From Aerococcus urinae (GTDB lineage: Bacteria > Bacillota > Bacilli > Lactobacillales > Aerococcaceae), in NCBI RefSeq assembly GCF_001543175.1, contig NZ_CP014161.1, positions 1,116,001 to 1,180,000 on the forward strand: a stretch of DNA of 64,000 nt, in the 5' to 3' direction. The notes under the pieces were generated by a model that saw nothing but the letters and a program-made list of their open reading frames with translations, had not been told where the DNA came from and did no database searches. Positions 1 through 64,000 of this stretch are shown here, one piece after another (positions within the stretch are counted from its first letter, which is position 1; the number at the start of each line of letters is the position of its first letter). A program made the translations under genes and the position numbers.

Positions 1-463
1 TTTGTTTTTTATAAATAAGAACTTTGTAAAGATATAGTACCTAAAAAAAAAAAAAATACAATGTATATAAATTTTTAAAAGAGATAATTTATTATTTTAT
101 CTATTTATATATCCATAACCTCCCTTTATAGATGTCTATAAATAGGCCTTATTTATAAATAATATACATATTTGTTTTTAAATTACATTTAAAATACCAT
201 TTGACTTATCCCCTTTAATTTACAGTATAATAATTAACTTTAAAAAAACAAATCTTAATTTGTCTTTTATTTGGAAATATAATCTATAATTTAGCTTCTA
301 AGCCGTGTCACGAAGGCCTTCTTGTCCATTTAAATTTATAAAAGTTTACATATAAAAGAACATTATTTTGTTCTGAATAAGAACAATATTGTTTATTTTA
401 TAGTTCTTATTTTTCGTTTTAAAAAGCTATACATTATTCAATTCAATCAGCTTATAAGCGAAA
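1..463. other. AT-rich intergenic region, no gene seen
   Basis: I see no convincing coding sequence on either strand. The stretch is very AT-rich and contains small inverted repeats around 355-415 built on AAGAAC/GTTCTT. It also carries a promoter-like block at 224-251 that matches the promoter region of the surface-protein gene downstream. A minus-strand gene may therefore begin to the left of the window. Confidence 0.6.
224..251 (-). promoter_or_regulatory. Candidate promoter for a gene left of the window
   Basis: On the minus strand a -35 TTGTTT (246-251) and -10 TATACT (224-229) are separated by 16 bp. The -35 lies inside the imperfect palindrome ACAAATCTTAATTTGT. The same block (ACAAATCTTAATTT followed by TCTTT) occurs at about 6164-6183 over the -35 of the first LPXTG gene, which is why I read this as a paralogous promoter. 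Confidence 0.4.
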
Positions 464-500
464 TAAAAAAAGCTCCCATACATCTTTGTATGAGAGCTTA
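464..500 (-). terminator. Rho-independent terminator of the first LPXTG gene
   Basis: The minus strand reads AAGCTCTCATAC, a short loop, GTATGGGAGCTT, then a T run. It lies just downstream of the stop codon at 532. The stem is almost identical to the terminator of the next surface-protein gene at 6364-6398. Confidence 0.85.
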
Positions 501-531
501 AAATCTATAGGGTTAAATTAACCATTTAGTC

Positions 532-3500
532 CTACTTTTTGCGTTTACCTACAACAAGAATGCTACCTGCCCCGATAAGAGCTAGAGCTAATGAGCTTGC
601 TAAACCAGCAACTGCCCCCGTTTGAGGGAGTTTGGAGTGAACTCTAGCAGTGCTTACTTTAGCCTCTGAAGATTGAACGGCTTCATTATCCTTAACATCA
701 TGAGATGTTTTTGAAGGATCAGTTTTAGAAGCCTTTGTATTTTCAACAGTTTCTTCTACTTTGGAAGGTTCGTCCTCTTCATTATGATTTACTGGAACAA
801 CTGGATTGGAAGCTGGTTCAGTTTCATGATCTTCCTCAGCATTGTCATCCTTAATGCCAGTATCTTGGTTATCACTGCTTGTTTCATCTGGAACATGAGA
901 AGTATCCTCATCGTCTGTTGGTTCATCCGCTAGTTTGTCTTCAGATTTATTATCATCACGACCTGCTTCGTGTCCAACTACTTGAACTGGGATAGTAGCC
1001 TTGCCTCTTGGTAGGTCTTCATCTTCGATAACTACTTTGATTGGGCCATCAACGTCAGTACCAGGGGTAACTTCGATTTCACCTGTTCCTGGGTTAATTT
1101 GAGCAGGTACTTCTTTTCCATCTTCGTCAGTCGCTGTTACCGTGGTGTTTTCATCTGGATTAGTAATAATAATACCAGTGCCTTGTTTTTCATCGCTTGG
1201 GTAAACAGGTTTAACTGCACCACCAACTTCTGTCTTAGTTATATCTTGCTCAGGCTTATTATCGTCTTGCCCGGTTTCATGACCATTAACAGGAAGAGTC
1301 ACTTCTTGTTTTCCACCTGGTAATTCAGGATCTTCGATGATAACGGTAATTGGGCCATCAACATCTGTACCTGGTGTTACCTTGATATCACCAAAGCGGC
1401 CGTCTGTGACCACTTCAACTGGAAGTTCTTTGCCATCTTCATCTTTAGCAGTAACTTTAGTATCTACATCTGGATTTACGATCATAATACCGGTTGATTG
1501 TTGGTTATCAGTCGGATCCACGGGATTCAGCTTGCTGTCGTCAACTTGGGTTTGTTCAGTAGCTGGTTTGTCCTCAGAACCGTTATCATCTCGGCCTTCT
1601 TCATGACCAACAACTTGAACTGGAATAGTGGCTCTGCCTCTTGGTAGGTCTTCGTCTTCGATAACTACCTTGATTGGACCATCCACATCTGTTCCTGGGG
1701 TGACTTCAATTTCACCCGTTTCTGGATTGATTTCGGCAGGAACTTGCTTACCGTCTTCATCAGTTGCGGTCACTGTGGTTGTTTCATCTGGATTAGTAAT
1801 AACAATACCAGTTCCTTGTTTTTCATCACTTGGATGTACTGGTTTAACCGCGCCTCCAACTTCGGTCTTAGTTGCATCTTCCTCAGATGTATTATCATCA
1901 CGACCTGCTTCGTGGCCATTAACTTGAACTGGGATAGTAGCTTTACCGTTTGGCAAGTCTTCATCTTCAATCACAACATCGATTGGACCATCCACATCAG
2001 TCCCTGGAGTAACTTCAACTTCCCCTGTTTCTGGATTGATTTCAGCAGGTACATGCTTACCGTCTTCATCAGTTGCGGTTACTGTTGTCGTGTCATCTGA
2101 GTTAATAACCGTAATGCCGGTGCCTTGTTTTTCGTCTGTTGGATCCACTGACTTAACAGCTCCACCAATTTCAGTCTCAGGTGCATTATCATCGCGCCCT
2201 GCTTCATGGCCATTAACTGGAACGGTTACTTCTTGTTTACCTTCTGGCAATTCAGGATCTTCGATAGTAATGGTGATTGGTCCGTCGACATCTGTCCCTG
2301 GGGTAACTTTGACATCACCAAAGCGTCCATCTGTTACGACTTCTACTGGCACATCTTTACCATCTTCGTCCTTAGCAGAAACTTTTGTCTCATCATCAGG
2401 ATTTACAATGACAATACCGGTTGATTGTTGATCTTCGCTCGGGTCGACAGGGTTAACCTTGCTGTCATCAACACGGGTTTGTTCAGTAGCTGGCTTGTCT
2501 TCAGAACCATTATCATCGCGTCCATCTTCATGACCATTAACTGGGACTGGAATAGTAGCTTTACCATTTGGCAAGTCCTCATCCTCAATTACAACATCGA
2601 TTGGACCATCAACATCAGTGCCAGGTATCACTTCAATTGCGCCCGTTTCTGGGTTAATTTCAGCTGGAACTTTCTTACCATCTTCGTCAGTCGCCGTTAC
2701 TGTTGTTTGGTCATCTGGGTTGGTTACCGTGATACCGGTGCCTTGTTTTTCGTCTGTTGGGTCAACTGGTTTCACTGAGCCACCAATTTCGGTCTTAGGC
2801 TCTTCAATTGTCACAGGAACAGTTAATTTATCTTCGGAACCGTCTGGGTAAGTGACAGTAACAGGGACTTCAGTGGTTCCTGGAGTTTGGCCGTCTGGTA
2901 ATTGACTTGGATCATCAACGGTAACGGTTGGTTGATCGCCTTCTGATGGATATTCGGGAATATTGACTGCGTTCTTAATTTCTTCTTCGTTAGGTGCTTG
3001 ACCATAATCCTTAGTTACTTGACCAGCAGTTGGTGTGTACTTATCGGCGTCTTCTTCTGTAGGTTCAGCTTCCTTAGTCACAAAGTTGATGAATTGGTTG
3101 CCGAGATTGTCTGTAACCGTTAGAGAGCCACCATCAGTCAATCCTGTATCATCAATTTCATAATCTGAGTTAGTTGGATCGAAGCCGTCGATAGTCACCT
3201 TGTATTCACCTAAAGGAATTTTCGCTAAGTCAAAGTTTTTAGTTACAGGAAATCCTATTCCTCCAATCCATTTCGAGCCACTCTCGAATTGGACAGAAGG
3301 ATCTTCTGTACTGGTTAAAGTCACTTTAATGTTTCTAAATTCTTCAGGAAGTGATTCTTCAGGAGTCTTACCTTCTTGAACAAGTAATGGTTGGCCATCA
3401 ACTCTGATACTATGAGTAACGTGAGCAGTTTCTGGCTCAGCTTCTTTCACTGTCACAGGAACATTTACCTTGTCTTCCGATCCATCTGGGTAAATGACAG

Positions 3501-6084
3501 TAACTGGTACGTCAGTGGTACCTGGCGTTTGCCCATCTGGTAATTGACTTAGGTCGTCAACTGTAACTGTTGGCTGTTCACCTTCTGTTGGATAGTCTGG
3601 AATGCTTACTGCATTCTTAACTTCTTCTTCAGTAGGTGCTTGACCGTGGTCTTTAGTGACTGTCTCTGCAGTTGGTTCGTACTTATCTGCATCTTGTTCC
3701 GTTGGCGCTTCCTTAACGGTCACCTTAATAGGCACACGATCTTGTGAATTGTCTGGGTAGTTAACGATGACAACGGCATCTTTCTCGCCAGGACTAGAAA
3801 CATCGACTGGAGATTCCCATTCATAAGAGGTATCAGCTGGTAGAGCATCTTTATTGGCAATGCCATCTGCCGCAGCAGGTGTGACATCTTGTGGAGTTTC
3901 CAAGTTATTGCCGGTTGGGGCATTAGCATCTGCTTCAGATGGTTGTGGTGTTTCCGTTTCGATATTATCGTCTATATCATCGACAACCCCGTCCCCGTCC
4001 ACATCAGGAACGCTCATGAACATATCCGCATGGCTATTAGGGATGAGTTCGTCCTTGCTATTGACAAAGTAACCAATCACACCAAAGTTTTCATCACGGC
4101 CCTTGTTCTCTGCCAGGATGTCATTTAAGGTCACGCCATCTTTAAGGTTCAAGACAATCCGAACGCCGGCTGGGTAAGAGAAGCCAGGGTTGAAGTTAAC
4201 TTGTCTAGAGTCCACATTAGAGGCAACTGTATCTAGGGTGAAGTAACCTTGTCCTGGTTGGAGTTCACTATCACCGTAACGATAGCCGCCAACTTTTTCA
4301 GGCATATTAGGATCGACACGGTTGTCGAACATCTCTACAGGCGACATAGACCCACTGATACCAGTTTGAGGTTCGCCATTGCCGCCTTTTAGACCCGTAT
4401 AGGAAGTTTGGATCTTATCATTTCCTAAGTTGACCCGGTGTTCATAATCCACCCAGCCTTCACGCTGTGTCCCACCTGCTAGTTGTGATTCATTGGCAAA
4501 ACGAGCGCGATGGTCATCTTCAGCATGGTAAACTTCAGGACTTTGGGCTTCAGACATAAAGTGGGCATCCACTGAGTCAATATATGGCAACAAGCGCTTG
4601 TCAATCTCAAAACGATAAGCCCATTCTCGGTTAGGCTGCGCCCCATAACCATTTAAGGTACTACCAGAGCTCTTAGTGATATGTTGGGTAAAGACTAAGC
4701 CCCCATTACCATTATTGGCTTCTTGGAAGTACTTATAGCGTCCCCCTGCGTTGGTGAACCATTTTTCCTGAGTCCTAGTGGCATTATTTAATTCTTTATA
4801 AGGAGGGGTTTCCGTATTAACAGTTACCGTATTAATGGTATTGTCCAATACTTTACCATCTTTATCTAAGATATGAGCGGTAACCATCCAGTCGCCATTG
4901 GAAGTTTTATTTTGATCAGAGGCAATAATGTCTTTAATAGTTTGGTCTAAATGAATAGTCGCAAAACCTACTTGACCAATGGATACTTCAGTTCCGTTAA
5001 AGACGGATGGATTATCTCTATAGGCGGCTGTTGTCTTGTCTGCCATAATACGGCGCCAAGAATTCGTCAAGGTCCCATTAGGCAGGGCCACCCGTTCCCA
5101 TTCAAATTTGTAGTCTGAGAAATCGGTCCCAGCTGATGATTTAGGTCCGGAGCCAACAACTTGGGTAACGTGAGAAGCTAAACGGTCGTCTAAACCTAGA
5201 TACACATATCTTTGACGACCATTCTGGTTACCGATAAACTGGGTCGCAAATTCAACGTTCAAGGTATTACTATCTTGGGCTGCAGCACTCGCTACATCCT
5301 CAACGCTGACAGTTAATGGCGTTTCCGCTTCGTTCTTCTTCTCAGGACGGGTTAAATCTTGGATCATGGTACCCGAATAAGTCTGGCCATCTTTTTCATA
5401 GGCGTTATTGACTTCGATAGGCACTTTTACGATATCATAAGACCCATCAGCATAAGTTACTTTAACGTCAGCTTTCTTGAGGCCAACGGTTTGGAATACT
5501 TGAGGGTCAACAAATTCGTACTGGGCATCATCTGGTAACTCAGCCACATTATCAACTGCTTGTTTGGCATCCCCTACCCGGCCGTAACGATAGTAAGTCG
5601 CTTCTTGGCTGGCATAAGGTTCATATTGACTGTTAACTTGCCCTTCAGATCTTGTTTCTCCAGTATTCACTTCAGGAGCGTTCTCAGGCGCTGCATAGGT
5701 CACCGCTTGAGCTTGAGGGGTTTCTTCTTCAGCTTCTGCTTGAACAGTGGTTTCTTCAACTGGGGCTTCAGCTATTTCTTCTGCAACAGGGGCAGTTTCT
5801 TCCTTAGCAGGCTCTTCTTCATCCGTTAGTTCTTTCGCTACTGAAACATTTTCAGCGGAACTTTCCTCTTCAGCAGTTGGCTCTCCTTCATTAAGGACAA
5901 GCTCACTGCTTTCTTCACTGACTTCTGCCGCAGCTACCTCTACTACAGCCGCATCACCGGCAAATAATAAGCCAGCCGCAACAGCTACCGATGCTACGCC
6001 AACACTCAAACGTTTAATGGAGTAACGGTAAAACTTATTAGCTCGTTTTCCCCTCTTAACTTGAAGGTTATTTTTCCCAACCAT
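532..6084 (-). CDS. LPXTG cell-wall-anchored repeat surface protein (1850 aa)
   Basis: A large wall-anchored protein, probably an adhesin. The N-terminus has a YSIRK-type signal peptide (KFYRYSIKR, then a hydrophobic stretch to about residue 38). An acidic Glu/Ala/Pro-rich linker follows to about residue 150, then a unique region to about residue 690 that ends near a calcium-binding-like DVDGDGVVDDIDDN stretch. Next come YPDG/Rib-like units with DKYxPTA...YPDGSEDK and one intervening single domain. Six repeats of about 100 aa with the core TPGTDVDGPI then follow. The C-terminus is a sorting signal with LPQTG, a hydrophobic helix and a KRKK tail, so the substrate of sortase A. The start is supported by AGGAGG 6 nt upstream. 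The ligand cannot be told from sequence. LPXTG proteins of this kind (Asp proteins) are known in Aerococcus urinae; assignment to a specific one is not made. Confidence 0.9.
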   Translation of the reverse strand: MVGKNNLQVKRGKRANKFYRYSIKRLSVGVASVAVAAGLLFAGDAAVVEVAAAEVSEESSELVLNEGEPTAEEESSAENVSVAKELTDEEEPAKEETAPVAEEIAEAPVEETTVQAEAEEETPQAQAVTYAAPENAPEVNTGETRSEGQVNSQYEPYASQEATYYRYGRVGDAKQAVDNVAELPDDAQYEFVDPQVFQTVGLKKADVKVTYADGSYDIVKVPIEVNNAYEKDGQTYSGTMIQDLTRPEKKNEAETPLTVSVEDVASAAAQDSNTLNVEFATQFIGNQNGRQRYVYLGLDDRLASHVTQVVGSGPKSSAGTDFSDYKFEWERVALPNGTLTNSWRRIMADKTTAAYRDNPSVFNGTEVSIGQVGFATIHLDQTIKDIIASDQNKTSNGDWMVTAHILDKDGKVLDNTINTVTVNTETPPYKELNNATRTQEKWFTNAGGRYKYFQEANNGNGGLVFTQHITKSSGSTLNGYGAQPNREWAYRFEIDKRLLPYIDSVDAHFMSEAQSPEVYHAEDDHRARFANESQLAGGTQREGWVDYEHRVNLGNDKIQTSYTGLKGGNGEPQTGISGSMSPVEMFDNRVDPNMPEKVGGYRYGDSELQPGQGYFTLDTVASNVDSRQVNFNPGFSYPAGVRIVLNLKDGVTLNDILAENKGRDENFGVIGYFVNSKDELIPNSHADMFMSVPDVDGDGVVDDIDDNIETETPQPSEADANAPTGNNLETPQDVTPAAADGIANKDALPADTSYEWESPVDVSSPGEKDAVVIVNYPDNSQDRVPIKVTVKEAPTEQDADKYEPTAETVTKDHGQAPTEEEVKNAVSIPDYPTEGEQPTVTVDDLSQLPDGQTPGTTDVPVTVIYPDGSEDKVNVPVTVKEAEPETAHVTHSIRVDGQPLLVQEGKTPEESLPEEFRNIKVTLTSTEDPSVQFESGSKWIGGIGFPVTKNFDLAKIPLGEYKVTIDGFDPTNSDYEIDDTGLTDGGSLTVTDNLGNQFINFVTKEAEPTEEDADKYTPTAGQVTKDYGQAPNEEEIKNAVNIPEYPSEGDQPTVTVDDPSQLPDGQTPGTTEVPVTVTYPDGSEDKLTVPVTIEEPKTEIGGSVKPVDPTDEKQGTGITVTNPDDQTTVTATDEDGKKVPAEINPETGAIEVIPGTDVDGPIDVVIEDEDLPNGKATIPVPVNGHEDGRDDNGSEDKPATEQTRVDDSKVNPVDPSEDQQSTGIVIVNPDDETKVSAKDEDGKDVPVEVVTDGRFGDVKVTPGTDVDGPITITIEDPELPEGKQEVTVPVNGHEAGRDDNAPETEIGGAVKSVDPTDEKQGTGITVINSDDTTTVTATDEDGKHVPAEINPETGEVEVTPGTDVDGPIDVVIEDEDLPNGKATIPVQVNGHEAGRDDNTSEEDATKTEVGGAVKPVHPSDEKQGTGIVITNPDETTTVTATDEDGKQVPAEINPETGEIEVTPGTDVDGPIKVVIEDEDLPRGRATIPVQVVGHEEGRDDNGSEDKPATEQTQVDDSKLNPVDPTDNQQSTGIMIVNPDVDTKVTAKDEDGKELPVEVVTDGRFGDIKVTPGTDVDGPITVIIEDPELPGGKQEVTLPVNGHETGQDDNKPEQDITKTEVGGAVKPVYPSDEKQGTGIIITNPDENTTVTATDEDGKEVPAQINPGTGEIEVTPGTDVDGPIKVVIEDEDLPRGKATIPVQVVGHEAGRDDNKSEDKLADEPTDDEDTSHVPDETSSDNQDTGIKDDNAEEDHETEPASNPVVPVNHNEEDEPSKVEETVENTKASKTDPSKTSHDVKDNEAVQSSEAKVSTARVHSKLPQTGAVAGLASSLALALIGAGSILVVGKRKK
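945..2797 (-). repeat. Six tandem ~300-bp coding repeats in the first LPXTG gene
   Basis: Six units of roughly 95-105 codons repeat the pattern V-P-DE-QGTGI, VTATDEDGK, PETG, TPGTDVDGPI, DLP-GK, GHE-GRDDN. Two sub-types (TEIGG/TEVGG and VDDSK) are interspersed. Nucleotide similarity is high enough to permit slippage or recombination, so copy number probably varies between strains. Confidence 0.85.
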
Positions 6085-6139
6085 ATTATTCCTCCTGTTT
6101 GGATGTATTTATTCGAAATGTTATATACTTTACTTCTCC

Positions 6140-6168
6140 ATTATAATAATTATATTTTATAAGAACAA
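6140..6168 (-). promoter_or_regulatory. Promoter of the first LPXTG gene
   Basis: On the minus strand a -35 TTGTTC (6163-6168) and -10 TATAAT (6140-6145) have a 17-bp spacer. They lie about 60 bp upstream of the start codon at 6084. The palindrome-like ACAAATCTTAATTTAT overlaps the -35 and may be an operator. A weak cre-like TGAAAGCGTTTTTG lies at about 6290, further upstream. Confidence 0.6.
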
Positions 6169-6363
6169 ATCTTAATTTATCTTTCACTTTGACTTAAGGC
6201 TGGGATAATTGCCCTTCTTAGCGTCATGACGGGATTGAATAAAAATAGCTGTTGACTTATTATCTAAAAATGTACAATTAATGTACCTAATGAAAGCGTT
6301 TTTGTACTTGTTTTATACTAACCTCCCTAGCTAAGTACTACTTTTTTAACTTAATGAAGGAAC

Positions 6364-6398
6364 AAAAAAGCTCCCATACTTATATATGAGAGCTTTTT
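6364..6398 (-). terminator. Rho-independent terminator of the second LPXTG gene
   Basis: The minus strand reads AAAAAGCTCTCATA, a short loop, TATGGGAGCTTTTTT. It lies 25 bp downstream of the stop at 6423. It is nearly the same hairpin as at 464-500, which suggests the two genes arose by duplication that included the 3' end. Confidence 0.85.
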
Positions 6399-6422
6399 GG
6401 ACTATGAAGTCAAATCAATGTT

Positions 6423-9400
6423 TTAGTCTTCTTTTCTTCTTTTACCAAGAGCAAGAATACTACCGGCTCCGATAAGAGCGAGAGCTAATGAGCTTGCTAG
6501 ACCAGCAACTGCACCAGTTTGAGGGAGTTGACTTTGTATTTTGGCAGAGCTTGCTTTATTAGCTGATGGTTGATTTGCTTTTGTCGTTGCTGCATGTACT
6601 GCAGTGTTTGTATGAACTGGTTGAGCAACTTGATTGCCGTGACCTGGTTGTCCTGGTTTTACCGTATTAGGTTTAGGAGTCGCAGGTTTTGGACTTGCCT
6701 CTGAATGATTGTCATCGCGATCTGCAGCATGACCCTTGACTGGAACCACGACTACTTTCTTACCACCTGGTAATTCTGGGTCAGTGATGGTGACAATAAT
6801 TGGAGCGTCAACGTCGGTGCCTGGGGTCACTTCCACTTCACCAGTTTCAGGGTTGATGACAACAGGGATGTCCTTGCCGTCTTCGTCCTTGGCGGTAACT
6901 GTGGTGTCCTTATCAGGGTTGTTGACCTTGATACCAGTCCCTTGTTGGTCGTCAGTTGGGTTAACTTCTTTGACTTGCGAGTCATCGACTGTGGTCTTTT
7001 CAACTGTTTCACTAGGTATGTTAGGTTCATCAGAACCGTTATCATCGCGACCCGCTTCGTGTCCCTTAACCGGAACGGTCACTTCTTGTTTGCCGCCTGG
7101 GAGGTCTGGATCTTCAACGGTAACGGTGATTGGCCCATCAACGTCGGCACCTGGAGTCACTTCAACTTCACCAGTTTCCGGATTGATGGCTACAGGAACA
7201 TCCTTACCGTCTTCATCCTTAGCGGTTACCTTGGTGTCTTTATCAGGGTTGTTAACCTTGATACCAGTGCCTTGTTGTTCATCCGTTGGGTCAACAGGTG
7301 TAACCACAGAGTCGTCAATATTAGTCTTCTCACGGACTAATTGGTCACCTGGGATGGTGTCTTTCGAGCCATCTGGGTAAGTGATCGTAGCAGTACCGTC
7401 ATTGCCGATTTCAACCTTAGTTGGGTTTTGACCTTCCTTAGGAGCTGGGAATTTATCCTTGTTGGCATCTTCGATAGCTTTCTTAACCGCATCTTTTTCT
7501 TCTTGGGTTAAGTTGGTCTTGTCAGCAACTGGAGTCTTCTCAGCAGGAACAGTTGGGTCAGTAAGATCTGCTTGGGTCTTGTCTGAACCATTATCATCGC
7601 GACCTTTTTTGTGACCTTCGACTGGAACTTCAAAGCTTTGTTTGCCTTCTGGTAAATCTTTATCTTCAACAGTCACGGTGATTGGGCCGTCTACCTTAGT
7701 ACCTGGAGTGACAGAAACCTTACCAGTTGTTGGGTCAACCGTTACAGGAACATTATTCCCGTCCTCATCCTTGGCAGTCACCTTAGTTGGGGTCTTGTCA
7801 TCTTGGTTCTTCACAACTAAACCAGTGTCTTGTGGCTCATCAGTTGGCTTAACGGTCTTAGGTGTGCCTTCAACGGTGGTCTTAGGACGTTCAACGACTA
7901 AGTCCGTACCTGGGATGGTGTCCTTAGATCCGTCTGGGTAAGTGATAGTTGCAGTTCCGTCTTTGCCTACTTCAACAGTTGTTGGCTTTTGACCATCCTT
8001 AGCTACAGGGAATTTATCCTTGTTGGCGTCTTCGATAGCTTTCTTAACCTTGCCTTGTTCTTCAGGAGTTAAGTTAGTCTTATCTTCAACTTCGGTCTTA
8101 GCTGGGACAGTTGGTTCAGTCAAGTCTGCTTGAGTCTTGTCTGAGCCATTGTCATCGCGACCAGCTTTATGTCCGTTAACAGGAACAGTGTCTTCTTTCT
8201 TACCACCTGGAAGATCTGGGTCCGTTACGGTAACAGTGATTGGACCGTCAACATTGGTACCTGGAGTAACTTCCACTTCGCCGGTTTCTGGGTTGATGAC
8301 AACAGGAACATCCTTGCCATCTTCATCCTTAGCGGTGACTGTGGTGTCTTTGTCCTGGTTGTTGACTTTAATGCCAGTTCCTTGTTTTTCATCTGTTGGG
8401 TTAACAGCTTTAACCGCAGAATCATCAACATTAGTCTTTTCACGGACTAATTGGTCGCCAGGAATGATGTCTTTTGAACCATCTGGGTAGGTAATGGTTG
8501 CATTACCCTTGTCATCCACGGTAACAGTTGTTGGTTTTTGGTCTTCCTTAGGAGCTGGGAATTTATCCTTGTTGGCGTCTTCAATAGCTTTCTTAACTTG
8601 GGCTTTTTCGTCATCCGTTAAGTGGTTCTTATCAGCTACTGGAGTCTTTTCAGCTGGAACTGTTGGGTCTGTTAGATCTGCTTGAGTCTTACCTGACTTG
8701 TTGTCATCGCGACCCTTTTCGTGACCTTCCACTGGCACTTCGAAGCTTTGTTTACCGTCTGGTAAGTCTTTATCTTCGACGGTGACAGTGATTGGGCCGT
8801 CAACATTGGTACCTGGGGTGACGGAAACTTTACCAGTTTCTGGGTCAACAGTTACCGGAACATCTTGGCCGTCTTCGTCCTTAGCGGTTACCTTGGTTGG
8901 AGTCTTGTCGTCTTTGTTCTTAACAACAAGTCCAGTGTCTTGAGGATCATTGGTTGGTTTAACCGTCTTTGGCGTACCTTCAACGGTAGTCTTAGGCCGT
9001 TCAACGACTAAATCTGTACCTGGGATAGTATCTTTTGAGCCATCTGGGTAGGTAATGGTTGCGGTACCATCGTTGCCAATTTCTACCTTAGTTGGGTTTT
9101 GACCTGGTTTAGCTTCAGGGAATTTTCCTTTATTAGTGTCTTCGACTTTCTTCTTAACTTCAGCTTTTTCTTCAGGAGTTAAGTTAGTCTTGTCTTCAAC
9201 TTCAGTCTTCGCTGGAACTGTTGGGTCAGTCAAGTCTGCTTGAGTCTTACCTGACTTGTTATCGTCGCGACCCTTTTCGTGGCCTTCGACTGGCACTTCA
9301 AATGTTTGTTTACCATTTGGTAAGTCTTTGTCTTCAACGGTGACAGTGATTGGGCCATCAACATTGGTACCAGGAGTTACGGAAACTTTTCCGGTTTCTG

Positions 9401-12400
9401 GATCTACAGTTACTGGAACGTCATTGCCGTCTTCATCCTTGGCAGTCACCTTGGTTGGGGTCTTATCGTCTTGGTTCTTCACAACAAGGCCGGTGTCTTG
9501 TGGCTCATCAGTTGGCTTAACGGTCTTAGGAGTTCCTTCAACCGTAGTCTTAGGACGTTCGACTACTAAGTCTGTCCCTGGGATGGTGTCCTTAGAACCG
9601 TCTGGGTAGGTAATAGTTGCGGTTCCGTCTTTATCTACTTCGACAGTTGTTGGAGTTTGACCGTCTTTAGGAGCAGGGAACTTGTCCTTGTTGGCATCTT
9701 CGATAGCCTTCTTAACCTTAGCTTGTTCTTCAGGAGTTAACTTAGTCTTGTCTTCAACTTCTGTCTTAGCTGGAACGGCTGGAGTAGTTGTTTCAGCCTG
9801 GGTTGGGTTTTCAGAAACCTTAACAGTTACTGGAACTTCATCCTTGCTACCGTCTGGGTAAGTTACCACAACAGTAGCAGGCTTATCGCCAGCTTCCTTG
9901 GTGTCGACAGGTTCCTTGAAGTCAAACTTCGTGCCTTGAGGTAACTTGTCAGCATCCTTGATACCATCTTTAGCGTTTGGTGTTTGACCAACTTTAGTGT
10001 TGATATCTTGACCTTGTGGTTCGTTCTTTTCTGCGTCAGTTAAGTCTTTAACTTGGACTTTGGCAGGAACTTCTTCGCTTGAACCGTCTGGGTAGGTTAC
10101 CACAACTGTCGCTGTTTTTTCACCTGGAGTCTTAGTATCAACTGGTTCCTTGTAAGATACCTTGGTACCTTGTGGAAGTTTTTTCAGGTTTGCAATCGAA
10201 TCTTCAGCTTTTGGTGTTTCGCCAACTTTGACAGTTTGGTCCTTAGCTTGTGGTTCGTTCTTTTCTGCATCAGTTAAGTCTTTGACTTGGACTTTGGCAG
10301 GAACTTCTTCACTTGAACCATCTGGGTAAGTGACTACAACTGTCGCTGCTTTTTCACCTGGTGTCTTAGTATCGACTGGTTCCTTGTAGGCTACCTTAGT
10401 ACCTTGTGGAAGGTCTTTCAGGTTGGCGATAGAATCTTCAGCCTTAGGTGTTTCACCGACTTTGACAGTTTGGTCCTTAGCTTGCGGTTCGTTCTTTTCT
10501 GCATCTGTCTTCTTAGTTGCATTGGCTACAATGACTTCGTCTTTACTAATTGGTGTATCAGGTGCGACGGACCAAGTGATTGGTTCTTTATAATCTTTAG
10601 CTTTAGATGGATCGATAGTTGCCTTTGGATACATATCCTCTGAAATACCACTACCATCTCTTACGTGAAGAACTTTTTCTGGAACTTGAGTCCCCTCACC
10701 AGCTTTAAGCGTTACCTTATGGTAGCCTTCTGGAACTGGAGCATTTGGATCAGTTGGATTATAAACGTCAGGCCGTATAGTCACATTGAATACAGCTTCA
10801 GTCGTGTCGGTTGTCTTGTCACCGTAAGTTACCACGACTGGGATTTTGACATCCTTGCCTTCGTCAGCAGCTTGAGGTGTATAGCTAACTTCCCCTGTCT
10901 TAGGATCGATTGTAGCACCCTTAGGAGCCCCTTCACCTAGAGCGAAAGTTGCGCCGGCTGGTGTGTCTACTGGCTTATCAGCGCTGTCTTTGAAACTTGG
11001 AGATTTCGATTTTGCTGCTTGACCAACATTGGCTTCAGTTGGGGCATAGCTTGGTTCTAAGGCATCCTTATCCTGTTGTTTAACCGTGATTGGTGTCTTA
11101 GATTCTGCTTGAAGTTCGCCATTCTTACCTGGAACAGTGACTTCAACCTTCTTACCGTCATGGTCTTTCTTGGTTAAAGGTGTGTCTGGGGTATAGTTAG
11201 GCACGTCTTTGAGACTCACTTTAATCCCGTACTTGTCGAAGTCTTTTGCTTCAACCACTTTTTCCACGCCATTGGCATCGGTTAATTTCACCTTAGTGCC
11301 GGCTGGGTCAAGCTTGTTGTCGCCTGCCTTGCCTTCGGTATATTCCTTCTTGGTTGGGTCTTGAACGATTTCAACCTTAGCGATACCGACATTGTCTTCG
11401 TTGAAACGTTTGTCTTCGTAAACGGAGTGGTATTCGCGGGTGTCGCCAAGTAGACCGTCTTCGATTGAACTATCCTTGGCTAATTCATTATCAAAGATTG
11501 GCTCCCATGATGACCATTTCTTGGCTGGGTTGTCCGCAACTGGGTTGGTCGGTACAACTTGGTCGAATTTCGTTTGAATTTCAGGATCGTTGAACTTGGT
11601 CCCCTTGAGGACGTCGAAGGCTTTCACCTTAGCATTGTCCGCAAATTTACCAGTTACTGAACCGTCCTTGGTGTCCGCATTGAATTTCAGACGCACATAG
11701 CCCTCAGGTACAGGAGAGTTTGGATCGGTAACATCTTTAATCTTGTCCTGTTCAGCCACAATGACTGGCGCATTGGTGGTATCTTGTGAGCCATCCTTGT
11801 AGGTCACAACCACTGGCACGCTAACCATGGTCCCTGCGTCAGCAGCCTTAGCGGTGTAGGTAACCACCCCTGTGTTAGGATCAACCTTAGCCCCCTCTGG
11901 AGCGTTTTCGCCTAAAGCGAATTTAGCGCCTTCTGGTTTAGCAGTGTCCTTACCAGCCTTGTCAATGAATTGAGGCGATGAGGTAACTTCTTCGCCGACA
12001 TTGGATTGGACTGGGGTGTATTTAGGATCCACTAAATCTTTTTCTTCTTCCTTAGGTAAGACTTTAATGACAGCGTTACTTTGGATCTTCATACCATTTG
12101 GATAGGTAAGAGTTACAGGAACAGTGACTGTTTCACCCGGAATCTTAGCTGTATCAGCAGCTTTGATGGTAACTTCACCAGTCTTAGGATCAACGGTTAC
12201 AGGTATTTCCTTGCCGCCAACGTTAACTGTCTTAAGCGGTTCATAAGAAATCTTAGTTTCGCCGTTCTTATCTACGGTTTCTTTTCTTTCTTCATAGGAG
12301 AAGGTTGGCTTACCATCGTTTGGATTTGGAGTATATTCTTCTCCAGCGGTATTCTTGTATTTTGGAGCAGCTGTTTTAGCTTCTTGACCCGCTTTCTTTT

Positions 12401-14657
12401 CGATTGGATCATATTCAACCTTGGGCGCTGCGATAAAGGCATCTGCAGCTAGGGCATCGGTTAAATTATCATGCTTCTTATTATCATTTAAGAAAATAGC
12501 AGAAGTAAATTTAGCTGGTGCACCAAGTTGCTTATCGACATTTACTGGAATGGAAGCTGGTGCTTTACCATCTGGAGTGGTTACGAATTCAGTTGCTTCT
12601 CCATATGGTTTCCCATCTTTAAACCATCTTTGGAAATAAGTCGTACTTGGTAGGAGACCTTCAGATGAGTTTTCTACTTTTTCACCCGCTGGAGCAAAGT
12701 TTGATTGTGCATCGTATGTTTTAACCGCGTGAGCTGGTTTAGCTACGATTGCCGCAAAATTGACGTCTGAGATATTCCCTGAAGCCAAGTTTGATGGTCC
12801 AACTGGTTTAGCAGCCCCATCGAGAAGGGCAAACACATTATTTTGTGATGTATTTGACCAAATATTATAGTTGTCAATTAGGGAAGCCACATACATATAG
12901 TCTTGGTTAATGTGACGGTGCTTTTGTCCAATTGTCCCATTCCAAGCCATTAAATTCGTATGGTTTTCATCTTTTACATTAACGACTTTGCCATACTCTT
13001 CAGGTTTAATAGTATGAGAAATTGATAGCCCACTATTTGCTTCATTTCGAGACACACCATAAAGGCCTCTGAATGGAATGTAGTAATTTCCGTTAGAATC
13101 TACAGTACCTACAACCGTTTCTGCAATATGAGAGCCTTTACCATTTTTAGCTTCATAATCAGCAATGATTTGGGATTGAGCATCTCTAAACTCTAAAATT
13201 CTCGGATTGTCTTGCCCAGCAGAACCTGTGTAGTTATTGTCTTTCTTCCATTTATCGAATAAACGAGCTACCTCATCATTCACATAGGAAGCCACTACCT
13301 TAGTCTTAGCTGCTGGAAGATCCCAGGAATCTTTCTTCCACATACGAGCGTCTGATCCGGCAGGGTCGCCACCATCAAACCAAACTTTACCAGAGACTTT
13401 ACCATAGTCTCCGGCTGGTTTCCATTCGCCGGAAGGATCTGGAGATTCTCGCCAGGTGTTCTTAGGACCAACTAACCAATCATTATTCAGTAATTTTTCT
13501 TGGAATACAACTTGGCCACCAACAATACGATCAATACCTACAGTGAAGTCCCAGGATTCATTGGTACGAGTTAAACGTTTGTGGAAGCCAGTGATTTGGT
13601 CCCCACCCTTGATTAAAGCTAAGTGGGCTGGGTCTGGATTTTCGGCCCAGGTTCTCACCGCAAAGGCTTCTTGGTCTCCATCAGATAATTTCCATTTATG
13701 TACATTACCAAATTTATCGATAACTGGTTTGTCAAAGGTAAATGTGAATGTCCCATCAGCTTTTGAAACGGTTTTATAAACTGGCGAAACATAACCATCT
13801 TTATAAGCCCATTGCAAATAAACAGGAACACCAGCTAAAGTTTCCTTAGTCACTTCGTTACTATTGCCATGTCTGTATACGAAAACAGTCCCAGAATAAG
13901 ATCGCTTATCCCCTTGTTTACCAGTCGCATCAATAGCAGAATCTTGTAATTTTTTAAGTAATTCAGACTCTCCAACCAAGGTCTTATCTGAGTTTGTTGT
14001 ATCAACATTAGCATAGAATGACAAGCCTTCACTTTTAACATCGCTCTTCAGCTCATCAGACTTAACTTTATCCTCAGAGCCCTTTCGATCTTCTGCATAG
14101 TAAGCTGCACGACTTGGAGCTTTTTTTACTTTAGGTTGTTCTTCAGGCTTAACTTCTTTATTAGCTTTTGGCTTTTCTTCAGTTTTTTTATCAGCCTTAA
14201 CATTTTCGGGTTTAGATTGTTTTTCAGACTTAGCTGATTCTTCAGCTTTCTTAGTTTCAGCCTTTTCAGCTTTAACTTTTTCGGCTTGAGTTTTTTCTTC
14301 AGACTTCTTATCTGCTTCAGGTTGAGCCGGTTTAGCTTCTGCTTTTTCTTCAGTAAGCTTTACTTCTTCTGCTACAGGTGTAGGAACTGTTTTATCCTCA
14401 GCTGGACTTGCCACTGGAGCAGTCACTACTTCACTCGGCTTAGGGTCCGCTACAGGAACTGGTGCACTAGTGGTTTCCACTACTGATGCTTTGACTTCGT
14501 CGGTGGCCGCTTGGGCGACAGCTGAATCAGATGCAAAGAGCAAACCTGCCGCTACTGCAACCGATGCCACGCCAACACTTAGACGTCTAATCGAATAGCG
14601 GTAGAATTTGTTGCTTTGCTTTTCCTTTTTCACCTTAAGGTTATTCTTACCAACCAT
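6423..14657 (-). CDS. Giant LPXTG cell-wall-anchored repeat surface protein (~2744 aa)
   Basis: The product is a wall-anchored surface protein, probably an adhesin. It begins MVGKNNLKVKK with a YSIRK motif (FYRYSIRRLS) and signal peptide to about residue 40, closely matching the paralogue at 532-6084. A Lys/Glu/Pro-rich spacer runs to about residue 190 and a unique domain to about residue 790. YPDG-type domains follow, then three ~80-aa Rib-like repeats, then long alternating repeats (TITYPDGSKD...TPGTNVDGPI). It ends in LPQTG, a hydrophobic helix and KRRKED. The start is placed at 14657 because GAGGAGG lies just upstream and overlaps the earlier in-frame ATG at 14672; this start also aligns with the paralogue. 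The unique N-terminal region presumably defines ligand specificity, which is unknown. It is transcribed away from argS. Confidence 0.9.
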   Translation of the reverse strand: MVGKNNLKVKKEKQSNKFYRYSIRRLSVGVASVAVAAGLLFASDSAVAQAATDEVKASVVETTSAPVPVADPKPSEVVTAPVASPAEDKTVPTPVAEEVKLTEEKAEAKPAQPEADKKSEEKTQAEKVKAEKAETKKAEESAKSEKQSKPENVKADKKTEEKPKANKEVKPEEQPKVKKAPSRAAYYAEDRKGSEDKVKSDELKSDVKSEGLSFYANVDTTNSDKTLVGESELLKKLQDSAIDATGKQGDKRSYSGTVFVYRHGNSNEVTKETLAGVPVYLQWAYKDGYVSPVYKTVSKADGTFTFTFDKPVIDKFGNVHKWKLSDGDQEAFAVRTWAENPDPAHLALIKGGDQITGFHKRLTRTNESWDFTVGIDRIVGGQVVFQEKLLNNDWLVGPKNTWRESPDPSGEWKPAGDYGKVSGKVWFDGGDPAGSDARMWKKDSWDLPAAKTKVVASYVNDEVARLFDKWKKDNNYTGSAGQDNPRILEFRDAQSQIIADYEAKNGKGSHIAETVVGTVDSNGNYYIPFRGLYGVSRNEANSGLSISHTIKPEEYGKVVNVKDENHTNLMAWNGTIGQKHRHINQDYMYVASLIDNYNIWSNTSQNNVFALLDGAAKPVGPSNLASGNISDVNFAAIVAKPAHAVKTYDAQSNFAPAGEKVENSSEGLLPSTTYFQRWFKDGKPYGEATEFVTTPDGKAPASIPVNVDKQLGAPAKFTSAIFLNDNKKHDNLTDALAADAFIAAPKVEYDPIEKKAGQEAKTAAPKYKNTAGEEYTPNPNDGKPTFSYEERKETVDKNGETKISYEPLKTVNVGGKEIPVTVDPKTGEVTIKAADTAKIPGETVTVPVTLTYPNGMKIQSNAVIKVLPKEEEKDLVDPKYTPVQSNVGEEVTSSPQFIDKAGKDTAKPEGAKFALGENAPEGAKVDPNTGVVTYTAKAADAGTMVSVPVVVTYKDGSQDTTNAPVIVAEQDKIKDVTDPNSPVPEGYVRLKFNADTKDGSVTGKFADNAKVKAFDVLKGTKFNDPEIQTKFDQVVPTNPVADNPAKKWSSWEPIFDNELAKDSSIEDGLLGDTREYHSVYEDKRFNEDNVGIAKVEIVQDPTKKEYTEGKAGDNKLDPAGTKVKLTDANGVEKVVEAKDFDKYGIKVSLKDVPNYTPDTPLTKKDHDGKKVEVTVPGKNGELQAESKTPITVKQQDKDALEPSYAPTEANVGQAAKSKSPSFKDSADKPVDTPAGATFALGEGAPKGATIDPKTGEVSYTPQAADEGKDVKIPVVVTYGDKTTDTTEAVFNVTIRPDVYNPTDPNAPVPEGYHKVTLKAGEGTQVPEKVLHVRDGSGISEDMYPKATIDPSKAKDYKEPITWSVAPDTPISKDEVIVANATKKTDAEKNEPQAKDQTVKVGETPKAEDSIANLKDLPQGTKVAYKEPVDTKTPGEKAATVVVTYPDGSSEEVPAKVQVKDLTDAEKNEPQAKDQTVKVGETPKAEDSIANLKKLPQGTKVSYKEPVDTKTPGEKTATVVVTYPDGSSEEVPAKVQVKDLTDAEKNEPQGQDINTKVGQTPNAKDGIKDADKLPQGTKFDFKEPVDTKEAGDKPATVVVTYPDGSKDEVPVTVKVSENPTQAETTTPAVPAKTEVEDKTKLTPEEQAKVKKAIEDANKDKFPAPKDGQTPTTVEVDKDGTATITYPDGSKDTIPGTDLVVERPKTTVEGTPKTVKPTDEPQDTGLVVKNQDDKTPTKVTAKDEDGNDVPVTVDPETGKVSVTPGTNVDGPITVTVEDKDLPNGKQTFEVPVEGHEKGRDDNKSGKTQADLTDPTVPAKTEVEDKTNLTPEEKAEVKKKVEDTNKGKFPEAKPGQNPTKVEIGNDGTATITYPDGSKDTIPGTDLVVERPKTTVEGTPKTVKPTNDPQDTGLVVKNKDDKTPTKVTAKDEDGQDVPVTVDPETGKVSVTPGTNVDGPITVTVEDKDLPDGKQSFEVPVEGHEKGRDDNKSGKTQADLTDPTVPAEKTPVADKNHLTDDEKAQVKKAIEDANKDKFPAPKEDQKPTTVTVDDKGNATITYPDGSKDIIPGDQLVREKTNVDDSAVKAVNPTDEKQGTGIKVNNQDKDTTVTAKDEDGKDVPVVINPETGEVEVTPGTNVDGPITVTVTDPDLPGGKKEDTVPVNGHKAGRDDNGSDKTQADLTEPTVPAKTEVEDKTNLTPEEQGKVKKAIEDANKDKFPVAKDGQKPTTVEVGKDGTATITYPDGSKDTIPGTDLVVERPKTTVEGTPKTVKPTDEPQDTGLVVKNQDDKTPTKVTAKDEDGNNVPVTVDPTTGKVSVTPGTKVDGPITVTVEDKDLPEGKQSFEVPVEGHKKGRDDNGSDKTQADLTDPTVPAEKTPVADKTNLTQEEKDAVKKAIEDANKDKFPAPKEGQNPTKVEIGNDGTATITYPDGSKDTIPGDQLVREKTNIDDSVVTPVDPTDEQQGTGIKVNNPDKDTKVTAKDEDGKDVPVAINPETGEVEVTPGADVDGPITVTVEDPDLPGGKQEVTVPVKGHEAGRDDNGSDEPNIPSETVEKTTVDDSQVKEVNPTDDQQGTGIKVNNPDKDTTVTAKDEDGKDIPVVINPETGEVEVTPGTDVDAPIIVTITDPELPGGKKVVVVPVKGHAADRDDNHSEASPKPATPKPNTVKPGQPGHGNQVAQPVHTNTAVHAATTKANQPSANKASSAKIQSQLPQTGAVAGLASSLALALIGAGSILALGKRRKED
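6700..9790 (-). repeat. Long tandem coding repeats (~100-180 codons) in the second LPXTG gene
   Basis: The units contain a helical stretch (LTPEE-KVKKAIEDANKDKFP), TITYPDGSKD, and a TPGT-VDGPITVTVEDKDLP core, closing with GH-GRDDN. About five long units and two shorter ones are visible, with two alternating sub-types. The core matches the 100-aa repeats of the neighbouring gene, which would allow recombination between the genes. Confidence 0.85.
9800..10510 (-). repeat. Three Rib-like ~240-bp coding repeats
   Basis: Three near-identical units carry DAEKNEPQ, VKVGETPKAEDSI, LPQGTKV, KEPVDTKTPGEK and VVVTYPDGS. The third (promoter-distal) copy is the most diverged. This pattern fits the Rib/alpha-like surface-antigen repeat family. 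Confidence 0.8.
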
Positions 14658-15004
14658 ATTCTTCCTCCTCATACTTATACAAATTCGTTTATTTCAAAAC
14701 AAGGACTTGATAGGGCTATGGTACTCCAAAGTTAAGTGTAAATTCAATTAATATGAGGTTTTATAAGCATTTAATTTATTATATCATTAACTTTATTTAA
14801 TTAATAAAAGCAATTGGTATGGAATATTCCTTATTAATCACGGTTTACTAGCTGTTTTCATAGTAAAGAACATATTAAATGAGTTTATATTTATTAAAAA
14901 TAATTCACGCTTTTATACATTTTTTGTTTTTTATAGCTAAATAAACCGAGCTTCAAAATGTCTCTTTCTTACATCTAAGACCTCATTAAATAATAATGTC
15001 CAAG
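14658..15004. promoter_or_regulatory. Intergenic region upstream of the giant surface-protein gene
   Basis: No gene is seen. It should hold the minus-strand promoter of the surface-protein gene. The best -10 is TATAAT (14778-14783 on the minus strand), about 120 bp upstream of the start codon, but no convincing -35 accompanies it. The stretch AAAGTTAATGATATAAT resembles the promoter block at 224-251. Confidence 0.4.
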
Positions 15005-15057
15005 AAAAAATCCCCTTAAAGTCACTTTCTAGAGTTGAAAGGACTTAAGAGGATTTG
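15005..15057 (-). terminator. Terminator of argS
   Basis: The minus strand forms a long stem, AAATCCTCTTAAGTCCTTTC pairing with GAAAGTGACTTTAAGGGGATTT, followed by a T run. It lies 33 bp downstream of the argS stop codon. Confidence 0.85.
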
Positions 15058-15089
15058 ATAAGTACAAATAATTTTTATTTACTGGTCAA

Positions 15090-16781
15090 TTACATTTCTT
15101 TAGGTGCTTGGACGCCTAAGAGTCTCAGCCCTTCAGTCAAGACCACTGACACCGCATAAACTAAAGCTAAGCGGGCATTCAATTGCTCATCTTCTTCAAG
15201 GACCCGAGTGTGAGCATAGTATTTATTAAAGCGTTGGGCCAATTGCAGCGTATACTTAGCAATCACACTAGGTTCATAGCTTTCATATGCCTTAGCAATA
15301 ATTTCTGGGAAGCGATTTAATTGCTTAACCACCGCATAAGACTCGTCATCAGCCAGTTGTAAGTCGTCTAGACTAGGCTTACCGGTATTGGCCTTACGCA
15401 AGATCGATTGCGCCCGAGCATTGGCGTATTGGACATAAGGGCCAGTTTCCCCTTCAAATTGAACCACTTCCTCTAATTGGAAGTCAAAGTTATTCATGCG
15501 GTCATTCTTGAGGTCATGGAAGACCACGGCCCCTACACCAACGGCTTCTGCTACCTGGTCTTTATCAGTAAGGTCAGGGTTTTTACTGTTGATTTGTTCT
15601 TGAGCTAAACGAATCGCTTCTTTAAGAACGGCTTCTAAGAGAACCACTTTTCCTTTCCGGGTAGAGAGTTTCTTGCCCCCTTGAGTAATTAAACCGAATG
15701 GAATGTGGTGAATATCTTCATACCAGTCATAGCCCATTTCTTTGATGACTGCTTTTAATTGTTTGAAGTGGACAGACTGTTCATTCCCGACCACATAGAG
15801 GCATTGGTCAAAGTCGTAGGTCCGCTTACGGTAGAAGACGGCTGCCAGGTCACGAGTCATATAAAGGGTCGCCCCATCAGACTTCTTCACTAAGGCTGGG
15901 ATCAAGTCATAGGCTTCCAAATCAACTAGGGTAGCTCCTTGGTCCACTTTGAGCAGGTTCTTTTCCTCTAACTCATCAATTACAGCATCCATCTTGTCAT
16001 TATAGAAGGCTTCCCCATTCATGGAATCAAAATCGATACCTAGTAAATCATAGATACTTTGGAATTCTTCTAATGATTTCTCTCGCATCCATTGCCATAA
16101 TTCCAATTCTTCTGGGTTGCCGCCCTCTAATTCTTTAAAGGCTTGGCGCGCTTCATCATTTAAAGAATCGTCTTCATCAGCCATTTTGTGGAAATAGACA
16201 TACAAGCGGTTTAATTCCTTAATGGGATTTTGTCGAACGGTTTCTTCGTCACCCCATTTACGGTAAGCAACGATGAGTTTACCAAATTGGGTTCCCCAGT
16301 CACCAAGGTGGTTAATACGGATGGGTTGAAAACCAACTTTCTCAACGATATTCCCAATAGCGTTCCCAATAACAGTAGAACGAAGGTGGCCCATGGACAT
16401 GGGTTTAGCAATATTGGGGCTAGACATATCAATACAGATATTCTCCCCATCCCCAATGGCTAATTGGCCATAGGCGGATTCCTTATCCAGGATATCAGCT
16501 AAGACAGCGGCAGAGATCTTATCGGCCTTAAGGAAGAAGTTAATGTAGGGTCCCACTGCTTCAACATGGTCAACTAAGTCATCACTCAGTTTCTCAGCAA
16601 GTTCACTGGCAATCTTTTGAGGGGCTTGGCGAAGTGATTTAGCTAAGATAAAAGCCGGAAAAGCCAGGTCCCCTTGGCCTTCATGCTTAGGGACTTCTAA
16701 GACATCTTCCACTTGTTCTAAACTTAAATAATCACTGACTTCTGCTTGGATAATTTTTGCAATATGCTGTTTAATGTTCAT
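15090..16781 (-). CDS. argS: Arginyl-tRNA synthetase
   Basis: The enzyme charges tRNA-Arg with arginine in the cytoplasm. The 563-aa length is normal for the family. An N-terminal Add-1 domain (about residues 1-90) is followed by a class I catalytic core with SPNIAKPMSMGHLRST (HIGH-type motif, near residue 120) and KKLSTRKGKVV (KMSKS-type motif, near residue 370). The C-terminal DALR anticodon-binding domain contains YVQYANARAQSILRK and ends in PKEM. AAAGGAG lies 7 nt upstream of the ATG. It appears monocistronic, with its own terminator. Confidence 0.97.
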   Translation of the reverse strand: MNIKQHIAKIIQAEVSDYLSLEQVEDVLEVPKHEGQGDLAFPAFILAKSLRQAPQKIASELAEKLSDDLVDHVEAVGPYINFFLKADKISAAVLADILDKESAYGQLAIGDGENICIDMSSPNIAKPMSMGHLRSTVIGNAIGNIVEKVGFQPIRINHLGDWGTQFGKLIVAYRKWGDEETVRQNPIKELNRLYVYFHKMADEDDSLNDEARQAFKELEGGNPEELELWQWMREKSLEEFQSIYDLLGIDFDSMNGEAFYNDKMDAVIDELEEKNLLKVDQGATLVDLEAYDLIPALVKKSDGATLYMTRDLAAVFYRKRTYDFDQCLYVVGNEQSVHFKQLKAVIKEMGYDWYEDIHHIPFGLITQGGKKLSTRKGKVVLLEAVLKEAIRLAQEQINSKNPDLTDKDQVAEAVGVGAVVFHDLKNDRMNNFDFQLEEVVQFEGETGPYVQYANARAQSILRKANTGKPSLDDLQLADDESYAVVKQLNRFPEIIAKAYESYEPSVIAKYTLQLAQRFNKYYAHTRVLEEDEQLNARLALVYAVSVVLTEGLRLLGVQAPKEM

Positions 16782-16925
16782 GCTTTAACTCCTTTGTTAA
16801 TGAGTCTTCCACCTTGGCTTAGCAAGGTGCGTCCTGTCTATTTTAGCATAAATTTGTTTGTTTTGAAGGTAGAAGTCAAAAAAGACAGTGTGTAGAACGC
16901 TAGAAAATAAAATATTTGTCCAAGT

Positions 16926-16955
16926 AAAAAACGACAGGACTTCGCCTGCCGTTTT
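16926..16955 (-). terminator. Terminator of xfp
   Basis: The minus strand reads AAAACGGCAGG, CGAAGT loop, CCTGTCGTTTTTT. It is a compact strong hairpin 15 bp past the phosphoketolase stop. Confidence 0.9.
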
Positions 16956-16970
16956 CTACTATTAGTCTAA

Positions 16971-19340
16971 TTATTTTTCAAGTGGTTGCCATTTCCATTC
17001 TTTAACTTCTGGCATGTCCGTACCGTATTCTACAATGTAGGCACGGTGCTCTTCCACCTTAGCATTCATTTGGTCAATGAAGTCTTGAGCTTTATCGCCA
17101 TATACCACTTCAGCAACATGAGCCGCAAAGTGGAAGCGGTCAAGTTCGTTCAAGACACGCATGTCGAATGGTGTGGTAATTGCCCCTTCTTCACGGTAAC
17201 CATGTGGGTAGAGATTGTGGTTATGACGGTCGAAGAAGATGTCTTTGAGTAAGCCTTCGAAGCTGTGGAAGCCGAAGAAGACTGGTTTGTCTTTAGTAAA
17301 GACAGCATCAAATTCTTCGTCAGATAAACCACGTGGGTCAATATTTGGATGACGGAGACGGTAGAGGTCAACCACATTCACGTAACGAATCTTCAATTCT
17401 GGGAAGGCTTCGTGTAGGTATGAGATGGTTGCAATGGTTTCTACTGTTGGTTCAGTACCAGATGCAGCGATCACTACGTCAGGTTCTTCCCCTTCTTCAA
17501 CGGTAGAAGCCCAGTCAATGACCTTATAGCCCTTGTCAACAAATTCTTCAGCTTCTTCAACTGAGAAGAATTGTGGACGTGGGTGTTTAGAAGTCACGAT
17601 GTAGTTAATCACGTTTTCTGAACTTAAAGCCTTGTCCATCACAGCTAATAGGGAGTTGGTATCTGCAGGGAGGTAAGCCCGGACAAATTCACCCTTCTTC
17701 TCTGCCAAGTGGGTTAATAAACCTGGGTCTTGGTGAGTATAACCGTTATGGTCTTGTTGGAAAGCGGTAGAAGAAGAAATCAAGTTCAATGATTGATAAG
17801 GTTTATGCCATTTGTATTCGCTAGCTTCACGCATCCATTTGAAATGTTGGGTGATCATGGAGTCAACTGTCCGTAAGAAGGCTTCGTAACTAGCAAAGAA
17901 ACCATGGCGACCGGTTAAGGTATAAGCTTCTAAGAAACCTTCCATTTGGTGTTCTGACAATTGTGAGTCAATCACACGACCAGAAGGTGACATCCATTCA
18001 TCGTAGTTATCCTTGATTGGTTCTAACCATTGACGTTTGGTCACATCGAAGACCTTGTTCAAGCGGTTAGACTTGGTTTCGTCTGGCCCAAAGATACGGA
18101 AGTTGTCTGGGTTCTTTTCGATAACGCCAGCTGCATAACCACCCATTTCAATCATGTCTTGGGCATCGCGTTCACCAGGTGTTTCAAAATCAAGAGCATA
18201 GTCACGCCAGTCTGGTAAGTTTAAAGGTTTAGGATCGATGCCTCCGTCAGTAATTGGGTTAGAAGCCATCCGTTGGTCACCCTTAGGCGCAATTTCAGCA
18301 ATTTCTGGACGTAATTGACCATCTTCAGTAAATAGTTCTTCTGGACGGTAGGATTTCAACCAATCAACTAAAGCGTCCACGTGTTCCATATTCTCAGCGT
18401 TCACTGGAATTGGCACTTGGTGAGCTCTGAAGGACCCTTCAATGTCGTTACCTTCCCATGCTTTAGGACCAGTCCAGCCCTTAGGTGTCCGGTAAAGAAT
18501 CATTGGCCAGTTGCCCATAGTTGCCTCTTCAGCTGAACCCTTACGTGCTTCGCCTTGGATGGACTTAATCTTTTCAATGGCTTGGTCTAAGGTTTTAGCC
18601 ATAAGTGGGTGAACCTTTTCAGGATCGTTTCCTTCAACCACCATTGGGTCCCAACCTAAACCTTGGAAGTACTTAATCAAGTCTTCATTAGATTTACGTT
18701 CTAAGATGGTTGGGTTAGCAATTTTACCCCCGTTTAAGTAAAGAATTGGTAAGACTGCCCCGTCAGTCACTGGGTTAATGAAGCTATTAGATAACCAGCT
18801 GGCTGCTAAAGGACCGGTTTCAGATTCCCCGTCACCAATCACTGTTGCTGCAATCACGTCAGGGTTATCAAGGATGGCACCAGTTGCGTGGGATAAGGAA
18901 TACCCGAGTTCCCCACCTTCATGGATGGATCCAGGAATTTCAGCGGTCGCGTGTGAACCGGTTCCGCCTGGGAAGGAGAAGTATTTAAAGAATTTTTGCA
19001 TTCCTTCCTTGTTTTGTGGATATTCTGGATAATGTTCACTCCAGGTCCCGTCTAAATAAGCATTGGCTTGCATCACTTGGCCACCATGTCCTGGTCCTTC
19101 GATATAGAACATGTTTAAGTCATATTTGTTAATGACACGGTTCAAATGAGCGTAAACAAAGTTTTGCCCGGCAATGGTTCCCCAGTGTCCAATTGGGGTG
19201 ATCTTAACGTCATCTGCCGTTACTTCACGATCTAATAAAGGATTATCCCGTAAGTACATTTGCCCCACAGATAAATAGTTAGCGGCACGCCACCAGGCAT
19301 CCACTTTATCTAAATACGCTTTTGAATCAAAATCAGTCAT
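16971..19340 (-). CDS. xfp: Xylulose-5-phosphate/fructose-6-phosphate phosphoketolase
   Basis: This thiamine-diphosphate enzyme cleaves xylulose-5-phosphate (and often fructose-6-phosphate) with phosphate to acetyl phosphate plus a sugar phosphate, the key step of heterofermentative sugar use. The 789-aa length is typical. Visible signatures include [43 protein letters not shown], and the ThDP-binding [12 protein letters not shown] near residue 170. The later region carries [26 protein letters not shown] precedes the ATG by 10 nt, and a small hairpin (GAGCGACTCGCTC) sits directly upstream of it. Whether fructose-6-phosphate is also a substrate cannot be read from the sequence. Confidence 0.97.
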
Positions 19341-19412
19341 TTTTTGATTTCCTCCTTTGAGCGAGTCGCTCTTATTTCTATTAATAATAACTTATCGCTT
19401 ACCCATGACCAC

Positions 19413-19441
19413 ATGATAACATAGTCACAATCTTTTGAGAA
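19413..19441 (-). promoter_or_regulatory. Promoter of xfp
   Basis: On the minus strand a weak -35 TTCTCA (19436-19441), a 17-bp spacer and an extended -10 (TG-T-TATCAT, hexamer 19413-19418) lie about 75 bp upstream of the start codon. Confidence 0.55.
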
Positions 19442-19515
19442 TAGCTTAAGAGCAAGATTTTTTGTTTATTTTCTTAAAATACAATCAAAGGAAGAAACGT
19501 TAATATGATCACTAT

Positions 19516-20766
19516 TTAAGCGCTATAATGACGGACGTTCTTGGCAATGTCGATCAAGACTGCGATCGATTGTTCAATTGTTTCAATTGTCACAAATTCG
19601 TATGGGCCATGGGTATTTTCGGCTCCTGAGAAGAGATTTGGGGTTGGTAGGCCCTTATGAGATAGAATAGCCCCATCGGTTCCACCGCGCATCGGTGCTT
19701 CAAAAGCTTCCACATTATTTTTCGAATAAGCGTCCCTCGCCAGGTCAACTACCCAGGGGTAATCTTTTAGGACTTCGTACATATTGTCATACTGGTCGAC
19801 AATCCGATAAGTAATTCTTTCTTCTCCGATTTCTTGGTTTAAACGAGCGACTTGTTCTTCAAAGTAAGCCAATTTTTCTTGCATTTTTTCCTTATCGTGG
19901 TCCCTTAAGTAATAAAACTGGTTGAGGTGGTCAATCGTTCCTTCTTGGCGGATCAAGAAGTAGAACCCTTCCCGGCCACTGGTCTTTTCAGGCACTTGGT
20001 CAGCTGGCAGGCTAGTAGCTAAACGGGCACCCCATAAGAGGGCATTAATCATGGAATCCTTAGCAGCCCCAGGATGGACACTCCGTCCTGAGATAGTGAC
20101 GTTGGCTTGCTTAGCATAGAAGTTCTCATAAGTCAGAGTCCCGTACCGGCCCCCATCAATGGTATAGGCAAAGTCTGCCCCAAATTGGTCGAGATCAAAG
20201 TATTTAGCTCCCCGAGTCCCAATCTCTTCATCGGGACCAAATGCCACGCGGATTTTCCCATGGGGAATTTCAGGGTGGTTAATCAAATACTCCCCAAAAG
20301 TAACGATAGACGTAATTCCCGCCTTGTCATCGGCCCCTAATAAGGTCCGCCCGTCAGTAGTCACCACAGTATGTCCCACCACATGTTTTAAGCGAGGGAA
20401 GTCCTTGGGAGAGAGGACCATCCCCTCTTTTTCATTGAGAACAATATCTCCCCCATCATAATTTTCAATCACTTGGGGCTGGATATTTTCGGCATTGTAG
20501 TCAGCAGTATCCACATGGGCAATAAAGCCTACGGTCGGGATATCTTCATCGGGAATATTGGAAGGAATAGTCGCTGTCAGATAGGCATCTTTGGGGTTAT
20601 AGAAGCAGTCTTCAAAACCTAAGGCTTCAATTTCATCTTTTAATTTGAGAGTGAATTCTTTCTGGCTAGGGGTTGAAGGAATAGTGAGCGAACTTTCATC
20701 ACTCCGAGTGTTGACTTTAGCGTATTTGATAAAACGATCCAGAATGTGCTGTTGTTGTGTATTCAT
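19516..20766 (-). CDS. pepT: Peptidase T (tripeptide aminopeptidase)
   Basis: This cytoplasmic zinc aminopeptidase (M20 family) releases the N-terminal residue of tripeptides. It starts MNTQQQHILDRFIKYAKVNTRS and shows GFIAHVDTAD (metal ligand His and catalytic Asp), LLGADDKAGI (bridging Asp), FGPDEEIGTRG (catalytic Glu pair) and APMRGGTDGA near the C-terminus. I place the start at 20766, or at the adjacent ATG 20769, behind AGAGG. An upstream in-frame ATG at 20817 would lie inside the terminator of the preceding gene. Length (416 aa) fits the family. Confidence 0.95.
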   Translation of the reverse strand: MNTQQQHILDRFIKYAKVNTRSDESSLTIPSTPSQKEFTLKLKDEIEALGFEDCFYNPKDAYLTATIPSNIPDEDIPTVGFIAHVDTADYNAENIQPQVIENYDGGDIVLNEKEGMVLSPKDFPRLKHVVGHTVVTTDGRTLLGADDKAGITSIVTFGEYLINHPEIPHGKIRVAFGPDEEIGTRGAKYFDLDQFGADFAYTIDGGRYGTLTYENFYAKQANVTISGRSVHPGAAKDSMINALLWGARLATSLPADQVPEKTSGREGFYFLIRQEGTIDHLNQFYYLRDHDKEKMQEKLAYFEEQVARLNQEIGEERITYRIVDQYDNMYEVLKDYPWVVDLARDAYSKNNVEAFEAPMRGGTDGAILSHKGLPTPNLFSGAENTHGPYEFVTIETIEQSIAVLIDIAKNVRHYSA

Positions 20767-20785
20767 CATTTTTCCTCTTTCTAGT

Positions 20786-20819
20786 AAAAATGGGATCAAA
20801 GCATTCTCTGATCCCATTA
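20786..20819 (-). terminator. Terminator between oppA-like gene and pepT
   Basis: The minus strand reads ATGGGATCA, a loop, TTGATCCCAT, TTTTTA. It separates the upstream lipoprotein gene from pepT and rules out the early pepT start. Confidence 0.8.
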
Positions 20820-20840
20820 TCGGTAATATTGTATGAACTT

Positions 20841-22469
20841 TTACTCGCCATATCTTGCTGCACGGAAATAGGATTGGGCCCCATTGGTTTGGTTAATAAC
20901 CCCTTTGAGCTTAGGATCAATCATATTAGCGAAAGCGCCTTGGTAGATTGGTGCCAAAGCTTGGTCATCTTGAACTAGTGTCCGCTCAGCAGCTAGCAAA
21001 GTATCCCAACGTTCTTTGGGTTGGTTAGCTAAAGTTGTCCGGGCTTGGTTTAATTGCCCATCAAAAACTTCAGAATTATAGAAACCAGTATTCAAAGTTG
21101 AATGAGATTCAAAGTATTCCAGGTAAGCAATTGGATCGACATAGGAAGGAATAAAGGTTCCTAGCATAATATCATATTGCTTGCTTGCGGCAATGCTTTG
21201 ACGACTCTTGAGGGGCACATTACGGATGGTGACTTCAATGCCAGGCAGGTTCTTTTGCCATTCCCCTTGTAGGAATTCGGAGGTTGATTTGGAGACATCT
21301 GTATCTGAGGTTAAGAGTTCAATACTTATCTTATCTCGTCCTAAGTCAGCCTTAGCCTTTTCAAATTCTTCTTTGGCCTTATCGACATTATAAGAGGATA
21401 AGGAACCGTTTTGGGCCCGGAAATCTTCGCCGGTTTCTGGGTCTTGGTCATGTTCTTTAGGTATCCAGCCATCAATTGGGGTTGACCCGTCTTTAAGCAC
21501 GTTTTGAACAAAGGCTTCTTTATCGAATGATGAAGCTAAGGCCTTACGTAAGTGAACATTGTTTGTCGGTTCGCGGGTAAAGTTAAATTGTAGGTAGCCT
21601 ACTAGACCAGATGGGTCGACGGTTAAGGCTTCATTATTTTGCTCTTGTTCCACATAAGGGTTTCCAACTTTAGTATATTGGACCTTACCGTTTTCAAAAA
21701 GGTTAAAGTTGGTCGCCATTTCTTTAGACACTTGCCAGTTAATCGTATCCAGGTGGACATTGTCCTTGTCCCAGTATTGGTCATTTTTCTTCAATTGGAA
21801 GTTTTGTTCGTTCCCCGTCCAACCATCAACCACAAAGGGGCCATTGAAGGCGGTGTTATCTTGGGAGGAACCATAGTTATCGCCAACTTCCTTAGCCAGC
21901 TTCTCACTTTGAGGCAAGTAAGCTGGGGTTCCTAATAAGCCTTTGAAATATGGCGTAGGCGCTTCTAAGGTAAACTCTAAGGTCTTATCATCGATAGCCT
22001 TAACCCCTAATTGGTCGGTTGGCAGCTCCCCATCTGAAATTGGCCGAGCATTCTTAATCACAAAGAACTTATTGACATTTTCTGAGATTGCATTAGGATC
22101 GACCGCTTTACGATAAGAAAAGACAAAGTCATTGGCGGTTACTGGTTCTCCAGTCGACCAATTAGCATTGTCTCGAATCTTGAAGGTGTAAGTTAAGCCA
22201 TCCTCAGATACCTCAGGTTCTTCCGCTGCTATTCCTAGTTCATTGCCGCCATCAATAGAAGGACGGTAAAGACCTTCAGTGACATTGGCTAAGACATTTT
22301 GGGTAGGGATATCAGAAGAGGCAATACTATCCAAGGAAGCTAGCTCCCCATCGGCAGTCGCCGTAATTTCCGTTTTCTGGGAAGATGCACTACTGCTCCC
22401 ACCTGAACATCCTGCTAAGGCCACTAGAACACTAAATAATAAGCCTAAGCCTTTAACACCTAACTTCAT
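20841..22469 (-). CDS. Peptide ABC transporter substrate-binding lipoprotein (OppA-like)
   Basis: This membrane-anchored binding protein delivers oligopeptides to an ABC permease. A lipoprotein signal with lipobox LAGC (Cys about residue 21) is followed by the solute-binding family 5 fold: EPEVSEDGLTYTFKIRDNANWSTGEPVTANDFVFSYRK is the hallmark region (residues about 84-121). The 542-aa length fits. It is a close paralogue of the adjacent upstream gene. No permease or ATPase gene is next to either copy, so the transporter partner must be encoded elsewhere. Exact specificity is unknown. Confidence 0.93.
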   Translation of the reverse strand: MKLGVKGLGLLFSVLVALAGCSGGSSSASSQKTEITATADGELASLDSIASSDIPTQNVLANVTEGLYRPSIDGGNELGIAAEEPEVSEDGLTYTFKIRDNANWSTGEPVTANDFVFSYRKAVDPNAISENVNKFFVIKNARPISDGELPTDQLGVKAIDDKTLEFTLEAPTPYFKGLLGTPAYLPQSEKLAKEVGDNYGSSQDNTAFNGPFVVDGWTGNEQNFQLKKNDQYWDKDNVHLDTINWQVSKEMATNFNLFENGKVQYTKVGNPYVEQEQNNEALTVDPSGLVGYLQFNFTREPTNNVHLRKALASSFDKEAFVQNVLKDGSTPIDGWIPKEHDQDPETGEDFRAQNGSLSSYNVDKAKEEFEKAKADLGRDKISIELLTSDTDVSKSTSEFLQGEWQKNLPGIEVTIRNVPLKSRQSIAASKQYDIMLGTFIPSYVDPIAYLEYFESHSTLNTGFYNSEVFDGQLNQARTTLANQPKERWDTLLAAERTLVQDDQALAPIYQGAFANMIDPKLKGVINQTNGAQSYFRAARYGE

Positions 22470-22494
22470 AAGATCGCTTCTTTCTATTTTATTT

Positions 22495-22528
22495 TATGAA
22501 GAGACTGTGACTAAGCTCACAGCCTCAT
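22495..22528 (-). terminator. Hairpin between the two oppA-like genes
   Basis: The minus strand forms GAGGCTGTGA, loop, TCACAGTCTC followed by TTCATAAAAT. The stem is good but the T tract is interrupted, so this may be a partial terminator or an mRNA-processing/stability hairpin. Confidence 0.5.
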
Positions 22529-22538
22529 TGTTCCTAAA

Positions 22539-24185
22539 TTAGTTTTCTGTTTGATAAGTTGCCGCCCTAAAGTAATTGGTGACACCGTTAGTTTGGTTTA
22601 TAACGCCAGTGAGTTTTGGATCCACTAAGAAGGCATAGGCCCCTTGGTAAATGGTCCCCAATGCTGCTTCATCTTCCATTAGGTAACGTTCTGCTTCTAG
22701 AAGCTTTTGGAAGCGAGCTTCGGGTTGGTCACCCAACTCATTTTGCGCTGTCGCTAAGAGTGAGTCATAAGTTTCTGAATCAAAATTAGCATTGTTTAAG
22801 GCACTTTGGCTGTGGAAGTAATCCAGGTAAGCAGTGGGATCTACATAACTTGGATGGTAGGTCCCATATACCATGTCATATTCACCAGTGTTAGTAATTT
22901 GTTGGCGACTCTTCAAAGGAACGTTACGGATCGTTACGGTCAAGCCTGGCAGATTATTTTGCCATTCCCCTTGTAAGAATTCCGACGTGGCTTTAGAAGT
23001 ATCCGTATCTGAGGTCAATAACTCTAATTCAATCTGGTCAAGACCAAGTTCCTGCTTGGCGAGTTTCCATTCAGATTGGGCAAAGTCTAAGTCGTAGGCC
23101 CCTAAGTGACCATTCATAGCCCGAAAGTCTTGACCACTAGCTGGATCAGAAACATGGTCTGCCGGTACCCAGCCATCAAGGCTTTGAGAACCATCTTTAA
23201 GGACAGCCTGGGTAAAGGCTTCCTTATCGAAACCAGACCGTAAGGCTTGACGGACGTGCTTGTTTTTCAGGATTGGTTTGTCAAAGTTAAATTGTAAGTA
23301 ACCGACCTTACCATTCAGGCTGGTTTGGAGAATAGGTTCTCCGGCTAATTGTTCGACATAAGGATTCCCGGTTTGCGTATATTGGACGTCACCTGAATTG
23401 AAGAGATTATAGTTGGTTTGTAATTCTTTAGACACTTCCCAGTTGATGCGGTTCAATTGTACATTTTCAGCGTCCCAGTAATCCGGATTCTTGACTAAGT
23501 CAAAACTGTTTTCCGTACCGGTCCAACCTTCAACCAGGAATGGCCCGTTAAAGGCCGTCTTTTCTGCAGATGAACCGTAGTCATCACCGACTTCTTCAGC
23601 CAGCTTTTGACTTTGAGGAAGAAAAGCTGGTGTCCCTAACAAGTCTTCAAAGTAAGCTGTAGGAGAAGTTAAGGTAAATTCTAGGGTCTTATCATCCAGC
23701 GCTTTAACTCCTAAATTTTCTGGGCTTTCCTTCCCTTCTGAAATTTCTTTAGCCTTGTTAATCGGGAAGAAACGGTTAACATTTTGGGATAATTCTGGTG
23801 GAGTCACCGCCTTACGGTAGGTATAGACAAAGTCATGGGCGGTCACCGGTTCACCAGTCGACCACTTAGCATCTTCACGGATTTTATAGGTATAGGTCTT
23901 ACCGTCTTCACTAATTTCAGGTTCCTCAGCAGCCATCCCTAGTTCCTTAAGATTATCACTATCTTGCGGAGCCGGACGGTAGAGGCCTTCAATAGTGTTA
24001 GAAGCCACATTCAAGCTTGGTGAATCGGAAGACTTAATCGTATCTAGCGATGCCAGTTCACCTTCTGAAGTGACGGCTATTTCCTGGCCAGCCTGGTTAT
24101 TGGCCCCAGCTCCGCTGCTACTACAGCCTGCCATCACCAAGACTCCAATGAATAGCAAGCTGATTAGCTTATACCAACGCTTCAT
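22539..24185 (-). CDS. Peptide ABC transporter substrate-binding lipoprotein (OppA-like), paralogue
   Basis: It has the same role and family as the next gene downstream. The signal peptide MKRWYKLISLLFIGVLVMAG ends at the lipobox Cys (VMAGC). The SBP family 5 core motif WSTGEPVTAHDFVYTYRK is near residue 115. The start is taken at the ATG (24185) because GAGGTG lies 6 nt upstream; an earlier GTG at 24194 overlaps that ribosome binding site. The two tandem copies are clearly homologous over their whole length, indicating local duplication with divergence that could broaden peptide specificity. Confidence 0.93.
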   Translation of the reverse strand: MKRWYKLISLLFIGVLVMAGCSSSGAGANNQAGQEIAVTSEGELASLDTIKSSDSPSLNVASNTIEGLYRPAPQDSDNLKELGMAAEEPEISEDGKTYTYKIREDAKWSTGEPVTAHDFVYTYRKAVTPPELSQNVNRFFPINKAKEISEGKESPENLGVKALDDKTLEFTLTSPTAYFEDLLGTPAFLPQSQKLAEEVGDDYGSSAEKTAFNGPFLVEGWTGTENSFDLVKNPDYWDAENVQLNRINWEVSKELQTNYNLFNSGDVQYTQTGNPYVEQLAGEPILQTSLNGKVGYLQFNFDKPILKNKHVRQALRSGFDKEAFTQAVLKDGSQSLDGWVPADHVSDPASGQDFRAMNGHLGAYDLDFAQSEWKLAKQELGLDQIELELLTSDTDTSKATSEFLQGEWQNNLPGLTVTIRNVPLKSRQQITNTGEYDMVYGTYHPSYVDPTAYLDYFHSQSALNNANFDSETYDSLLATAQNELGDQPEARFQKLLEAERYLMEDEAALGTIYQGAYAFLVDPKLTGVINQTNGVTNYFRAATYQTEN

Positions 24186-24444
24186 TTCTTCCACCTCTTT
24201 TTCTCATTTATTTTTACTTATCGGTAAATTTGCTAAGTGCATTTTTTAAAGTTTTCTATAGCACACTTACTTTTAATAAGTAAATTGTTATGACCTTATC
24301 TTACTCCAATACGGGGATGAAAGTAAAATTAAACGACTTACATTTAGTTAGTATTTTTTCAACAGGGTTGATCTATATTTTCGATAGTTAGAAAGTCACA
24401 GTTTATATGGCACATTTTTTCTTTCCAGCAGTGAAAATAGGCGC

Positions 24445-24482
24445 TAAAAAAGCCTAGAGGAGATTTAATCCTTTAGGCTTTG
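24445..24482 (-). terminator. Terminator-like hairpin, minus strand
   Basis: The minus strand reads AAAGCCTAAAGGA, loop, TCCTCTAGGCTTTTTT. It is more than 500 bp beyond the pepO stop, so it may terminate pepO read-through or an untranslated RNA from the structured region between. Confidence 0.6.
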
Positions 24483-24586
24483 TCACAAGTATGTAGTTGA
24501 ATCATCTCTTGCTCTTTGACGCGCTTGTCACGCTCTTTAAACCTGTTCCAGTCACAGGACGAACATCCGCTTCACACAGGGTGTGA

Positions 24587-24684
24587 GACTTGGCGCCTAG
24601 ACTTGGATGATTGGAGCAAGTCAGAATAAAAGCGAAACATTCGCTTGTTTCTGACTTGTGAAATCACTCCAAGTCTGCCAAGTC
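24587..24684. repeat. 98-nt nested inverted repeat
   Basis: Arms pair in succession: GACTTGGC with GCCAAGTC, AGACTTGGA with TCCAAGTCT, CAAGTCAGAA with TTCTGACTTG, and AGCGAA with TTCGCT around a 3-nt loop. More than 30 base pairs form with small internal bulges. No coding sequence overlaps it. Confidence 0.75.
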
Positions 24685-24806
24685 GAACCCAACTAAAAAC
24701 TGGTAACGCTCGGTTTAGTTGAGTTCGTACGCCAGCCTTGAAGTTGCTTCAGAAAATGCCAACGCACAGATTAGTTGAGTTCGGAAGGGGTAGGGGATGT
24801 CCTTTC

Positions 24807-24847
24807 AGAAAAGATGAACGATCAACAAGTTGATCTTATCATCTTTT
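24807..24847. repeat. Inverted repeat (AAAAGATGA / TCATCTTTT)
   Basis: AAAAGATGA and TCATCTTTT flank GATCAAC/GTTGATC, giving a 16-bp stem with a short bulge and 2-nt loop. The plus strand has a short T run in the 3' arm, so it could also act as a terminator. Confidence 0.6.
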
Positions 24848-24995
24848 CCTCCAAGGAATCGCCCTCCCTGATCCTTCCTCACATCCTTATAGCTGTGCTT
24901 ATGGTATTTTCCTCCAGCAATTCAAGCCTTTGACGGCGTCCTCACATCCTTATAACTGAGCTTATCCCAGTTTTCTCCAGCGATTTCGTCCTCTG
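24840..24995. repeat. Three degenerate ~63-bp tandem direct repeats
   Basis: TTTTCCTCCA (or TTTTCTCCA) followed by a G-rich/ATT stretch recurs at about 24844, 24908 and 24973. CCTCACATCCTTATA recurs at 24877 and 24940. No frame is kept open across them, so I read them as non-coding. Confidence 0.6.
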
Positions 24996-25018
24996 TTGTG
25001 ACTGTCACACTCTTGTCC

Positions 25019-26923
25019 TTACCAGATGACGACGCGGTCTTTTGGGTCTAGGTACATTTTATTTTCTGAAGAGGTTTGGTAGGCGACATGGAAGGCATCC
25101 AAGTTCTTGACTTGTTGGTTGGCCCGCCAGTAATTAGGGGCATGAACGTCAATGGATAATAGTAGGTTTTGGTATTGAGGGCGGGCCTTCATACACCAGA
25201 TCCGAGCCCAATTATTGAAGAAGGCAATGGGATCGTAGTCCTCCTCATGAGTCATGGCTTGGTAAGCCGCCTGCAAACCACCAGCATCAGCAATATTTTC
25301 TGACACCGTTAAGGTCCCATTGACCTCACCATCTCCTAAAGGCAAACCATCGAACTGGTCAATCATAGCTTGGGCTTTTTGGGTAAAGACTTCATAGTCT
25401 TCATCCAACCACCAATTATTTAAATTCCCCTGCTCATCAAATTGAGCGCCATTGTTATCAAAAGCATGGGAAATTTCGTGGGCAATTACCCCACCAATTC
25501 CACCGTAGTTTTCACTGCGGCTTTGCTTCAAGTCATAGAAAGGCGCTTGCAAGATACCAGCTGGGAAGCAAATGTTGTTGGCTGAAGGATCATAGTAAGC
25601 GTTAACTGTCTCTGCAGACATATGCCAGCGGCTATGGTCAACTTCTTGACCCCACTTAGCCAGATTGTCCTTAACCCGTTCAGCGGTAAAGGCTTTGAGG
25701 TTTTGGTAGAGTGGTAAATCGCTATCTACCTTGAAGCGCTGATAAATTTCTGGGTAGCTATCCGGATAACCGGCCATAATCGTGATGGCATCCAGTTTAA
25801 CGATGGCCTTCTTAATAGTTTGTTGGGAAAGCCAGGTATTGTGCTTGAGCCGGTCCTTATAAACTGCAATCATTTCTTCGATCATGGCAGTCACGTCGGC
25901 CCGGGCTTCTGGGCCAAAATACTTCTTACCATAATAGCAGCCAAAGACTTGGTCAAAAGTATTTACGGTAAGGTAGAAGGCATGTTTTTCTCGGCTCATA
26001 GTCTTAGGGTTACCGGATAAAGCCAGGCTATATTGGCTAGCAATTTGACGCAGGTCTTCTGACATGGCCTGAGCCCCATCACGAGCCACATTAACAATCA
26101 TCCAAGATTTCAATTCATCAAAATGGTCGGGACTAAAAAATTCATCTAAGGCTTCAAAATAGCGCGGTTCCGTTACAATGACGGTTTCTGGTTCTTGACC
26201 GATTAATTCCTTAATAATTGTCTTAAGAGAATAGTGAGATGAGTAACCTTCAACTTCATCAATGCCCTTAGGATTATAGGACTTGGTATAGTCCGCCAAT
26301 TCTTCCTGAGACTTCACATAAGGAACAAAAAGCGCATCAAAGGCGATAGCTTGGTCCGTATGCCGTTGACTCAATTCATCACTAAAGCCCATAGCCTTTA
26401 AGAGGTCAACGGTAGACCGACGCCAAATTTCTAATAATTGCTTACCCGTTCCATTATCTTCTTCGTAGTAGCCCTTGTCAGGCAAGATAGTGTTGGGACG
26501 ACTTAAATAGAGGGCATAATTTACGGTATTTTTCATGTCGGCTTCGTTACCCAGGTTGAAGACGAAATCATGGCCAGCCAGTAACCATTGCTTAGAAAAG
26601 GCTTGAATTTGACTAAAGTCAGTCAATGCGTCCACGTTTTCTAGGTCAGCTTGGATAGGATTCGCTCCCTCTTGGTCCAAACGATCAAAGTCCATGGCCA
26701 ATTGATAGAGAGCAATCATTTCTTCCATTTCCGGATTATCTAGCTTGATTTCTCCACTAGCCATTTTCTCAATGTCGGCCATGGATAATTCTTCAATCCC
26801 ATCCCGTAAGGCCATGAAACCACCTGTTGAGGACTTGTCTTCCGGAATCTCGGCTTGGTCAATCCACTCGCCGTTCACGGCCATATAGAGGTCTTCTTTT
26901 GCTTGGGACATATCTACTGTCAT
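25019..26923 (-). CDS. pepO: M13 family metallopeptidase (PepO-type endopeptidase)
   Basis: This zinc endopeptidase of the neprilysin family cleaves short oligopeptides. The 634-aa length and lack of a signal peptide fit cytoplasmic PepO of lactic acid bacteria. The zinc motif HEISHAFD (HExxH) is near residue 480 in GGVIAHEISHAFDNNG, with the third ligand in ENIADAGGL near residue 540. The C-terminal region ends RVVIW, the conserved terminal Trp. GGAG lies upstream of the ATG. It is divergent from the next gene. It works with pepT and pepN in peptide use. Confidence 0.95.
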   Translation of the reverse strand: MTVDMSQAKEDLYMAVNGEWIDQAEIPEDKSSTGGFMALRDGIEELSMADIEKMASGEIKLDNPEMEEMIALYQLAMDFDRLDQEGANPIQADLENVDALTDFSQIQAFSKQWLLAGHDFVFNLGNEADMKNTVNYALYLSRPNTILPDKGYYEEDNGTGKQLLEIWRRSTVDLLKAMGFSDELSQRHTDQAIAFDALFVPYVKSQEELADYTKSYNPKGIDEVEGYSSHYSLKTIIKELIGQEPETVIVTEPRYFEALDEFFSPDHFDELKSWMIVNVARDGAQAMSEDLRQIASQYSLALSGNPKTMSREKHAFYLTVNTFDQVFGCYYGKKYFGPEARADVTAMIEEMIAVYKDRLKHNTWLSQQTIKKAIVKLDAITIMAGYPDSYPEIYQRFKVDSDLPLYQNLKAFTAERVKDNLAKWGQEVDHSRWHMSAETVNAYYDPSANNICFPAGILQAPFYDLKQSRSENYGGIGGVIAHEISHAFDNNGAQFDEQGNLNNWWLDEDYEVFTQKAQAMIDQFDGLPLGDGEVNGTLTVSENIADAGGLQAAYQAMTHEEDYDPIAFFNNWARIWCMKARPQYQNLLLSIDVHAPNYWRANQQVKNLDAFHVAYQTSSENKMYLDPKDRVVIW

Positions 26924-27022
26924 AAATGAACTCCTTTCAAAATTGAAAAAAACTTATTGTTATTATATCATAGAACGGATTACATGCATTGACTGCATGA
27001 TCGACAAGGAAGGAGTTTAGCC

Positions 27023-27766
27023 ATGCGCATTGATAAAGTGATCGGAATCACGGGAAATGATACTCTCAATGACCGGGAATGGGATGAATTTTCCCGGGAC
27101 TATACCCCCCACGGTTACGTCGACGGGGTCAGTCGGTCAGGGAACCTTCCCATCATCATTCCTATCCATAGCGACCTAAGACGCGCTGAAGACTATATCC
27201 AACGAATTGACGGCTTGATATTTACCGGAGGCCAGGATGTTCACCCCTTGATGTATGGTGAAGACCCTGCTCCCCGCTTAAATGATATCTACCCGAAAAG
27301 AGATTACTGGGAAAGAGCTCTCTTTGAAGCTGCTCTTAAGTACCAAGTCCCCATCCTTGCCGTTTGTCGGGGTTTCCAACTGATTAACATTTTACTGGGA
27401 GGGACGGTTTACCAAGACCTTTCCTACTATCCCGTTAAGGATCGCCCGGCCATCCAGCACGTGCAAAAACATAGTCGGATGATTTACCCCCACCACTCAG
27501 TCACCATTAAGGAAGGTAGTGAAATGTACCGACTCCTAGGTAACAAAGACAAAGCTCAAGTGAATTCTTACCACCACCAAGCCATCCGTGACCTCGCCCC
27601 TAAGTTAGAAGCTACTGCCTGGGCCGCTGATGGAGTCATTGAATCCTACCAATTTGGTGATGACAATGAAAAACACCCCCTCTTAGGCGTTCAATGGCAT
27701 CCAGAAATAATGATCCAAAATAACGAAGAAATGATGCCCATCTTTGAATGGTTCTCATACTTCTAA
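27023..27766 (+). CDS. Class I glutamine amidotransferase-like hydrolase (peptidase C26)
   Basis: The protein belongs to the gamma-glutamyl-GABA hydrolase (PuuD-like) family, which hydrolyses gamma-glutamyl amides. Visible signatures are GLIFTGGQDVHP (oxyanion region, near residue 66), the nucleophile Cys in PILAVCRGFQLIN (near residue 117), and the catalytic His-Glu in GVQWHPEI (near residue 226). The 247-aa length is normal. AAGGAG is 8 nt upstream. It stands alone on the plus strand between minus-strand genes. The exact substrate is not known. Confidence 0.9.
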   Translation: MRIDKVIGITGNDTLNDREWDEFSRDYTPHGYVDGVSRSGNLPIIIPIHSDLRRAEDYIQRIDGLIFTGGQDVHPLMYGEDPAPRLNDIYPKRDYWERALFEAALKYQVPILAVCRGFQLINILLGGTVYQDLSYYPVKDRPAIQHVQKHSRMIYPHHSVTIKEGSEMYRLLGNKDKAQVNSYHHQAIRDLAPKLEATAWAADGVIESYQFGDDNEKHPLLGVQWHPEIMIQNNEEMMPIFEWFSYF

Positions 27767-27768
27767 AG

Positions 27769-27841
27769 AAAAAACGAGACTCAATCGAGTAAGACTAGGC
27801 GACAATCGTCTACCTCTAACGCTCGATGAAGTCTCGTTTTC
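27769..27841. terminator. Bidirectional terminator
   Basis: AAAACGAGACT at 27771-27781 pairs with AGTCTCGTTTT at 27830-27840, enclosing ATCGAG/CTCGAT and an inner small stem. A-tracts on one side and T-tracts on the other let it serve both converging genes (C26 hydrolase and LURP-one protein). Confidence 0.85.
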
Positions 27842-27845
27842 TTTT

Positions 27846-28334
27846 TTAATCAGCAGCTTCTTCGTTATCCATCATATTATCTAGGGCAATGGCTAGTCCC
27901 ACCATCACCGCTTCATAATCTTCATTATAGACATCAAGGACAAAGGTATCCCGGATAGCAAAAATCTTATGGTTAATTGAACCAATTTTCTCACCATCAA
28001 GGGTAAGCGCAAAATTGTTATCTAGGAAATTTCCCTTCAAGTCCAAATTATAGTCAGGACTAGAAATTTTAACCTTTCTTCTAAAGAAACTCAACCGGTC
28101 TTTAATGGTCACTTGACTGCCATCAACAAATTTAATCTGATATTCTGAAAAAATTTTGAAAAGTTTCCGACTAATCTCAAAAAGCGGCTGCCCCTGTGGA
28201 TCAGACACTTTGACTTTATGGCCAAAAAACTTAAAGTCTTCGTCTACCCGGTAACAGACCTGGCCCTGGTCGTCTTTGATATTATAGTGGTCCGTGATTT
28301 TAAAAATTCTCTGTTTAATATATAAACGGCGCAT
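27846..28334 (-). CDS. LURP-one-related (YxjI-type, tubby-like) family protein
   Basis: The sequence of about 162 aa is beta-rich, with YIKQRIFKITDHYNI, KVKVSDPQGQPLFEI and IFAIRDTFVLDVY, a pattern that fits the LURP-one-related/tubby C-terminal-like fold. These proteins may associate with membrane lipids, but no biochemical role is established. The start is taken at the ATG (MRRLYIK); an in-frame TTG 12 nt earlier sits directly on AAAGGGG and is unlikely. It is separated from gcvH by 47 bp and may be the last gene of that operon. Confidence 0.75.
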   Translation of the reverse strand: MRRLYIKQRIFKITDHYNIKDDQGQVCYRVDEDFKFFGHKVKVSDPQGQPLFEISRKLFKIFSEYQIKFVDGSQVTIKDRLSFFRRKVKISSPDYNLDLKGNFLDNNFALTLDGEKIGSINHKIFAIRDTFVLDVYNEDYEAVMVGLAIALDNMMDNEEAAD

Positions 28335-28381
28335 CGTCTGACACAAACCCCTTTCCTTACTCCCAGCAGTTAGCGAAAAAA

Positions 28382-28732
28382 TTACTTGGTCTCTTCTGAC
28401 TTAAAGGCAGTCGGATCAAAGGCCGAACTGGGTTCTACAGCTACTAACCAGTTTAAATTATCCTTATCTGAATTGAGATCAGTGGGAGTGCCTTCAGCTT
28501 TTTCATTTTTGCCGACTACCTTACCAGACAAAGGCGCTAAGATATCGGTTACTGCCTTTTCCGCTTCAATGGAAACGAAGGCTTCCCCAGCCACCAAATC
28601 TTGGTCGACTAAATAATTAATAAAGGAAATGTCCCCAAATTCTTCTTGACCAGCCTTAGACAGGCCAATGATCACTTGCTTATCCGCTGTTTGCGTTAAC
28701 CATAAACCATTATCAGTGTATACTTTCTCCAT
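28382..28732 (-). CDS. gcvH: Glycine cleavage H-like lipoyl carrier protein (stand-alone)
   Basis: This small lipoyl-domain protein (116 aa) has the lipoylation Lys in SIEAEKAVTDILAPLSG near residue 60. No gcvT or gcvP genes are nearby. In Firmicutes, GcvH also acts as the relay from which lipoyl groups pass to 2-oxoacid dehydrogenases, the likelier role here. The start at 28732 (MEKVYTD) is supported by GGGAAG and lies 2 nt past the upstream stop. The yusI-gcvH order matches Bacillus subtilis yusI-yusH. Confidence 0.85.
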   Translation of the reverse strand: MEKVYTDNGLWLTQTADKQVIIGLSKAGQEEFGDISFINYLVDQDLVAGEAFVSIEAEKAVTDILAPLSGKVVGKNEKAEGTPTDLNSDKDNLNWLVAVEPSSAFDPTAFKSEETK

Positions 28733-28734
28733 TT

Positions 28735-29097
28735 TTACTTCCCTTCTTTTTCTATCCAATATGCCACAGTGTCTTCTTTGGCACCTGTACTTGCTACTTC
28801 CTTGTCGGTCACTAAGGGACGTTTAATTAACATCCCATCACTCGCTAATAAGTTAACGATTTCTTCTTGAGATAAATCGTCAATTTTATCCTTTAGGTTC
28901 TTTTCCCGGTAAGCCGAGCCCGACGTGTTAAAGACTTGCTTGGGCCGGTCGCTACTTCCTAGTGCCCGTTTAATGTCTTCTTTACTCGGCACTTGTTCGC
29001 GAATATCATAGAACTGATAGTCAACCCCTGCCTCAGTAAAGGCTTTTTCCACTCGCCGCGAGGTAGAACATTGCTTAAGGCCATATAAACTGATCAA
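28735..29097 (-). CDS. ArsC/Spx-family protein (YusI-like)
   Basis: This thioredoxin-fold protein of about 120 aa belongs to the ArsC/Spx family. The N-terminal motif is LYGLKQCSTSRR: one Cys, with Ser where Spx has its second Cys. It is therefore closer to YusI-type arsenate-reductase-like proteins than to redox-switch Spx. A TTG start at 29097 is chosen because GGAGG lies 8 nt upstream; the longer GTG start at 29112 would overlap that site. The gene overlaps the end of rodA by 23 nt and is followed directly by gcvH, so the set is probably translationally coupled. The function is unknown. Confidence 0.8.
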   Translation of the reverse strand: MISLYGLKQCSTSRRVEKAFTEAGVDYQFYDIREQVPSKEDIKRALGSSDRPKQVFNTSGSAYREKNLKDKIDDLSQEEIVNLLASDGMLIKRPLVTDKEVASTGAKEDTVAYWIEKEGK

Positions 29098-30361
29098 AAC
29101 GGTCACCTCCACTTAACTTGCGCAATAGGCGATTGAGCCAGTGTTGTTTGATTTCTGCTTCACTACGGTTTTCATTATACTGGATGGACAAGACAAAGCC
29201 CATACAGAGCATATTGGTCAATAAGGCCGAGCCCCCTTGCGAAATAAAAGGCAATGGAATCCCTGTCAGGGGCAAGAGACCAATCGACATGCCAATATTT
29301 TCGACAATATGGAAAAGAATCATAGAAACGATCCCAGCGGTTCCTGCAATATAGAAGGAATCGTAGGATTCGTAGGCAATGGCAATCATGGTTAAGATCA
29401 ATAAGAAATAAAGCAGGATCAAGAGACTGCTACCAATAAAGCCAAAGTTTTCACCAATCGTGGAAAAAATCATGTCGGACTCCCTCACGGGAACATAAAC
29501 CTCAAAATTACCAAAACCCTTACCCAGCCACTGGCCGGAACCAATTGCTTTGATACTTTGGCTCAGTTGGTAGGACTCCCGCCGCGTATTTTCAAAGGGA
29601 GCTAACCAGGAATCAATCCGGGCAAATTGATAATCTTGAAAACCTAAGTGATAGAGTAAGTCCCGGTTATAAATGACCAAAAAGAGTAAGCCGGCGAAGA
29701 TGGTGCCAATGATCAAAGCAATGGTTAGAATAATCCGCCAGTTAACCCCCGAAGCAAAAATCATCCCCGAAAAGATCATCATAAATACCAGGGTTGTCCC
29801 AAAGTCATTCTGTAAGAGGATCAAAACCACCGGTACTGCGGTCCATAAAATCATGCGTCCGATAAATTTAAAGTCCCATTTTAACTGTTTAGAAACCGGT
29901 AAAGCATCATAATTCAAAGCTTCCGTTCTTTGATTATATTCGCTGACCAAGCGCGACATCATTAAGATGTAAAAAAACTTCATAATTTCCGACGGTTGGA
30001 AGGACAAGGTCCCGATGGTGAACCAAGATTTAGCCCCGAACAAGGTATATTGTTGACGGTCATAGAAAAACAGGACCAAGATCAAAAGAAAGATCCCAAA
30101 ACCGTACAAGACAGGAACAAATCGGTAGAAGGTCTTCTTGTCAATCTGCATGACAAAGGCAATGGCGATAAAACTAACCACATACCAAAAGATTTGCATC
30201 AGCGTTGGCTTTAACGCCCCACCCCCAAATTGTAAATACGTAGTGGAGAAAATCACCGCGACACTCATGGCCATCAAGGCTAATAAAAGCGCGATAATAG
30301 TTGGATTAATGGATTTTGCTTGGCTAACTTTTTTTAAACGTTGGCTTCTTGAACGTGCCAT
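29075..30361 (-). CDS. rodA: RodA/FtsW/SpoVE (SEDS) peptidoglycan polymerase
   Basis: This integral membrane glycosyltransferase polymerises lipid II into peptidoglycan together with a class B PBP. About ten hydrophobic segments are visible. The family region SFQPSEIMKFFYILMMSR (near residue 130) and the C-terminal PLTGIPLPFISQGGSALL match SEDS proteins. The product of 428 aa starts MARSRSQRLKK behind AAGGAG; an earlier in-frame codon at 30391 lacks a site. RodA is favoured over FtsW because of length and the YxQFARIDSW loop region, but this is an inference. Confidence 0.9.
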   Translation of the reverse strand: MARSRSQRLKKVSQAKSINPTIIALLLALMAMSVAVIFSTTYLQFGGGALKPTLMQIFWYVVSFIAIAFVMQIDKKTFYRFVPVLYGFGIFLLILVLFFYDRQQYTLFGAKSWFTIGTLSFQPSEIMKFFYILMMSRLVSEYNQRTEALNYDALPVSKQLKWDFKFIGRMILWTAVPVVLILLQNDFGTTLVFMMIFSGMIFASGVNWRIILTIALIIGTIFAGLLFLVIYNRDLLYHLGFQDYQFARIDSWLAPFENTRRESYQLSQSIKAIGSGQWLGKGFGNFEVYVPVRESDMIFSTIGENFGFIGSSLLILLYFLLILTMIAIAYESYDSFYIAGTAGIVSMILFHIVENIGMSIGLLPLTGIPLPFISQGGSALLTNMLCMGFVLSIQYNENRSEAEIKQHWLNRLLRKLSGGDRFDQFIWP

Positions 30362-30396
30362 ACTTACACTCCTTAGTTTAACAGCTAACAATACGC

Positions 30397-31359
30397 TTAG
30401 TTATTCTTCTCTAAAGCTTCCGCTTGGATCGCCTTGGAGGCCCGTTTTAAGGGACTATAGGCAATTTCCTTATCATTTAAGTGAGGAAAATTCGGGGATA
30501 AACTGACCTTATACTTAATGCGTTGATCAAGATAGGTATCTGCATGTTTATAACGGTAATAAATGGTATTGACTAAGCCTCCAACAATGAGCGCCATCCC
30601 ATTTAAATATAGATAAAGCATTAAGGCAATGAAGACTCCAATAGTCCCATTTTGAACCGAAGAACCTCCGGCAAACTGGACATAGACACCAAACAAGCTG
30701 GAAATCAAGAGAACAACAATGGCTGCAGTCACCGATCCAGGCAAGGCGTATTTCAAGGTCATGGGTTGGTTAGGAACCACGATATAAATAAACAACATTA
30801 AGATAAAAACTGAAACTAAGAGCACTGGCCACTTTAATCCCAGTAGTAATTCCACAAAATCTAACGGTAAGGGGACAAAATTGTTAATGATCTGGAGTAA
30901 GGTCTCCCCAAAGACAAAAAAGAGCGAGAAGACGCCTACACTCAGGACTAAGAGAAAGGCAATCAAGAAAGAAGCGATCCGAGTAATTACCGCATTCTTG
31001 TGGTCAGGATTGCCGTATACTCGGTTTAAGACCCGCTGTAAGGCGGAGAAACCGGCCGAGGATGACCAGATTACTAAGATGGTATTAATTGAAAGACTCC
31101 CGGCACTGGTGGAATCTAAATAGGATTCCAAAGTAGGAATCAGCAAAGGTTCAATTTCATTAGGGAGAATGGCAGTAATCCACTCCACCGCCTGTGCTGA
31201 ATCAAAAGGGAGTAAGGGAATAATATTGGCCACTAAGAGTAGCATGGGAAAAATTGCCAACAAAGCATAATAGGCCAGTTCGGCTGCTGAACTACCTATA
31301 CTAGCATCCTGGACGCTCTGACTGGCGATCGGCACTAAGACTTCTTTGATTTTCTTCAC
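30397..31359 (-). CDS. YihY/virulence factor BrkB family membrane protein
   Basis: An inner-membrane protein of the YihY family (formerly called ribonuclease BN) with about six transmembrane segments and a soluble C-terminus. The motif SSAAELAYYALLAIFPMLLL is at the first membrane segment, and NRVYGNPDHKN is typical. I choose the GTG at 31359 behind ATAGGAG. A longer reading from 31428 would place the first residues inside the promoter at 31394-31424. The gene leads the yihY-rodA-yusI-gcvH transcription unit. Function is not established. Confidence 0.85.
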   Translation of the reverse strand: MKKIKEVLVPIASQSVQDASIGSSAAELAYYALLAIFPMLLLVANIIPLLPFDSAQAVEWITAILPNEIEPLLIPTLESYLDSTSAGSLSINTILVIWSSSAGFSALQRVLNRVYGNPDHKNAVITRIASFLIAFLLVLSVGVFSLFFVFGETLLQIINNFVPLPLDFVELLLGLKWPVLLVSVFILMLFIYIVVPNQPMTLKYALPGSVTAAIVVLLISSLFGVYVQFAGGSSVQNGTIGVFIALMLYLYLNGMALIVGGLVNTIYYRYKHADTYLDQRIKYKVSLSPNFPHLNDKEIAYSPLKRASKAIQAEALEKNN

Positions 31360-31393
31360 GGATCTCGCTCCTATCTGGATAGATGTCTTACCC

Positions 31394-31424
31394 ATTATAC
31401 AATAGATCCGCCTAAGTGTGTCAA
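31394..31424 (-). promoter_or_regulatory. Promoter of the yihY-rodA-yusI-gcvH operon
   Basis: Consensus TTGACA (31419-31424) and TATAAT (31394-31399) are present on the minus strand, with a long 19-bp spacer. They lie about 35 bp upstream of the chosen GTG start. Confidence 0.6.
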
Positions 31425-31463
31425 ACAAGCTGGTGCGGTGTCAGCTTTTTAAGCACCCTACTT

Positions 31464-31754
31464 TTAAATAGATAGCGAATTAATGAAAGCCTTAGCGGTT
31501 TGACTCGAGAAAAGCGTTTCTCTAACGGTAAAAACGTAAAGGTCAAAGTCTCCCGATATTCCTTCAGCAAAAAAATAATTGCGATAGGTCCCCTGGGCCT
31601 CATCCCTAATGTGTAGGTCCCACAATTGATAATAGCCCTTATTGGTTTGAATAATTGCCCCTTTATTAAAATCGCGCTGGTAGCGATAACCTTTGCCTTC
31701 TAACCAGGAACGGATATTTTTGCGACAATGGCTTTCTTTATAGATCACTTGCAT
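31464..31754 (-). CDS. Hypothetical protein (96 aa)
   Basis: I do not recognise a family. The product is basic at the N-terminus (KESHCRKNIRSWLEGKGYRY) and beta-rich afterwards, with no signal peptide or membrane segment. The start MQVIYKE at 31754 has AGGTGA 6 nt upstream; the earlier in-frame GTG overlaps that site. It ends about 40 bp upstream of the yihY promoter and is probably transcribed separately. Confidence 0.6.
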   Translation of the reverse strand: MQVIYKESHCRKNIRSWLEGKGYRYQRDFNKGAIIQTNKGYYQLWDLHIRDEAQGTYRNYFFAEGISGDFDLYVFTVRETLFSSQTAKAFINSLSI

Positions 31755-31833
31755 AATTATCACCTGATTTTATTTTATCGAACAGGCGTTCTATTTTCAA
31801 GTCAAGTAAAGATACGAAAAACGATTTTCAAAA

Positions 31834-32027
31834 GATAGACTGGTGAGCATTCGTTTCGCTTTTGAATTTGGTCGTTAAAAAGCCATGGCATCGGTTCGAG
31901 CCCTAGTCTCTCACCTAGCGAGCTTCAAACGGCTAGTATGGCTAAAGCCTACTAGCCGTATTTCACATCGCTTGCTTGTTCATGGCCAACGACTAAATTC
32001 AAAGCTCCCCTACTGCTCAAAGCTATC
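31834..32027. repeat. ~194-bp imperfect intergenic palindrome
   Basis: The outer arms pair across the element: GATAG with CTATC, GTGAGC with GCTCAA, TTTGAATTT with AAATTCAAA, GTCGTT with AACGAC, and GCCATG with CATGGC. The centre holds a second hairpin at 31929-31959 (ACGGCTAGTA / TACTAGCCGT). No open reading frame fits. It fills most of the gap between the hypothetical gene and the lipoprotein terminator. Confidence 0.75.
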
Positions 32028-32073
32028 TACCAAAATATTCGATAAAAAGTCATTGATGAAATAAATTGAGGAG

Positions 32074-32102
32074 CAAAAAAACCAGAGCGACTGGCTCTGG
32101 TT
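32074..32102 (-). terminator. Terminator of the small lipoprotein gene
   Basis: The minus strand reads AACCAGAGC, CAGTC loop, GCTCTGGTTTTTTT, 30 bp past the stop codon. Confidence 0.9.
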
Positions 32103-32131
32103 AGCTGCGTGATAAATGAGGTTTTGAGAAA

Positions 32132-32728
32132 TTAGTTGACCTTTTGCCATTGACCGGACACCAAGTCCATGCTGGTTAATTCGCCAGTTTGGTTGTTGTA
32201 ACGGTAGATAGCGACGAGGTTGGTATGAATTTGGTTATTAGGGGATTGGCGACGGATTTCTACTTGAACAAGATTATCATCTACCTTGGAAGGCATGAAA
32301 CTATAATCTTCGCTGCGGTAAATATTGTCAGTGACTTGGTGGATCATAGGCACCACTTTAGCAATAATGTCATTGGAATTATTGGACGGTGTCACTGAAC
32401 TAGCCGGTTTCTCAGCAGCTTCTGCTTGGCTCTTGCTTGTTGATTGACCTGTTCCTGCTTGATTACTTTCATTATTCGCTTTAGCAGTTTTACCCTTGAC
32501 TTGGCTACTTGCCTTGTCTGACTGACTCGATTTTTCTTGGTCAGCCTCTAGCTTCTTGTCAGTGTCCGTTTTTTTACTGCTTTCCTTAGCTTGACTGCTG
32601 GAAGTTTGTTCAGTCTTGACATCTGATGATTGCTGCTTATCGGCAAACGACACGCCCTGTTCGGAACAAGCCGCTAGCAGGACGGCGCTAAGTGTAACCG
32701 CGATAAAGCCTTTTAAATTTTTATTCAT
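32132..32728 (-). CDS. Putative lipoprotein with low-complexity linker
   Basis: This secreted, lipid-anchored protein of about 198 aa has a signal peptide beginning MNKNLKGFIAVTLSAVLLAA and lipobox LAAC. A long Ser/Lys/Gln/Thr-rich linker (about residues 30-115) acts as a spacer. The C-terminal ~80 aa form a compact domain (NIYRSEDYSF, VEIRRQSPNN, IYRYNNQTGELTSMD) that I cannot assign with confidence. The start is chosen at 32728 behind GAGGGA. It has its own terminator. The function is unknown. Confidence 0.8.
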   Translation of the reverse strand: MNKNLKGFIAVTLSAVLLAACSEQGVSFADKQQSSDVKTEQTSSSQAKESSKKTDTDKKLEADQEKSSQSDKASSQVKGKTAKANNESNQAGTGQSTSKSQAEAAEKPASSVTPSNNSNDIIAKVVPMIHQVTDNIYRSEDYSFMPSKVDDNLVQVEIRRQSPNNQIHTNLVAIYRYNNQTGELTSMDLVSGQWQKVN

Positions 32729-32884
32729 AATAAATCCCTCATTTATTTTTAAATAAATCAATTCCTAGTCGAGTGTATTCGTATTCACTCTGCTTCACTT
32801 ATTATTTTACCACAGCTTTTAATCCAAAGATGATCGGCCTATAATCTTTACAATTTCCTAAATTTTTAGACCTTGAAAAAAAAC

Positions 32885-33787
32885 TTAAGCCTCAGAGTAT
32901 GATTCAAGGTCTTTAGGATAAGGCATGGCGGTTTGGGCACCTACCTTGGTGGTTGATAGGGTGGCGGCAACCGAAGACAGGCGGAGGGCCTCTTCCAGAG
33001 GAGTACCTTGAGCCATTAAAGCAGCGAAGGCCCCATTCATGGTGTCCCCTGCCCCAGTCGTATCTTTGACATCTGCTTCAATCGTTGGAATCGAAAGCAC
33101 TTGCCCCTCTTTAACATAGGAAATTCCTTGGGAACCCCGGGTAACAATCAATAAGGCCTCATGGGCTTGGCTCCACTCTAACATGGCTGCTTCGATTTCC
33201 GAATCGTCGATGTCTCGACCTAACATGCCGGCAAATTCAGTTTCATTAGGAGTGACAATATCTGCCAGATCGACAAATTCATTAATGCCTTGGTCAAAGG
33301 GAGCTGGGTTTAAGATGGTCTTGGCCCCTTTTTCTCGTGCGATTGAGAAAGCCTGCTTAACGGTGGCTAAGGGAACTTCTAATTGAGCGAGGACAATGTC
33401 ATCTTCCTCAACCAAATCAGCAAAGTCTTCACCGACTTCAACTAGACCATTAGCTCCCGGCAAAACCACAATAGAATTATCTGCTTGAACGGAAAAAATA
33501 GCCGCCATTCCAGTGAAAATATTCTTTTCCACCTTGATATGGTCAGTAACTACCCCTTCCTTCTTGAGATGCTTAAGGGCCTTGTCACCAAAGGAATCGT
33601 CGCCGACACTGCCAACCATCCGTACATCGCTAGCTAAGCGGGCAGCAGCAACGGCTTGGTTAGCTCCCTTACCACCCATAAAGTAATTCACCGTGTCACC
33701 TAAAATGGTTTCTCCGATCCGGGGCAAGCGGTCAGTGACCATGGTCATATCAATATTAATGCTACCAACAACAATTACTTTACTCAT
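32885..33787 (-). CDS. rbsK: Ribokinase
   Basis: This PfkB-family sugar kinase phosphorylates D-ribose to ribose-5-phosphate using ATP. The product starts MSKVIVVGSINIDM behind GGGAG. Substrate-binding PfkB motif 1 is GGKGANQAVAAARL near residue 40, and motif 2 is TTGAGDTMNGAF near residue 248, containing the catalytic Asp. The length of 300 aa is typical. No ribose transporter or RbsD gene is adjacent, so ribose may arise from nucleosides or enter elsewhere. A possible cre site lies upstream. Confidence 0.93.
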   Translation of the reverse strand: MSKVIVVGSINIDMTMVTDRLPRIGETILGDTVNYFMGGKGANQAVAAARLASDVRMVGSVGDDSFGDKALKHLKKEGVVTDHIKVEKNIFTGMAAIFSVQADNSIVVLPGANGLVEVGEDFADLVEEDDIVLAQLEVPLATVKQAFSIAREKGAKTILNPAPFDQGINEFVDLADIVTPNETEFAGMLGRDIDDSEIEAAMLEWSQAHEALLIVTRGSQGISYVKEGQVLSIPTIEADVKDTTGAGDTMNGAFAALMAQGTPLEEALRLSSVAATLSTTKVGAQTAMPYPKDLESYSEA

Positions 33788-33859
33788 TTTGCTCCCTATC
33801 TTTCTATTCTTCACGCAACTTTTATGATGAGACACAAGTTATGCTTTTCATAACTATAG

Positions 33860-33873
33860 CGCAATCGCTTACA
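33860..33873 (-). promoter_or_regulatory. Candidate cre (CcpA) site upstream of rbsK
   Basis: The minus-strand sequence TGTAAGCGATTGCG matches the catabolite-response consensus TGWAANCGNTNWCA at all but two positions. It is about 75 bp upstream of the rbsK start, which would fit carbon catabolite repression. Confidence 0.4.
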
Positions 33874-33952
33874 ATATAATCACCTTAAGTTTATCATCTT
33901 TTCTAGCCGCTAACAAGCTAGCTATCAAGTCTTAAAAGGGCATCCATTGGGA

Positions 33953-34477
33953 CTAAATTGGGCCTTGACTTTCCTTGATCCAACCCTTTTTCGAAAGCCA
34001 AGAAAAAACTAAGATCGTCAGCAAGATAAAAGTCAAGGCGCCACAGGTATCTAGGTAGACATCAGCCAGAAGCCCGGTTCGGTTGGGGGTAAATATCTGC
34101 CGCAATTCATCAAAAGCTGCATAGCCAAAAGTCAATAAGGCCGCTAAAGGAGCACGGACTGTTGTCCTTTTGACATCGATTAATAAGGATAGGTAGGCGA
34201 GGCTAGCCAGACTGCCAAAAAGGACAAAGTGAGCCCCCTTACGGATAAAGAACTCAATAAAGGCATAGTAGTCGCGAGCTTGAAGCGATATTTCCTCTCC
34301 GGCATAGGAAAAAGAAAGACCACTTAATAAACTTTCACCTGGATGATTGGCTAGGGCCGACTCCAAAAGTGGGATTAGACTCTGATCTTGGTAGGAAGTA
34401 GCGGAACTCGGAAAAGTCAAGACGAGTAAGAGAATTAAAGCAATAAAGGCAAGGTTTCGGATTTGTTTTAAGGTCAC
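33953..34477 (-). CDS. VanZ-family membrane protein
   Basis: A small membrane protein of about 174 aa with four to five hydrophobic segments. The motif FFIRKGAHFVLFGSLASLAYL and the later FDELRQIFTPNRTGLLADVYLDTCGA region are characteristic of the VanZ-like family. The GTG start at 34477 is preceded by AAAGGAG; a longer reading would overlap the upstream HAD gene. Family members can affect teicoplanin resistance, but a role here is not shown. It is the last gene of the deoR-HAD-vanZ set. Confidence 0.85.
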   Translation of the reverse strand: MTLKQIRNLAFIALILLLVLTFPSSATSYQDQSLIPLLESALANHPGESLLSGLSFSYAGEEISLQARDYYAFIEFFIRKGAHFVLFGSLASLAYLSLLIDVKRTTVRAPLAALLTFGYAAFDELRQIFTPNRTGLLADVYLDTCGALTFILLTILVFSWLSKKGWIKESQGPI

Positions 34478-34506
34478 AATAGGCTCCTTTGAAATTAATA
34501 ATTGTC

Positions 34507-35331
34507 TTATAGTACCCATTTAATGAGGGCCTGACTCACCCCATGGTCATCGTTAGAGCTAGTAATATCATCGGCAGCCGCTTGAACTTCCTTAGGTGCG
34601 TTAGCCATAGCAATTCCTAGCCCAGCTAATTGAAGCATGGGGATATCATTAAAATTATCACCAATAGCTAAACAATTTTCAAGCGGGACTTGGTAGACTT
34701 CCGCAATTTCTCGTAAGGCATTTTCTTTGGAGACACCCTTAGCGGTAACTTCTAGGTAATTGTCCTTAGAGAGGTAGAAATCACAATGTTTGAAATCCAG
34801 TGCCTTGAGATAGTCTTCTAAGTGACTAATCTTAGTGGGCTGGTCAATCAGGAGAAACTTATTTATGCCAACCCCCTCTTCAAGTAAAGACTGAGGATCT
34901 TTAATAATCGGTTTGTCCTGGGTAATCGCAGCTTCTTCATCCGTCCAAGGGCTCCTAGCATTAGCATACCAGTCCGCTCCGGCATAGGGATTGATGGAAA
35001 CCGTGGGAAATTGACTTTGGAGGATGTCAATCAGTTTTCCGGCTTCATTAGGATCAATCACATGGTTCACCAGGGCTTGGTCGAGTTTTTTCGGGTTACT
35101 TGGCACAATTAGGGCCCCATTATAAGTCGCGATTGGGTTCTGGTCGAGTTCCAATTCCTTGGCTAAGCCATACATGCCTCGGGGCGATCGCGCAGAAGCT
35201 AAGACAAAGGGAATCCCTTGCTTTTGAAGAGCTTTTACCTGATCCTTCAATTGGTCATCGACCTGGTGGTTAGAATCGAGAATGGTTCCATCAATGTCAC
35301 TGATCACCAATTTAATCTGAGCTTGCATCAT
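34507..35331 (-). CDS. Cof-type HAD-IIB hydrolase
   Basis: A cytoplasmic phosphatase likely to act on sugar phosphates. The nucleophile motif is ISDIDGTILDS at the N-terminus, the Ser/Thr motif is ASARSPRGM, and the final metal-binding motif is AIGDNFNDIPML near residue 220. The C2B cap domain lies between. Start MMQAQIK at 35331 follows AAAGGAAG and overlaps the regulator gene by 20 nt, suggesting coupled translation. Substrate is unknown. Confidence 0.9.
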   Translation of the reverse strand: MMQAQIKLVISDIDGTILDSNHQVDDQLKDQVKALQKQGIPFVLASARSPRGMYGLAKELELDQNPIATYNGALIVPSNPKKLDQALVNHVIDPNEAGKLIDILQSQFPTVSINPYAGADWYANARSPWTDEEAAITQDKPIIKDPQSLLEEGVGINKFLLIDQPTKISHLEDYLKALDFKHCDFYLSKDNYLEVTAKGVSKENALREIAEVYQVPLENCLAIGDNFNDIPMLQLAGLGIAMANAPKEVQAAADDITSSNDDHGVSQALIKWVL

Positions 35332-36088
35332 GATCTTCTTCCTTTCTGTCGGTTTCAATGACTTCCAATCCATTAATCTTTTTAATCGCTGGGAGAGCTT
35401 GGGTTGTGATTAGATAATCGATTTCTTCCAGGCTTCCCGCTTGGTAGTGGCCGTTTTGTTGGAATTTCTCCGCTTCGGCTAAGAGAACTATACTTTGCGA
35501 ATTTTTGAACACTAGCTCCTTAACCTGGCAGTCGGCTTGGTCATCATAGGAGATTTTTCCATCCTTTAGTCCCGCAGCGCCAATAAAAGCCACATCAAAA
35601 TAGAGCTGGTCAAGTTGTTTGAGAGTGTCTAAGTTGGAAAAGAAACGATTCTTTGAGTAATACTTGCCGCCTAGGAGGTTAAAGTCCACCCCTTCTTTGT
35701 CACTAAAAATGAGGGCATTATCTAAAGAATGAGAATAAACTGTCATAGATTCTTCACTTATTTGGGCCAGTTGACTAACGACGGTAGAGACATCGAAGAA
35801 GTAAAAGCCCCCCTTTTGAAGAAATTTCTTTGCCCCTTGAGCAATAGCTCTTTTGGCTTGGGTTGATTGCTTAGAGCGACTTTGATAAGGAGCAATGACT
35901 GGCACTTGCTTAGGCAAGATTAAGCCCCCATGGGTGCGGTGAGCGAGTCCCTGGTCTTCGAGTAGATTAAAATCCCGGCGGATCGTATCTCTAGAAACAC
36001 CCAAAGCTGAAGTCATTTCCTTAGCCGTTAACCGCCCCCTGTCTTTTAATTCTTTCATTATTAATCTTAAACGTTCCTCTTGGTACAT
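35312..36088 (-). CDS. DeoR/GlpR-family transcriptional regulator
   Basis: A sugar-metabolism repressor of 258 aa. The N-terminal winged HTH includes LTAKEMTSALGVSRDTIRRD (residues about 19-38) followed by LEDQGLAHRTHGG, and the C-terminal sensor domain resembles the ISOCOT fold that binds sugar phosphates (residues about 75-230). GGAGGG precedes the ATG. It is the first gene of an overlapping set with the HAD hydrolase and VanZ protein, so it probably regulates that set. The effector is unknown. Confidence 0.92.
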   Translation of the reverse strand: MYQEERLRLIMKELKDRGRLTAKEMTSALGVSRDTIRRDFNLLEDQGLAHRTHGGLILPKQVPVIAPYQSRSKQSTQAKRAIAQGAKKFLQKGGFYFFDVSTVVSQLAQISEESMTVYSHSLDNALIFSDKEGVDFNLLGGKYYSKNRFFSNLDTLKQLDQLYFDVAFIGAAGLKDGKISYDDQADCQVKELVFKNSQSIVLLAEAEKFQQNGHYQAGSLEEIDYLITTQALPAIKKINGLEVIETDRKEEDHDASSD

Positions 36089-36266
36089 AGCGGCCCTCCT
36101 TCTGCGATCTTTTTACTTGCTATCTTTATTCTAGCATGATTTTATGTATTTGTAAGTGATTTTAAGTAATTATATGCTTTTATCATTGTTTTTAAGTATC
36201 GATAACTTAGTGAGCAGTCGTTCTGTTTTAGAAATCTAGTCGTTTCTACTAACTTTTTAGCGGACA

Positions 36267-36316
36267 TAAAAAAGAGGCCCCAAGAATGCTTTAAATTCAA
36301 CATTCTTGAGACCTCT
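36267..36316 (-). terminator. Terminator downstream of tRNA-Glu
   Basis: The minus strand forms AGAGGTCTCAAGAATG pairing with CATTCTTGGGGCCTCT, followed by TTTTTT. It ends the tRNA transcript and insulates it from deoR upstream sequences. Confidence 0.9.
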
Positions 36317-36329
36317 ATTGAAATCATTA

Positions 36330-36401
36330 TCACCCGGGCGGGATTCGAACCCGTGATTCCGCGCTGAGAACGCGGCGTCTTAACCCCTTGACCACCGGGC
36401 A
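36330..36401 (-). tRNA. tRNA-Glu (anticodon CTC)
   Basis: The cloverleaf is read on the minus strand. The acceptor TGCCCGG pairs with CCGGGTG and includes two wobble pairs at its end. The D-stem is GTC/GAC. The anticodon stem is CCGCG/CGCGG with loop TTCTCAG, giving anticodon CTC. The T-arm is CGGGTTCGAATCCCG. The discriminator is A and CCA is not encoded. It reads GAG codons. Identity rests on the anticodon; the wobbles at the acceptor end are unusual. Confidence 0.85.
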
Positions 36402-36521
36402 GTGTATTGTGTCATCGCTTGACGACAGTAACTAGAATACGCCTGATCTTTTCATTTGTAAAGACCTAATTTTAATGAATATGGCTTTTTATAATCAATA
36501 ATGAAAAGAAAGCTGAAAAAT

Positions 36522-36550
36522 TTGCCTAAATCCCATATAATTACTACTAT
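36522..36550 (+). promoter_or_regulatory. Promoter of pepN
   Basis: TTGCCT (36522-36527), a 17-bp spacer and TACTAT (36545-36550) lie about 55 bp upstream of the pepN start. Confidence 0.5.
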
Positions 36551-36603
36551 AAGGGATGAATAATCCGTATAATTAACGAAACCAATTTAGGGGAGGTTTT
36601 TCT

Positions 36604-39135
36604 ATGACAGAAAATCAACGTCTACTCGACCAGTTTGTTCCTGACCACTATGACATCTATTTGGACATTAGCCGCCAAGATAAGCGTTTTAGTGGAACAA
36701 CCACCGTTAGTGGCCAAACTAAGGGTCAAGACATTGTGTTAAACCAAAAATATTTAACCACGGAAAAGGTCACTGTGGATGGGGAATTAGCTTCTTTTTC
36801 ACAAGATGACCAAGCAGAAACCTTAACTATTGCTAATGATAAGGAAGGTCAGGTAGAAGTCGCAGTGACCTACCACGCTAACCTCACCGACTCCATGATG
36901 GGAATTTATCCTTCTTATTATGAAGTGGACGGTGAAGAAAAACAGTTGGTCGGCACGCAGTTTGAGACTACGTTTGCCCGCCAGGCCTTTCCTTGTGTGG
37001 ATGAACCCGCTGCTAAGGCTACTTTTTCCTTAGCCATTAAATTTGACGAACAAGCAGGCGAAACGATTATCGCCAACCAACCCGAAGTCAAATGTGAAAA
37101 CGGCGTTCACTACTTCGAAGAAACCGTCCGCATGTCCAGCTACCTGATCGCCTTTGTCTTTGGCGACCTGCAAAAGAAAATTACCCATACTAAGTCCGGA
37201 GTTGAAATTGGTGTCTTTGCCACTAAGGCTCACGCTCCTAAGGAACTTGACTTTGCCTTAGACATCAGTAAACGGTCGATCGAATTCTTCGAAGAATTCT
37301 ACGACACCCCCTACCCGCTGGAACATTCCTACCAAGTTGGCCTACCGGACTTTTCTGCTGGAGCCATGGAAAACTGGGGGCTAGTAACCTACCGGGAAGC
37401 CTATCTCTTAATCGATCCGGATAACGCCTCCCTACCAACCAAACAATTAGTGGCTACCGTGATCGCCCACGAACTCGCCCACCAATGGTTCGGTAACTTA
37501 GTCACCATGAACTGGTGGGACGACTTATGGTTGAATGAATCTTTTGCCAATATGATGGAATATGCGGCTATCGATGCCCTTGAACCAGAGTGGAAGGTCT
37601 GGGAACTCTTCCAAACTTCCGATGTGCCTGCTGCTTTGGAACGTGATGCAACAGATGGCGTCCAATCGGTCCATGTTATGGTCAACGATCCAGCCGAAAT
37701 CGACTCCATCTTCGACCCGGCCATTGTCTATGCCAAAGGAGCCCGTCTCTTAGTCATGGTGCGTTCCTTATTAGGTGACGACGACCTTCGTAAGGGGCTC
37801 AAGGCTTACTTTGAAAAACACCAATACGGTAATGCCAAGGGCCAAGACCTCTGGTATGCTCTATCACAAGCTTCTGGCTTAGATATTGGGGCAATTATGG
37901 ATTCTTGGTTAGAACAACCTGGCTATCCAGTGGTATCCGCTAAGTTAGTGGACGGCGATTTAGTCTTAAGCCAAGAACAATTCTTTATTGGCCAAGGCCA
38001 AGACCAAGGACGTCTCTGGCAAATTCCACTCCAAGCCAACAACGACCAAGTGCCAGAAATCATGACCGAGTCAGAAATCACAGTTTCAAACTTCAAAAAA
38101 GGCGACCAAGCCTTAAGACTCAATGTCGGAAATAACTCTCACTTTATCGTTGATTACGATGAAGAACTCTTAAAGGACATCATTGATGAATTAGACCAAT
38201 TAACCGCTATCGATCAACTCCAAGTCTTACAAGACTTAAACCTCTTAGCTAAGGGTGGTCGCTTATCCTACGCGAAAATTATTCCTTTATTGGACAAATT
38301 AGCTAAGGCTGAATCAGCCATTGTCCATGAAAAGATTGCTGCAATCTTATCAGTATTAAAAGACTTTGCCCGTCCAAAGAGTGAAGAAGAAGCAGCCATT
38401 AAGGAATATATCCGCTCACTCTACCATGACCAAGTTGAAAAGCTAGGCGTAGAAGCTTGGGTAGGCGAAAGTCTGGATGACGAATTGAGTCGTCCAACGA
38501 TTTTGGCCGCTTCTCTCTATGCTGAAGACAAGATGGTCATTGAGGGCCTCCATGAACTTTACTTAAACTCTGGTGGTGGAGAAAACAAGGAAAAACTACC
38601 CGCTGACCGTCGTGCCCTGCTCTTGAAGAATGAAGTGGTTAACTACGGTTCTGATGACCTCTGCCAAGACTACCTCACCGCCTACCAAAAATCAGCTAAT
38701 CCAAGTCTCAAGGCTGACCTCCGTCAAGCTCTGACTGCTTCTAAGGATGAAACCTTCTTAGACCAAATCGTGGGCCACTTCCAAGAAACCAATGTGATTA
38801 AGCCCCAAGACTTACGGGCTTGGTATCGTGGCGTCTTAGCTAACCCAGCTGGAGAAGAAAAAGCCTGGAACTGGCTACGGAATAACTGGGACTGGTTAGA
38901 AGCCAAAGTCGGTGGCGATATGGAATTTGCCACCTACATCACGGTTACCGCAGGCGTCTTTAATACTGAAGAACGCCTAGAAGAATTCAAGGACTTCTTC
39001 GAAGAAAAAGTCGATGTCCCTGGACTAGGACGTGAAATCCGCATGGATATCAAGGTCATTGAAGGCCGGGTAGACTTCATCAAGAAGGAAAAAGATGCTG
39101 TTTTAAGCAGTGTCGAAACCGCAAATAATAAATAA
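36604..39135 (+). CDS. pepN: Aminopeptidase N (M1 family)
   Basis: A cytoplasmic zinc aminopeptidase with broad specificity for N-terminal residues of peptides. The exopeptidase motif GAMENWG (near residue 257) and the zinc motif HELAHQWFGNLVTMNWWDDLWLNE, split as HExxH plus downstream Glu (near residues 290-315), are present. The 843-aa length and absence of a signal peptide match PepN of lactic acid bacteria. GGGGAGG lies upstream of the ATG. It has its own promoter and terminator, so it is monocistronic. Confidence 0.97.
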   Translation: MTENQRLLDQFVPDHYDIYLDISRQDKRFSGTTTVSGQTKGQDIVLNQKYLTTEKVTVDGELASFSQDDQAETLTIANDKEGQVEVAVTYHANLTDSMMGIYPSYYEVDGEEKQLVGTQFETTFARQAFPCVDEPAAKATFSLAIKFDEQAGETIIANQPEVKCENGVHYFEETVRMSSYLIAFVFGDLQKKITHTKSGVEIGVFATKAHAPKELDFALDISKRSIEFFEEFYDTPYPLEHSYQVGLPDFSAGAMENWGLVTYREAYLLIDPDNASLPTKQLVATVIAHELAHQWFGNLVTMNWWDDLWLNESFANMMEYAAIDALEPEWKVWELFQTSDVPAALERDATDGVQSVHVMVNDPAEIDSIFDPAIVYAKGARLLVMVRSLLGDDDLRKGLKAYFEKHQYGNAKGQDLWYALSQASGLDIGAIMDSWLEQPGYPVVSAKLVDGDLVLSQEQFFIGQGQDQGRLWQIPLQANNDQVPEIMTESEITVSNFKKGDQALRLNVGNNSHFIVDYDEELLKDIIDELDQLTAIDQLQVLQDLNLLAKGGRLSYAKIIPLLDKLAKAESAIVHEKIAAILSVLKDFARPKSEEEAAIKEYIRSLYHDQVEKLGVEAWVGESLDDELSRPTILAASLYAEDKMVIEGLHELYLNSGGGENKEKLPADRRALLLKNEVVNYGSDDLCQDYLTAYQKSANPSLKADLRQALTASKDETFLDQIVGHFQETNVIKPQDLRAWYRGVLANPAGEEKAWNWLRNNWDWLEAKVGGDMEFATYITVTAGVFNTEERLEEFKDFFEEKVDVPGLGREIRMDIKVIEGRVDFIKKEKDAVLSSVETANNK

Positions 39136-39176
39136 CAAAATAAAATAAGTCTGCCAGCCAGCATGGACTGAAGAAT

Positions 39177-39212
39177 AAAAGCAGAGCATTGAAAGGTGCT
39201 TCTGCTTTTTTC
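39177..39212 (+). terminator. Terminator of pepN
   Basis: AAAGCAGAGCA, a loop, TGCTTCTGCTTTTTT forms a strong hairpin with T tract about 40 bp past the stop. Confidence 0.85.
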
Positions 39213-39262
39213 TTAGCTAAAATATTCAAAGGATCAAAGAAATAGCATATTAACCATATGAT

Positions 39263-39313
39263 TTGACAAGTATACTTGGCATGTTATCATAAAGGTGCGC
39301 CAAGTGTACTTGG
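39263..39313 (+). promoter_or_regulatory. Promoter with two operator-like palindromes
   Basis: TTGACA (39263-39268) and TATCAT (39285-39290) are 16 bp apart. The palindrome CAAGTATACTTG (39268-39279) lies between them and CCAAGTGTACTTGG (39300-39313) lies just after. Both share AAGT-TACTTGG. They are probably bound by the XRE regulator encoded in this operon, giving autoregulation. Confidence 0.65.
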
Positions 39314-39331
39314 CAAGAAAGGTGGAAAAAT

Positions 39332-39658
39332 ATGAAGGAAGAAGAAAAAGAACGCATTCTAGCTAAATATCGCTCAGACAATCAGGATGAATATCAGCAA
39401 CACCTGATTAAGAAAGCCGACGACTATGGTTTCGCCGCTATGTGCGTGGTAGCCATTATTTTGATGGCCATCAAAGCCATTAACGGACAGAGCATTGCTG
39501 ATATTGAAGTCATCTTATTTACCTTTATATCGGTGAATTTCTATAAAAGGTATAAAATTAGTCAAGAAAAATCTGCCTTAATCCTCTTAATCTTTACCTC
39601 TGTACTAAATATTGCCTTTTTCTTACGCTTTATACATTTTAGCTTTGGGGCAGCCTAA
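39332..39658 (+). CDS. Small membrane protein paired with an XRE regulator
   Basis: A protein of 108 aa with an acidic/basic N-terminal cytoplasmic part (MKEEEKERILAKYRSDNQDE) and three hydrophobic segments. It resembles DUF6442-like proteins that sit next to small XRE regulators. AAAGGTGG precedes the ATG. The stop overlaps the start of the regulator (TAATG), so translation is coupled. The function is unknown; the pairing suggests a sensing or membrane-response module. Confidence 0.8.
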   Translation: MKEEEKERILAKYRSDNQDEYQQHLIKKADDYGFAAMCVVAIILMAIKAINGQSIADIEVILFTFISVNFYKRYKISQEKSALILLIFTSVLNIAFFLRFIHFSFGAA

Positions 39659-39879
39659 TGGATAAAGAATTAATCTTACACAACCGTCTCAAAGCCATCC
39701 GCAAAGAAAAAGGCCTGAGTCAGCAGGCCTTAGCCGACATGATCGGCGTCTCACGGAACTCGATTTCATCGATTGAAACTGGGCAATTCAACCCCACCGC
39801 TAAACTAGCCCTCATCCTGTGTATCGCTTTAGATTGTCAATTTGAGGACATGTTTTATTTTGAAGATGATCTTTCCTAA
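39658..39879 (+). CDS. Small XRE-family HTH regulator
   Basis: A 73-aa stand-alone Cro/C1-type helix-turn-helix protein: LKAIRKEKGLSQQALADMIG, then VSRNSISSIETGQFNPTA is the recognition helix region, and it ends LDCQFEDMFYFEDD. It has no sensor domain. It is coupled to the membrane protein upstream and likely binds the two palindromes in the promoter at 39263-39313. Confidence 0.9.
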   Translation: MDKELILHNRLKAIRKEKGLSQQALADMIGVSRNSISSIETGQFNPTAKLALILCIALDCQFEDMFYFEDDLS

Positions 39880-39881
39880 AG

Positions 39882-39913
39882 AAAAACGTCTAGTTTTAAA
39901 GCTAGACGTTTTT
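39882..39913. terminator. Bidirectional terminator
   Basis: AAAAACGTCTAG, loop TTTTAAAG, CTAGACGTTTTT is a perfect 12-bp stem between converging genes (XRE regulator and PPK2). Confidence 0.92.
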
Positions 39914-39923
39914 CGACTTTAAC

Positions 39924-40790
39924 TTATATCTCATTATTTCGTAATTGTTCAATGATTTGATTGGCCTTTTCTTGTTCTTCGTCTGAGAAAGTTGGATATT
40001 GCGGGTCGATTTTTTCAATGACATCAATTAAAGCTTCCGTCGCAACCTTCCGGGCTAACCAAGGATTGTCAGCGGTCAAAATGTACCAGGGCGCATAGTC
40101 ACACGCCGTGTTTTGTAACATCTTCTCAAAAACTTCCTGGTAGAGGTCCCACTTCTTGCGGTCTTCAATATCTGAGAAAGAAAATTCATGGTTCTTTTCT
40201 CGCTCTTCAATCCGTTCTAAGAGGCGTTCCCGCTGCTTGTCTTTGGACATATGGAAGAAGAATTTGACCACTGGAAAACCATTTTCACACAAGTATTTCT
40301 CAAACTGAAGAATTTGCTGGTAGCGCTTTTCGATGACTTGGGGATCATTACGAATTTCACTGGGTTGGTCGTCGGAATCCAGGGAATCATGAACTTGGGG
40401 AGCGATAATATCTTCATAGTAAGACCGGTTCAAAATCGCAATCGTCCCCCTTTCCGGCATCCCTTCATGCATGCGCCAGAGATAATCATGGGCAATTTCA
40501 TTATCTGAAGGTTGCTGGTAGGAAGTCACCTTGAGGGCCTGGGGCTGTAAGGTGGAGAAAATATAGCGGATCAATTCATCCTTACCGGCCGCGTCCAAAG
40601 CTTGGAGAGTCACTAAGAGCCCATGGGTCCCCTCTGCGGTCAAGCGGTCATGCCAGTCGACTAATTGAGGGACCAAATCTTCATAGATCTCCTCTTTTAA
40701 TTTATCGTCTTCCGCTTCACTCAAATAAGCCGTTTGAAAATCAGCCAGGCTGAAGTTACCGTCTGTCACTTTAAAATCTTTAAATTCCAT
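39924..40790 (-). CDS. Polyphosphate kinase 2 (PPK2) family protein
   Basis: A nucleotide kinase using polyphosphate as phosphate donor. The Walker A region is LQALDAAGKDELI near residue 65; the Walker B region is AILNRSYYEDII near residue 122. The lid region contains RLLERIEEREKNHEFSFSD. The 288-aa length fits a single-domain PPK2. Direction (NDP or NMP phosphorylation) cannot be told. AAAGGA lies upstream of the ATG and a strong cre-like site lies about 60 bp further upstream. Confidence 0.9.
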   Translation of the reverse strand: MEFKDFKVTDGNFSLADFQTAYLSEAEDDKLKEEIYEDLVPQLVDWHDRLTAEGTHGLLVTLQALDAAGKDELIRYIFSTLQPQALKVTSYQQPSDNEIAHDYLWRMHEGMPERGTIAILNRSYYEDIIAPQVHDSLDSDDQPSEIRNDPQVIEKRYQQILQFEKYLCENGFPVVKFFFHMSKDKQRERLLERIEEREKNHEFSFSDIEDRKKWDLYQEVFEKMLQNTACDYAPWYILTADNPWLARKVATEALIDVIEKIDPQYPTFSDEEQEKANQIIEQLRNNEI

Positions 40791-40846
40791 GGCAGATCTT
40801 GTCCTTTCTTTACTTATCCTAAGTATTAATTACTTTTAATTTAACA

Positions 40847-40860
40847 TGAAAACGTTTTTA
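40847..40860. promoter_or_regulatory. Candidate cre (CcpA) site upstream of the PPK2 gene
   Basis: TGAAAACGTTTTTA matches TGWAANCGNTNWCA at 13 of 14 positions and is nearly palindromic. Confidence 0.45.
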
Positions 40861-41067
40861 TAGTAAAAGAAAAGACTTAATAATACAATTTTAAAATATT
40901 TGCTTTTATTTTTCATCTAAAACACTCAAGTTAACACACAACATGTAGTGCTTAAATAGTTTTCATGTACTACATATTGACTTATTTAAATTAAGTGATA
41001 AACTATTACTAAGAAAAAACACAAAAATATTTTATTACATCTTAAATAAGATAAGGAGTAGTGAAAA

Positions 41068-41298
41068 ATGGGTAAAAATCAGCATGTAACACCAAAAGGA
41101 GAAAAATGGCAATTAAAAGGAGCAGGTAATGATCGTGCAACTAAAATGTTTGACACGCAAGCACAAGCAGCTGAATATGGAAGGAAAGTAGCCAAAAATC
41201 AAAAATCTGAATTGTTAATTCATGGAAGAAATGGGAGAATACGCTCAAAAGATTCCTACGGAAATGATCCTTTTCCGCCTAAAGACTATGAAAATTAA
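41068..41298 (+). CDS. DUF2188 domain protein
   Basis: A 76-aa basic protein beginning MGKNQHVTPKGEKWQLKGAG and carrying the DUF2188 pattern HVTP-G-WQ...A-KNQ-SELLIHGRNGRI. The function is not known; these proteins are small and cytoplasmic. GGAG lies upstream. A possible promoter TTGACT / TAAACT is near 40978-41005. It converges on the exonuclease gene with only 24 bp between stops. Confidence 0.85.
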   Translation: MGKNQHVTPKGEKWQLKGAGNDRATKMFDTQAQAAEYGRKVAKNQKSELLIHGRNGRIRSKDSYGNDPFPPKDYEN

Positions 41299-41322
41299 AT
41301 ATACTAGCAAAAATTTATTCCC

Positions 41323-41844
41323 CTAGAAATTTCCCTTACGGAATTCTTCCAAGATCAAGGCAGTGGCCCGAGAATCATTGAGACTATCGTGGGCCCGGTT
41401 TTGGATGCCGTAATAAGCTTTGACGGTAGTTAATTTATAATTTTGCGTGCGAATAGGACTGAGACGGGCCATCTCTAAAACATCCATATGGGGAAGCGAA
41501 CTCAGATCAATGCCAGTATTGGCTCTCAGCATAGGAATGTCAAATTTCTTACTATTATATCCAGCTAGGGGCAGGTCCTTAATAAAAGTCATAAAATCCT
41601 GGATTACCAGATCGATGGTTGGCGATAAATAAACATCTTCATCAGAAATCCCAGTCAACTGGGTAATCTTGGCTGGAATAGTACGCTCGGGATTGATTAA
41701 TTGGTCAAAAGCGCCAATCTCCTCACCTCCCTTAAAATGAACAGCTGAAATCTGAATAATCTTACTAGAAAAGCCTAGCCCCGTTGTCTCTAAATCAAAG
41801 GCAACATATTCACTGGGGACTTGGGAAAAAATATTATATGTCAT
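41323..41844 (-). CDS. DnaQ-like 3'-5' exonuclease
   Basis: A stand-alone DEDDh exonuclease (173 aa). Catalytic residues are visible as FDLETTGLG (first Asp and Glu, near residue 17), NSKKFDIPML (Asp), and HDSLNDSRAT (His and last Asp, near residue 155). It is shorter than full PolC or epsilon chains but normal for single-domain members. It may act in DNA repair or RNA processing. AAGGAG lies 11 nt upstream of the ATG. Confidence 0.9.
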   Translation of the reverse strand: MTYNIFSQVPSEYVAFDLETTGLGFSSKIIQISAVHFKGGEEIGAFDQLINPERTIPAKITQLTGISDEDVYLSPTIDLVIQDFMTFIKDLPLAGYNSKKFDIPMLRANTGIDLSSLPHMDVLEMARLSPIRTQNYKLTTVKAYYGIQNRAHDSLNDSRATALILEEFRKGNF

Positions 41845-41941
41845 TTACTGAAGATCTCCTTTTTAGACAATCTATTCATTAACTAAAGATGGTCTTCTTA
41901 GTGGTAAGTCTATAGTATGAAAAATTTTCCGACTTGAAAAG

Positions 41942-41978
41942 AAAAACCACCCTTCTCCTGAAATAGAGAAAGGTGGTT
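41942..41978 (-). terminator. Terminator of the PTS operon
   Basis: The minus strand reads AACCACCTTTCTC, loop, GAGAAGGGTGGTTTTTC, immediately after the IIC stop codon. Confidence 0.88.
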
Positions 41979-41982
41979 GGGC

Positions 41983-43257
41983 TTAAATTCCTATTAGTCT
42001 TAACAGGTAACCTAACAAGGGGCCATAGAAGGCATAGTCAGTTTCAGCTAAGACCCGCATGATTTGGGCATAGTCCCCGACCATTGGTAAGAGGAGGGCT
42101 TGACCAAAAATCAGGATCAAACCATTGGTAAAGGAAGCGGCAATGGCTCCCCGTCTCCCACCAGTGCTATTACCAAAGATAGCCGTGATGGCACCGGTAA
42201 AGAAGGTCGGAATCAAAGCTGGAAAGACTGGAATCGGATAACCAATCAAACCTAAGACAAAGACACCCAAGAAACCGGCTAATAAGCTCATCAGAAACCC
42301 AACAATTACACTCGTCGGATGGTTTGGAAAGAGTAGAGGCACGTCGAGTCCTGGAATGGCGTTTGGAATTAACTTAGCGGAAATGCCATGGAAGGCAGGC
42401 ACAATCTCAGCTAAAAGCATCCGCACACCAGTAATAATGACCGTAATCCACATCCCAAAAGTCAAACCATTAATTAAGCTAAAGGAGAAAATATCCTGCC
42501 CTTTAGAAACTTGATCAACCACAAAACTAGGCCCGGCTAAGAGGGAAAGTCCCAAGAATAGAGCCATCATCACTAAGGACAAGGCAATGGTCATCTCCCG
42601 CAAGAAGCCGAGTGACTTAGGAAATTGGATTTCTTCAATATCCCTGCTCCCTTTACCAACCACTTTTCCTAATAAGGCCCCAATCAAGAGACCGACTGAA
42701 GAGGAGTGAGCTAAGGTAAAGCCTTCCCCACCCTTGATGTTCTTCATAAAGGGATAAACATAGGCACAGGTTACGGTCAAGTAAATACCAAGAATAATAG
42801 CACCGATTAAAACAATGGCTGCGGTAGGCAGGCTGGTATTATATTTTAACAGGGCCGCAATTAAACCTGCATAGAAGAAAGACACATGGGCACTGAGGTG
42901 GACAAATTTCAAAGGCGTAAAACGAGCAATTAAAATATTAAGCACAAAACCCAAAGCAAAGATCAAGGCCATCTCGAAACCTACGCCTTCAAGTCCACCC
43001 ATAGCTTGGTCCAGACTAGGCACATCGACATTCAAATTAAAGATCTTAATAAACATGGGTTGGAGTGGCAGTAAGGCCATTCCTAGGAACTTCCCACCTT
43101 CGTTAATTAAGAGAAAACCAATCATGGCCTTAATCACAGAGGAAACAATCTTGTCGAAGGATTTCTTTTGAATCAGGAGCCCAATTAAGCAGACCAAACC
43201 GATAATAAAGACGGCCTGGGAAAATATGGTTTGAATGAAATAGAGTAATAGATTCAT
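41983..43257 (-). CDS. PTS ascorbate-type transporter subunit IIC
   Basis: The membrane channel of an ascorbate/galactitol (AG) superfamily PTS. The 424-aa polytopic protein has about ten membrane segments and UlaA-like features: NEGGKFLGMALLPLQPMF and the later PNHPTSVIVGFLMSLLAG and FFTGAITAIFGNSTGGRRGA. GAGGAGG precedes the ATG. The start overlaps the IIB stop by 4 nt (ATGA), so the operon is coupled. Substrate is unproven because no ascorbate catabolic genes lie nearby. Confidence 0.9.
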   Translation of the reverse strand: MNLLLYFIQTIFSQAVFIIGLVCLIGLLIQKKSFDKIVSSVIKAMIGFLLINEGGKFLGMALLPLQPMFIKIFNLNVDVPSLDQAMGGLEGVGFEMALIFALGFVLNILIARFTPLKFVHLSAHVSFFYAGLIAALLKYNTSLPTAAIVLIGAIILGIYLTVTCAYVYPFMKNIKGGEGFTLAHSSSVGLLIGALLGKVVGKGSRDIEEIQFPKSLGFLREMTIALSLVMMALFLGLSLLAGPSFVVDQVSKGQDIFSFSLINGLTFGMWITVIITGVRMLLAEIVPAFHGISAKLIPNAIPGLDVPLLFPNHPTSVIVGFLMSLLAGFLGVFVLGLIGYPIPVFPALIPTFFTGAITAIFGNSTGGRRGAIAASFTNGLILIFGQALLLPMVGDYAQIMRVLAETDYAFYGPLLGYLLRLIGI

Positions 43258-43538
43258 CGAACCGCCTCCTCTTCGCTAACTAAGCTTAAGATTTGGCTTC
43301 TTAAATAAGCTTGGTCTAACATATTATCCATGATAATTAAATGCTTAACTTGTCCCTCTAAACGTTCCGCAAAGGCTGAAGAGGTAATAATGACATCGTA
43401 GTCATAAGGATTGAGTGAAGAAATGTCAGCCGCTTCGACACTGCCTGCAATCCCTTCATCCGATAAAATATTTTGGGCGAAAACTTTTAACATTACGCTA
43501 GAACCTACTCCAGCACCACATACCGTTACAAATTTCAT
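43254..43538 (-). CDS. PTS ascorbate-type subunit IIB
   Basis: A 94-aa phosphocarrier. The phospho-accepting Cys is Cys8 in MKFVTVCGAGVGSSVMLK, the P-loop-like signature of SgaB/UlaB-type IIB. It passes phosphate from IIA to the sugar. It overlaps both IIA and IIC by 4 nt. Confidence 0.9.
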   Translation of the reverse strand: MKFVTVCGAGVGSSVMLKVFAQNILSDEGIAGSVEAADISSLNPYDYDVIITSSAFAERLEGQVKHLIIMDNMLDQAYLRSQILSLVSEEEAVR

Positions 43539-43990
43539 AAGTCATATCCTCCTAAATCGTTTAAATCAGCTAAAATCGTTTCTTTATCGTTGGCTTGAAA
43601 CCACTTTTGCTTCAAGGCTTCCGACTGCAAGAGCTCAGCTAGCCGCATAAGGGCTTCAAGGTGTTTTTGGCTATCAGTCGCACTCAAGCACAGCATTAAA
43701 TGAACCGGATCATTACTAGGATGAGAAAAGACAATCGGTGTCTTGAAGGTCACCAGGCTAAAGCCCGTTGCTAAAGCCCCCTCTTCCGGACGAGCGTGGG
43801 GAAAAGCTATTCCCGGCGCAATCACAAAATAAGGTCCCTGCTTATGGTAGCGGTCAAGCATGGCTTGGGTGTAAGCCTGGGTGATTAAGTCACTTGCTTC
43901 TAACAAGTTGCCGCCAAACTGAATCGCTGCTTCCGGACTATCCAGTTCGACTTGCAGGGCTATGCGACTGGGTTGAATAAAATCTGCCAT
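43535..43990 (-). CDS. PTS subunit IIA (fructose/mannitol-ascorbate type)
   Basis: A cytoplasmic phosphocarrier of about 151 aa. The phospho-His sits in PGIAFPHARPEEGA (near residue 65), followed by GFSLVTFKTPIVF. The start MADFIQPS at 43990 has AAAGGAG upstream; the longer reading from 44017 would overlap that site. It is the first gene of the IIA-IIB-IIC operon and is preceded by a structured leader. Confidence 0.9.
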   Translation of the reverse strand: MADFIQPSRIALQVELDSPEAAIQFGGNLLEASDLITQAYTQAMLDRYHKQGPYFVIAPGIAFPHARPEEGALATGFSLVTFKTPIVFSHPSNDPVHLMLCLSATDSQKHLEALMRLAELLQSEALKQKWFQANDKETILADLNDLGGYDL

Positions 43991-44041
43991 GGACTCTTCT
44001 CCTTTACTAATGACCAAGATACTTCCGGATGAGAACAGAAA

Positions 44042-44139
44042 AAAGCCGCATAGAAAGGTTAAGGAGACTTGTGTGAAAACTCACAGTCTCACCTAACTGC
44101 CATCTATGCGGCTTCATTCTCTTCGATTACATCCGGCAT
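44042..44139 (-). promoter_or_regulatory. Structured leader of the PTS operon
   Basis: On the minus strand GAAGCCGCATAG pairs with CTATGCGGCTTTTTTC, enclosing GTTAGGTGAGACT / AAGTCTCCTTAAC and an inner GTGAGTTTTCAC stem. A T run follows, so it resembles a leader terminator about 50 bp before the IIA start. The outer sequences CCGGATG and CATCCGG can extend the stem. A short reading frame (MPDVIEENEAA) ends within the 5' arm. Confidence 0.6.
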
Positions 44140-44197
44140 AGACTCCTCTTCAATTGGGGGTACCAAAATAAAGCGAGTCTAACCGTACTTAGTTATC

Positions 44198-44245
44198 TCA
44201 CTTTATTCTATGCCAGCCTTGCCAAGAAATAAATACTAAAGTCAT
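44198..44245 (-). CDS. Possible 15-aa leader peptide upstream of the PTS operon
   Basis: ATG at 44245 is preceded by TAAGGAG at an ideal distance and encodes MTLVFISWQGWHRIK. Two Trp and several hydrophobic residues are present. A hairpin (AATAAAGTGAG / CTCGCTTTATT) begins at its stop. It could be a regulatory leader peptide; it might also be chance. Confidence 0.35.
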   Translation of the reverse strand: MTLVFISWQGWHRIK

Positions 44246-44559
44246 GATGTAATCTCCTTAATAATGTTTTGATTTACTGATAGTTTAGCCTGCCTAGGGC
44301 TTTCTGTCAACTTAGGAAAGGGGATCAACGGTGATCGGTTTTAGTGGTATTGTGATTTATTTTTAGGATTAGGTAAATTTTTACTGTTTTCGTGATGTTA
44401 CTGCAGAAGAAAAGCCCTTGTTGAGCTCTGTTGGTGGAGCTGGCAAGGGCTGAATTTGAAATTACAGAATACCGTAATGCTTTTTATTATATTAAATTCG
44501 ATTTATAAATAGCAATTATATATTATTAGTTATAACGAATATGTTATCTATAAATAAAA
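44246..44559. other. Intergenic region before the IS66 element
   Basis: No gene is seen. It should contain the promoter of the PTS operon on the minus strand. A hairpin-like GCCCTTG...CAAGGGC lies at about 44414-44451. Confidence 0.4.
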
Positions 44560-44644
44560 TCCCTTTTGTAAGCGTCAAATAGAAACACGGCTATAAAATG
44601 TAAGCCCTCCAAACTATACTTCTAATAGTTAGGAGGGTTTTTAT

Positions 44645-44995
44645 ATGATTATTAATATGGATGACCTTCACCATATTTACATTGCCTACGGCAAAACCGA
44701 TTTGAGGAAAGGAATTGATTCGCTAACAACTATTGTTCAGGAAGATTTTAAAATGGATCCGTTCAGTCAGTCATTATTTTTATTTTGTGGAAACCGCAAT
44801 GATCGTTTTAAAGCACTCTATTGGGATGGCAGTGGCTTTTGGTTATTCTACAAACGATTTGAAGATGGTAAGATGCAATGGCCTAAAAGCCATAGAGAAT
44901 TAAAACAGATTTCAAAGCAACAGTGGCAATGGCTACTTGAAGGTTTTTCTATCGAAAGTTCTGTGCGAAAAACACAAAAGAAAAAATTTTATTGA
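44645..44995 (+). CDS. tnpB: IS66 accessory protein TnpB
   Basis: A 116-aa IS66 Orf2-type protein required for IS66 transposition. Characteristic pattern is IAYGKTDLRKGIDSLT, then LFLFCGNRNDRFKALYWDGSGFWLFYKR. AGGAGG lies 8 nt upstream of the ATG. It is followed by the transposase gene with a 57-bp gap. Length is normal. Confidence 0.95.
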   Translation: MIINMDDLHHIYIAYGKTDLRKGIDSLTTIVQEDFKMDPFSQSLFLFCGNRNDRFKALYWDGSGFWLFYKRFEDGKMQWPKSHRELKQISKQQWQWLLEGFSIESSVRKTQKKKFY

Positions 44996-45052
44996 AATAC
45001 CCATCCTCTAAAACAATTGGTAAAATAAGAAAAACGAGTGAGGAGGATGACT

Positions 45053-46690
45053 ATGACTTTAAATCGAGAACAGCAATTACTTGAAGAAATTAAAGTATTG
45101 AAGAAAATGATCAATCATCAAAAACGTGTTATCGACAGTCAGCAGTCATCCATCGACAATAAGCAGAATGAATTAAATCATCAAAATAAACTATTGAAAA
45201 ATAAAGAAGTAACGATTGCTCATCAAGATGAATTGATTCGTTATTTGAAGAAGAAACTCTATGGTCGTTCAAAAGAAAACTTAGTAAATAACAATCAGCT
45301 AAGCCTTTTTGAGATTGATGCTTGTGATTTGACCAGTGAAGAAGAGGATGAAGCAATCGAAACGATTAACTATCGTCGCAAAAAGCGACCAAAAGGTCGT
45401 AAACAAGTAGTGCTTGAACACTTTTCTGATTATGATCTTCATTACACATTAGAAGGTGAAGATCGCAATTGCTCTAATTGTCAACAAGAAATGGCAGAAA
45501 TTGGCCAAAAGAAAATTCGCCAACAGTTACGCTACGTTCCTGCGGAAATTCGTTGTGAGAATGTTATTCAGCATAGCTATAAATGTACGAATTGTTCAGA
45601 ATTAGCGGGTAAAGAGATGGTGATCAGTGCGGATGTCCCAAAACCTGTCTTTAATGGGAGCTATGCGACCGCAAGTCTTGTTTCCCACTCACTTCAACAA
45701 AAATATGAACTGAAAATTCCTGCTTACCGTCAGGAAGGTGAATGGGAAAAGATGGGCCTACCGCTTTCTCGTCAAACGCTCATTAATTGGCATGAAAAAG
45801 CTGCAGAATATTACTTTGAGCCGCTTTATCGACTGCTTTCTGGAAAGCTAATCAAACAGCCAGTCATCCATATGGATGAAACGAGTTATAAGGTCATTGA
45901 GCATGAGAAAGAAAAGACCTACTACTGGTTAGCGTGTTCTTCTCGAGAAACTCAGCAACAAATTTATCTCTATCACCATTCCCCTGGACGAAGCTTTAAT
46001 GACCTTTCCGAAGGAATGGCTGACTATGAGGGTGTGATTCATTGCGATATGTGGCATGTCTATCCCAAAATAAATGGAGCGACTATCGCTGGTTGTTGGG
46101 CGCATCTAAGACGAAAGTTTTATGAGGCCTTACCACCTAAAAAATATCAAGGTCAATTTCTCAGCTCATGGGCAGTGAAACAATGTGACCAATTTTTCAC
46201 ATTAGAAAAGAAATGGCAAGATTTATCGATATATAAACGTCTAGATAAACGCCAGACAACTTTAAAAGTAAAAATTGACCACTTTTTTGAACGCCTTCGT
46301 CAGGAATCACCTACTGCTGGAGGAAAATTAGGAACAGCCATCGCCTATGCCCTAAAATATGAAGCTTATTTCAAAACATTTTTGGAAAATGGTGCGGTTG
46401 AAATGAGCAATAACCGGGCAGAGCGTGGCATAAAAGCACTCGTTATAGGGAGGAAAAATTGGTTGTTTTCTACCTCTTTTAAAGGTGCTCAGTATTCTGG
46501 AATCATTCTATCGATCATTGAAACAGCTAAGGCCAATGGCCTTGATCCTGAAAAATATCTCACTTTCCTATTAAGTGCCATGCCGAATGAAAAGACACTC
46601 AGTGAAAAAGTGCTTGAGGATTATCTTCCCTGGCATCCCGCTATCCAAGCGATCTGTCGAAAAAAATCAAAAAGAGAATTACTTAAATAA
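45053..46690 (+). CDS. tnpC: IS66 transposase TnpC
   Basis: A DDE transposase of 545 aa. An N-terminal coiled coil (residues about 5-75) is followed by a Cys-rich zinc-binding region (CSNCQQEM, CTNC, near 140-190). The catalytic core has HMDETSYKV, HCDMWHVYPK and NNRAERGIKALVIGRKNW (Glu). The start is taken at 45053, because AGGAGG lies 6 nt upstream and overlaps the earlier GTG at 45038. No interruption is visible. Confidence 0.95.
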   Translation: MTLNREQQLLEEIKVLKKMINHQKRVIDSQQSSIDNKQNELNHQNKLLKNKEVTIAHQDELIRYLKKKLYGRSKENLVNNNQLSLFEIDACDLTSEEEDEAIETINYRRKKRPKGRKQVVLEHFSDYDLHYTLEGEDRNCSNCQQEMAEIGQKKIRQQLRYVPAEIRCENVIQHSYKCTNCSELAGKEMVISADVPKPVFNGSYATASLVSHSLQQKYELKIPAYRQEGEWEKMGLPLSRQTLINWHEKAAEYYFEPLYRLLSGKLIKQPVIHMDETSYKVIEHEKEKTYYWLACSSRETQQQIYLYHHSPGRSFNDLSEGMADYEGVIHCDMWHVYPKINGATIAGCWAHLRRKFYEALPPKKYQGQFLSSWAVKQCDQFFTLEKKWQDLSIYKRLDKRQTTLKVKIDHFFERLRQESPTAGGKLGTAIAYALKYEAYFKTFLENGAVEMSNNRAERGIKALVIGRKNWLFSTSFKGAQYSGIILSIIETAKANGLDPEKYLTFLLSAMPNEKTLSEKVLEDYLPWHPAIQAICRKKSKRELLK

Positions 46691-46691
46691 C

Positions 46692-46763
46692 AAAAAATCT
46701 TGATCAGTTGAGCATACAAAGGATTTAAAAAATCCTCTTCGCTAGCTTATCAAGATTTTTTTG
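46692..46763. terminator. Terminator at the 3' end of IS66
   Basis: AAAAAATCTTGAT at 46692-46704 pairs with ATCAAGATTTTTTT at 46749-46762, with inner AGGATTT/AAATCCT pairing. The plus-strand T run terminates the transposase transcript within the element. Confidence 0.8.
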
Positions 46764-46836
46764 AATTCTATTCTCTTATTTGACGCTTACTCCCTTTTAA
46801 GCAATTTAACTGTTTTAAAAGCGTATTTCACAATTT

Positions 46837-47703
46837 TTATTGAAATATAACTTTATCAAAGCTTTCTACTTTAGTATTAGGACTATGAAATAAATATTCT
46901 TTTTCTTTTCGAACCTTATTTGCAGAATATTGAATTTTATATTCTAATGCAGGATAATTTTTATAAATGTCCTCAATATTCTTTTCATGGTCATAAGTAA
47001 CTATCCATTTATATTCATCTAACATCTGTATATATTCATATAGTTCCTGATGATTTTTATGATTAAAAAAGTTCGCATATAAATTTTTACCCTGTTGATA
47101 ATAAGGAGGATCAAAAAAAATAAAGAGATGTCTTTTATCTTTTTTAGACAATACATTATAAATTAAAGAATTAGCTTCTAAATTATATAATTCTACATTT
47201 TTCTTTTGATCATTAATGTTTATTATTTTTTTAATAAGAGCCTCTCTATTAAATCGGCAATCTATTTTATATTTTCCTTTTTGCTCATAACCTCCTATGG
47301 GACCACCACTGATAATACCAGAACGATTAGTTCGATTAAGAAAAAAGGTAGAAAATGCTAATTCAAGTGAATATTTATTCTCATGTACTAGGTCTTCATG
47401 AATATTCTTTTGATACTTCCACTCTTCAATAGTTATCGGAGTATTTCGAATTAAATTAATAAAATTATCTACGTCATATAGTATCGCATACCATATACTA
47501 TAGATTCCAACATCTATATCATTAATAATGATAGAATTAACAGTATTTGAGAAAAGTAACTCAAGTCCAGCGCCAAAGCCGCCAGAAAATGGTTCACAGT
47601 AAGTTACATCTATCATATTATTTATTTTAATTAAATTGGTTAAAAATCCTGAAAGCTGAGTTTTTCCACCAGGGTATCTTAATGGTGATTTTGTAACAGG
47701 CAT
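46837..47703 (-). CDS. Dam-type (D12 class) DNA adenine-N6 methyltransferase
   Basis: Transfers a methyl group from AdoMet to adenine N6 in a short DNA site that cannot be read from the sequence. The 288-aa product begins MPVTKSPLRYPGGK. AdoMet motif I is EPFSGGFGAGLELL (residues about 37-50); the catalytic motif IV is DPPY (198-201). The start at 47703 follows GAGGTGA, which overlaps the stop codon of the ATPase gene, so the two are translationally coupled. An earlier TTG at 47727 is less likely. No restriction endonuclease gene is recognised nearby; the partner is the ATPase/TOPRIM protein. AT-rich compared with flanking core genes. Confidence 0.92.
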   Translation of the reverse strand: MPVTKSPLRYPGGKTQLSGFLTNLIKINNMIDVTYCEPFSGGFGAGLELLFSNTVNSIIINDIDVGIYSIWYAILYDVDNFINLIRNTPITIEEWKYQKNIHEDLVHENKYSLELAFSTFFLNRTNRSGIISGGPIGGYEQKGKYKIDCRFNREALIKKIININDQKKNVELYNLEANSLIYNVLSKKDKRHLFIFFDPPYYQQGKNLYANFFNHKNHQELYEYIQMLDEYKWIVTYDHEKNIEDIYKNYPALEYKIQYSANKVRKEKEYLFHSPNTKVESFDKVIFQ

Positions 47704-47713
47704 TAAATTCACC

Positions 47714-49420
47714 TCAAATCTTATCAAAGTATTCGTCTAATGTTATTTTTGGAATTTTATACTTTTTAACATAGATAGATTTTAATACTTCAATGATATT
47801 TTTCTTAAAATCATCTATTTCTCCTTCATGTTCTTCGGCCCAAACTCTGAAAGGGTTATATTTTACACTTCCATTAACAACTTTCTGAATATCTTTACTT
47901 TTGTAGAATCTTTTAAAAGATTCTCTAATAATTCCGTGTTTATTTGAATCATTTTTACTAAAAGTTTTTAGCTTATCTTTTAAAATTAGTGATTCATCCG
48001 ATTTATCAGATGGTTGACCTATTATTTGAGATAATTTTTCATTCACCGTTTCATTATAAACTCTATTAAAGATTGGCTTTGTAAATTTATATGGATTTTT
48101 CCAATAATCATCATTTTTAAGTTTGTTAAACAAATATTCAAATAAAAGCTGATCTGGAGGCAAATTTCCTGGAAGAATTAGAAAATTTTTATAAGTATGA
48201 TCAACTTCTTTATCCCCATCTAAAAAAACAATACTATCCGAGGTGAATTCAGGAACATCTAGATCATGTAATGTAGTTAGTTGTTCGCTACCCATTGATA
48301 CTTTTAAAATATCCAAAAGCCCTTTAAGTTTTCGGCTCTTTATAATAGATTCAAAAAATTTCTTTGCTTCAATATCTTCGAGATAAACATTTATTTTCGG
48401 TAGTTTTAAATCACTATTTTTTATGTCTCGCGTAACTACATGGATATCTGCATCAATATCAGCCCAACTAGCTTCATTTTGAACAATAATCGGACCATAT
48501 GTATTAGTCAGATAAACAGTTTTATAGTTCTTTTTATCTTTTTGTTCAAAAACTTCTTGAATTAAAGTTGGTGAGTGACTAGTCATTATAACTTGTACAT
48601 TATAATTTTTTGAAAAACTTCTAAGTATATGAAAAAATTCAATTTGTGCAGCAGGAAATAATCCTGCATCAGCTTCATCAATCAATAGGATACCACCAGT
48701 ATAATTTTCAAATTCCTGTTGTAGTTTTTTAAAGGATAGCATAGCCTTTACAAGTTGACCAACATTATCCTCACCAACTGAAATAGACTGATAATCATAG
48801 CTTTCATTATGTGGAGCCATTGATTCTAAATCTCCGGAAGTTGCAGTTACTTGGGTATTTTCTTGAAGTAAAATTCGATTTGAAAGTTGAAGTGCTAATC
48901 CCTGATTATCTCTTAGATACTCGTCATTAGTTTGTTTATAACTCCTATAAGCGATAGGTGTTAAACGATTTACACTAAGATAGATTAAAGGATAGGTTAA
49001 ATTGCGATCATTATTTCCTCTTAATACCGGACGACTTCTACTTCTATCTTTTGAATCGTAAAGTTTAAGAGATAAATTATCTAATGTCTCCTTAGATATA
49101 CCATCATAAAAAACCAAGTCGACATCCATAGTTCCTGGCAAATCATATTTTTCTGAAAAGCGGAAATGTTCACTAAATACACTTTCGTAATTTTTCCCTA
49201 GCAGAGTTTTATATTTTTTTAACCCATTTCTCTTTGGCTCTTTTTCTGAATAGTCTGTTGAAAAACTAAATACTTGAGCAATGATTCCTAAAATAGTAGA
49301 TTTAGATGTACCATTTTTTCCACAAATTAATGTAACTCTATCTCCAAAGTCAATGTTGATATTTTCCAAGCCTCTAAATTTATTAATATGCATGCTTTTT
49401 AGTTTAGAATTATAACTCAT
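47714..49420 (-). CDS. OLD-like ATPase with C-terminal TOPRIM-type domain
   Basis: A 568-aa protein with an SMC/ABC-type ATPase and a putative nuclease region. Walker A is GKNGTSKST (34-42), a signature-like segment is ISVGEDNVGQ (213-222), Walker B is GILLIDEADAG (243-253), and the switch His is in MTSHSP. The C-terminal half has NVYLEDIEA (Glu348) and VFLDGDKE (Asp401, Asp403), the acidic pattern of a TOPRIM fold. OLD-family proteins often act in phage defence as DNA nucleases. AAAGGTG precedes the ATG. It is the first gene of a two-gene operon with the methylase. No known partner such as a GajB helicase is present. Confidence 0.85.
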   Translation of the reverse strand: MSYNSKLKSMHINKFRGLENINIDFGDRVTLICGKNGTSKSTILGIIAQVFSFSTDYSEKEPKRNGLKKYKTLLGKNYESVFSEHFRFSEKYDLPGTMDVDLVFYDGISKETLDNLSLKLYDSKDRSRSRPVLRGNNDRNLTYPLIYLSVNRLTPIAYRSYKQTNDEYLRDNQGLALQLSNRILLQENTQVTATSGDLESMAPHNESYDYQSISVGEDNVGQLVKAMLSFKKLQQEFENYTGGILLIDEADAGLFPAAQIEFFHILRSFSKNYNVQVIMTSHSPTLIQEVFEQKDKKNYKTVYLTNTYGPIIVQNEASWADIDADIHVVTRDIKNSDLKLPKINVYLEDIEAKKFFESIIKSRKLKGLLDILKVSMGSEQLTTLHDLDVPEFTSDSIVFLDGDKEVDHTYKNFLILPGNLPPDQLLFEYLFNKLKNDDYWKNPYKFTKPIFNRVYNETVNEKLSQIIGQPSDKSDESLILKDKLKTFSKNDSNKHGIIRESFKRFYKSKDIQKVVNGSVKYNPFRVWAEEHEGEIDDFKKNIIEVLKSIYVKKYKIPKITLDEYFDKI

Positions 49421-49675
49421 CGTATCACCTTTAGCTTGATAGTTTGCGCTTTTTTAAAAATAAATTAAACTAAATTGTAACCTAATCAGCATATAATTCA
49501 TCTTATTCTGAACATTTTTTCATTAATTATGATGATTTCTTACAAGTTTAATTTTTTGTTTTTCGATCTTTTTATTACTCTTGATAATATCATACTTTAT
49601 ATACTTGTGAATTAAGAACTATGATACTTAACCCAATGAAAAACCATAAAGAATCTTTTATGATACGATCTGAAC
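49421..49675. other. AT-rich intergenic region upstream of the ATPase gene
   Basis: No gene is seen. It should carry the minus-strand promoter of the ATPase/methylase operon. Sequence runs directly into the terminal repeat of the IS3-family element at 49676. Confidence 0.4.
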
Positions 49676-49810
49676 TGCTCCCTGTCAAGTAGACAGATAA
49701 ATAAATAAATTTTTTACCATGTGTGATCTTTGTCATGCATGGTTTTTATTTTAGATTTTAAAGTATTATTTATCAGTGAATAGGATGTTTCATAAAACTT
49801 AATCCGAAAG

Positions 49811-49963
49811 ATAGTTTAGCGGTCAGGCTTGTTTGACAAGGAGGGAGCGTAAACAGCTTCAAGCCTTTATCAAGGTCCGCTCCGCTCTCCACCTTGACAA
49901 AGCCTATTAGCTGTTTTAAAAGATGGACAAGCCAAACAAGCCCAGACAGTCTAACTAAAACTA
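49811..49963. repeat. ~150-bp imperfect palindrome inside the IS3 tail
   Basis: GGCTTGTTTG (49826-49835) pairs with CAAACAAGCC (49933-49942), AAACAGCT (49851-49858) with AGCTGTTT (49909-49916), and CAAGG with CCTTG near the centre. Outer AGTTTAG/CTAACT also pair loosely. Non-coding. Confidence 0.7.
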
Positions 49964-50009
49964 GATTTAATTTTAAATTTTTTAGCCAAACGGCTAATCA
50001 CCTTTGGAT

Positions 50010-50906
50010 TTAAGCTGGAATTTTAAGGCCCATATCCAGTGTGACACGTTCGGTGTTATAAAATTCGATGTAGCGTTTAATATCTTCTTCAAGTTGTTCA
50101 AAGCTTTCATAAGTTTTCAACCTATACATCTCTTCTTTAATAATGCCCCAGAAATTTTCCATTGGTCCGTTATCAATACATTTTCCTACGCGAGACATAC
50201 TTTGAATTAACTGTTTTTCGTCAACAAAACGCTTAAAGAAATGCGAAGTATATTGGAAACCACGGTCACTGTGCAAGAGGGTTTCTGTAGGGATAAGTTC
50301 TTCTTCTACTTGAACAATCGTATCTTTAACAAGTTGATTGTTATTCCTTTGTGATAATTTAAAAGCAATAATCTTATTGGCTCCGTAATCAAGAATCGCA
50401 CTTAAATACGCTTTGTAACTATAGTTATAGCCATATTTAAACTCTGTAATATCCGTCAACAACACCTGCATCGGTTCATAATCTTTATCAAATTCACGGT
50501 TCAACACATTTTCTGCAACGTGCTGAGGCTTACTTTTTTTGTAGTGATATCGCCTACGGCGAATAACAGATTTTAAACCCATTAATTTCATGAGACGATA
50601 GACACACTTATGATTGACCCGCGCATTCTTAAAGTGATTAAGATAAATGGTGATTCGACGATAACCATAGATGCCCTCATATTTATCATAAGCTTCTTGA
50701 ATTAAAGTCATTAGCCACTGTAAACGTTGTTCTGTCTTGGATGGCTCTCGGTTGAGCCATTTATAATAAGCAGATCTACTGACACCTAGCGAATGGCATA
50801 AGAATGTTATTTTGTGTCCTTCCTGGCTTAATTTTTCGATTGTTTTGAACTCTGCTTGATATTTTGTCCGTCGGACATCAACTCTCTTTCCACTTCTTTC
50901 AATTTT
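50010..50906 (-). CDS. IS3-family transposase OrfB (DDE integrase core)
   Basis: The open frame of 298 codons begins around KIERSGKRVDVRRTKYQ and has the HTH_21 region GHKITFLCHSLGVSRSAYYKW followed by the rve integrase core. Catalytic residues are visible in LLTDITEF (Asp), LHSDRGFQYTS (Asp) and PMENFWGIIKEE (Glu). There is no ATG, GTG or TTG in frame before 50711, so expression needs a frameshift from OrfA. The frame is +1 to OrfA rather than the usual -1, which suggests an indel near 50883-50892 and a possibly inactive element. Confidence 0.8.
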   Translation of the reverse strand, partial: KIERSGKRVDVRRTKYQAEFKTIEKLSQEGHKITFLCHSLGVSRSAYYKWLNREPSKTEQRLQWLMTLIQEAYDKYEGIYGYRRITIYLNHFKNARVNHKCVYRLMKLMGLKSVIRRRRYHYKKSKPQHVAENVLNREFDKDYEPMQVLLTDITEFKYGYNYSYKAYLSAILDYGANKIIAFKLSQRNNNQLVKDTIVQVEEELIPTETLLHSDRGFQYTSHFFKRFVDEKQLIQSMSRVGKCIDNGPMENFWGIIKEEMYRLKTYESFEQLEEDIKRYIEFYNTERVTLDMGLKIPA

Positions 50907-51558
50907 TTAGAGCAGCATTTTCCGTTTCTAAGTATTCATTACGTGCTTTAAGCGCAGCTAATTCTGTACGTAACTTCTCTTCTTCATTTTGAATACTCAT
51001 CGGTTTGCGGCGTCCTCTACTATCAATGAGCCCATTGGGACCATATTTCTTATACTTTTGGACCCATGAGTAAACATTATTGTAGGAAACTTTATGTTTT
51101 TCAGCAGTCTCTTTATAAGACATTCCTGTTTCAAGAAAATCTTTAACAATATCAACTTTTTCCTGATAGGTTTTCTTTTGGCTTTTCATTGTATACACCT
51201 CGGGTTTAGGGTGGTAGCCCTTTAATTCTTCCCTTTTAGTATACTTAGTAATCCAATTCCTTACAGTAGAAAAGCTAGGGATATTGTATTTTCTAGCAAT
51301 TTTTGTAATTGAGATGTCTGTATTCAAGTATTCTTGAACGACGTTCTGCTTAAACTTTTCACTATAAGAATTATTCTTTGTCTGTGATTCCAGCCCTGCA
51401 AAGCCATGTTCTAGATATTTGAGATAATATTCTCTAAAGACAGATGAATGAATTGAGAGACCATATTGATCACAAAGCTCGGCATAGGAAGTTCCTTCTT
51501 CATAAAGATGGATATATTTAGCCAACTCTGCTGGTGAATGCTTTCTATTTGAACGCAT
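50899..51558 (-). CDS. IS3-family OrfA (HTH protein)
   Basis: A 219-aa DNA-binding protein with three helix-turn-helix segments: YAELCDQYGLSIHSSVFREY, ITKIARKYNIPSFSTVRNWI and SYKETAEKHKVSYNNVYSWV. A C-terminal leucine-zipper-like helix (EEEKLRTELAALKARNEYLE) follows. The last codons CTA AAA AAT TGA provide an A-rich slippery site for frameshifting into OrfB. The start has a GGGGGAG-type site. Confidence 0.88.
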   Translation of the reverse strand: MRSNRKHSPAELAKYIHLYEEGTSYAELCDQYGLSIHSSVFREYYLKYLEHGFAGLESQTKNNSYSEKFKQNVVQEYLNTDISITKIARKYNIPSFSTVRNWITKYTKREELKGYHPKPEVYTMKSQKKTYQEKVDIVKDFLETGMSYKETAEKHKVSYNNVYSWVQKYKKYGPNGLIDSRGRRKPMSIQNEEEKLRTELAALKARNEYLETENAALKN

Positions 51559-51613
51559 AAAAACTCCCCCTAAAGTAGTTTTACTTTTTCAAGTGTCTAC
51601 TTTAAGGGGAGCA

Positions 51614-51984
51614 TACCAATCTTTCAAAACCATGTTTTTATTTTTAAGCAATAATATAATATTATATAGTAACTTCAAAGTTTCTACCATTCTAACTAAT
51701 AATTTATAAATAACCAACCAAATAAAATTAATCTCTATATTCTTTTTTCATTAATATTTTCTTACAAAGAATAATTACTACCTGGATACTTAACAAATAC
51801 CTTATTAGCTAATAGAAAATATTTTCAACTACTCCCCCAAAATTATACAATTTAAAAATATCAAAAGATTAAATAAAGGAATTAGAGCCAACTAAGCGGT
51901 TATTAACTGAATTGGAATATTACTAAAAGCTATACCGTAAAAAATAATTATAATATTAATGAAATAAGTTTTATGACTAAAGAG
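51614..51984. other. AT-rich intergenic region, nothing recognised
   Basis: No open frame, terminator or repeat of note is visible between the IS3 end and the TIR-domain gene remnant. It is extremely AT-rich like the rest of the island. Confidence 0.5.
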
Positions 51985-52734
51985 TTATATTTCTTTATAT
52001 AAACCTTTTTTATCATTCTTATTAATTAACATGTCAAAATTTATAAAGAACTCATCTAAATGTCCAGGTAGCATAAACTTATTCTTTACTTGTAGCTCAA
52101 TATTAAGTTTTTGATTTTCACGTAATATTTTCTTCAATCTTTCAAAATCAGTTTGAGAAAGACTATTATTTACTACCTTAATATTCTCACTTTCAGTATA
52201 ATTAGCCATATTTATTTTTTTACCTATATCTGGCAACAAATCTTCAATTTCTTCAGCAAATTGCTTATCAACCATATTATTTTGTTCTAATAAAGATTCA
52301 AAATCATATTCTTCAATATCTCTATTTGATTCGTTCTTTAATTTTGCTACTTCATTATATAAATCAGTTAACTGCTCCCTATTTAAATTACATGCCTGAA
52401 ATTGATTAATAGGACTTGGCAAAGACTCAACCTTCATTCCTAAACAACACAATGGAATACATTTTATTTTGTTCATCCAGGCTGCTCCCAATTCAAAATT
52501 TATCCATGGTCTATAAACTGACTTTTTACTGCATACGCTTATTAGCAGATTAGATGTCTTTAAATTATTTAATATTACTTCATTAAAATTGCTACCCAAA
52601 ACTTAAACTTTCTGTATCTGATGATACAAAAATATCTAAGCCGTCATGAAAATTCTTTTGAATATTATCTTTTAGTTCAATCGCAAAATCATTATCTTCA
52701 TGATAGAAAGAGATAAATATTTTAGGTTTTTTCA
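51985..52734 (-). pseudogene. TIR-domain protein gene broken by a single frameshift
   Basis: From an ATG at 52734 behind GGAG the frame gives MKKPKIFISFYHEDNDFAIE, the beta-A/alpha-A part of a TIR domain, through DIFVSSDTESLSFG, then stops at TAG near 52592. In the +1 frame the protein continues GSNFNEVILNNLKTSN and then LLISVCSKKSVYRPWINFELGAAW, where the Glu of WINFELG is the expected NADase residue. Joined, it would be about 249 aa: TIR (1-135) plus a C-terminal helical region. The lesion maps to TTTTGGG at 52594-52601. TIR proteins in bacteria often serve in anti-phage NAD depletion. It could also be a sequencing error. Confidence 0.75.
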
Positions 52735-52869
52735 TTTTATACATCTCCTTACTATGTTATATCTTACCCAAACTTAACTTACAGTTCAAGAACATCAGTT
52801 CTTCTTACTCAATAAAAAAACTCATACCAACAATATTTATTCTTCAGTAACACAATAAATAAAACACAC

Positions 52870-53330
52870 CTAAATCTCATAGTAAATATCCCGTGTATAG
52901 ATCTCATTATCCACTTCTTATAAGCCCTTGTCTCAGCAATTGGCAATAATAAATTCAGCATCAGCTATAAATTAATCGAGATCACAGTTATAGATGATAG
53001 TTACCTTAACACGGTTTATGTATAATCATAGGAAACCCCTCAGACATGATCCCTTCATTACTACTAGATAGGGTATTACAGAAGTTATAATAGTCTTCTT
53101 TTATGGTCAAAATGTAAATTAGTACTCTTATAGATCACGTAAAGACTGGATTAGTATTATAATTTATACAAGTATTGTTGACTTAAATAATAGAGCTAAT
53201 CATACTTTGCGTGATATTTCTCCACAGGTGCTAAGTAATTAATCGACAACCCTAACTATGCAATAAATCATATAGCCAAAAGAATAATTAGAGAAGTTTT
53301 AACCGATCCTTATCTACGACTCCGATACTA
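52870..53330 (-). pseudogene. Decayed remnant of a second ugd 3' end
   Basis: The plus-strand sequence from 52869 aligns with 54237 onward, the 3' end of ugd: CCTAAATCTCATAGTAAATA against CCTAATTCTCATGATAAATA, then TCAGCATCAGCTATAAATT against TCAGCGTCAGCTTTAAATT. It then shows many substitutions and small deletions and no open frame. The similarity can be followed to about 53330, perhaps further. It is a direct repeat of the functional gene about 1.37 kb away. Confidence 0.75.
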
Positions 53331-53465
53331 ACGTTAACTTGCTATACTACACCCTCAAATTAACCTTTATAACAGCCCTAGACATTGATGATTTTCAACC
53401 ATGCCTTCTAATCTAATCAATCAATATTACCATTGGTTCTTAAATTATATAGTTAATTAAATTAT
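53331..53465. other. Gap between ugd remnant and mazEF promoter
   Basis: No gene is seen. Weak resemblance to more of ugd may continue around 53380-53410 but is too diverged to assert. Confidence 0.3.
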
Positions 53466-53527
53466 TTGAATTATTCTAGCATCCCCCGTAAAATGTATAT
53501 ACATAATTATACCCCATGTGGGGTATA
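53466..53527 (+). promoter_or_regulatory. mazEF promoter and operator palindrome
   Basis: TTGAAT (53466-53471), 17 bp, TAAAAT (53489-53494). Just downstream the inverted repeat TATACCCCA-TG-TGGGGTATA spans 53508-53527. Its position over the likely transcription start fits autorepression by the MazE-MazF complex. Confidence 0.7.
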
Positions 53528-53555
53528 TTTACTGTAGCTAAGAAAGGAGATTCTT

Positions 53556-53801
53556 ATGCCTTTAACAATTAATAAATGGGGGAATAGTTCTGCTATTCGA
53601 TTACCAAAACAGTTGCTTGAAGAATTAAATTTATCCCAAGGCGACAAACTGGATTATCAAGTGAAAGATGGTCAACTGATTATAAAAAAAATAACCGAAG
53701 TTCCTGAACTTACGGTTAAAGATTTGTTTGAAAATTATGATGGAGCTCCTGTTAATGAAAAGCCCGTATTATTTGAACAAAGAGGAAATGAAAAATGGTA
53801 A
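53556..53801 (+). CDS. mazE: MazE-type antitoxin (AbrB/SpoVT fold)
   Basis: An 81-aa antitoxin that binds DNA as a dimer and neutralises the toxin with its C-terminus. The swapped-hairpin domain MPLTINKWGNSSAIRLPKQL, then LNLSQGDKLDYQVKDGQLII covers residues about 1-48; the remaining acidic tail is the expected toxin-binding part. GAAAGGAG precedes the ATG. It overlaps the toxin gene by 7 nt. Confidence 0.92.
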   Translation: MPLTINKWGNSSAIRLPKQLLEELNLSQGDKLDYQVKDGQLIIKKITEVPELTVKDLFENYDGAPVNEKPVLFEQRGNEKW

Positions 53802-54127
53802 AAGTGAAGCAAGGATCGATTATCAAAATAAATTTAGATCCAAAACAGGGACATGAGCAAAAAGGCTATAGGCCCTATATTTGTTTGAGCCATGGTATTG
53901 TTACTAAGTACTCAAATATTGCCATTTTTGCACCGATTAGCAATACAAAAAGAAAATATCCCTTTTATGTAGAGTTAGAACAGACAAAAACAACTGGAAA
54001 AGTACTCTTAGATCAGTTAGTTACCATCGATTTTAATGCCAGAGACTATAATTATATCGAACAAGTCACAGATGATATCCTCATTGATTTATTAGCTAGG
54101 GTAAAAGTATTATTCGAAAAAGAGTAA
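53795..54127 (+). CDS. mazF: MazF/PemK-type endoribonuclease toxin
   Basis: A 110-aa mRNA interferase. Family motifs include GSIIKINLDPKQGHEQKGYR (residues 7-26, split as GSI-LDP-GHEQ-G-RP) and ISNTKRKYPFYVEL, followed by KVLLDQLVTIDF, where Gln and the Asp region are typical. The start overlaps the mazE stop (ATGGTAA), so the genes are co-translated. A weak hairpin (GTAAGA/TCTTAC, then TGTTTT) follows the stop and may end transcription. Confidence 0.92.
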   Translation: MVKVKQGSIIKINLDPKQGHEQKGYRPYICLSHGIVTKYSNIAIFAPISNTKRKYPFYVELEQTKTTGKVLLDQLVTIDFNARDYNYIEQVTDDILIDLLARVKVLFEKE

Positions 54128-54237
54128 GAAGTTACCGTGCTCTTACTGTTTTGTTTATGTTGAAGTTAATAAAGATAATAGACAGATACTCTATAAATCC
54201 CCAATACTCAAGTAGGATAGGTACCCTAACACCCCAC

Positions 54238-55404
54238 CTAATTCTCATGATAAATATCCCGGGTATAGACCATATCATTAACATCCGCTAAGTCTTCATC
54301 CCAGCGGTTGGCGATAATGACATCAGCGTCAGCTTTAAATTGGTCTAGGTTGCGATAGACTTCACAGTTGTAGAAAGTATCTTCCTTAGCGACGGGTTCA
54401 TAGATAATCACAGAGACGCCTTCAGCCATGATGCGCTTCATGACCCCTTGAATGGCAGATTGACGGAAGTTATCGGAATCTTCCTTCATGGTCAGGCGGT
54501 AAATCCCCACCACTTGTGGTTGTCGTTTAAGGACTTGCTTAGCAATGTGGTCCTTCCGGGTCCGGTTAGCTTGAACAATGGCGCTAATGATATTTTGCGG
54601 TACATCTTCGTAGTTAGCCAGCAGCTGCTTGGTGTCCTTAGGTAGGCAGTAGCCCCCATAACCAAAGGAAGGATTATTGTAGTGCGAACCAATCCGTGGA
54701 TCTAAGCCAATGCCATCGATAATTTCTGCCGCATTGAGCCCCTTGATCTCAGCATAGGAATCCAACTCATTGAAGAAAGACACCCGCATGGCTAAGTAGG
54801 AATTCGCAAACAATTTGATGGCTTCAGCTTCGGTAGAATGGGTTAATAGTACAGGAATGTCCTCATCCAAGGCCCCTTCCACTAATAAATCCGCGAATTG
54901 CTGTCCGGCTTCCCCATGAGAGCCCACAACGATCCGGCTCGGATGCAAATTATCATACAAAGCTCGCCCTTCGCGCAAGAACTCCGGCGAAAAAATGATC
55001 CGGTCGGTTTGATATTTCTTACGAATGGATTCCGTATAACCCACCGGGATGGTCGATTTAATGACAATGGTTGCCTTGGAGCCACTGGCTAGAATGTCCT
55101 CAATCACTGATTCAACCGCAGAGGTATCGAAATGATTGGTCTCATCATCATAGTTTGTCGGCGTAGAAATAATGGAAAAATCCGCTTGACTATAAGCCTC
55201 TCGGTGGTCGGTCGTTGCCTTTAAATTCAAATCAGCATTAGCTAAATAATCAATAATTTCCTTATCATCGATCGGCGACTTACCCGCATTAATTAAATCC
55301 ACCTTGTCTTGAACAATATCAATAGCCGTAACTTGATGATGCCGTGCCAACAAAATCGCATTGGACAATCCCACGTATCCTGTACCAGTGACTGTAATTT
55401 TCAT
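54238..55404 (-). CDS. ugd: UDP-glucose 6-dehydrogenase
   Basis: Oxidises UDP-glucose to UDP-glucuronate with two NAD+, supplying a capsule precursor. The N-terminal Rossmann motif is [12 protein letters not shown] (residues about 5-16), and the catalytic Cys lies in [12 protein letters not shown] near residue 252. [10 protein letters not shown] is also conserved. The 388-aa length is normal. AAAGGA lies upstream of the ATG. It is the last gene of the capsule cluster on the minus strand. Its 3' end has a decayed copy at 52870-53330. Confidence 0.95.
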
Positions 55405-55523
55405 AATGATCCTTTCTTTTCTATGCTAAAAAATGTTTATAATCTTGTTGTTTAAATATTATTAAATCCACATTATTAAAATAACTCGATCGATTCGTCT
55501 TTTCAGGATCTTGACTAAGCCTC

Positions 55524-56945
55524 TTAACTTCTTATCATTTTCCATAAGTCTTTTAATTGATTAGTAATTATCAAGCCTATAAGCATGGTTACCAAGAATA
55601 CTATTCCTTTAATACACAAGTTGATAAATGAGTTAAAAGTCAAATTCGGCAAAAGTATAAAAGCAATCAAGGTAACCAATCCGACAAGAAGGGGTTTAAT
55701 GAGTACTGCAAAAAATTCTCCTATCGAGCTGTCAAAAGCTCTATTTAACATCAAATAGTTCGTTTGGAAAAAGTTCAAGCTAAAGCTAATGACTACCATT
55801 GTTGCAACCCAATAAATTGATCCTTGGTATACACCAATAATTATACCGATGATGTTTAATGCCGTTGATAATATACCGGAAAGCAATAAGAGGTCAGTTC
55901 GATTAGCTGATTGGAAAAATGCACCAGTAGTTGACTGTAACATCTGAATCCAAACAGAAATACTCAAAATTTGAAAGGCTAATACACTCTCTCCCCATTG
56001 GTCTCCATAGAGAAAATAAATAATATCTTCTGCTGAGAAGAATAAAAAGATAGTTAAAGGAATGGAGAAATTAGCTAATACTTTAGATATATTAAGATAG
56101 CCATTTTTTATCTGTGTAAGATCGTTTTGAAAATCTGAAAAAATAGGCTGAATAGCAGATGTTATAACCCCTGTGAAAATAGTATTGGGATATAAAGTGA
56201 GTTGATAAGATTTATCATAATAACCTAACTGATCAGCCGGCATATATCGCCCGATTAAAATACTATCCAAATTCCTTGAAAAATAATTAATGATATTAAA
56301 CAACATTTGGTTCTTGGCAAACGGAAATATCTTTTTAAGAGGATCCAATGAAAATTTAAATACGAATTTCAATTTTGTACTGAATAAGTAGATTACTAAT
56401 TGAATAAGTGCTCTAGCAATATTACCAAAAATAATAGAATAAAAAGAAAAACCCATAAAGGCAAAGGTCACAGAAAAAATACCGTTAAACAAACTTCCCA
56501 TTACTTGCGTAAAATTAACCTGCTTAAAGCGTTTTTCCTTTAACAATAAATTTTGCGGCACCATACACAAGCTATTAAAAAGCAAGGCAACAGCCATAAC
56601 CGGAACCGCTCGAACAAGCTCAGGTTTATTATAAAATTGGCTAATGGGTTGAGCTAGAACAGCAAAAATAATAGCTAAAAACAAAGAAAAATAAATCGAA
56701 AAGGAATAAATTTGATTTGTTTCATGGCGATCAATATCTTTTCTTTGAATTATTGCTGGACCAATACCAAAATCTGCCAGAAGTTGGAAGAAAACTAGGA
56801 ACACATTAACAATTGCTACAATGCCAAACTCAGCTGGAGTAATCAGCCGGGCTAGTATTACTTGAAGAAGTAATTGTATAACAACATTCGAATACTTACC
56901 GATGGCGTTGTAGATAATCCCTTCTTTTAGTCTGTTCAATATCAT
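55524..56945 (-). CDS. Wzx-type polysaccharide flippase
   Basis: A 473-aa polytopic membrane protein (about 12-14 hydrophobic segments) of the MviN/PST superfamily that would flip lipid-linked repeat units across the membrane. Motifs such as LARLITPAEFGIVAIVNVF and FQLLADFGIGPAIIQRKDI are typical of the PST branch. AGTAGGA lies just ahead of the ATG. It lies between ugd (119 bp) and the first glycosyltransferase. AT-rich, like the glycosyltransferases. Confidence 0.9.
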   Translation of the reverse strand: MILNRLKEGIIYNAIGKYSNVVIQLLLQVILARLITPAEFGIVAIVNVFLVFFQLLADFGIGPAIIQRKDIDRHETNQIYSFSIYFSLFLAIIFAVLAQPISQFYNKPELVRAVPVMAVALLFNSLCMVPQNLLLKEKRFKQVNFTQVMGSLFNGIFSVTFAFMGFSFYSIIFGNIARALIQLVIYLFSTKLKFVFKFSLDPLKKIFPFAKNQMLFNIINYFSRNLDSILIGRYMPADQLGYYDKSYQLTLYPNTIFTGVITSAIQPIFSDFQNDLTQIKNGYLNISKVLANFSIPLTIFLFFSAEDIIYFLYGDQWGESVLAFQILSISVWIQMLQSTTGAFFQSANRTDLLLLSGILSTALNIIGIIIGVYQGSIYWVATMVVISFSLNFFQTNYLMLNRAFDSSIGEFFAVLIKPLLVGLVTLIAFILLPNLTFNSFINLCIKGIVFLVTMLIGLIITNQLKDLWKMIRS

Positions 56946-57008
56946 TCCTACTTTCTAACAGATTGAGATGAATTCAATTATATCTTGAATATATGAATTG
57001 CTATCTAA

Positions 57009-57920
57009 TCAAAATTTTGATTTAATCTTTTTTAAAATAGAATTTACAGGCTTAATTCCTATTTTCATCAAATACATATTTTCCTTGAAAGTTAATTTAG
57101 AAGATCCAAATATCATTGACCCTAATCGATTAATAGTATTTAAAAAATATTTATTAACTTCTTTATCTAAACTATTCTCATTTGCATATTTGTGAAGCTC
57201 TTTTACCACAGTAAGATACCCTATAGCATGCTGTCTGGATGACTTAGCCCTAGTCATAATAGAATCATTACGATATCTTCTTTTAAAAAAAGGTTCATTT
57301 ACAAACATTAAACGACTAGCATGGGATAAGACAATTGGAGTAAATAATTCATCCTCATGTATAATGCCTTCTAAAAAGTGTAAGTTATTATTTTTAAATA
57401 AATCTGATTGAAAAAGATAGATGCATACAGATGATGGAATAATCTTTTGTGACTCAAAAAATTCACTTGTACTGTAGATATAATTCTCCTTAAGTTCATC
57501 AGAGTTATACAAAGTTTCACTATAATTTTCTTTATTAAAATTTTGATCAAAAAAACTTTCTGCATTAAAGCGAATAGCATCTAAGCTAAGCTCTTCCATA
57601 CTATTTACTAACGTTTTTATCATCTCTTTTTCAATCAAATCATCACTATCAAAAAAGTATATATAATCTCCTTTAGCTAACTTTAAACCAGTATTTCGTG
57701 CATTCGATAGTCCACCATTAGCCTGTGAATGAATAAGAAATTGAAATTCACTTTCTTCTTTCAGCTTCTCTGCAATTGACAGAGAAGCGTCAGTACTCCC
57801 ATCATTAATCAATATTATTTCAATATTTTGATAGGTTTGATTAAAAACAGAGAGTATAGCATCCTCTAAATATTCTTCTACATTATATACTGGCATGATA
57901 ACTGAAACTAAAGGCTGCAT
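57009..57920 (-). CDS. Family 2 glycosyltransferase
   Basis: A 303-aa GT-A fold enzyme that transfers a sugar to the growing lipid-linked repeat unit. VSVIMPVYNVEEYLEDAI and LINDGSTD are the nucleotide-binding motifs; the DXD-type motif is FFDSDDLIE near residue 95. No membrane span is evident, though a basic C-terminus (KIKSKF) may associate with membranes. Donor and acceptor are unknown. AAAGGA precedes the start; the gap to the next gene is 8 bp. Confidence 0.9.
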   Translation of the reverse strand: MQPLVSVIMPVYNVEEYLEDAILSVFNQTYQNIEIILINDGSTDASLSIAEKLKEESEFQFLIHSQANGGLSNARNTGLKLAKGDYIYFFDSDDLIEKEMIKTLVNSMEELSLDAIRFNAESFFDQNFNKENYSETLYNSDELKENYIYSTSEFFESQKIIPSSVCIYLFQSDLFKNNNLHFLEGIIHEDELFTPIVLSHASRLMFVNEPFFKRRYRNDSIMTRAKSSRQHAIGYLTVVKELHKYANENSLDKEVNKYFLNTINRLGSMIFGSSKLTFKENMYLMKIGIKPVNSILKKIKSKF

Positions 57921-57928
57921 AGAAATTA

Positions 57929-58861
57929 CTATCCTTTCAATTTTGATAATTTGATTTCATAGTTAACTTTATTTTTTGCTAAAAAGAACTTCAATCTAGT
58001 AATTTTATGTTCAATATTAGTAAATTCATATTTATACAAAGAGTCTTTTAAATATAACAACTCATCTAATGTTGTATTAAATTTCTTCTTCAGTATTGTT
58101 CCTGTTAACATCCTAAAATAAGATTCTATGTATTTTTGTACTATAGAATTATCAATATTTTCTCTCTTCAGCAAGTCAATACATAACTGTGACGAATAGA
58201 TTTGAGTAAGAATTTTTTTATTATATAAATTGTTAGAGATAGAACCTTCATTTATTGAATAATTAATCAATGGCTTCGATAAATATTTAATTCGATTACA
58301 ATTTAAAACATACTCAACAACAAAAGGTAAGTCACTTGTCACTTTAATTTTTTCATCGAATTCTATTTCATTTTCTCTAATAATATGTGTTGAAAATAAT
58401 TTGTTCCATAAATAGCCTTTACTTCCATCTGGTCGTATAATATCCAACAATACATATTCCCTATCTTCAATACTTTCATTAAATTTAATAAGTTTATTAT
58501 TTTGATAATAACTACAAATCGCCAAGTCAATATCTTTTTTATTATGAAAATACTCATTTAGTTTTTCAATAAAATTATTTTCTATGTAGTCGTCACCATC
58601 AAGGAAAGTTACAAGATTCCCCGTCATAAGTTTTAATCCTAAATTTCTAGCTGCTGCAACTCCACCATTTTCTTTATAATGATAGTGGAATCTTGAATCT
58701 TTTTCTGCATATTTTTTACAAATTGTACTTGTAGTATCCGTTGAGCCATCATCAATAATAATCACTTCTAACTCACTATACGATTGGTTCATGATGCAGT
58801 CTAACATTCGAGCAATATTTTTTTCTTCATTATATGCTGCTATTATAATTGAAACTAGCAT
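57929..58861 (-). CDS. Family 2 glycosyltransferase
   Basis: A 310-aa GT-A enzyme with VSIIIAAYNEEKNIARMLD, IIDDGSTD and the DXD-type FLDGDDYIE near residue 91. It is related to its neighbour but clearly distinct. The ribosome binding site (GAGAGGGGG) is about 13 nt from the ATG, longer than usual. Sugar specificity is unknown. Confidence 0.9.
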   Translation of the reverse strand: MLVSIIIAAYNEEKNIARMLDCIMNQSYSELEVIIIDDGSTDTTSTICKKYAEKDSRFHYHYKENGGVAAARNLGLKLMTGNLVTFLDGDDYIENNFIEKLNEYFHNKKDIDLAICSYYQNNKLIKFNESIEDREYVLLDIIRPDGSKGYLWNKLFSTHIIRENEIEFDEKIKVTSDLPFVVEYVLNCNRIKYLSKPLINYSINEGSISNNLYNKKILTQIYSSQLCIDLLKRENIDNSIVQKYIESYFRMLTGTILKKKFNTTLDELLYLKDSLYKYEFTNIEHKITRLKFFLAKNKVNYEIKLSKLKG

Positions 58862-58881
58862 ATCAATTACTAACCCCCTCT

Positions 58882-59967
58882 CTAAAAGAAAGAATATGGC
58901 ACAATTTTATGAGGATTTGTTTGGATATACCCATGATAAAAGAATACTATGGCAAAAAAGAATATAAGAAGTGCTGAATACCTTAAAAACAAATAAACAA
59001 ACTTATTTTTCCCCATAATATACCTTGCATAACCTTCAAATATGTAAGGAACAAATATAACCATAAATTGATAATAGTATAAATTAAACCTTGTAAAATA
59101 ATATGAATATGGAGATAAAAGTTGGATGCCAAGAGTTATAGAAGATAATAATTGTAAAGAAATATACAGTCTATCTTTTTTTATCTTTTTATTAAAGAGT
59201 GGTAGTAATATACCAGATAAATATATTAATATGATAAATACTTCATCCATTCCAAATCCTTCACTGTAGATTAAATTAAATTTCACAAGTAATAGGGGCT
59301 GGAACCATTTAAGTACCTGATAAACGATTAATCCGCCAAAGTATATAATAAAAGGTAAAATCACAACAAAAAATTTATTATATATTTTTTGTATAAAATT
59401 CGAATTAATTAAGGGATATGCGATAAAAAAGCTAATAGCTGTTGTGTGAATTAACGTTGCCAATGTAGTAAAAATAAGGAACTTTTTAAAATCTTTTTCA
59501 ATTAAAAATTTAAAAGAAATAAGTAAGATACTCATTGCAATGATTTGCCTCAACCCACTGAAACCAAAATCATACAATCCAAAAAATAAATATAATCCAT
59601 ATGAAATGAACAAATTATATGAGTACTTATATATATATATTGAAAAGATTAAAATAACAAAAAATGAAATTATTCCTATAAAGGTCTGGAAATTAATCTG
59701 TAAAATATTAAAAATATAATTTATGAAATTATATCCAATCTCGAATTTCCCATTAATTACATCTGAAAAATTAGTAGTTACCTGATAAAAGGTTTGGTAT
59801 CCTGGTAAATCTCCACCTACATGTGTGCCTCTCAACCCTTGGATGATAAACAAATGTAATGAACTAAATGTGGTAAAGAGCAGTCTACTTATTTTGTCAT
59901 CAGGGATAAAACTACAGACAATCGCATATAATGTAATAAGTAAAAAAATCCACTCGTATATCGTCAC
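58882..59967 (-). CDS. Wzy-type polysaccharide polymerase (EpsG family)
   Basis: A membrane protein of about 361 aa with ten or so hydrophobic segments. Motifs LRGTHVGGDLPGYQTFY and GLRQIIAMSILLISF match EpsG-type O-antigen/capsule polymerases, which link repeat units outside the membrane. The GTG start at 59967 is preceded by GGGGAGGAAAG; the longer TTG reading overlaps that site. It sits between GT2 and GT4 genes, as expected for a Wzx/Wzy pathway. Confidence 0.85.
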   Translation of the reverse strand: MTIYEWIFLLITLYAIVCSFIPDDKISRLLFTTFSSLHLFIIQGLRGTHVGGDLPGYQTFYQVTTNFSDVINGKFEIGYNFINYIFNILQINFQTFIGIISFFVILIFSIYIYKYSYNLFISYGLYLFFGLYDFGFSGLRQIIAMSILLISFKFLIEKDFKKFLIFTTLATLIHTTAISFFIAYPLINSNFIQKIYNKFFVVILPFIIYFGGLIVYQVLKWFQPLLLVKFNLIYSEGFGMDEVFIILIYLSGILLPLFNKKIKKDRLYISLQLLSSITLGIQLLSPYSYYFTRFNLYYYQFMVIFVPYIFEGYARYIMGKNKFVYLFLRYSALLIFFFAIVFFYHGYIQTNPHKIVPYSFF

Positions 59968-60010
59968 TATCTTTCCTCCCCTCAATTAATTTATAAATAT
60001 ACAGCTTTAT

Positions 60011-61246
60011 TCAACAATTAACTTTTCCTTTTAGATTTAAACGTTCGTTATATAAATTTAAATATTGTTTGTAATTCTTCTGTTTATTGAACTTCTCTAG
60101 TACTCTTCTACGACAGCTTTTTTTAACGGCTGGAACTTTACCTCCCCACTTTTCAATAGCATTTAATAACATATCAAAATTTCCTTGGTCGACAATAGTT
60201 CCGGTATTTCCATTTATACTTTCACCGCTTCCTCCAGTATCATAAGTTATTACTGGAGTTCCACAAGCCAAGGCTTCTATGTTTACAGTAGGAAAATTAT
60301 CAAAATATGTTGGATTAACAAAAATATCGCTTGCATTATAAATATCCTTTAATTCTTCAACAGAATTCGTTCTTTCAATAGTTATAATTTCTTTTGGTAA
60401 TTTATTTTTTGTTTTTTCATCAATTCCTACTAATACGATTTGATAGTCGGCAGAAGATAACATTTGATTTAGTTTTATAAAATCTTTTAAACCTTTCCTA
60501 GAATCCCAAATAGCTGCAACACCCAAAATCACAGTTTTCTTTTCTGCATTCCATTGCTTTCTTATATAATCATTATTTTTAGAATCTACTGTGAAAACAT
60601 CGATATCAACGCCGTTATAGATAGTCACGATTGGATATTTATTTAAAAATGATTTTTTTACTATACTTCCTAACCAATTAGAAGGTGTCACTATAGTCAT
60701 ATTTTGAACTGAAGTAAACAGTTTTTCTTTATCTTTTAAATTTTTTTCGAAGTTTGATACGAATATAGATTTAGGATACTCTTTCAAATCTTCTCTATTT
60801 AATAATTCACTTGGTATTTCCCCATTATTTGTCAATTCAAAATAGGCACTATGGCCAGAAATTGACCACTGATCATGCAATAACCAAATAATAGGCGTAT
60901 CTTTTGTAGATAAATAATTGAATAAAATTTCAACATTTAAATAATAGCCATGTATATTGTGGAGATGAATAATATCTGGATCAAATTTTTCAATTTCTTT
61001 AATTAACTGTCCAGTCGCTTGTCTTGAGGCAAATCCATGACGATCAAATAGTCGAGAATATACACCATGGAACGCCTGATCTATCTTTGATCCGATTTTA
61101 ATCGTCTTATAGCCAGGAGTAGACTTTCCTCTTCCATAAGCAATGACACATTCGTGACCATTTGCTTCAAGAAAGTCATACAAGTCTCTGCAAATACGCC
61201 CAGTAGACCCAAAATCGATTACTGAATTTATCTGTAAAACTTTCAT
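60011..61246 (-). CDS. Family 4 glycosyltransferase
   Basis: A GT-B fold enzyme of about 411 aa. The start MKVLQINSVIDFGSTGRICR at 61246 has GGAG upstream and follows the capG stop by 1 nt. The C-terminal donor-binding region has GVAAIWDSRKGLKDF, then DIFVNPTYFDNFP and NIEALACGTPVITYDTGG, the EX7E-type motif. Probably adds a sugar in the capsule repeat unit. Specificity is unknown. Confidence 0.9.
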   Translation of the reverse strand: MKVLQINSVIDFGSTGRICRDLYDFLEANGHECVIAYGRGKSTPGYKTIKIGSKIDQAFHGVYSRLFDRHGFASRQATGQLIKEIEKFDPDIIHLHNIHGYYLNVEILFNYLSTKDTPIIWLLHDQWSISGHSAYFELTNNGEIPSELLNREDLKEYPKSIFVSNFEKNLKDKEKLFTSVQNMTIVTPSNWLGSIVKKSFLNKYPIVTIYNGVDIDVFTVDSKNNDYIRKQWNAEKKTVILGVAAIWDSRKGLKDFIKLNQMLSSADYQIVLVGIDEKTKNKLPKEIITIERTNSVEELKDIYNASDIFVNPTYFDNFPTVNIEALACGTPVITYDTGGSGESINGNTGTIVDQGNFDMLLNAIEKWGGKVPAVKKSCRRRVLEKFNKQKNYKQYLNLYNERLNLKGKVNC

Positions 61247-61247
61247 T

Positions 61248-62372
61248 TTACTTACTCCACACCACACGATTCACATAATCTGTATAAGAGACAATGATTC
61301 TCAACACCTTATCTGAGACATTAGGCATTGAATAATCAGCAACCTGTCTTAGGGTGCCTGGCTCTTGTGTTTCTAAGATAGTCAGCCCTTGTAGAATACG
61401 TTCCTTATTTAAGCCAACCATCATCACAGCAGCTTCTTCCATTGCTTCTGGTCTCTCATGTGCTTCACGTAAATTGAGGGCTCTAAAACCTAAGATGGAA
61501 GACTCTTCAGAAATTGTTCCGCTGTCGCTAAGAACTGCTTTAGCATTTAATTGCAGGTTATTATAGTCAATAAAGCCCATTGGCTTCATGAGATGAATTA
61601 GCTCATTAAACTGAACATCCTTTTCTTCAATCATTTTTCGAGTTCTTGGATGGGTCGAAACGATGACCGGTAATTGATAGTGGTCAGCCACTGCATTAAG
61701 CGAATCAACTAAATTTAAGAAATTTCTTTCTGATGAAATATTTTCATCACGGTGGGCCGAAACAACAAAGTATTTACCCTTTTCCAAGTTTAGTTTTTGA
61801 TAACTATCAGCTTTTTTTATTTCATCCAGCTTGTTGTTGAGAACTTCAAACATCGGACTTCCTGTCTTAATAACCTGATCAGCTGGTAGTCCTTCTGCTA
61901 ATAGATATTCTCTAGCAATATCTGAATAGGTCAAATTAATATCAGAAATATGGTCGACGATCTTACGGTTCGTTTCCTCGGGAACTCGTTGATCGAAGCA
62001 CCGGTTACCTGCTTCCATATGGAAAATAGGAATATGGTGACGTTTAGCAGCAATAGCACACAAACAAGAGTTAGTATCGCCTAAAACAAGAAAAGCATCT
62101 GGGTCTTCATCAGCTAAAATCGGATCAATGTTAGCAAGGATTTGACCTACTGTTGCCATTGGGGAATCTCCTGCAGCATTTAAGAAGTAATCAGGTCTTC
62201 TCAAACCAAAGTCTTCAAAGAAAACTTCATTCAATTCATAGTCATAATTTTGGCCTGTGTGAACGAGAATATGATTAATTGCTTCTGAATCTTCTAATTG
62301 TTGAATAACTGCAGACAGACGAATAATTTCTGGTCGTGTACCTACTACAGTCATCACTTTTAATTTTTCCAT
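61248..62372 (-). CDS. capG: UDP-N-acetylglucosamine 2-epimerase-type enzyme (CapG/FnlC)
   Basis: The last enzyme of UDP-N-acetyl-L-fucosamine synthesis, a 2-epimerase acting on UDP-L-PneNAc. WecB-family motifs are VVGTRPEIIRLS, HMEAGNRCFDQRVPEETNR, VSAHRDEN and LSDSGTISEESSILG. HMEAGNRCF is typical of the FnlC/CapG/WbjD branch rather than of WecB itself. The 374-aa length is normal. The start overlaps the capF stop by 1 nt (TAATG). Confidence 0.93.
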   Translation of the reverse strand: MEKLKVMTVVGTRPEIIRLSAVIQQLEDSEAINHILVHTGQNYDYELNEVFFEDFGLRRPDYFLNAAGDSPMATVGQILANIDPILADEDPDAFLVLGDTNSCLCAIAAKRHHIPIFHMEAGNRCFDQRVPEETNRKIVDHISDINLTYSDIAREYLLAEGLPADQVIKTGSPMFEVLNNKLDEIKKADSYQKLNLEKGKYFVVSAHRDENISSERNFLNLVDSLNAVADHYQLPVIVSTHPRTRKMIEEKDVQFNELIHLMKPMGFIDYNNLQLNAKAVLSDSGTISEESSILGFRALNLREAHERPEAMEEAAVMMVGLNKERILQGLTILETQEPGTLRQVADYSMPNVSDKVLRIIVSYTDYVNRVVWSK

Positions 62373-63484
62373 TATTCAACCTCCAATGGATGAGTATCTG
62401 GATTATCCGGATCATACATTTCATTAACCCACATTACAGTAACGAGATCAGTCTCACCAGTATTAACAATCGAATGAGCATATCCTGTGGGGATATCAAC
62501 AACTTCTAACTTTTCTCCTGACACAGGATATTCAATAATTTTATCGTCGTTTAGTTTTCTAAATTTTACAATCCCTGTTCCTGAAACCACAAGAAATTTC
62601 TCATTTTTAGTATCGTGCCAATGGTCTCCTCTGGTAATTCCAGGCTTAGAAACATTAATAGAGACTTGCCCAGCATAAGGTGACTTTAAAAACTCCGTAA
62701 AAGAACCACGGGGATCTTCATGCATAATTAAGGGATAAGAAAAATCATCTTCAGGCAAGAAATTCAAATAAGTAGCATACAATTTACTAGTAAAATCATC
62801 ATCAAGATTAGGTAGTATCCGAGTATTACGATAGTCTCTAAAGCTTTTCAATAATTCCACAATTTCACCCAGTGTTCTAGGATAGGAAATAGGCACTTTA
62901 TAATACTTACCATCGCTATGACCCTTTCCTTGCATAGCACCTATGAACTCATCAACTAGGTCATCGATATAAATAAGGTCAAGAACTGTATTGGGATCAT
63001 TGACTTGAATAGGTAAATTTCTAGCAATATTATGGCAAAAAGTAGCAATTACGGTATTATAGTTTGGTCGTGACCATTTCCCAAAAACATTTGAAAGGCG
63101 ATAAACATAAACCCTAGCCTCAGTACTTTCTCCATATGAAAACACATAGTCCTCTGCTCGCCTTTTACTAATACCATAGGCATTATCTCTATCAGCCTGG
63201 ATAGAGCTTGTCACTAAAACAGGTACTGTATTGTAATTTTTAACCAGTAAGTCAAGTAAAGTCTGGGTGAGATCGGTATTACCTTTCTTAAAGTCCTCTT
63301 CATTTTTTGAGCGATTAACTCCGGCTAAATGAAAAACAAAGTCAGCCTCTTTAGTATAAGTCTCCAAATCTTCTAAAGATGATTCAGAACCGTATGCTAG
63401 GATTTCAATATTATCCATATAGTTTAATCGAGCAATGAGATTCTGTCCGATAAAGCCCCTAGCACCTGTCACTAATACCTTCAT
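62372..63484 (-). CDS. capF: CapF: bifunctional reductase/epimerase of UDP-FucNAc synthesis
   Basis: A two-domain enzyme of 370 aa. The N-terminal short-chain dehydrogenase domain begins MKVLVTGARGFIGQNLIARL (residues 1-20), with NAYGISKRRAED as the YxxxK active site. The C-terminal cupin (about residues 250-370) has DHWHDTKNEKFLVVSGTG with metal-binding His. It reduces the 4-keto sugar made by CapE. The start is placed at 63484 because GGAAGGAAG lies upstream; the earlier ATG at 63505 overlaps capE. Confidence 0.93.
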   Translation of the reverse strand: MKVLVTGARGFIGQNLIARLNYMDNIEILAYGSESSLEDLETYTKEADFVFHLAGVNRSKNEEDFKKGNTDLTQTLLDLLVKNYNTVPVLVTSSIQADRDNAYGISKRRAEDYVFSYGESTEARVYVYRLSNVFGKWSRPNYNTVIATFCHNIARNLPIQVNDPNTVLDLIYIDDLVDEFIGAMQGKGHSDGKYYKVPISYPRTLGEIVELLKSFRDYRNTRILPNLDDDFTSKLYATYLNFLPEDDFSYPLIMHEDPRGSFTEFLKSPYAGQVSINVSKPGITRGDHWHDTKNEKFLVVSGTGIVKFRKLNDDKIIEYPVSGEKLEVVDIPTGYAHSIVNTGETDLVTVMWVNEMYDPDNPDTHPLEVE

Positions 63485-63486
63485 TA

Positions 63487-64000
63487 CTAATTTTCTTCCT
63501 TCCATTTACGCAATTCTTCTTGTATAAGAGGAACGGTTAATAGCTTCTCTTTCACTTGGTCGACAGTCATTAGAATTGTGTTATTTGAATTAAATTCTTC
63601 TAAAAGGTTGCGATCTTCATCGCCTTCTTTGAAGTATTTATCATAATTCAAATCACGTTTATCAGCAGGTACTCGGTAAAAATTCCCCATATCAACAGCA
63701 TGGGCGCACTCTTCATTAGTTAAGAGGGTTTCATACATTTTCTCTCCGTGACGAATACCGATAATTTGACTAGGAGCATCAGGGTTAAACAGTTGCCGTG
63801 TTGCCTCCATTAAGTCTCCGATCGTTGATGCTGGTGCTTTTTGGACCATGATATCACCCGATTCAGCATTTTCAAAGGCATAAAGTACTAGTTCTACTGC
63901 TTCTTCAAGAGTCATAATGAATCGTGTCATCGTTGGGTCTGTAACAGTTAAAGTTTTCCCTTTTTTCATTTGTTCAATAAAAAGTGGTACGACTGAACCT
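63487..64000 (-). CDS. capE: CapE: UDP-GlcNAc 4,6-dehydratase/5-epimerase, C-terminal part (gene cut by window edge)
   Basis: The first enzyme of the UDP-L-FucNAc route. Only the last 171 or so residues are in the window: the frame continues past 64000 with GSVVPLFIEQ, then TLTVTDPTMTRFIMTLEEAV, VQKAPASTIGDLMEA and IIGIRHGEKMYETLL, all typical of CapE/FnlA dehydratases. The catalytic and NAD-binding regions lie beyond the edge. It is followed by capF after 2 bp. Confidence 0.92.
   Translation of the reverse strand, partial: GSVVPLFIEQMKKGKTLTVTDPTMTRFIMTLEEAVELVLYAFENAESGDIMVQKAPASTIGDLMEATRQLFNPDAPSQIIGIRHGEKMYETLLTNEECAHAVDMGNFYRVPADKRDLNYDKYFKEGDEDRNLLEEFNSNNTILMTVDQVKEKLLTVPLIQEELRKWKEEN

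What the first reader, a model, noticed from the sequence alone, without database searches (positions are those of the whole stretch)
46837..49420. Two-gene module: Dam-type methylase coupled to an OLD-like ATPase/TOPRIM protein
The ATPase stop overlaps the methylase ribosome binding site, so the pair is one translational unit. The ATPase has full Walker A/B motifs and a separate acidic pattern (Glu348, Asp401, Asp403) of a TOPRIM nuclease. A solitary adenine methylase next to a DNA-sensing ATPase/nuclease, between two IS elements and a TIR gene, looks like a defence system in which methylation marks self. I do not recognise it as Gabija (no helicase), PARIS (one fused chain here) or a classical restriction-modification system.
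Basis: partly seen in the sequence, partly recalled or inferred. Interest (0 to 1): 0.7.

Follow-up and report, generated by a model that had tools for sequence, protein, structure and literature searches.

The report
OLD-type ATPase–nuclease paired with adenine methylase
Two neighbouring bacterial genes, one resembling a DNA-cutting ATPase and one a DNA-marking enzyme, form a widely conserved mobile pair that probably works as a virus-defence system, related to but distinct from the named system PD-Lambda-5.

Summary
At 46837-49420 (- strand) lie a 568-aa ABC-type ATPase with a TOPRIM-like C-terminal domain and an adenine methylase (288 aa) whose ribosome site overlaps the ATPase stop codon. 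The pairing is conserved: in 395 genomes of the order, 14 carry the ATPase and all 14 have the methylase beside it; in 398 of the phylum, 9 of 9 (both include the window's genome). Relatives lie in prophages, an ICE and a P2-type hotspot. E348, D349, D401 and D403 are invariant in 90 of 90 relatives. The model (pLDDT 93.8) ranks GajA, retron Eco8 and OLD among its top PDB matches. The methylase is of the PD-Lambda-5_B family; the ATPase is not PD-Lambda-5_A. That methylase family also pairs with ParB-like PD-Lambda-5_A and HerA/NurA proteins, with about 15 partner changes on its tree. Best reading: a restriction-like module in which a self-marking methylase carries exchangeable effectors, here an OLD nuclease. 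Defence, target site and cleavage are untested. I found no published name in the papers held; one likely source was not available.

The parts
47714..49420 (-). OLD-type ABC ATPase with C-terminal TOPRIM-like domain, 568 aa (phrog_3940 family)
46837..47703 (-). Dam-type adenine methylase, 288 aa from the likely ATG (PADLOC PD-Lambda-5_B family; the mechanical ORF starts at a TTG at 47727)
47709..47716 (-). ATPase stop codon TGA overlapping the methylase ribosome-binding site GAGGTG
49298..49321 (-). Walker A, residues 34-41 (G34, N36, K40, S41 invariant in 90 of 90)
48674..48679 (-). Walker B D248-E249 (invariant in 90 of 90)
48374..48379 (-). TOPRIM-like acidic motif E348-D349 at the end of strand 343-347
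48212..48220 (-). TOPRIM-like D401-x-D403 at the end of strand 397-400
47101..47112 (-). Methylase catalytic motif IV, DPPY
44568..46790 (+). IS66-like element on the 3' side of the pair, with one further copy at 100% in the chromosome
49900..51618 (-). IS3-like element on the 5' side of the pair (left boundary not determined), four further copies at 100%

Best explanation
A mobile, restriction-like defence module. The methylase puts N6-methyladenine at its target sites on the cell's (or prophage's) own DNA. The partner is an OLD-type protein: an ABC ATPase that assembles and senses DNA, with a TOPRIM metal-dependent nuclease domain that attacks DNA lacking the mark or becomes active when the mark is missing. 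The methylase is the common part of a larger family, in which the effector slot is filled by an OLD nuclease (here), a ParB-like PD-Lambda-5_A protein, or HerA plus NurA. Because the same methylase lineage sits beside unrelated effectors, I infer that recognition of the site or its methylation state is supplied largely by the methylase, perhaps in a complex, and that the effector is an exchangeable executioner. Shown here: the two-gene anatomy, conservation of catalytic residues, conserved adjacency, mobile context of relatives, partner exchange. Inferred: phage defence, self-marking, DNA as the target, complex formation.
For: Adjacency in samples drawn without regard to the partner: 14 of 14 ATPase-positive genomes among 395 of the order (methylase in 17) and 9 of 9 among 398 of the phylum (methylase in 17), each including the window's genome; all 22 distinct pairs on one strand, 29-475 bp apart, 19 ATPase-first and 3 methylase-first. 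Odds of such overlap by chance 10^-22.5 and 10^-13.4, ignoring relatedness. Best-hit lists: methylase within 500 bp in 61 of 80 genome loci (best 80 of 134) and 61 of 80 viral loci (best 80 of 135). Active-site residues invariant in 90 of 90 ATPases; DPPY in 151 of 151 methylases. Structure pLDDT 93.8; top PDB matches include GajA, retron Eco8 and OLD. The methylase fits PD-Lambda-5_B, and PD-Lambda-5 protected E. [quoted passage not shown] Partner exchange: 15 changes on an IQ-TREE tree of 91 methylases, 17 on a FastTree of 168. Mobile context of relatives: near integrase or excisionase genes in phages and prophages, in an ICE, in a P2-like hotspot.
Against: No functional data. A Haemophilus/Aggregatibacter-type group has the ATPase without the methylase in the stretch held (L065, L066, L156, L159-L165, L169; 0.5-5 kb on either side), so the ATPase can stand alone. 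11 of 33 methylase-positive genomes lack the ATPase. The methylase also fits PADLOC's general MTase_II model (5.1e-92), so its PD-Lambda-5_B label is not exclusive. Profile comparison with P2 Old matched only the Walker B stretch. Foldseek TM-scores are low (by query length 0.26-0.39 in the 50 rows shown) with large rmsd, and TOPRIM-less PtuA and SMC heads also score well; a fold of the C-terminal domain alone did not finish. For the E. coli OLD protein YbjD the Toprim domain is reported as dispensable and the ATPase as essential (PMC13261556, abstract in listing). In P. aeruginosa PAO1 an OLD gene and a methylase gene at different loci were tested and found independent (PMC6945700, passages). 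If the effector has its own sequence specificity, partner exchange is hard to explain.
Confidence: 0.5

Rival explanations
1. Guard model: the OLD effector does not inspect target DNA itself but kills or arrests the cell (DNA or tRNA cleavage) when the methylase or host methylation is blocked or when phage DNA-processing proteins appear, as PARIS reacts to anti-restriction proteins. The methylase is the guarded bait or an antitoxin-like silencer.
For: PARIS AriAB is an OLD-type ATPase plus TOPRIM that senses the anti-restriction protein Ocr (PMC9122126, passages); AriB cleaves tRNA (PMC12409363, title and start of abstract in listing; PMC12839542, passage). Gabija and retron Eco8, among the top structural matches, are described as acting by abortive infection (PMC10568477, passages). 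PD-Lambda-5 was called RM+Abi.
Against: ATPase-only loci exist, so the effector is tolerated without this methylase, which argues against a strict antitoxin role. No direct data either way.
Confidence: 0.25
2. Two independent cargo genes: the methylase protects the prophage from host restriction, and the OLD gene is a separate exclusion gene such as P2 old; they sit together only because both are mobile cargo.
For: Both occur separately in some elements; several copies are on prophages; an OLD gene and a methylase gene of P. aeruginosa, at different loci, proved independent.
Against: 22 of 22 adjacency on one strand in the order and phylum samples, stop/ribosome-site overlap in the window, the pair in both gene orders and on an ICE, and correlated divergence of the two proteins (Mantel r 0.74, 0 of 999 permutations as high), which is partly due to shared ancestry.
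Confidence: 0.17
3. It is simply a divergent PD-Lambda-5.
For: The methylase matches PD-Lambda-5_B at 2.7e-109, and 19 loci (at least one a duplicate) hold ATPase, PD-Lambda-5_A-like gene and methylase together.
Against: No PD-Lambda-5_A among the 25 best of 111 PADLOC matches of the ATPase, and the C-terminal piece from residue 335 has a single match, HEC-04. One PD-Lambda-5_A model (PDLC04017) finds nothing in the genome, but its 14 control genomes were negative too. PD-Lambda-5_A proteins match those models at up to 5e-168.
Confidence: 0.05

Closest known systems
PD-Lambda-5 (Vassallo et al. 2022, PMC9519451)
   Same: Methylase fits the same family model (PADLOC PD-Lambda-5_B, 2.7e-109); two-gene module found on P2-like and other prophages
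   Different: Effector is an OLD-type ATPase/TOPRIM instead of PD-Lambda-5_A, a protein of about 440-500 aa, one annotated ParB/Srx; three of them had no Pfam match
Gabija (GajA/GajB)
   Same: GajA is the best structural match of the ATPase (8sm3, Foldseek E 2e-12)
   Different: Partner is a methylase, not a UvrD-like GajB; GajA models match only over short stretches
Class 1 OLD (P2 Old, TsOLD)
   Same: ABC ATPase followed by TOPRIM in one chain, prophage carriage; 6p74 is the fifth structural match
   Different: Those are described as single genes (PMC10568477, passages); here a methylase is linked. P2 Old aligns only around Walker B
Class 3 OLD of retrons (Eco8)
   Same: Structure match 9lpa; PADLOC ATPase-Toprim_I-B model covers residues 244-456, Walker B and the acidic residues (2.9e-13)
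   Different: By eye no reverse transcriptase among the ORFs next to the pair
PARIS (AriA/AriB)
   Same: OLD-type ATPase and TOPRIM
   Different: AriA and AriB, separate or fused, without methylase; partial profile matches
OLD-ABC/TOPRIM 'backup effectors' in BREX and related loci (PMC12839542, passages)
   Same: OLD-TOPRIM proteins near methylation-based defence genes
   Different: Those accompany multi-gene BREX loci; here a compact pair with a Dam-type methylase
Type II restriction-modification
   Same: Dam/DpnM-type methylase linked to a putative nuclease; PADLOC MTase_II 5.1e-92
   Different: Nuclease candidate is an OLD-type ATPase and the methylase family exchanges partners

Membership tests
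PD-Lambda-5 | PD-Lambda-5_B methylase | tested here: met
   2.7e-109, residues 9-292; MTase_II also 5.1e-92
PD-Lambda-5 | PD-Lambda-5_A effector | tested here: not met
   none among the best 25 of 111 PADLOC families of the ATPase nor for its C-terminal pieces (best 25 of 68, and 1 of 1); PDLC04017 not found in the genome (controls also negative). PD-Lambda-5_A proteins match strongly
PD-Lambda-5 | anti-phage activity | not testable with these tools
   needs plating
OLD-family ATPase/nuclease | N-terminal ABC ATPase with Walker A, signature, Walker B, H-loop | tested here: met
   G34,N36,K40,S41; S214,G216; D248,E249; H282 invariant 90 of 90; AAA_15
OLD-family ATPase/nuclease | C-terminal TOPRIM domain with acidic E...DxD | tested here: met
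   E348,D349,D401,D403 invariant 90 of 90, following strands 343-347 and 397-400; structural matches to GajA, Eco8, OLD. Weak points: no profile match to P2 Old in this part, low TM-scores, isolated-domain fold unfinished
OLD-family ATPase/nuclease | nuclease activity | not testable with these tools
   needs protein
Gabija | GajA with adjacent GajB UvrD-like helicase | tested here: not met
   the ORFs of at least 80 aa next to the ATPase in the window are the methylase and a transposase; the neighbour is a methylase in 22 of 22 sampled genomes
PARIS | AriA ATPase plus AriB (or fused AriAB) | tested here: not met
   AriA/AriAB models match only partially (67 and 65 bits; best stretches residues 192-287 and 6-61); neighbours as
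Retron I-B (class 3 OLD) | reverse transcriptase and ncRNA beside the OLD gene | tested here: inconclusive
   by eye no reverse transcriptase among the ORFs around the pair; no ncRNA search was run
Type II R-M | methylase and endonuclease of one specificity | not testable with these tools
   specificity unknown for both

The most novel reading that the evidence does not exclude
The PD-Lambda-5_B-type methylase is a general licensing and recognition hub into which unrelated effectors plug (OLD-TOPRIM, ParB-like PD-Lambda-5_A, HerA-NurA, and perhaps DruE), so that one methylation code controls several killing machines. That would make a superfamily of modular restriction-like systems in which the methylase, not the nuclease, decides what is attacked.
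Probability: 0.35. Interest if true: 0.75.

Novelty: new variant of a known kind. Interest (0 to 1): 0.5.

Why it matters
The pair is in about 2-4% of the genomes sampled here (14 of 395 in the order; 9 of 398 in the phylum), and a near-full-length ATPase is in 85 of 5,426 E. coli genomes; yet PADLOC (2023) recognises only its methylase and PHROGs lists the ATPase family as of unknown function. It ties an OLD-type protein to a DNA mark, which makes a trigger question directly testable: does methylation of incoming DNA switch the nuclease off? The repeated exchange of effectors beside one methylase family points to a modular design like that of retrons and CBASS (recalled), here built on DNA methylation.

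Tried and rejected
PD-Lambda-5 membership: rejected because the effector is another protein. Gabija, PARIS, retron, Septu: only partial matches. Sequence proof of TOPRIM: hhalign with P2 Old matched Walker B only, so the TOPRIM claim rests on invariant residues and the model. Relatives of P2 Old in viral contigs (8 loci) were not used further. The idea that the methylase is a non-specific M.EcoGII type: only a search listing was seen, not pursued. Empty-site comparison: the left-hand PTS gene has one distant match (37% identity) among the 14 other same-genus genomes, and mazF matches in three of them are 34-46%, so no clean empty site could be drawn. In one search one row (L017) was put among the ATPases by mistake; one search showed it to be PD-Lambda-5_A, and it was left out of all later ATPase alignments.

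Papers: ten searches listed no paper that I recognised as naming an OLD-TOPRIM plus Dam-type methylase pair; the listings are capped and most papers were not opened. Krishnan et al. 2020 (ABC ATPase classification; [quoted passage not shown]

Limits of the counts: the best-hit lists are not independent; several viral contigs are near-identical, and only the best 80 of 134, 135 and 482 relatives were kept. The order and phylum samples share the window's genome. One search kept 151 unique full-length pairs of 186. One search thinned 215 methylases to 168. One search used 91 rows: half of the OLD-partnered rows, the rows with two partner types, those with none and two long-branch rows were left out. 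The C-terminal alignment used 62 of 90 rows. One search gave its count and then stopped on a script error. After re-checking I lowered the main confidence from 0.55 to 0.5 because of the YbjD and PAO1 reports, and raised the two main rivals slightly.
Full report
What is there. The window encodes, on the minus strand, a 568-aa ATPase (47714-49420) followed by a Dam-type methylase. The junction reads AAGATT TGA GGTGAATTTA ATG: the ATPase stop overlaps the methylase ribosome site and the methylase most likely starts at the ATG at 47703, giving 288 aa; three relatives of the same family have M-P-[VM]-T-K-S-P at this point. GC is 26-30% over the pair, 35-45% in the 7 kb to the left, mixed to the right. 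The pair is bracketed by an IS66-like and an IS3-like element with further copies at 100% identity elsewhere in the chromosome (one and four), so these insertions look recent.

The methylase. Pfam gave no match and NCBIfam's Dam subfamily a sub-threshold one (3.1e-13, 50 bits against a cut-off of 114.85). PADLOC's PD-Lambda-5_B model fits residues 9-292 (2.7e-109), with the general MTase_II model second (5.1e-92), and PHROG 56 'DNA methyltransferase' at 2e-46. Among solved structures the family profile finds 7m6b (adenine-specific methyltransferase, 3.1e-29), DpnM (1.5e-7) and Dam (5e-4). DPPY is present in 151 of 151 unique paired relatives and RYPGGK in 150. The target site is unknown.

The ATPase. 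It matches AAA_15, AAA_21 and, below the cut-off, SMC_N, and PHROG 3940 'unknown function' over residues 5-549 (2.5e-138). The best PADLOC matches are partial: HEC-04, PtuA, AriA and GajA, about 63-71 bits (25 of 111 shown). Its C-terminal part from residue 241 matches the ATPase-Toprim model of type I-B retrons over residues 244-456 (2.9e-13). In 90 relatives down to 26% identity, R16, G34, N36, K40, S41, R152, S214, G216, D218, D248, E249, Q259, Q276, H282, S283, E348, D349, D401 and D403 are invariant; in the C-terminal alignment of 62 of these, residue 503 (K) is invariant too. AlphaFold2 gives mean pLDDT 93.8 and pTM 0.74; E348 and D401 follow directly after strands 343-347 and 397-400, with helix-strand-helix between, the order expected of a TOPRIM domain (general knowledge). 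Foldseek's first six PDB matches are GajA (8sm3, 8u7i, 8x5i), retron Eco8 (9lpa), retron Eco7 (9vhl) and Thermus OLD (6p74), E 2e-12 to 9e-11, but TM-scores by query length are 0.26-0.39 in the 50 rows shown, rmsd is large, and PtuA and SMC heads without TOPRIM also score well. P2 Old matched by profile only around Walker B. So the OLD-type ATPase is firm, and the TOPRIM assignment well supported but not proven. A fold of the C-terminal domain alone was accepted and did not finish.

Is the pairing conserved? In 395 genomes of the order the ATPase profile (E up to 1e-40) finds 14 genomes and the methylase profile 17, and the 14 lie among the 17. In 398 genomes of the phylum the numbers are 9 and 17, and the 9 lie among the 17. 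The window's own genome is in both, so there are 22 distinct genomes; in 22 of 22 the genes are neighbours on one strand, 29-475 bp apart, ATPase first in 19 and methylase first in 3. Three of these copies show stops inside (G286 in both genes, G579 and G733 in the ATPase). Under random placement the overlaps have odds of 10^-22.5 and 10^-13.4, ignoring common descent. None of the 14 other genomes of the genus has the ATPase (E up to 1e-20). In best-hit lists from contig collections (best 80 of 134 and of 135), the methylase lies within 500 bp in 61 of 80 genome loci and 61 of 80 viral loci; 7 and 4 have it further off; 12 and 15 have none, of which 6 and 7 come within 1 kb of a contig or locus end. 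Among those without it, a Haemophilus/Aggregatibacter-type group stands out (L065, L066, L156, L159-L165, L169); in the six of these inspected (L065, L066, L156, L161, L162, L169), the methylase profile finds nothing even at E up to 10. The association is strong but not obligatory.

Where relatives travel. Annotated examples: Citrobacter phage phiNP, next to xis and a DUF3596 protein (the methylase gene is not annotated there); Vibrio phage ValB1MD-2, convergent genes, integrase about 3 kb away; Streptococcus phage phiGBSVK-D_GBSInt4, beside the integrase; E. coli 042, beside a site-specific integrase; an E. coli integrative conjugative element; E. coli 8GC, beside intE near icd; and E. coli E110019, between the replication gene and the portal gene of a P2-like prophage, methylase first, which is the hotspot position described in PMC9122126 (passages). 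In E. coli 94 of 5,426 genomes have an ATPase match, 85 over at least 80% of its length; 135 have a methylase match, 87 over at least 80% (DNA searches with the phiNP genes).

The methylase family has other partners. Of 80 viral loci fetched with the methylase profile (best 80 of 482), 45 have the ATPase within 600 bp, 26 a PD-Lambda-5_A-like gene and 9 neither; of the 9, one has a weaker PD-Lambda-5_A-like fragment beside it (L214) and two have one 1.4 kb away (L241, L245). PD-Lambda-5_A proteins, one annotated 'ParB/Srx family N-terminal domain', match PADLOC's models at up to 5e-168, whereas the window's ATPase does not appear with them. A third partner type is HerA plus a NurA-domain protein (L216: DUF87 1.8e-8, NurA 7.1e-10; similar genes by eye in L200, L220, L234, L238 and L019). 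Of the 11 methylase-bearing genomes without the ATPase in the order and phylum samples, looked at within about 1.5 kb, two have PD-Lambda-5_A (G673, G635), one a NurA-domain protein (G577) with a similar one by eye in G602, two a HerA-like gene by eye (G409, G727), one a DruE-like C-terminus (G751), two an unrecognised protein of about 490 aa (G190, G332), and two show nothing obvious (G345, G688). Nineteen loci, at least one a duplicate, carry ATPase, PD-Lambda-5_A-like gene and methylase together, several in Bacteroidales.

Partner exchange. On an IQ-TREE tree of 91 methylases the labels OLD, PD-Lambda-5_A and HerA need 15 changes (2 would be the least; shuffled mean 32.4, so the labels are also clustered); well supported branches alone force 7, 8 and 4 changes for the three labels. 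A FastTree of 168 rows gives 17 and a quick IQ-TREE tree of 106 rows 16 (which then stopped on a script error). Labels depend on distance limits of 1.5-2.5 kb. Within the OLD type the two proteins diverge together (Mantel r 0.74 over 151 pairs, 0 of 999 permutations as high), with exceptions: 75 locus pairs have methylases of at least 60% identity beside ATPases of at most 35%, and 43 have ATPases of at least 60% beside methylases of at most 45%. These are not independent: of those printed, 11 of 15 involve one locus (L178), and 19 of 20 of the reverse kind involve L058 or L069, where the methylase lies 2 kb from the ATPase beside a ParB-like gene. The window is another case: its nearest methylase (69%, genome G054) sits beside an ATPase only 23% identical to the window's.

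How it probably works. [quoted passage not shown] They used a host without mrr for it, which would fit a methylase that adds adenine methylation foreign to the host (inference). OLD proteins are ATPase-nucleases; in P2 Old the Toprim acidic residues and the Walker A lysine were both needed for killing recBC cells (PMC10568477, passage), whereas for YbjD the Toprim domain is reported dispensable (PMC13261556, abstract in listing). Putting these together, the most likely reading is a restriction-like module in which the methylase marks self and the OLD protein executes. The exchange of effectors suggests that the methylase carries the recognition; this is inference. The main rival is a guard-type abortive system like PARIS. 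The nearest negative precedent is P. aeruginosa PAO1, where an OLD gene and a methylase gene at different loci were found independent (PMC6945700, passages).

Novelty. Ten searches of the held library listed no paper that I recognised as naming this pair. I saw passages of PMC9122126, PMC10568477, PMC12839542, PMC10853773, PMC10287943, PMC6945700, PMC11811056 and PMC10482375, and passages plus section 7 of PMC9519451; the rest were listings. [quoted passage not shown] the earlier work was not held, so a prior in-silico description is possible. I rate it a new variant of a known kind: a PD-Lambda-5-like, methylase-centred module with an OLD effector.

Noticed in passing
51985-52599 (-): TIR-domain ORF (TIR_2 6e-5, under Pfam's cut-off; PADLOC TIR-TM 4e-7) that begins inside the domain; an N-terminal piece lies just upstream in another frame (by eye), so the gene looks frameshifted.
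   Followed up: partly
53556-54127 (+): MazE/MazF-type toxin-antitoxin pair next to the island; two weaker MazF-like genes elsewhere in the genome.
   Followed up: partly
L005:6799-7680 (Citrobacter phage phiNP, OR565852): The methylase gene downstream of the annotated ATPase is not annotated in the record.
   Followed up: no
L216:5855-9227, L200, L220, L234, L238, L019: HerA plus NurA-domain proteins next to the same methylase family: a third effector module (HerA models match L216 at 1e-17; the NurA-like protein has no PADLOC match; the other loci by eye).
   Followed up: partly
L082, L091: OLD ATPase, HerA-like and NurA-like genes and the methylase together in one locus (by eye).
   Followed up: no
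L088:2934-4175, L099:2729-3541: Distant ATPase relatives without the adenine methylase lie near genes that look by eye like cytosine-5 methyltransferases, suggesting the OLD effector may pair with other methylases.
   Followed up: no
L287:3-1481, L293:2-1468: Two unrecognised proteins of about 490 aa directly upstream of the methylase; no Pfam or PADLOC match.
   Followed up: partly
L316:1-2337: DruE-like C-terminus (9.8e-156) directly followed by the methylase: a Druantia-like locus with a PD-Lambda-5_B-type methylase.
   Followed up: no
L065, L066, L156, L159-L165, L169: Haemophilus/Aggregatibacter-type loci carry the ATPase without the methylase; in 5 of the 6 inspected a regulator of XRE look lies just upstream (by eye).
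   Followed up: partly
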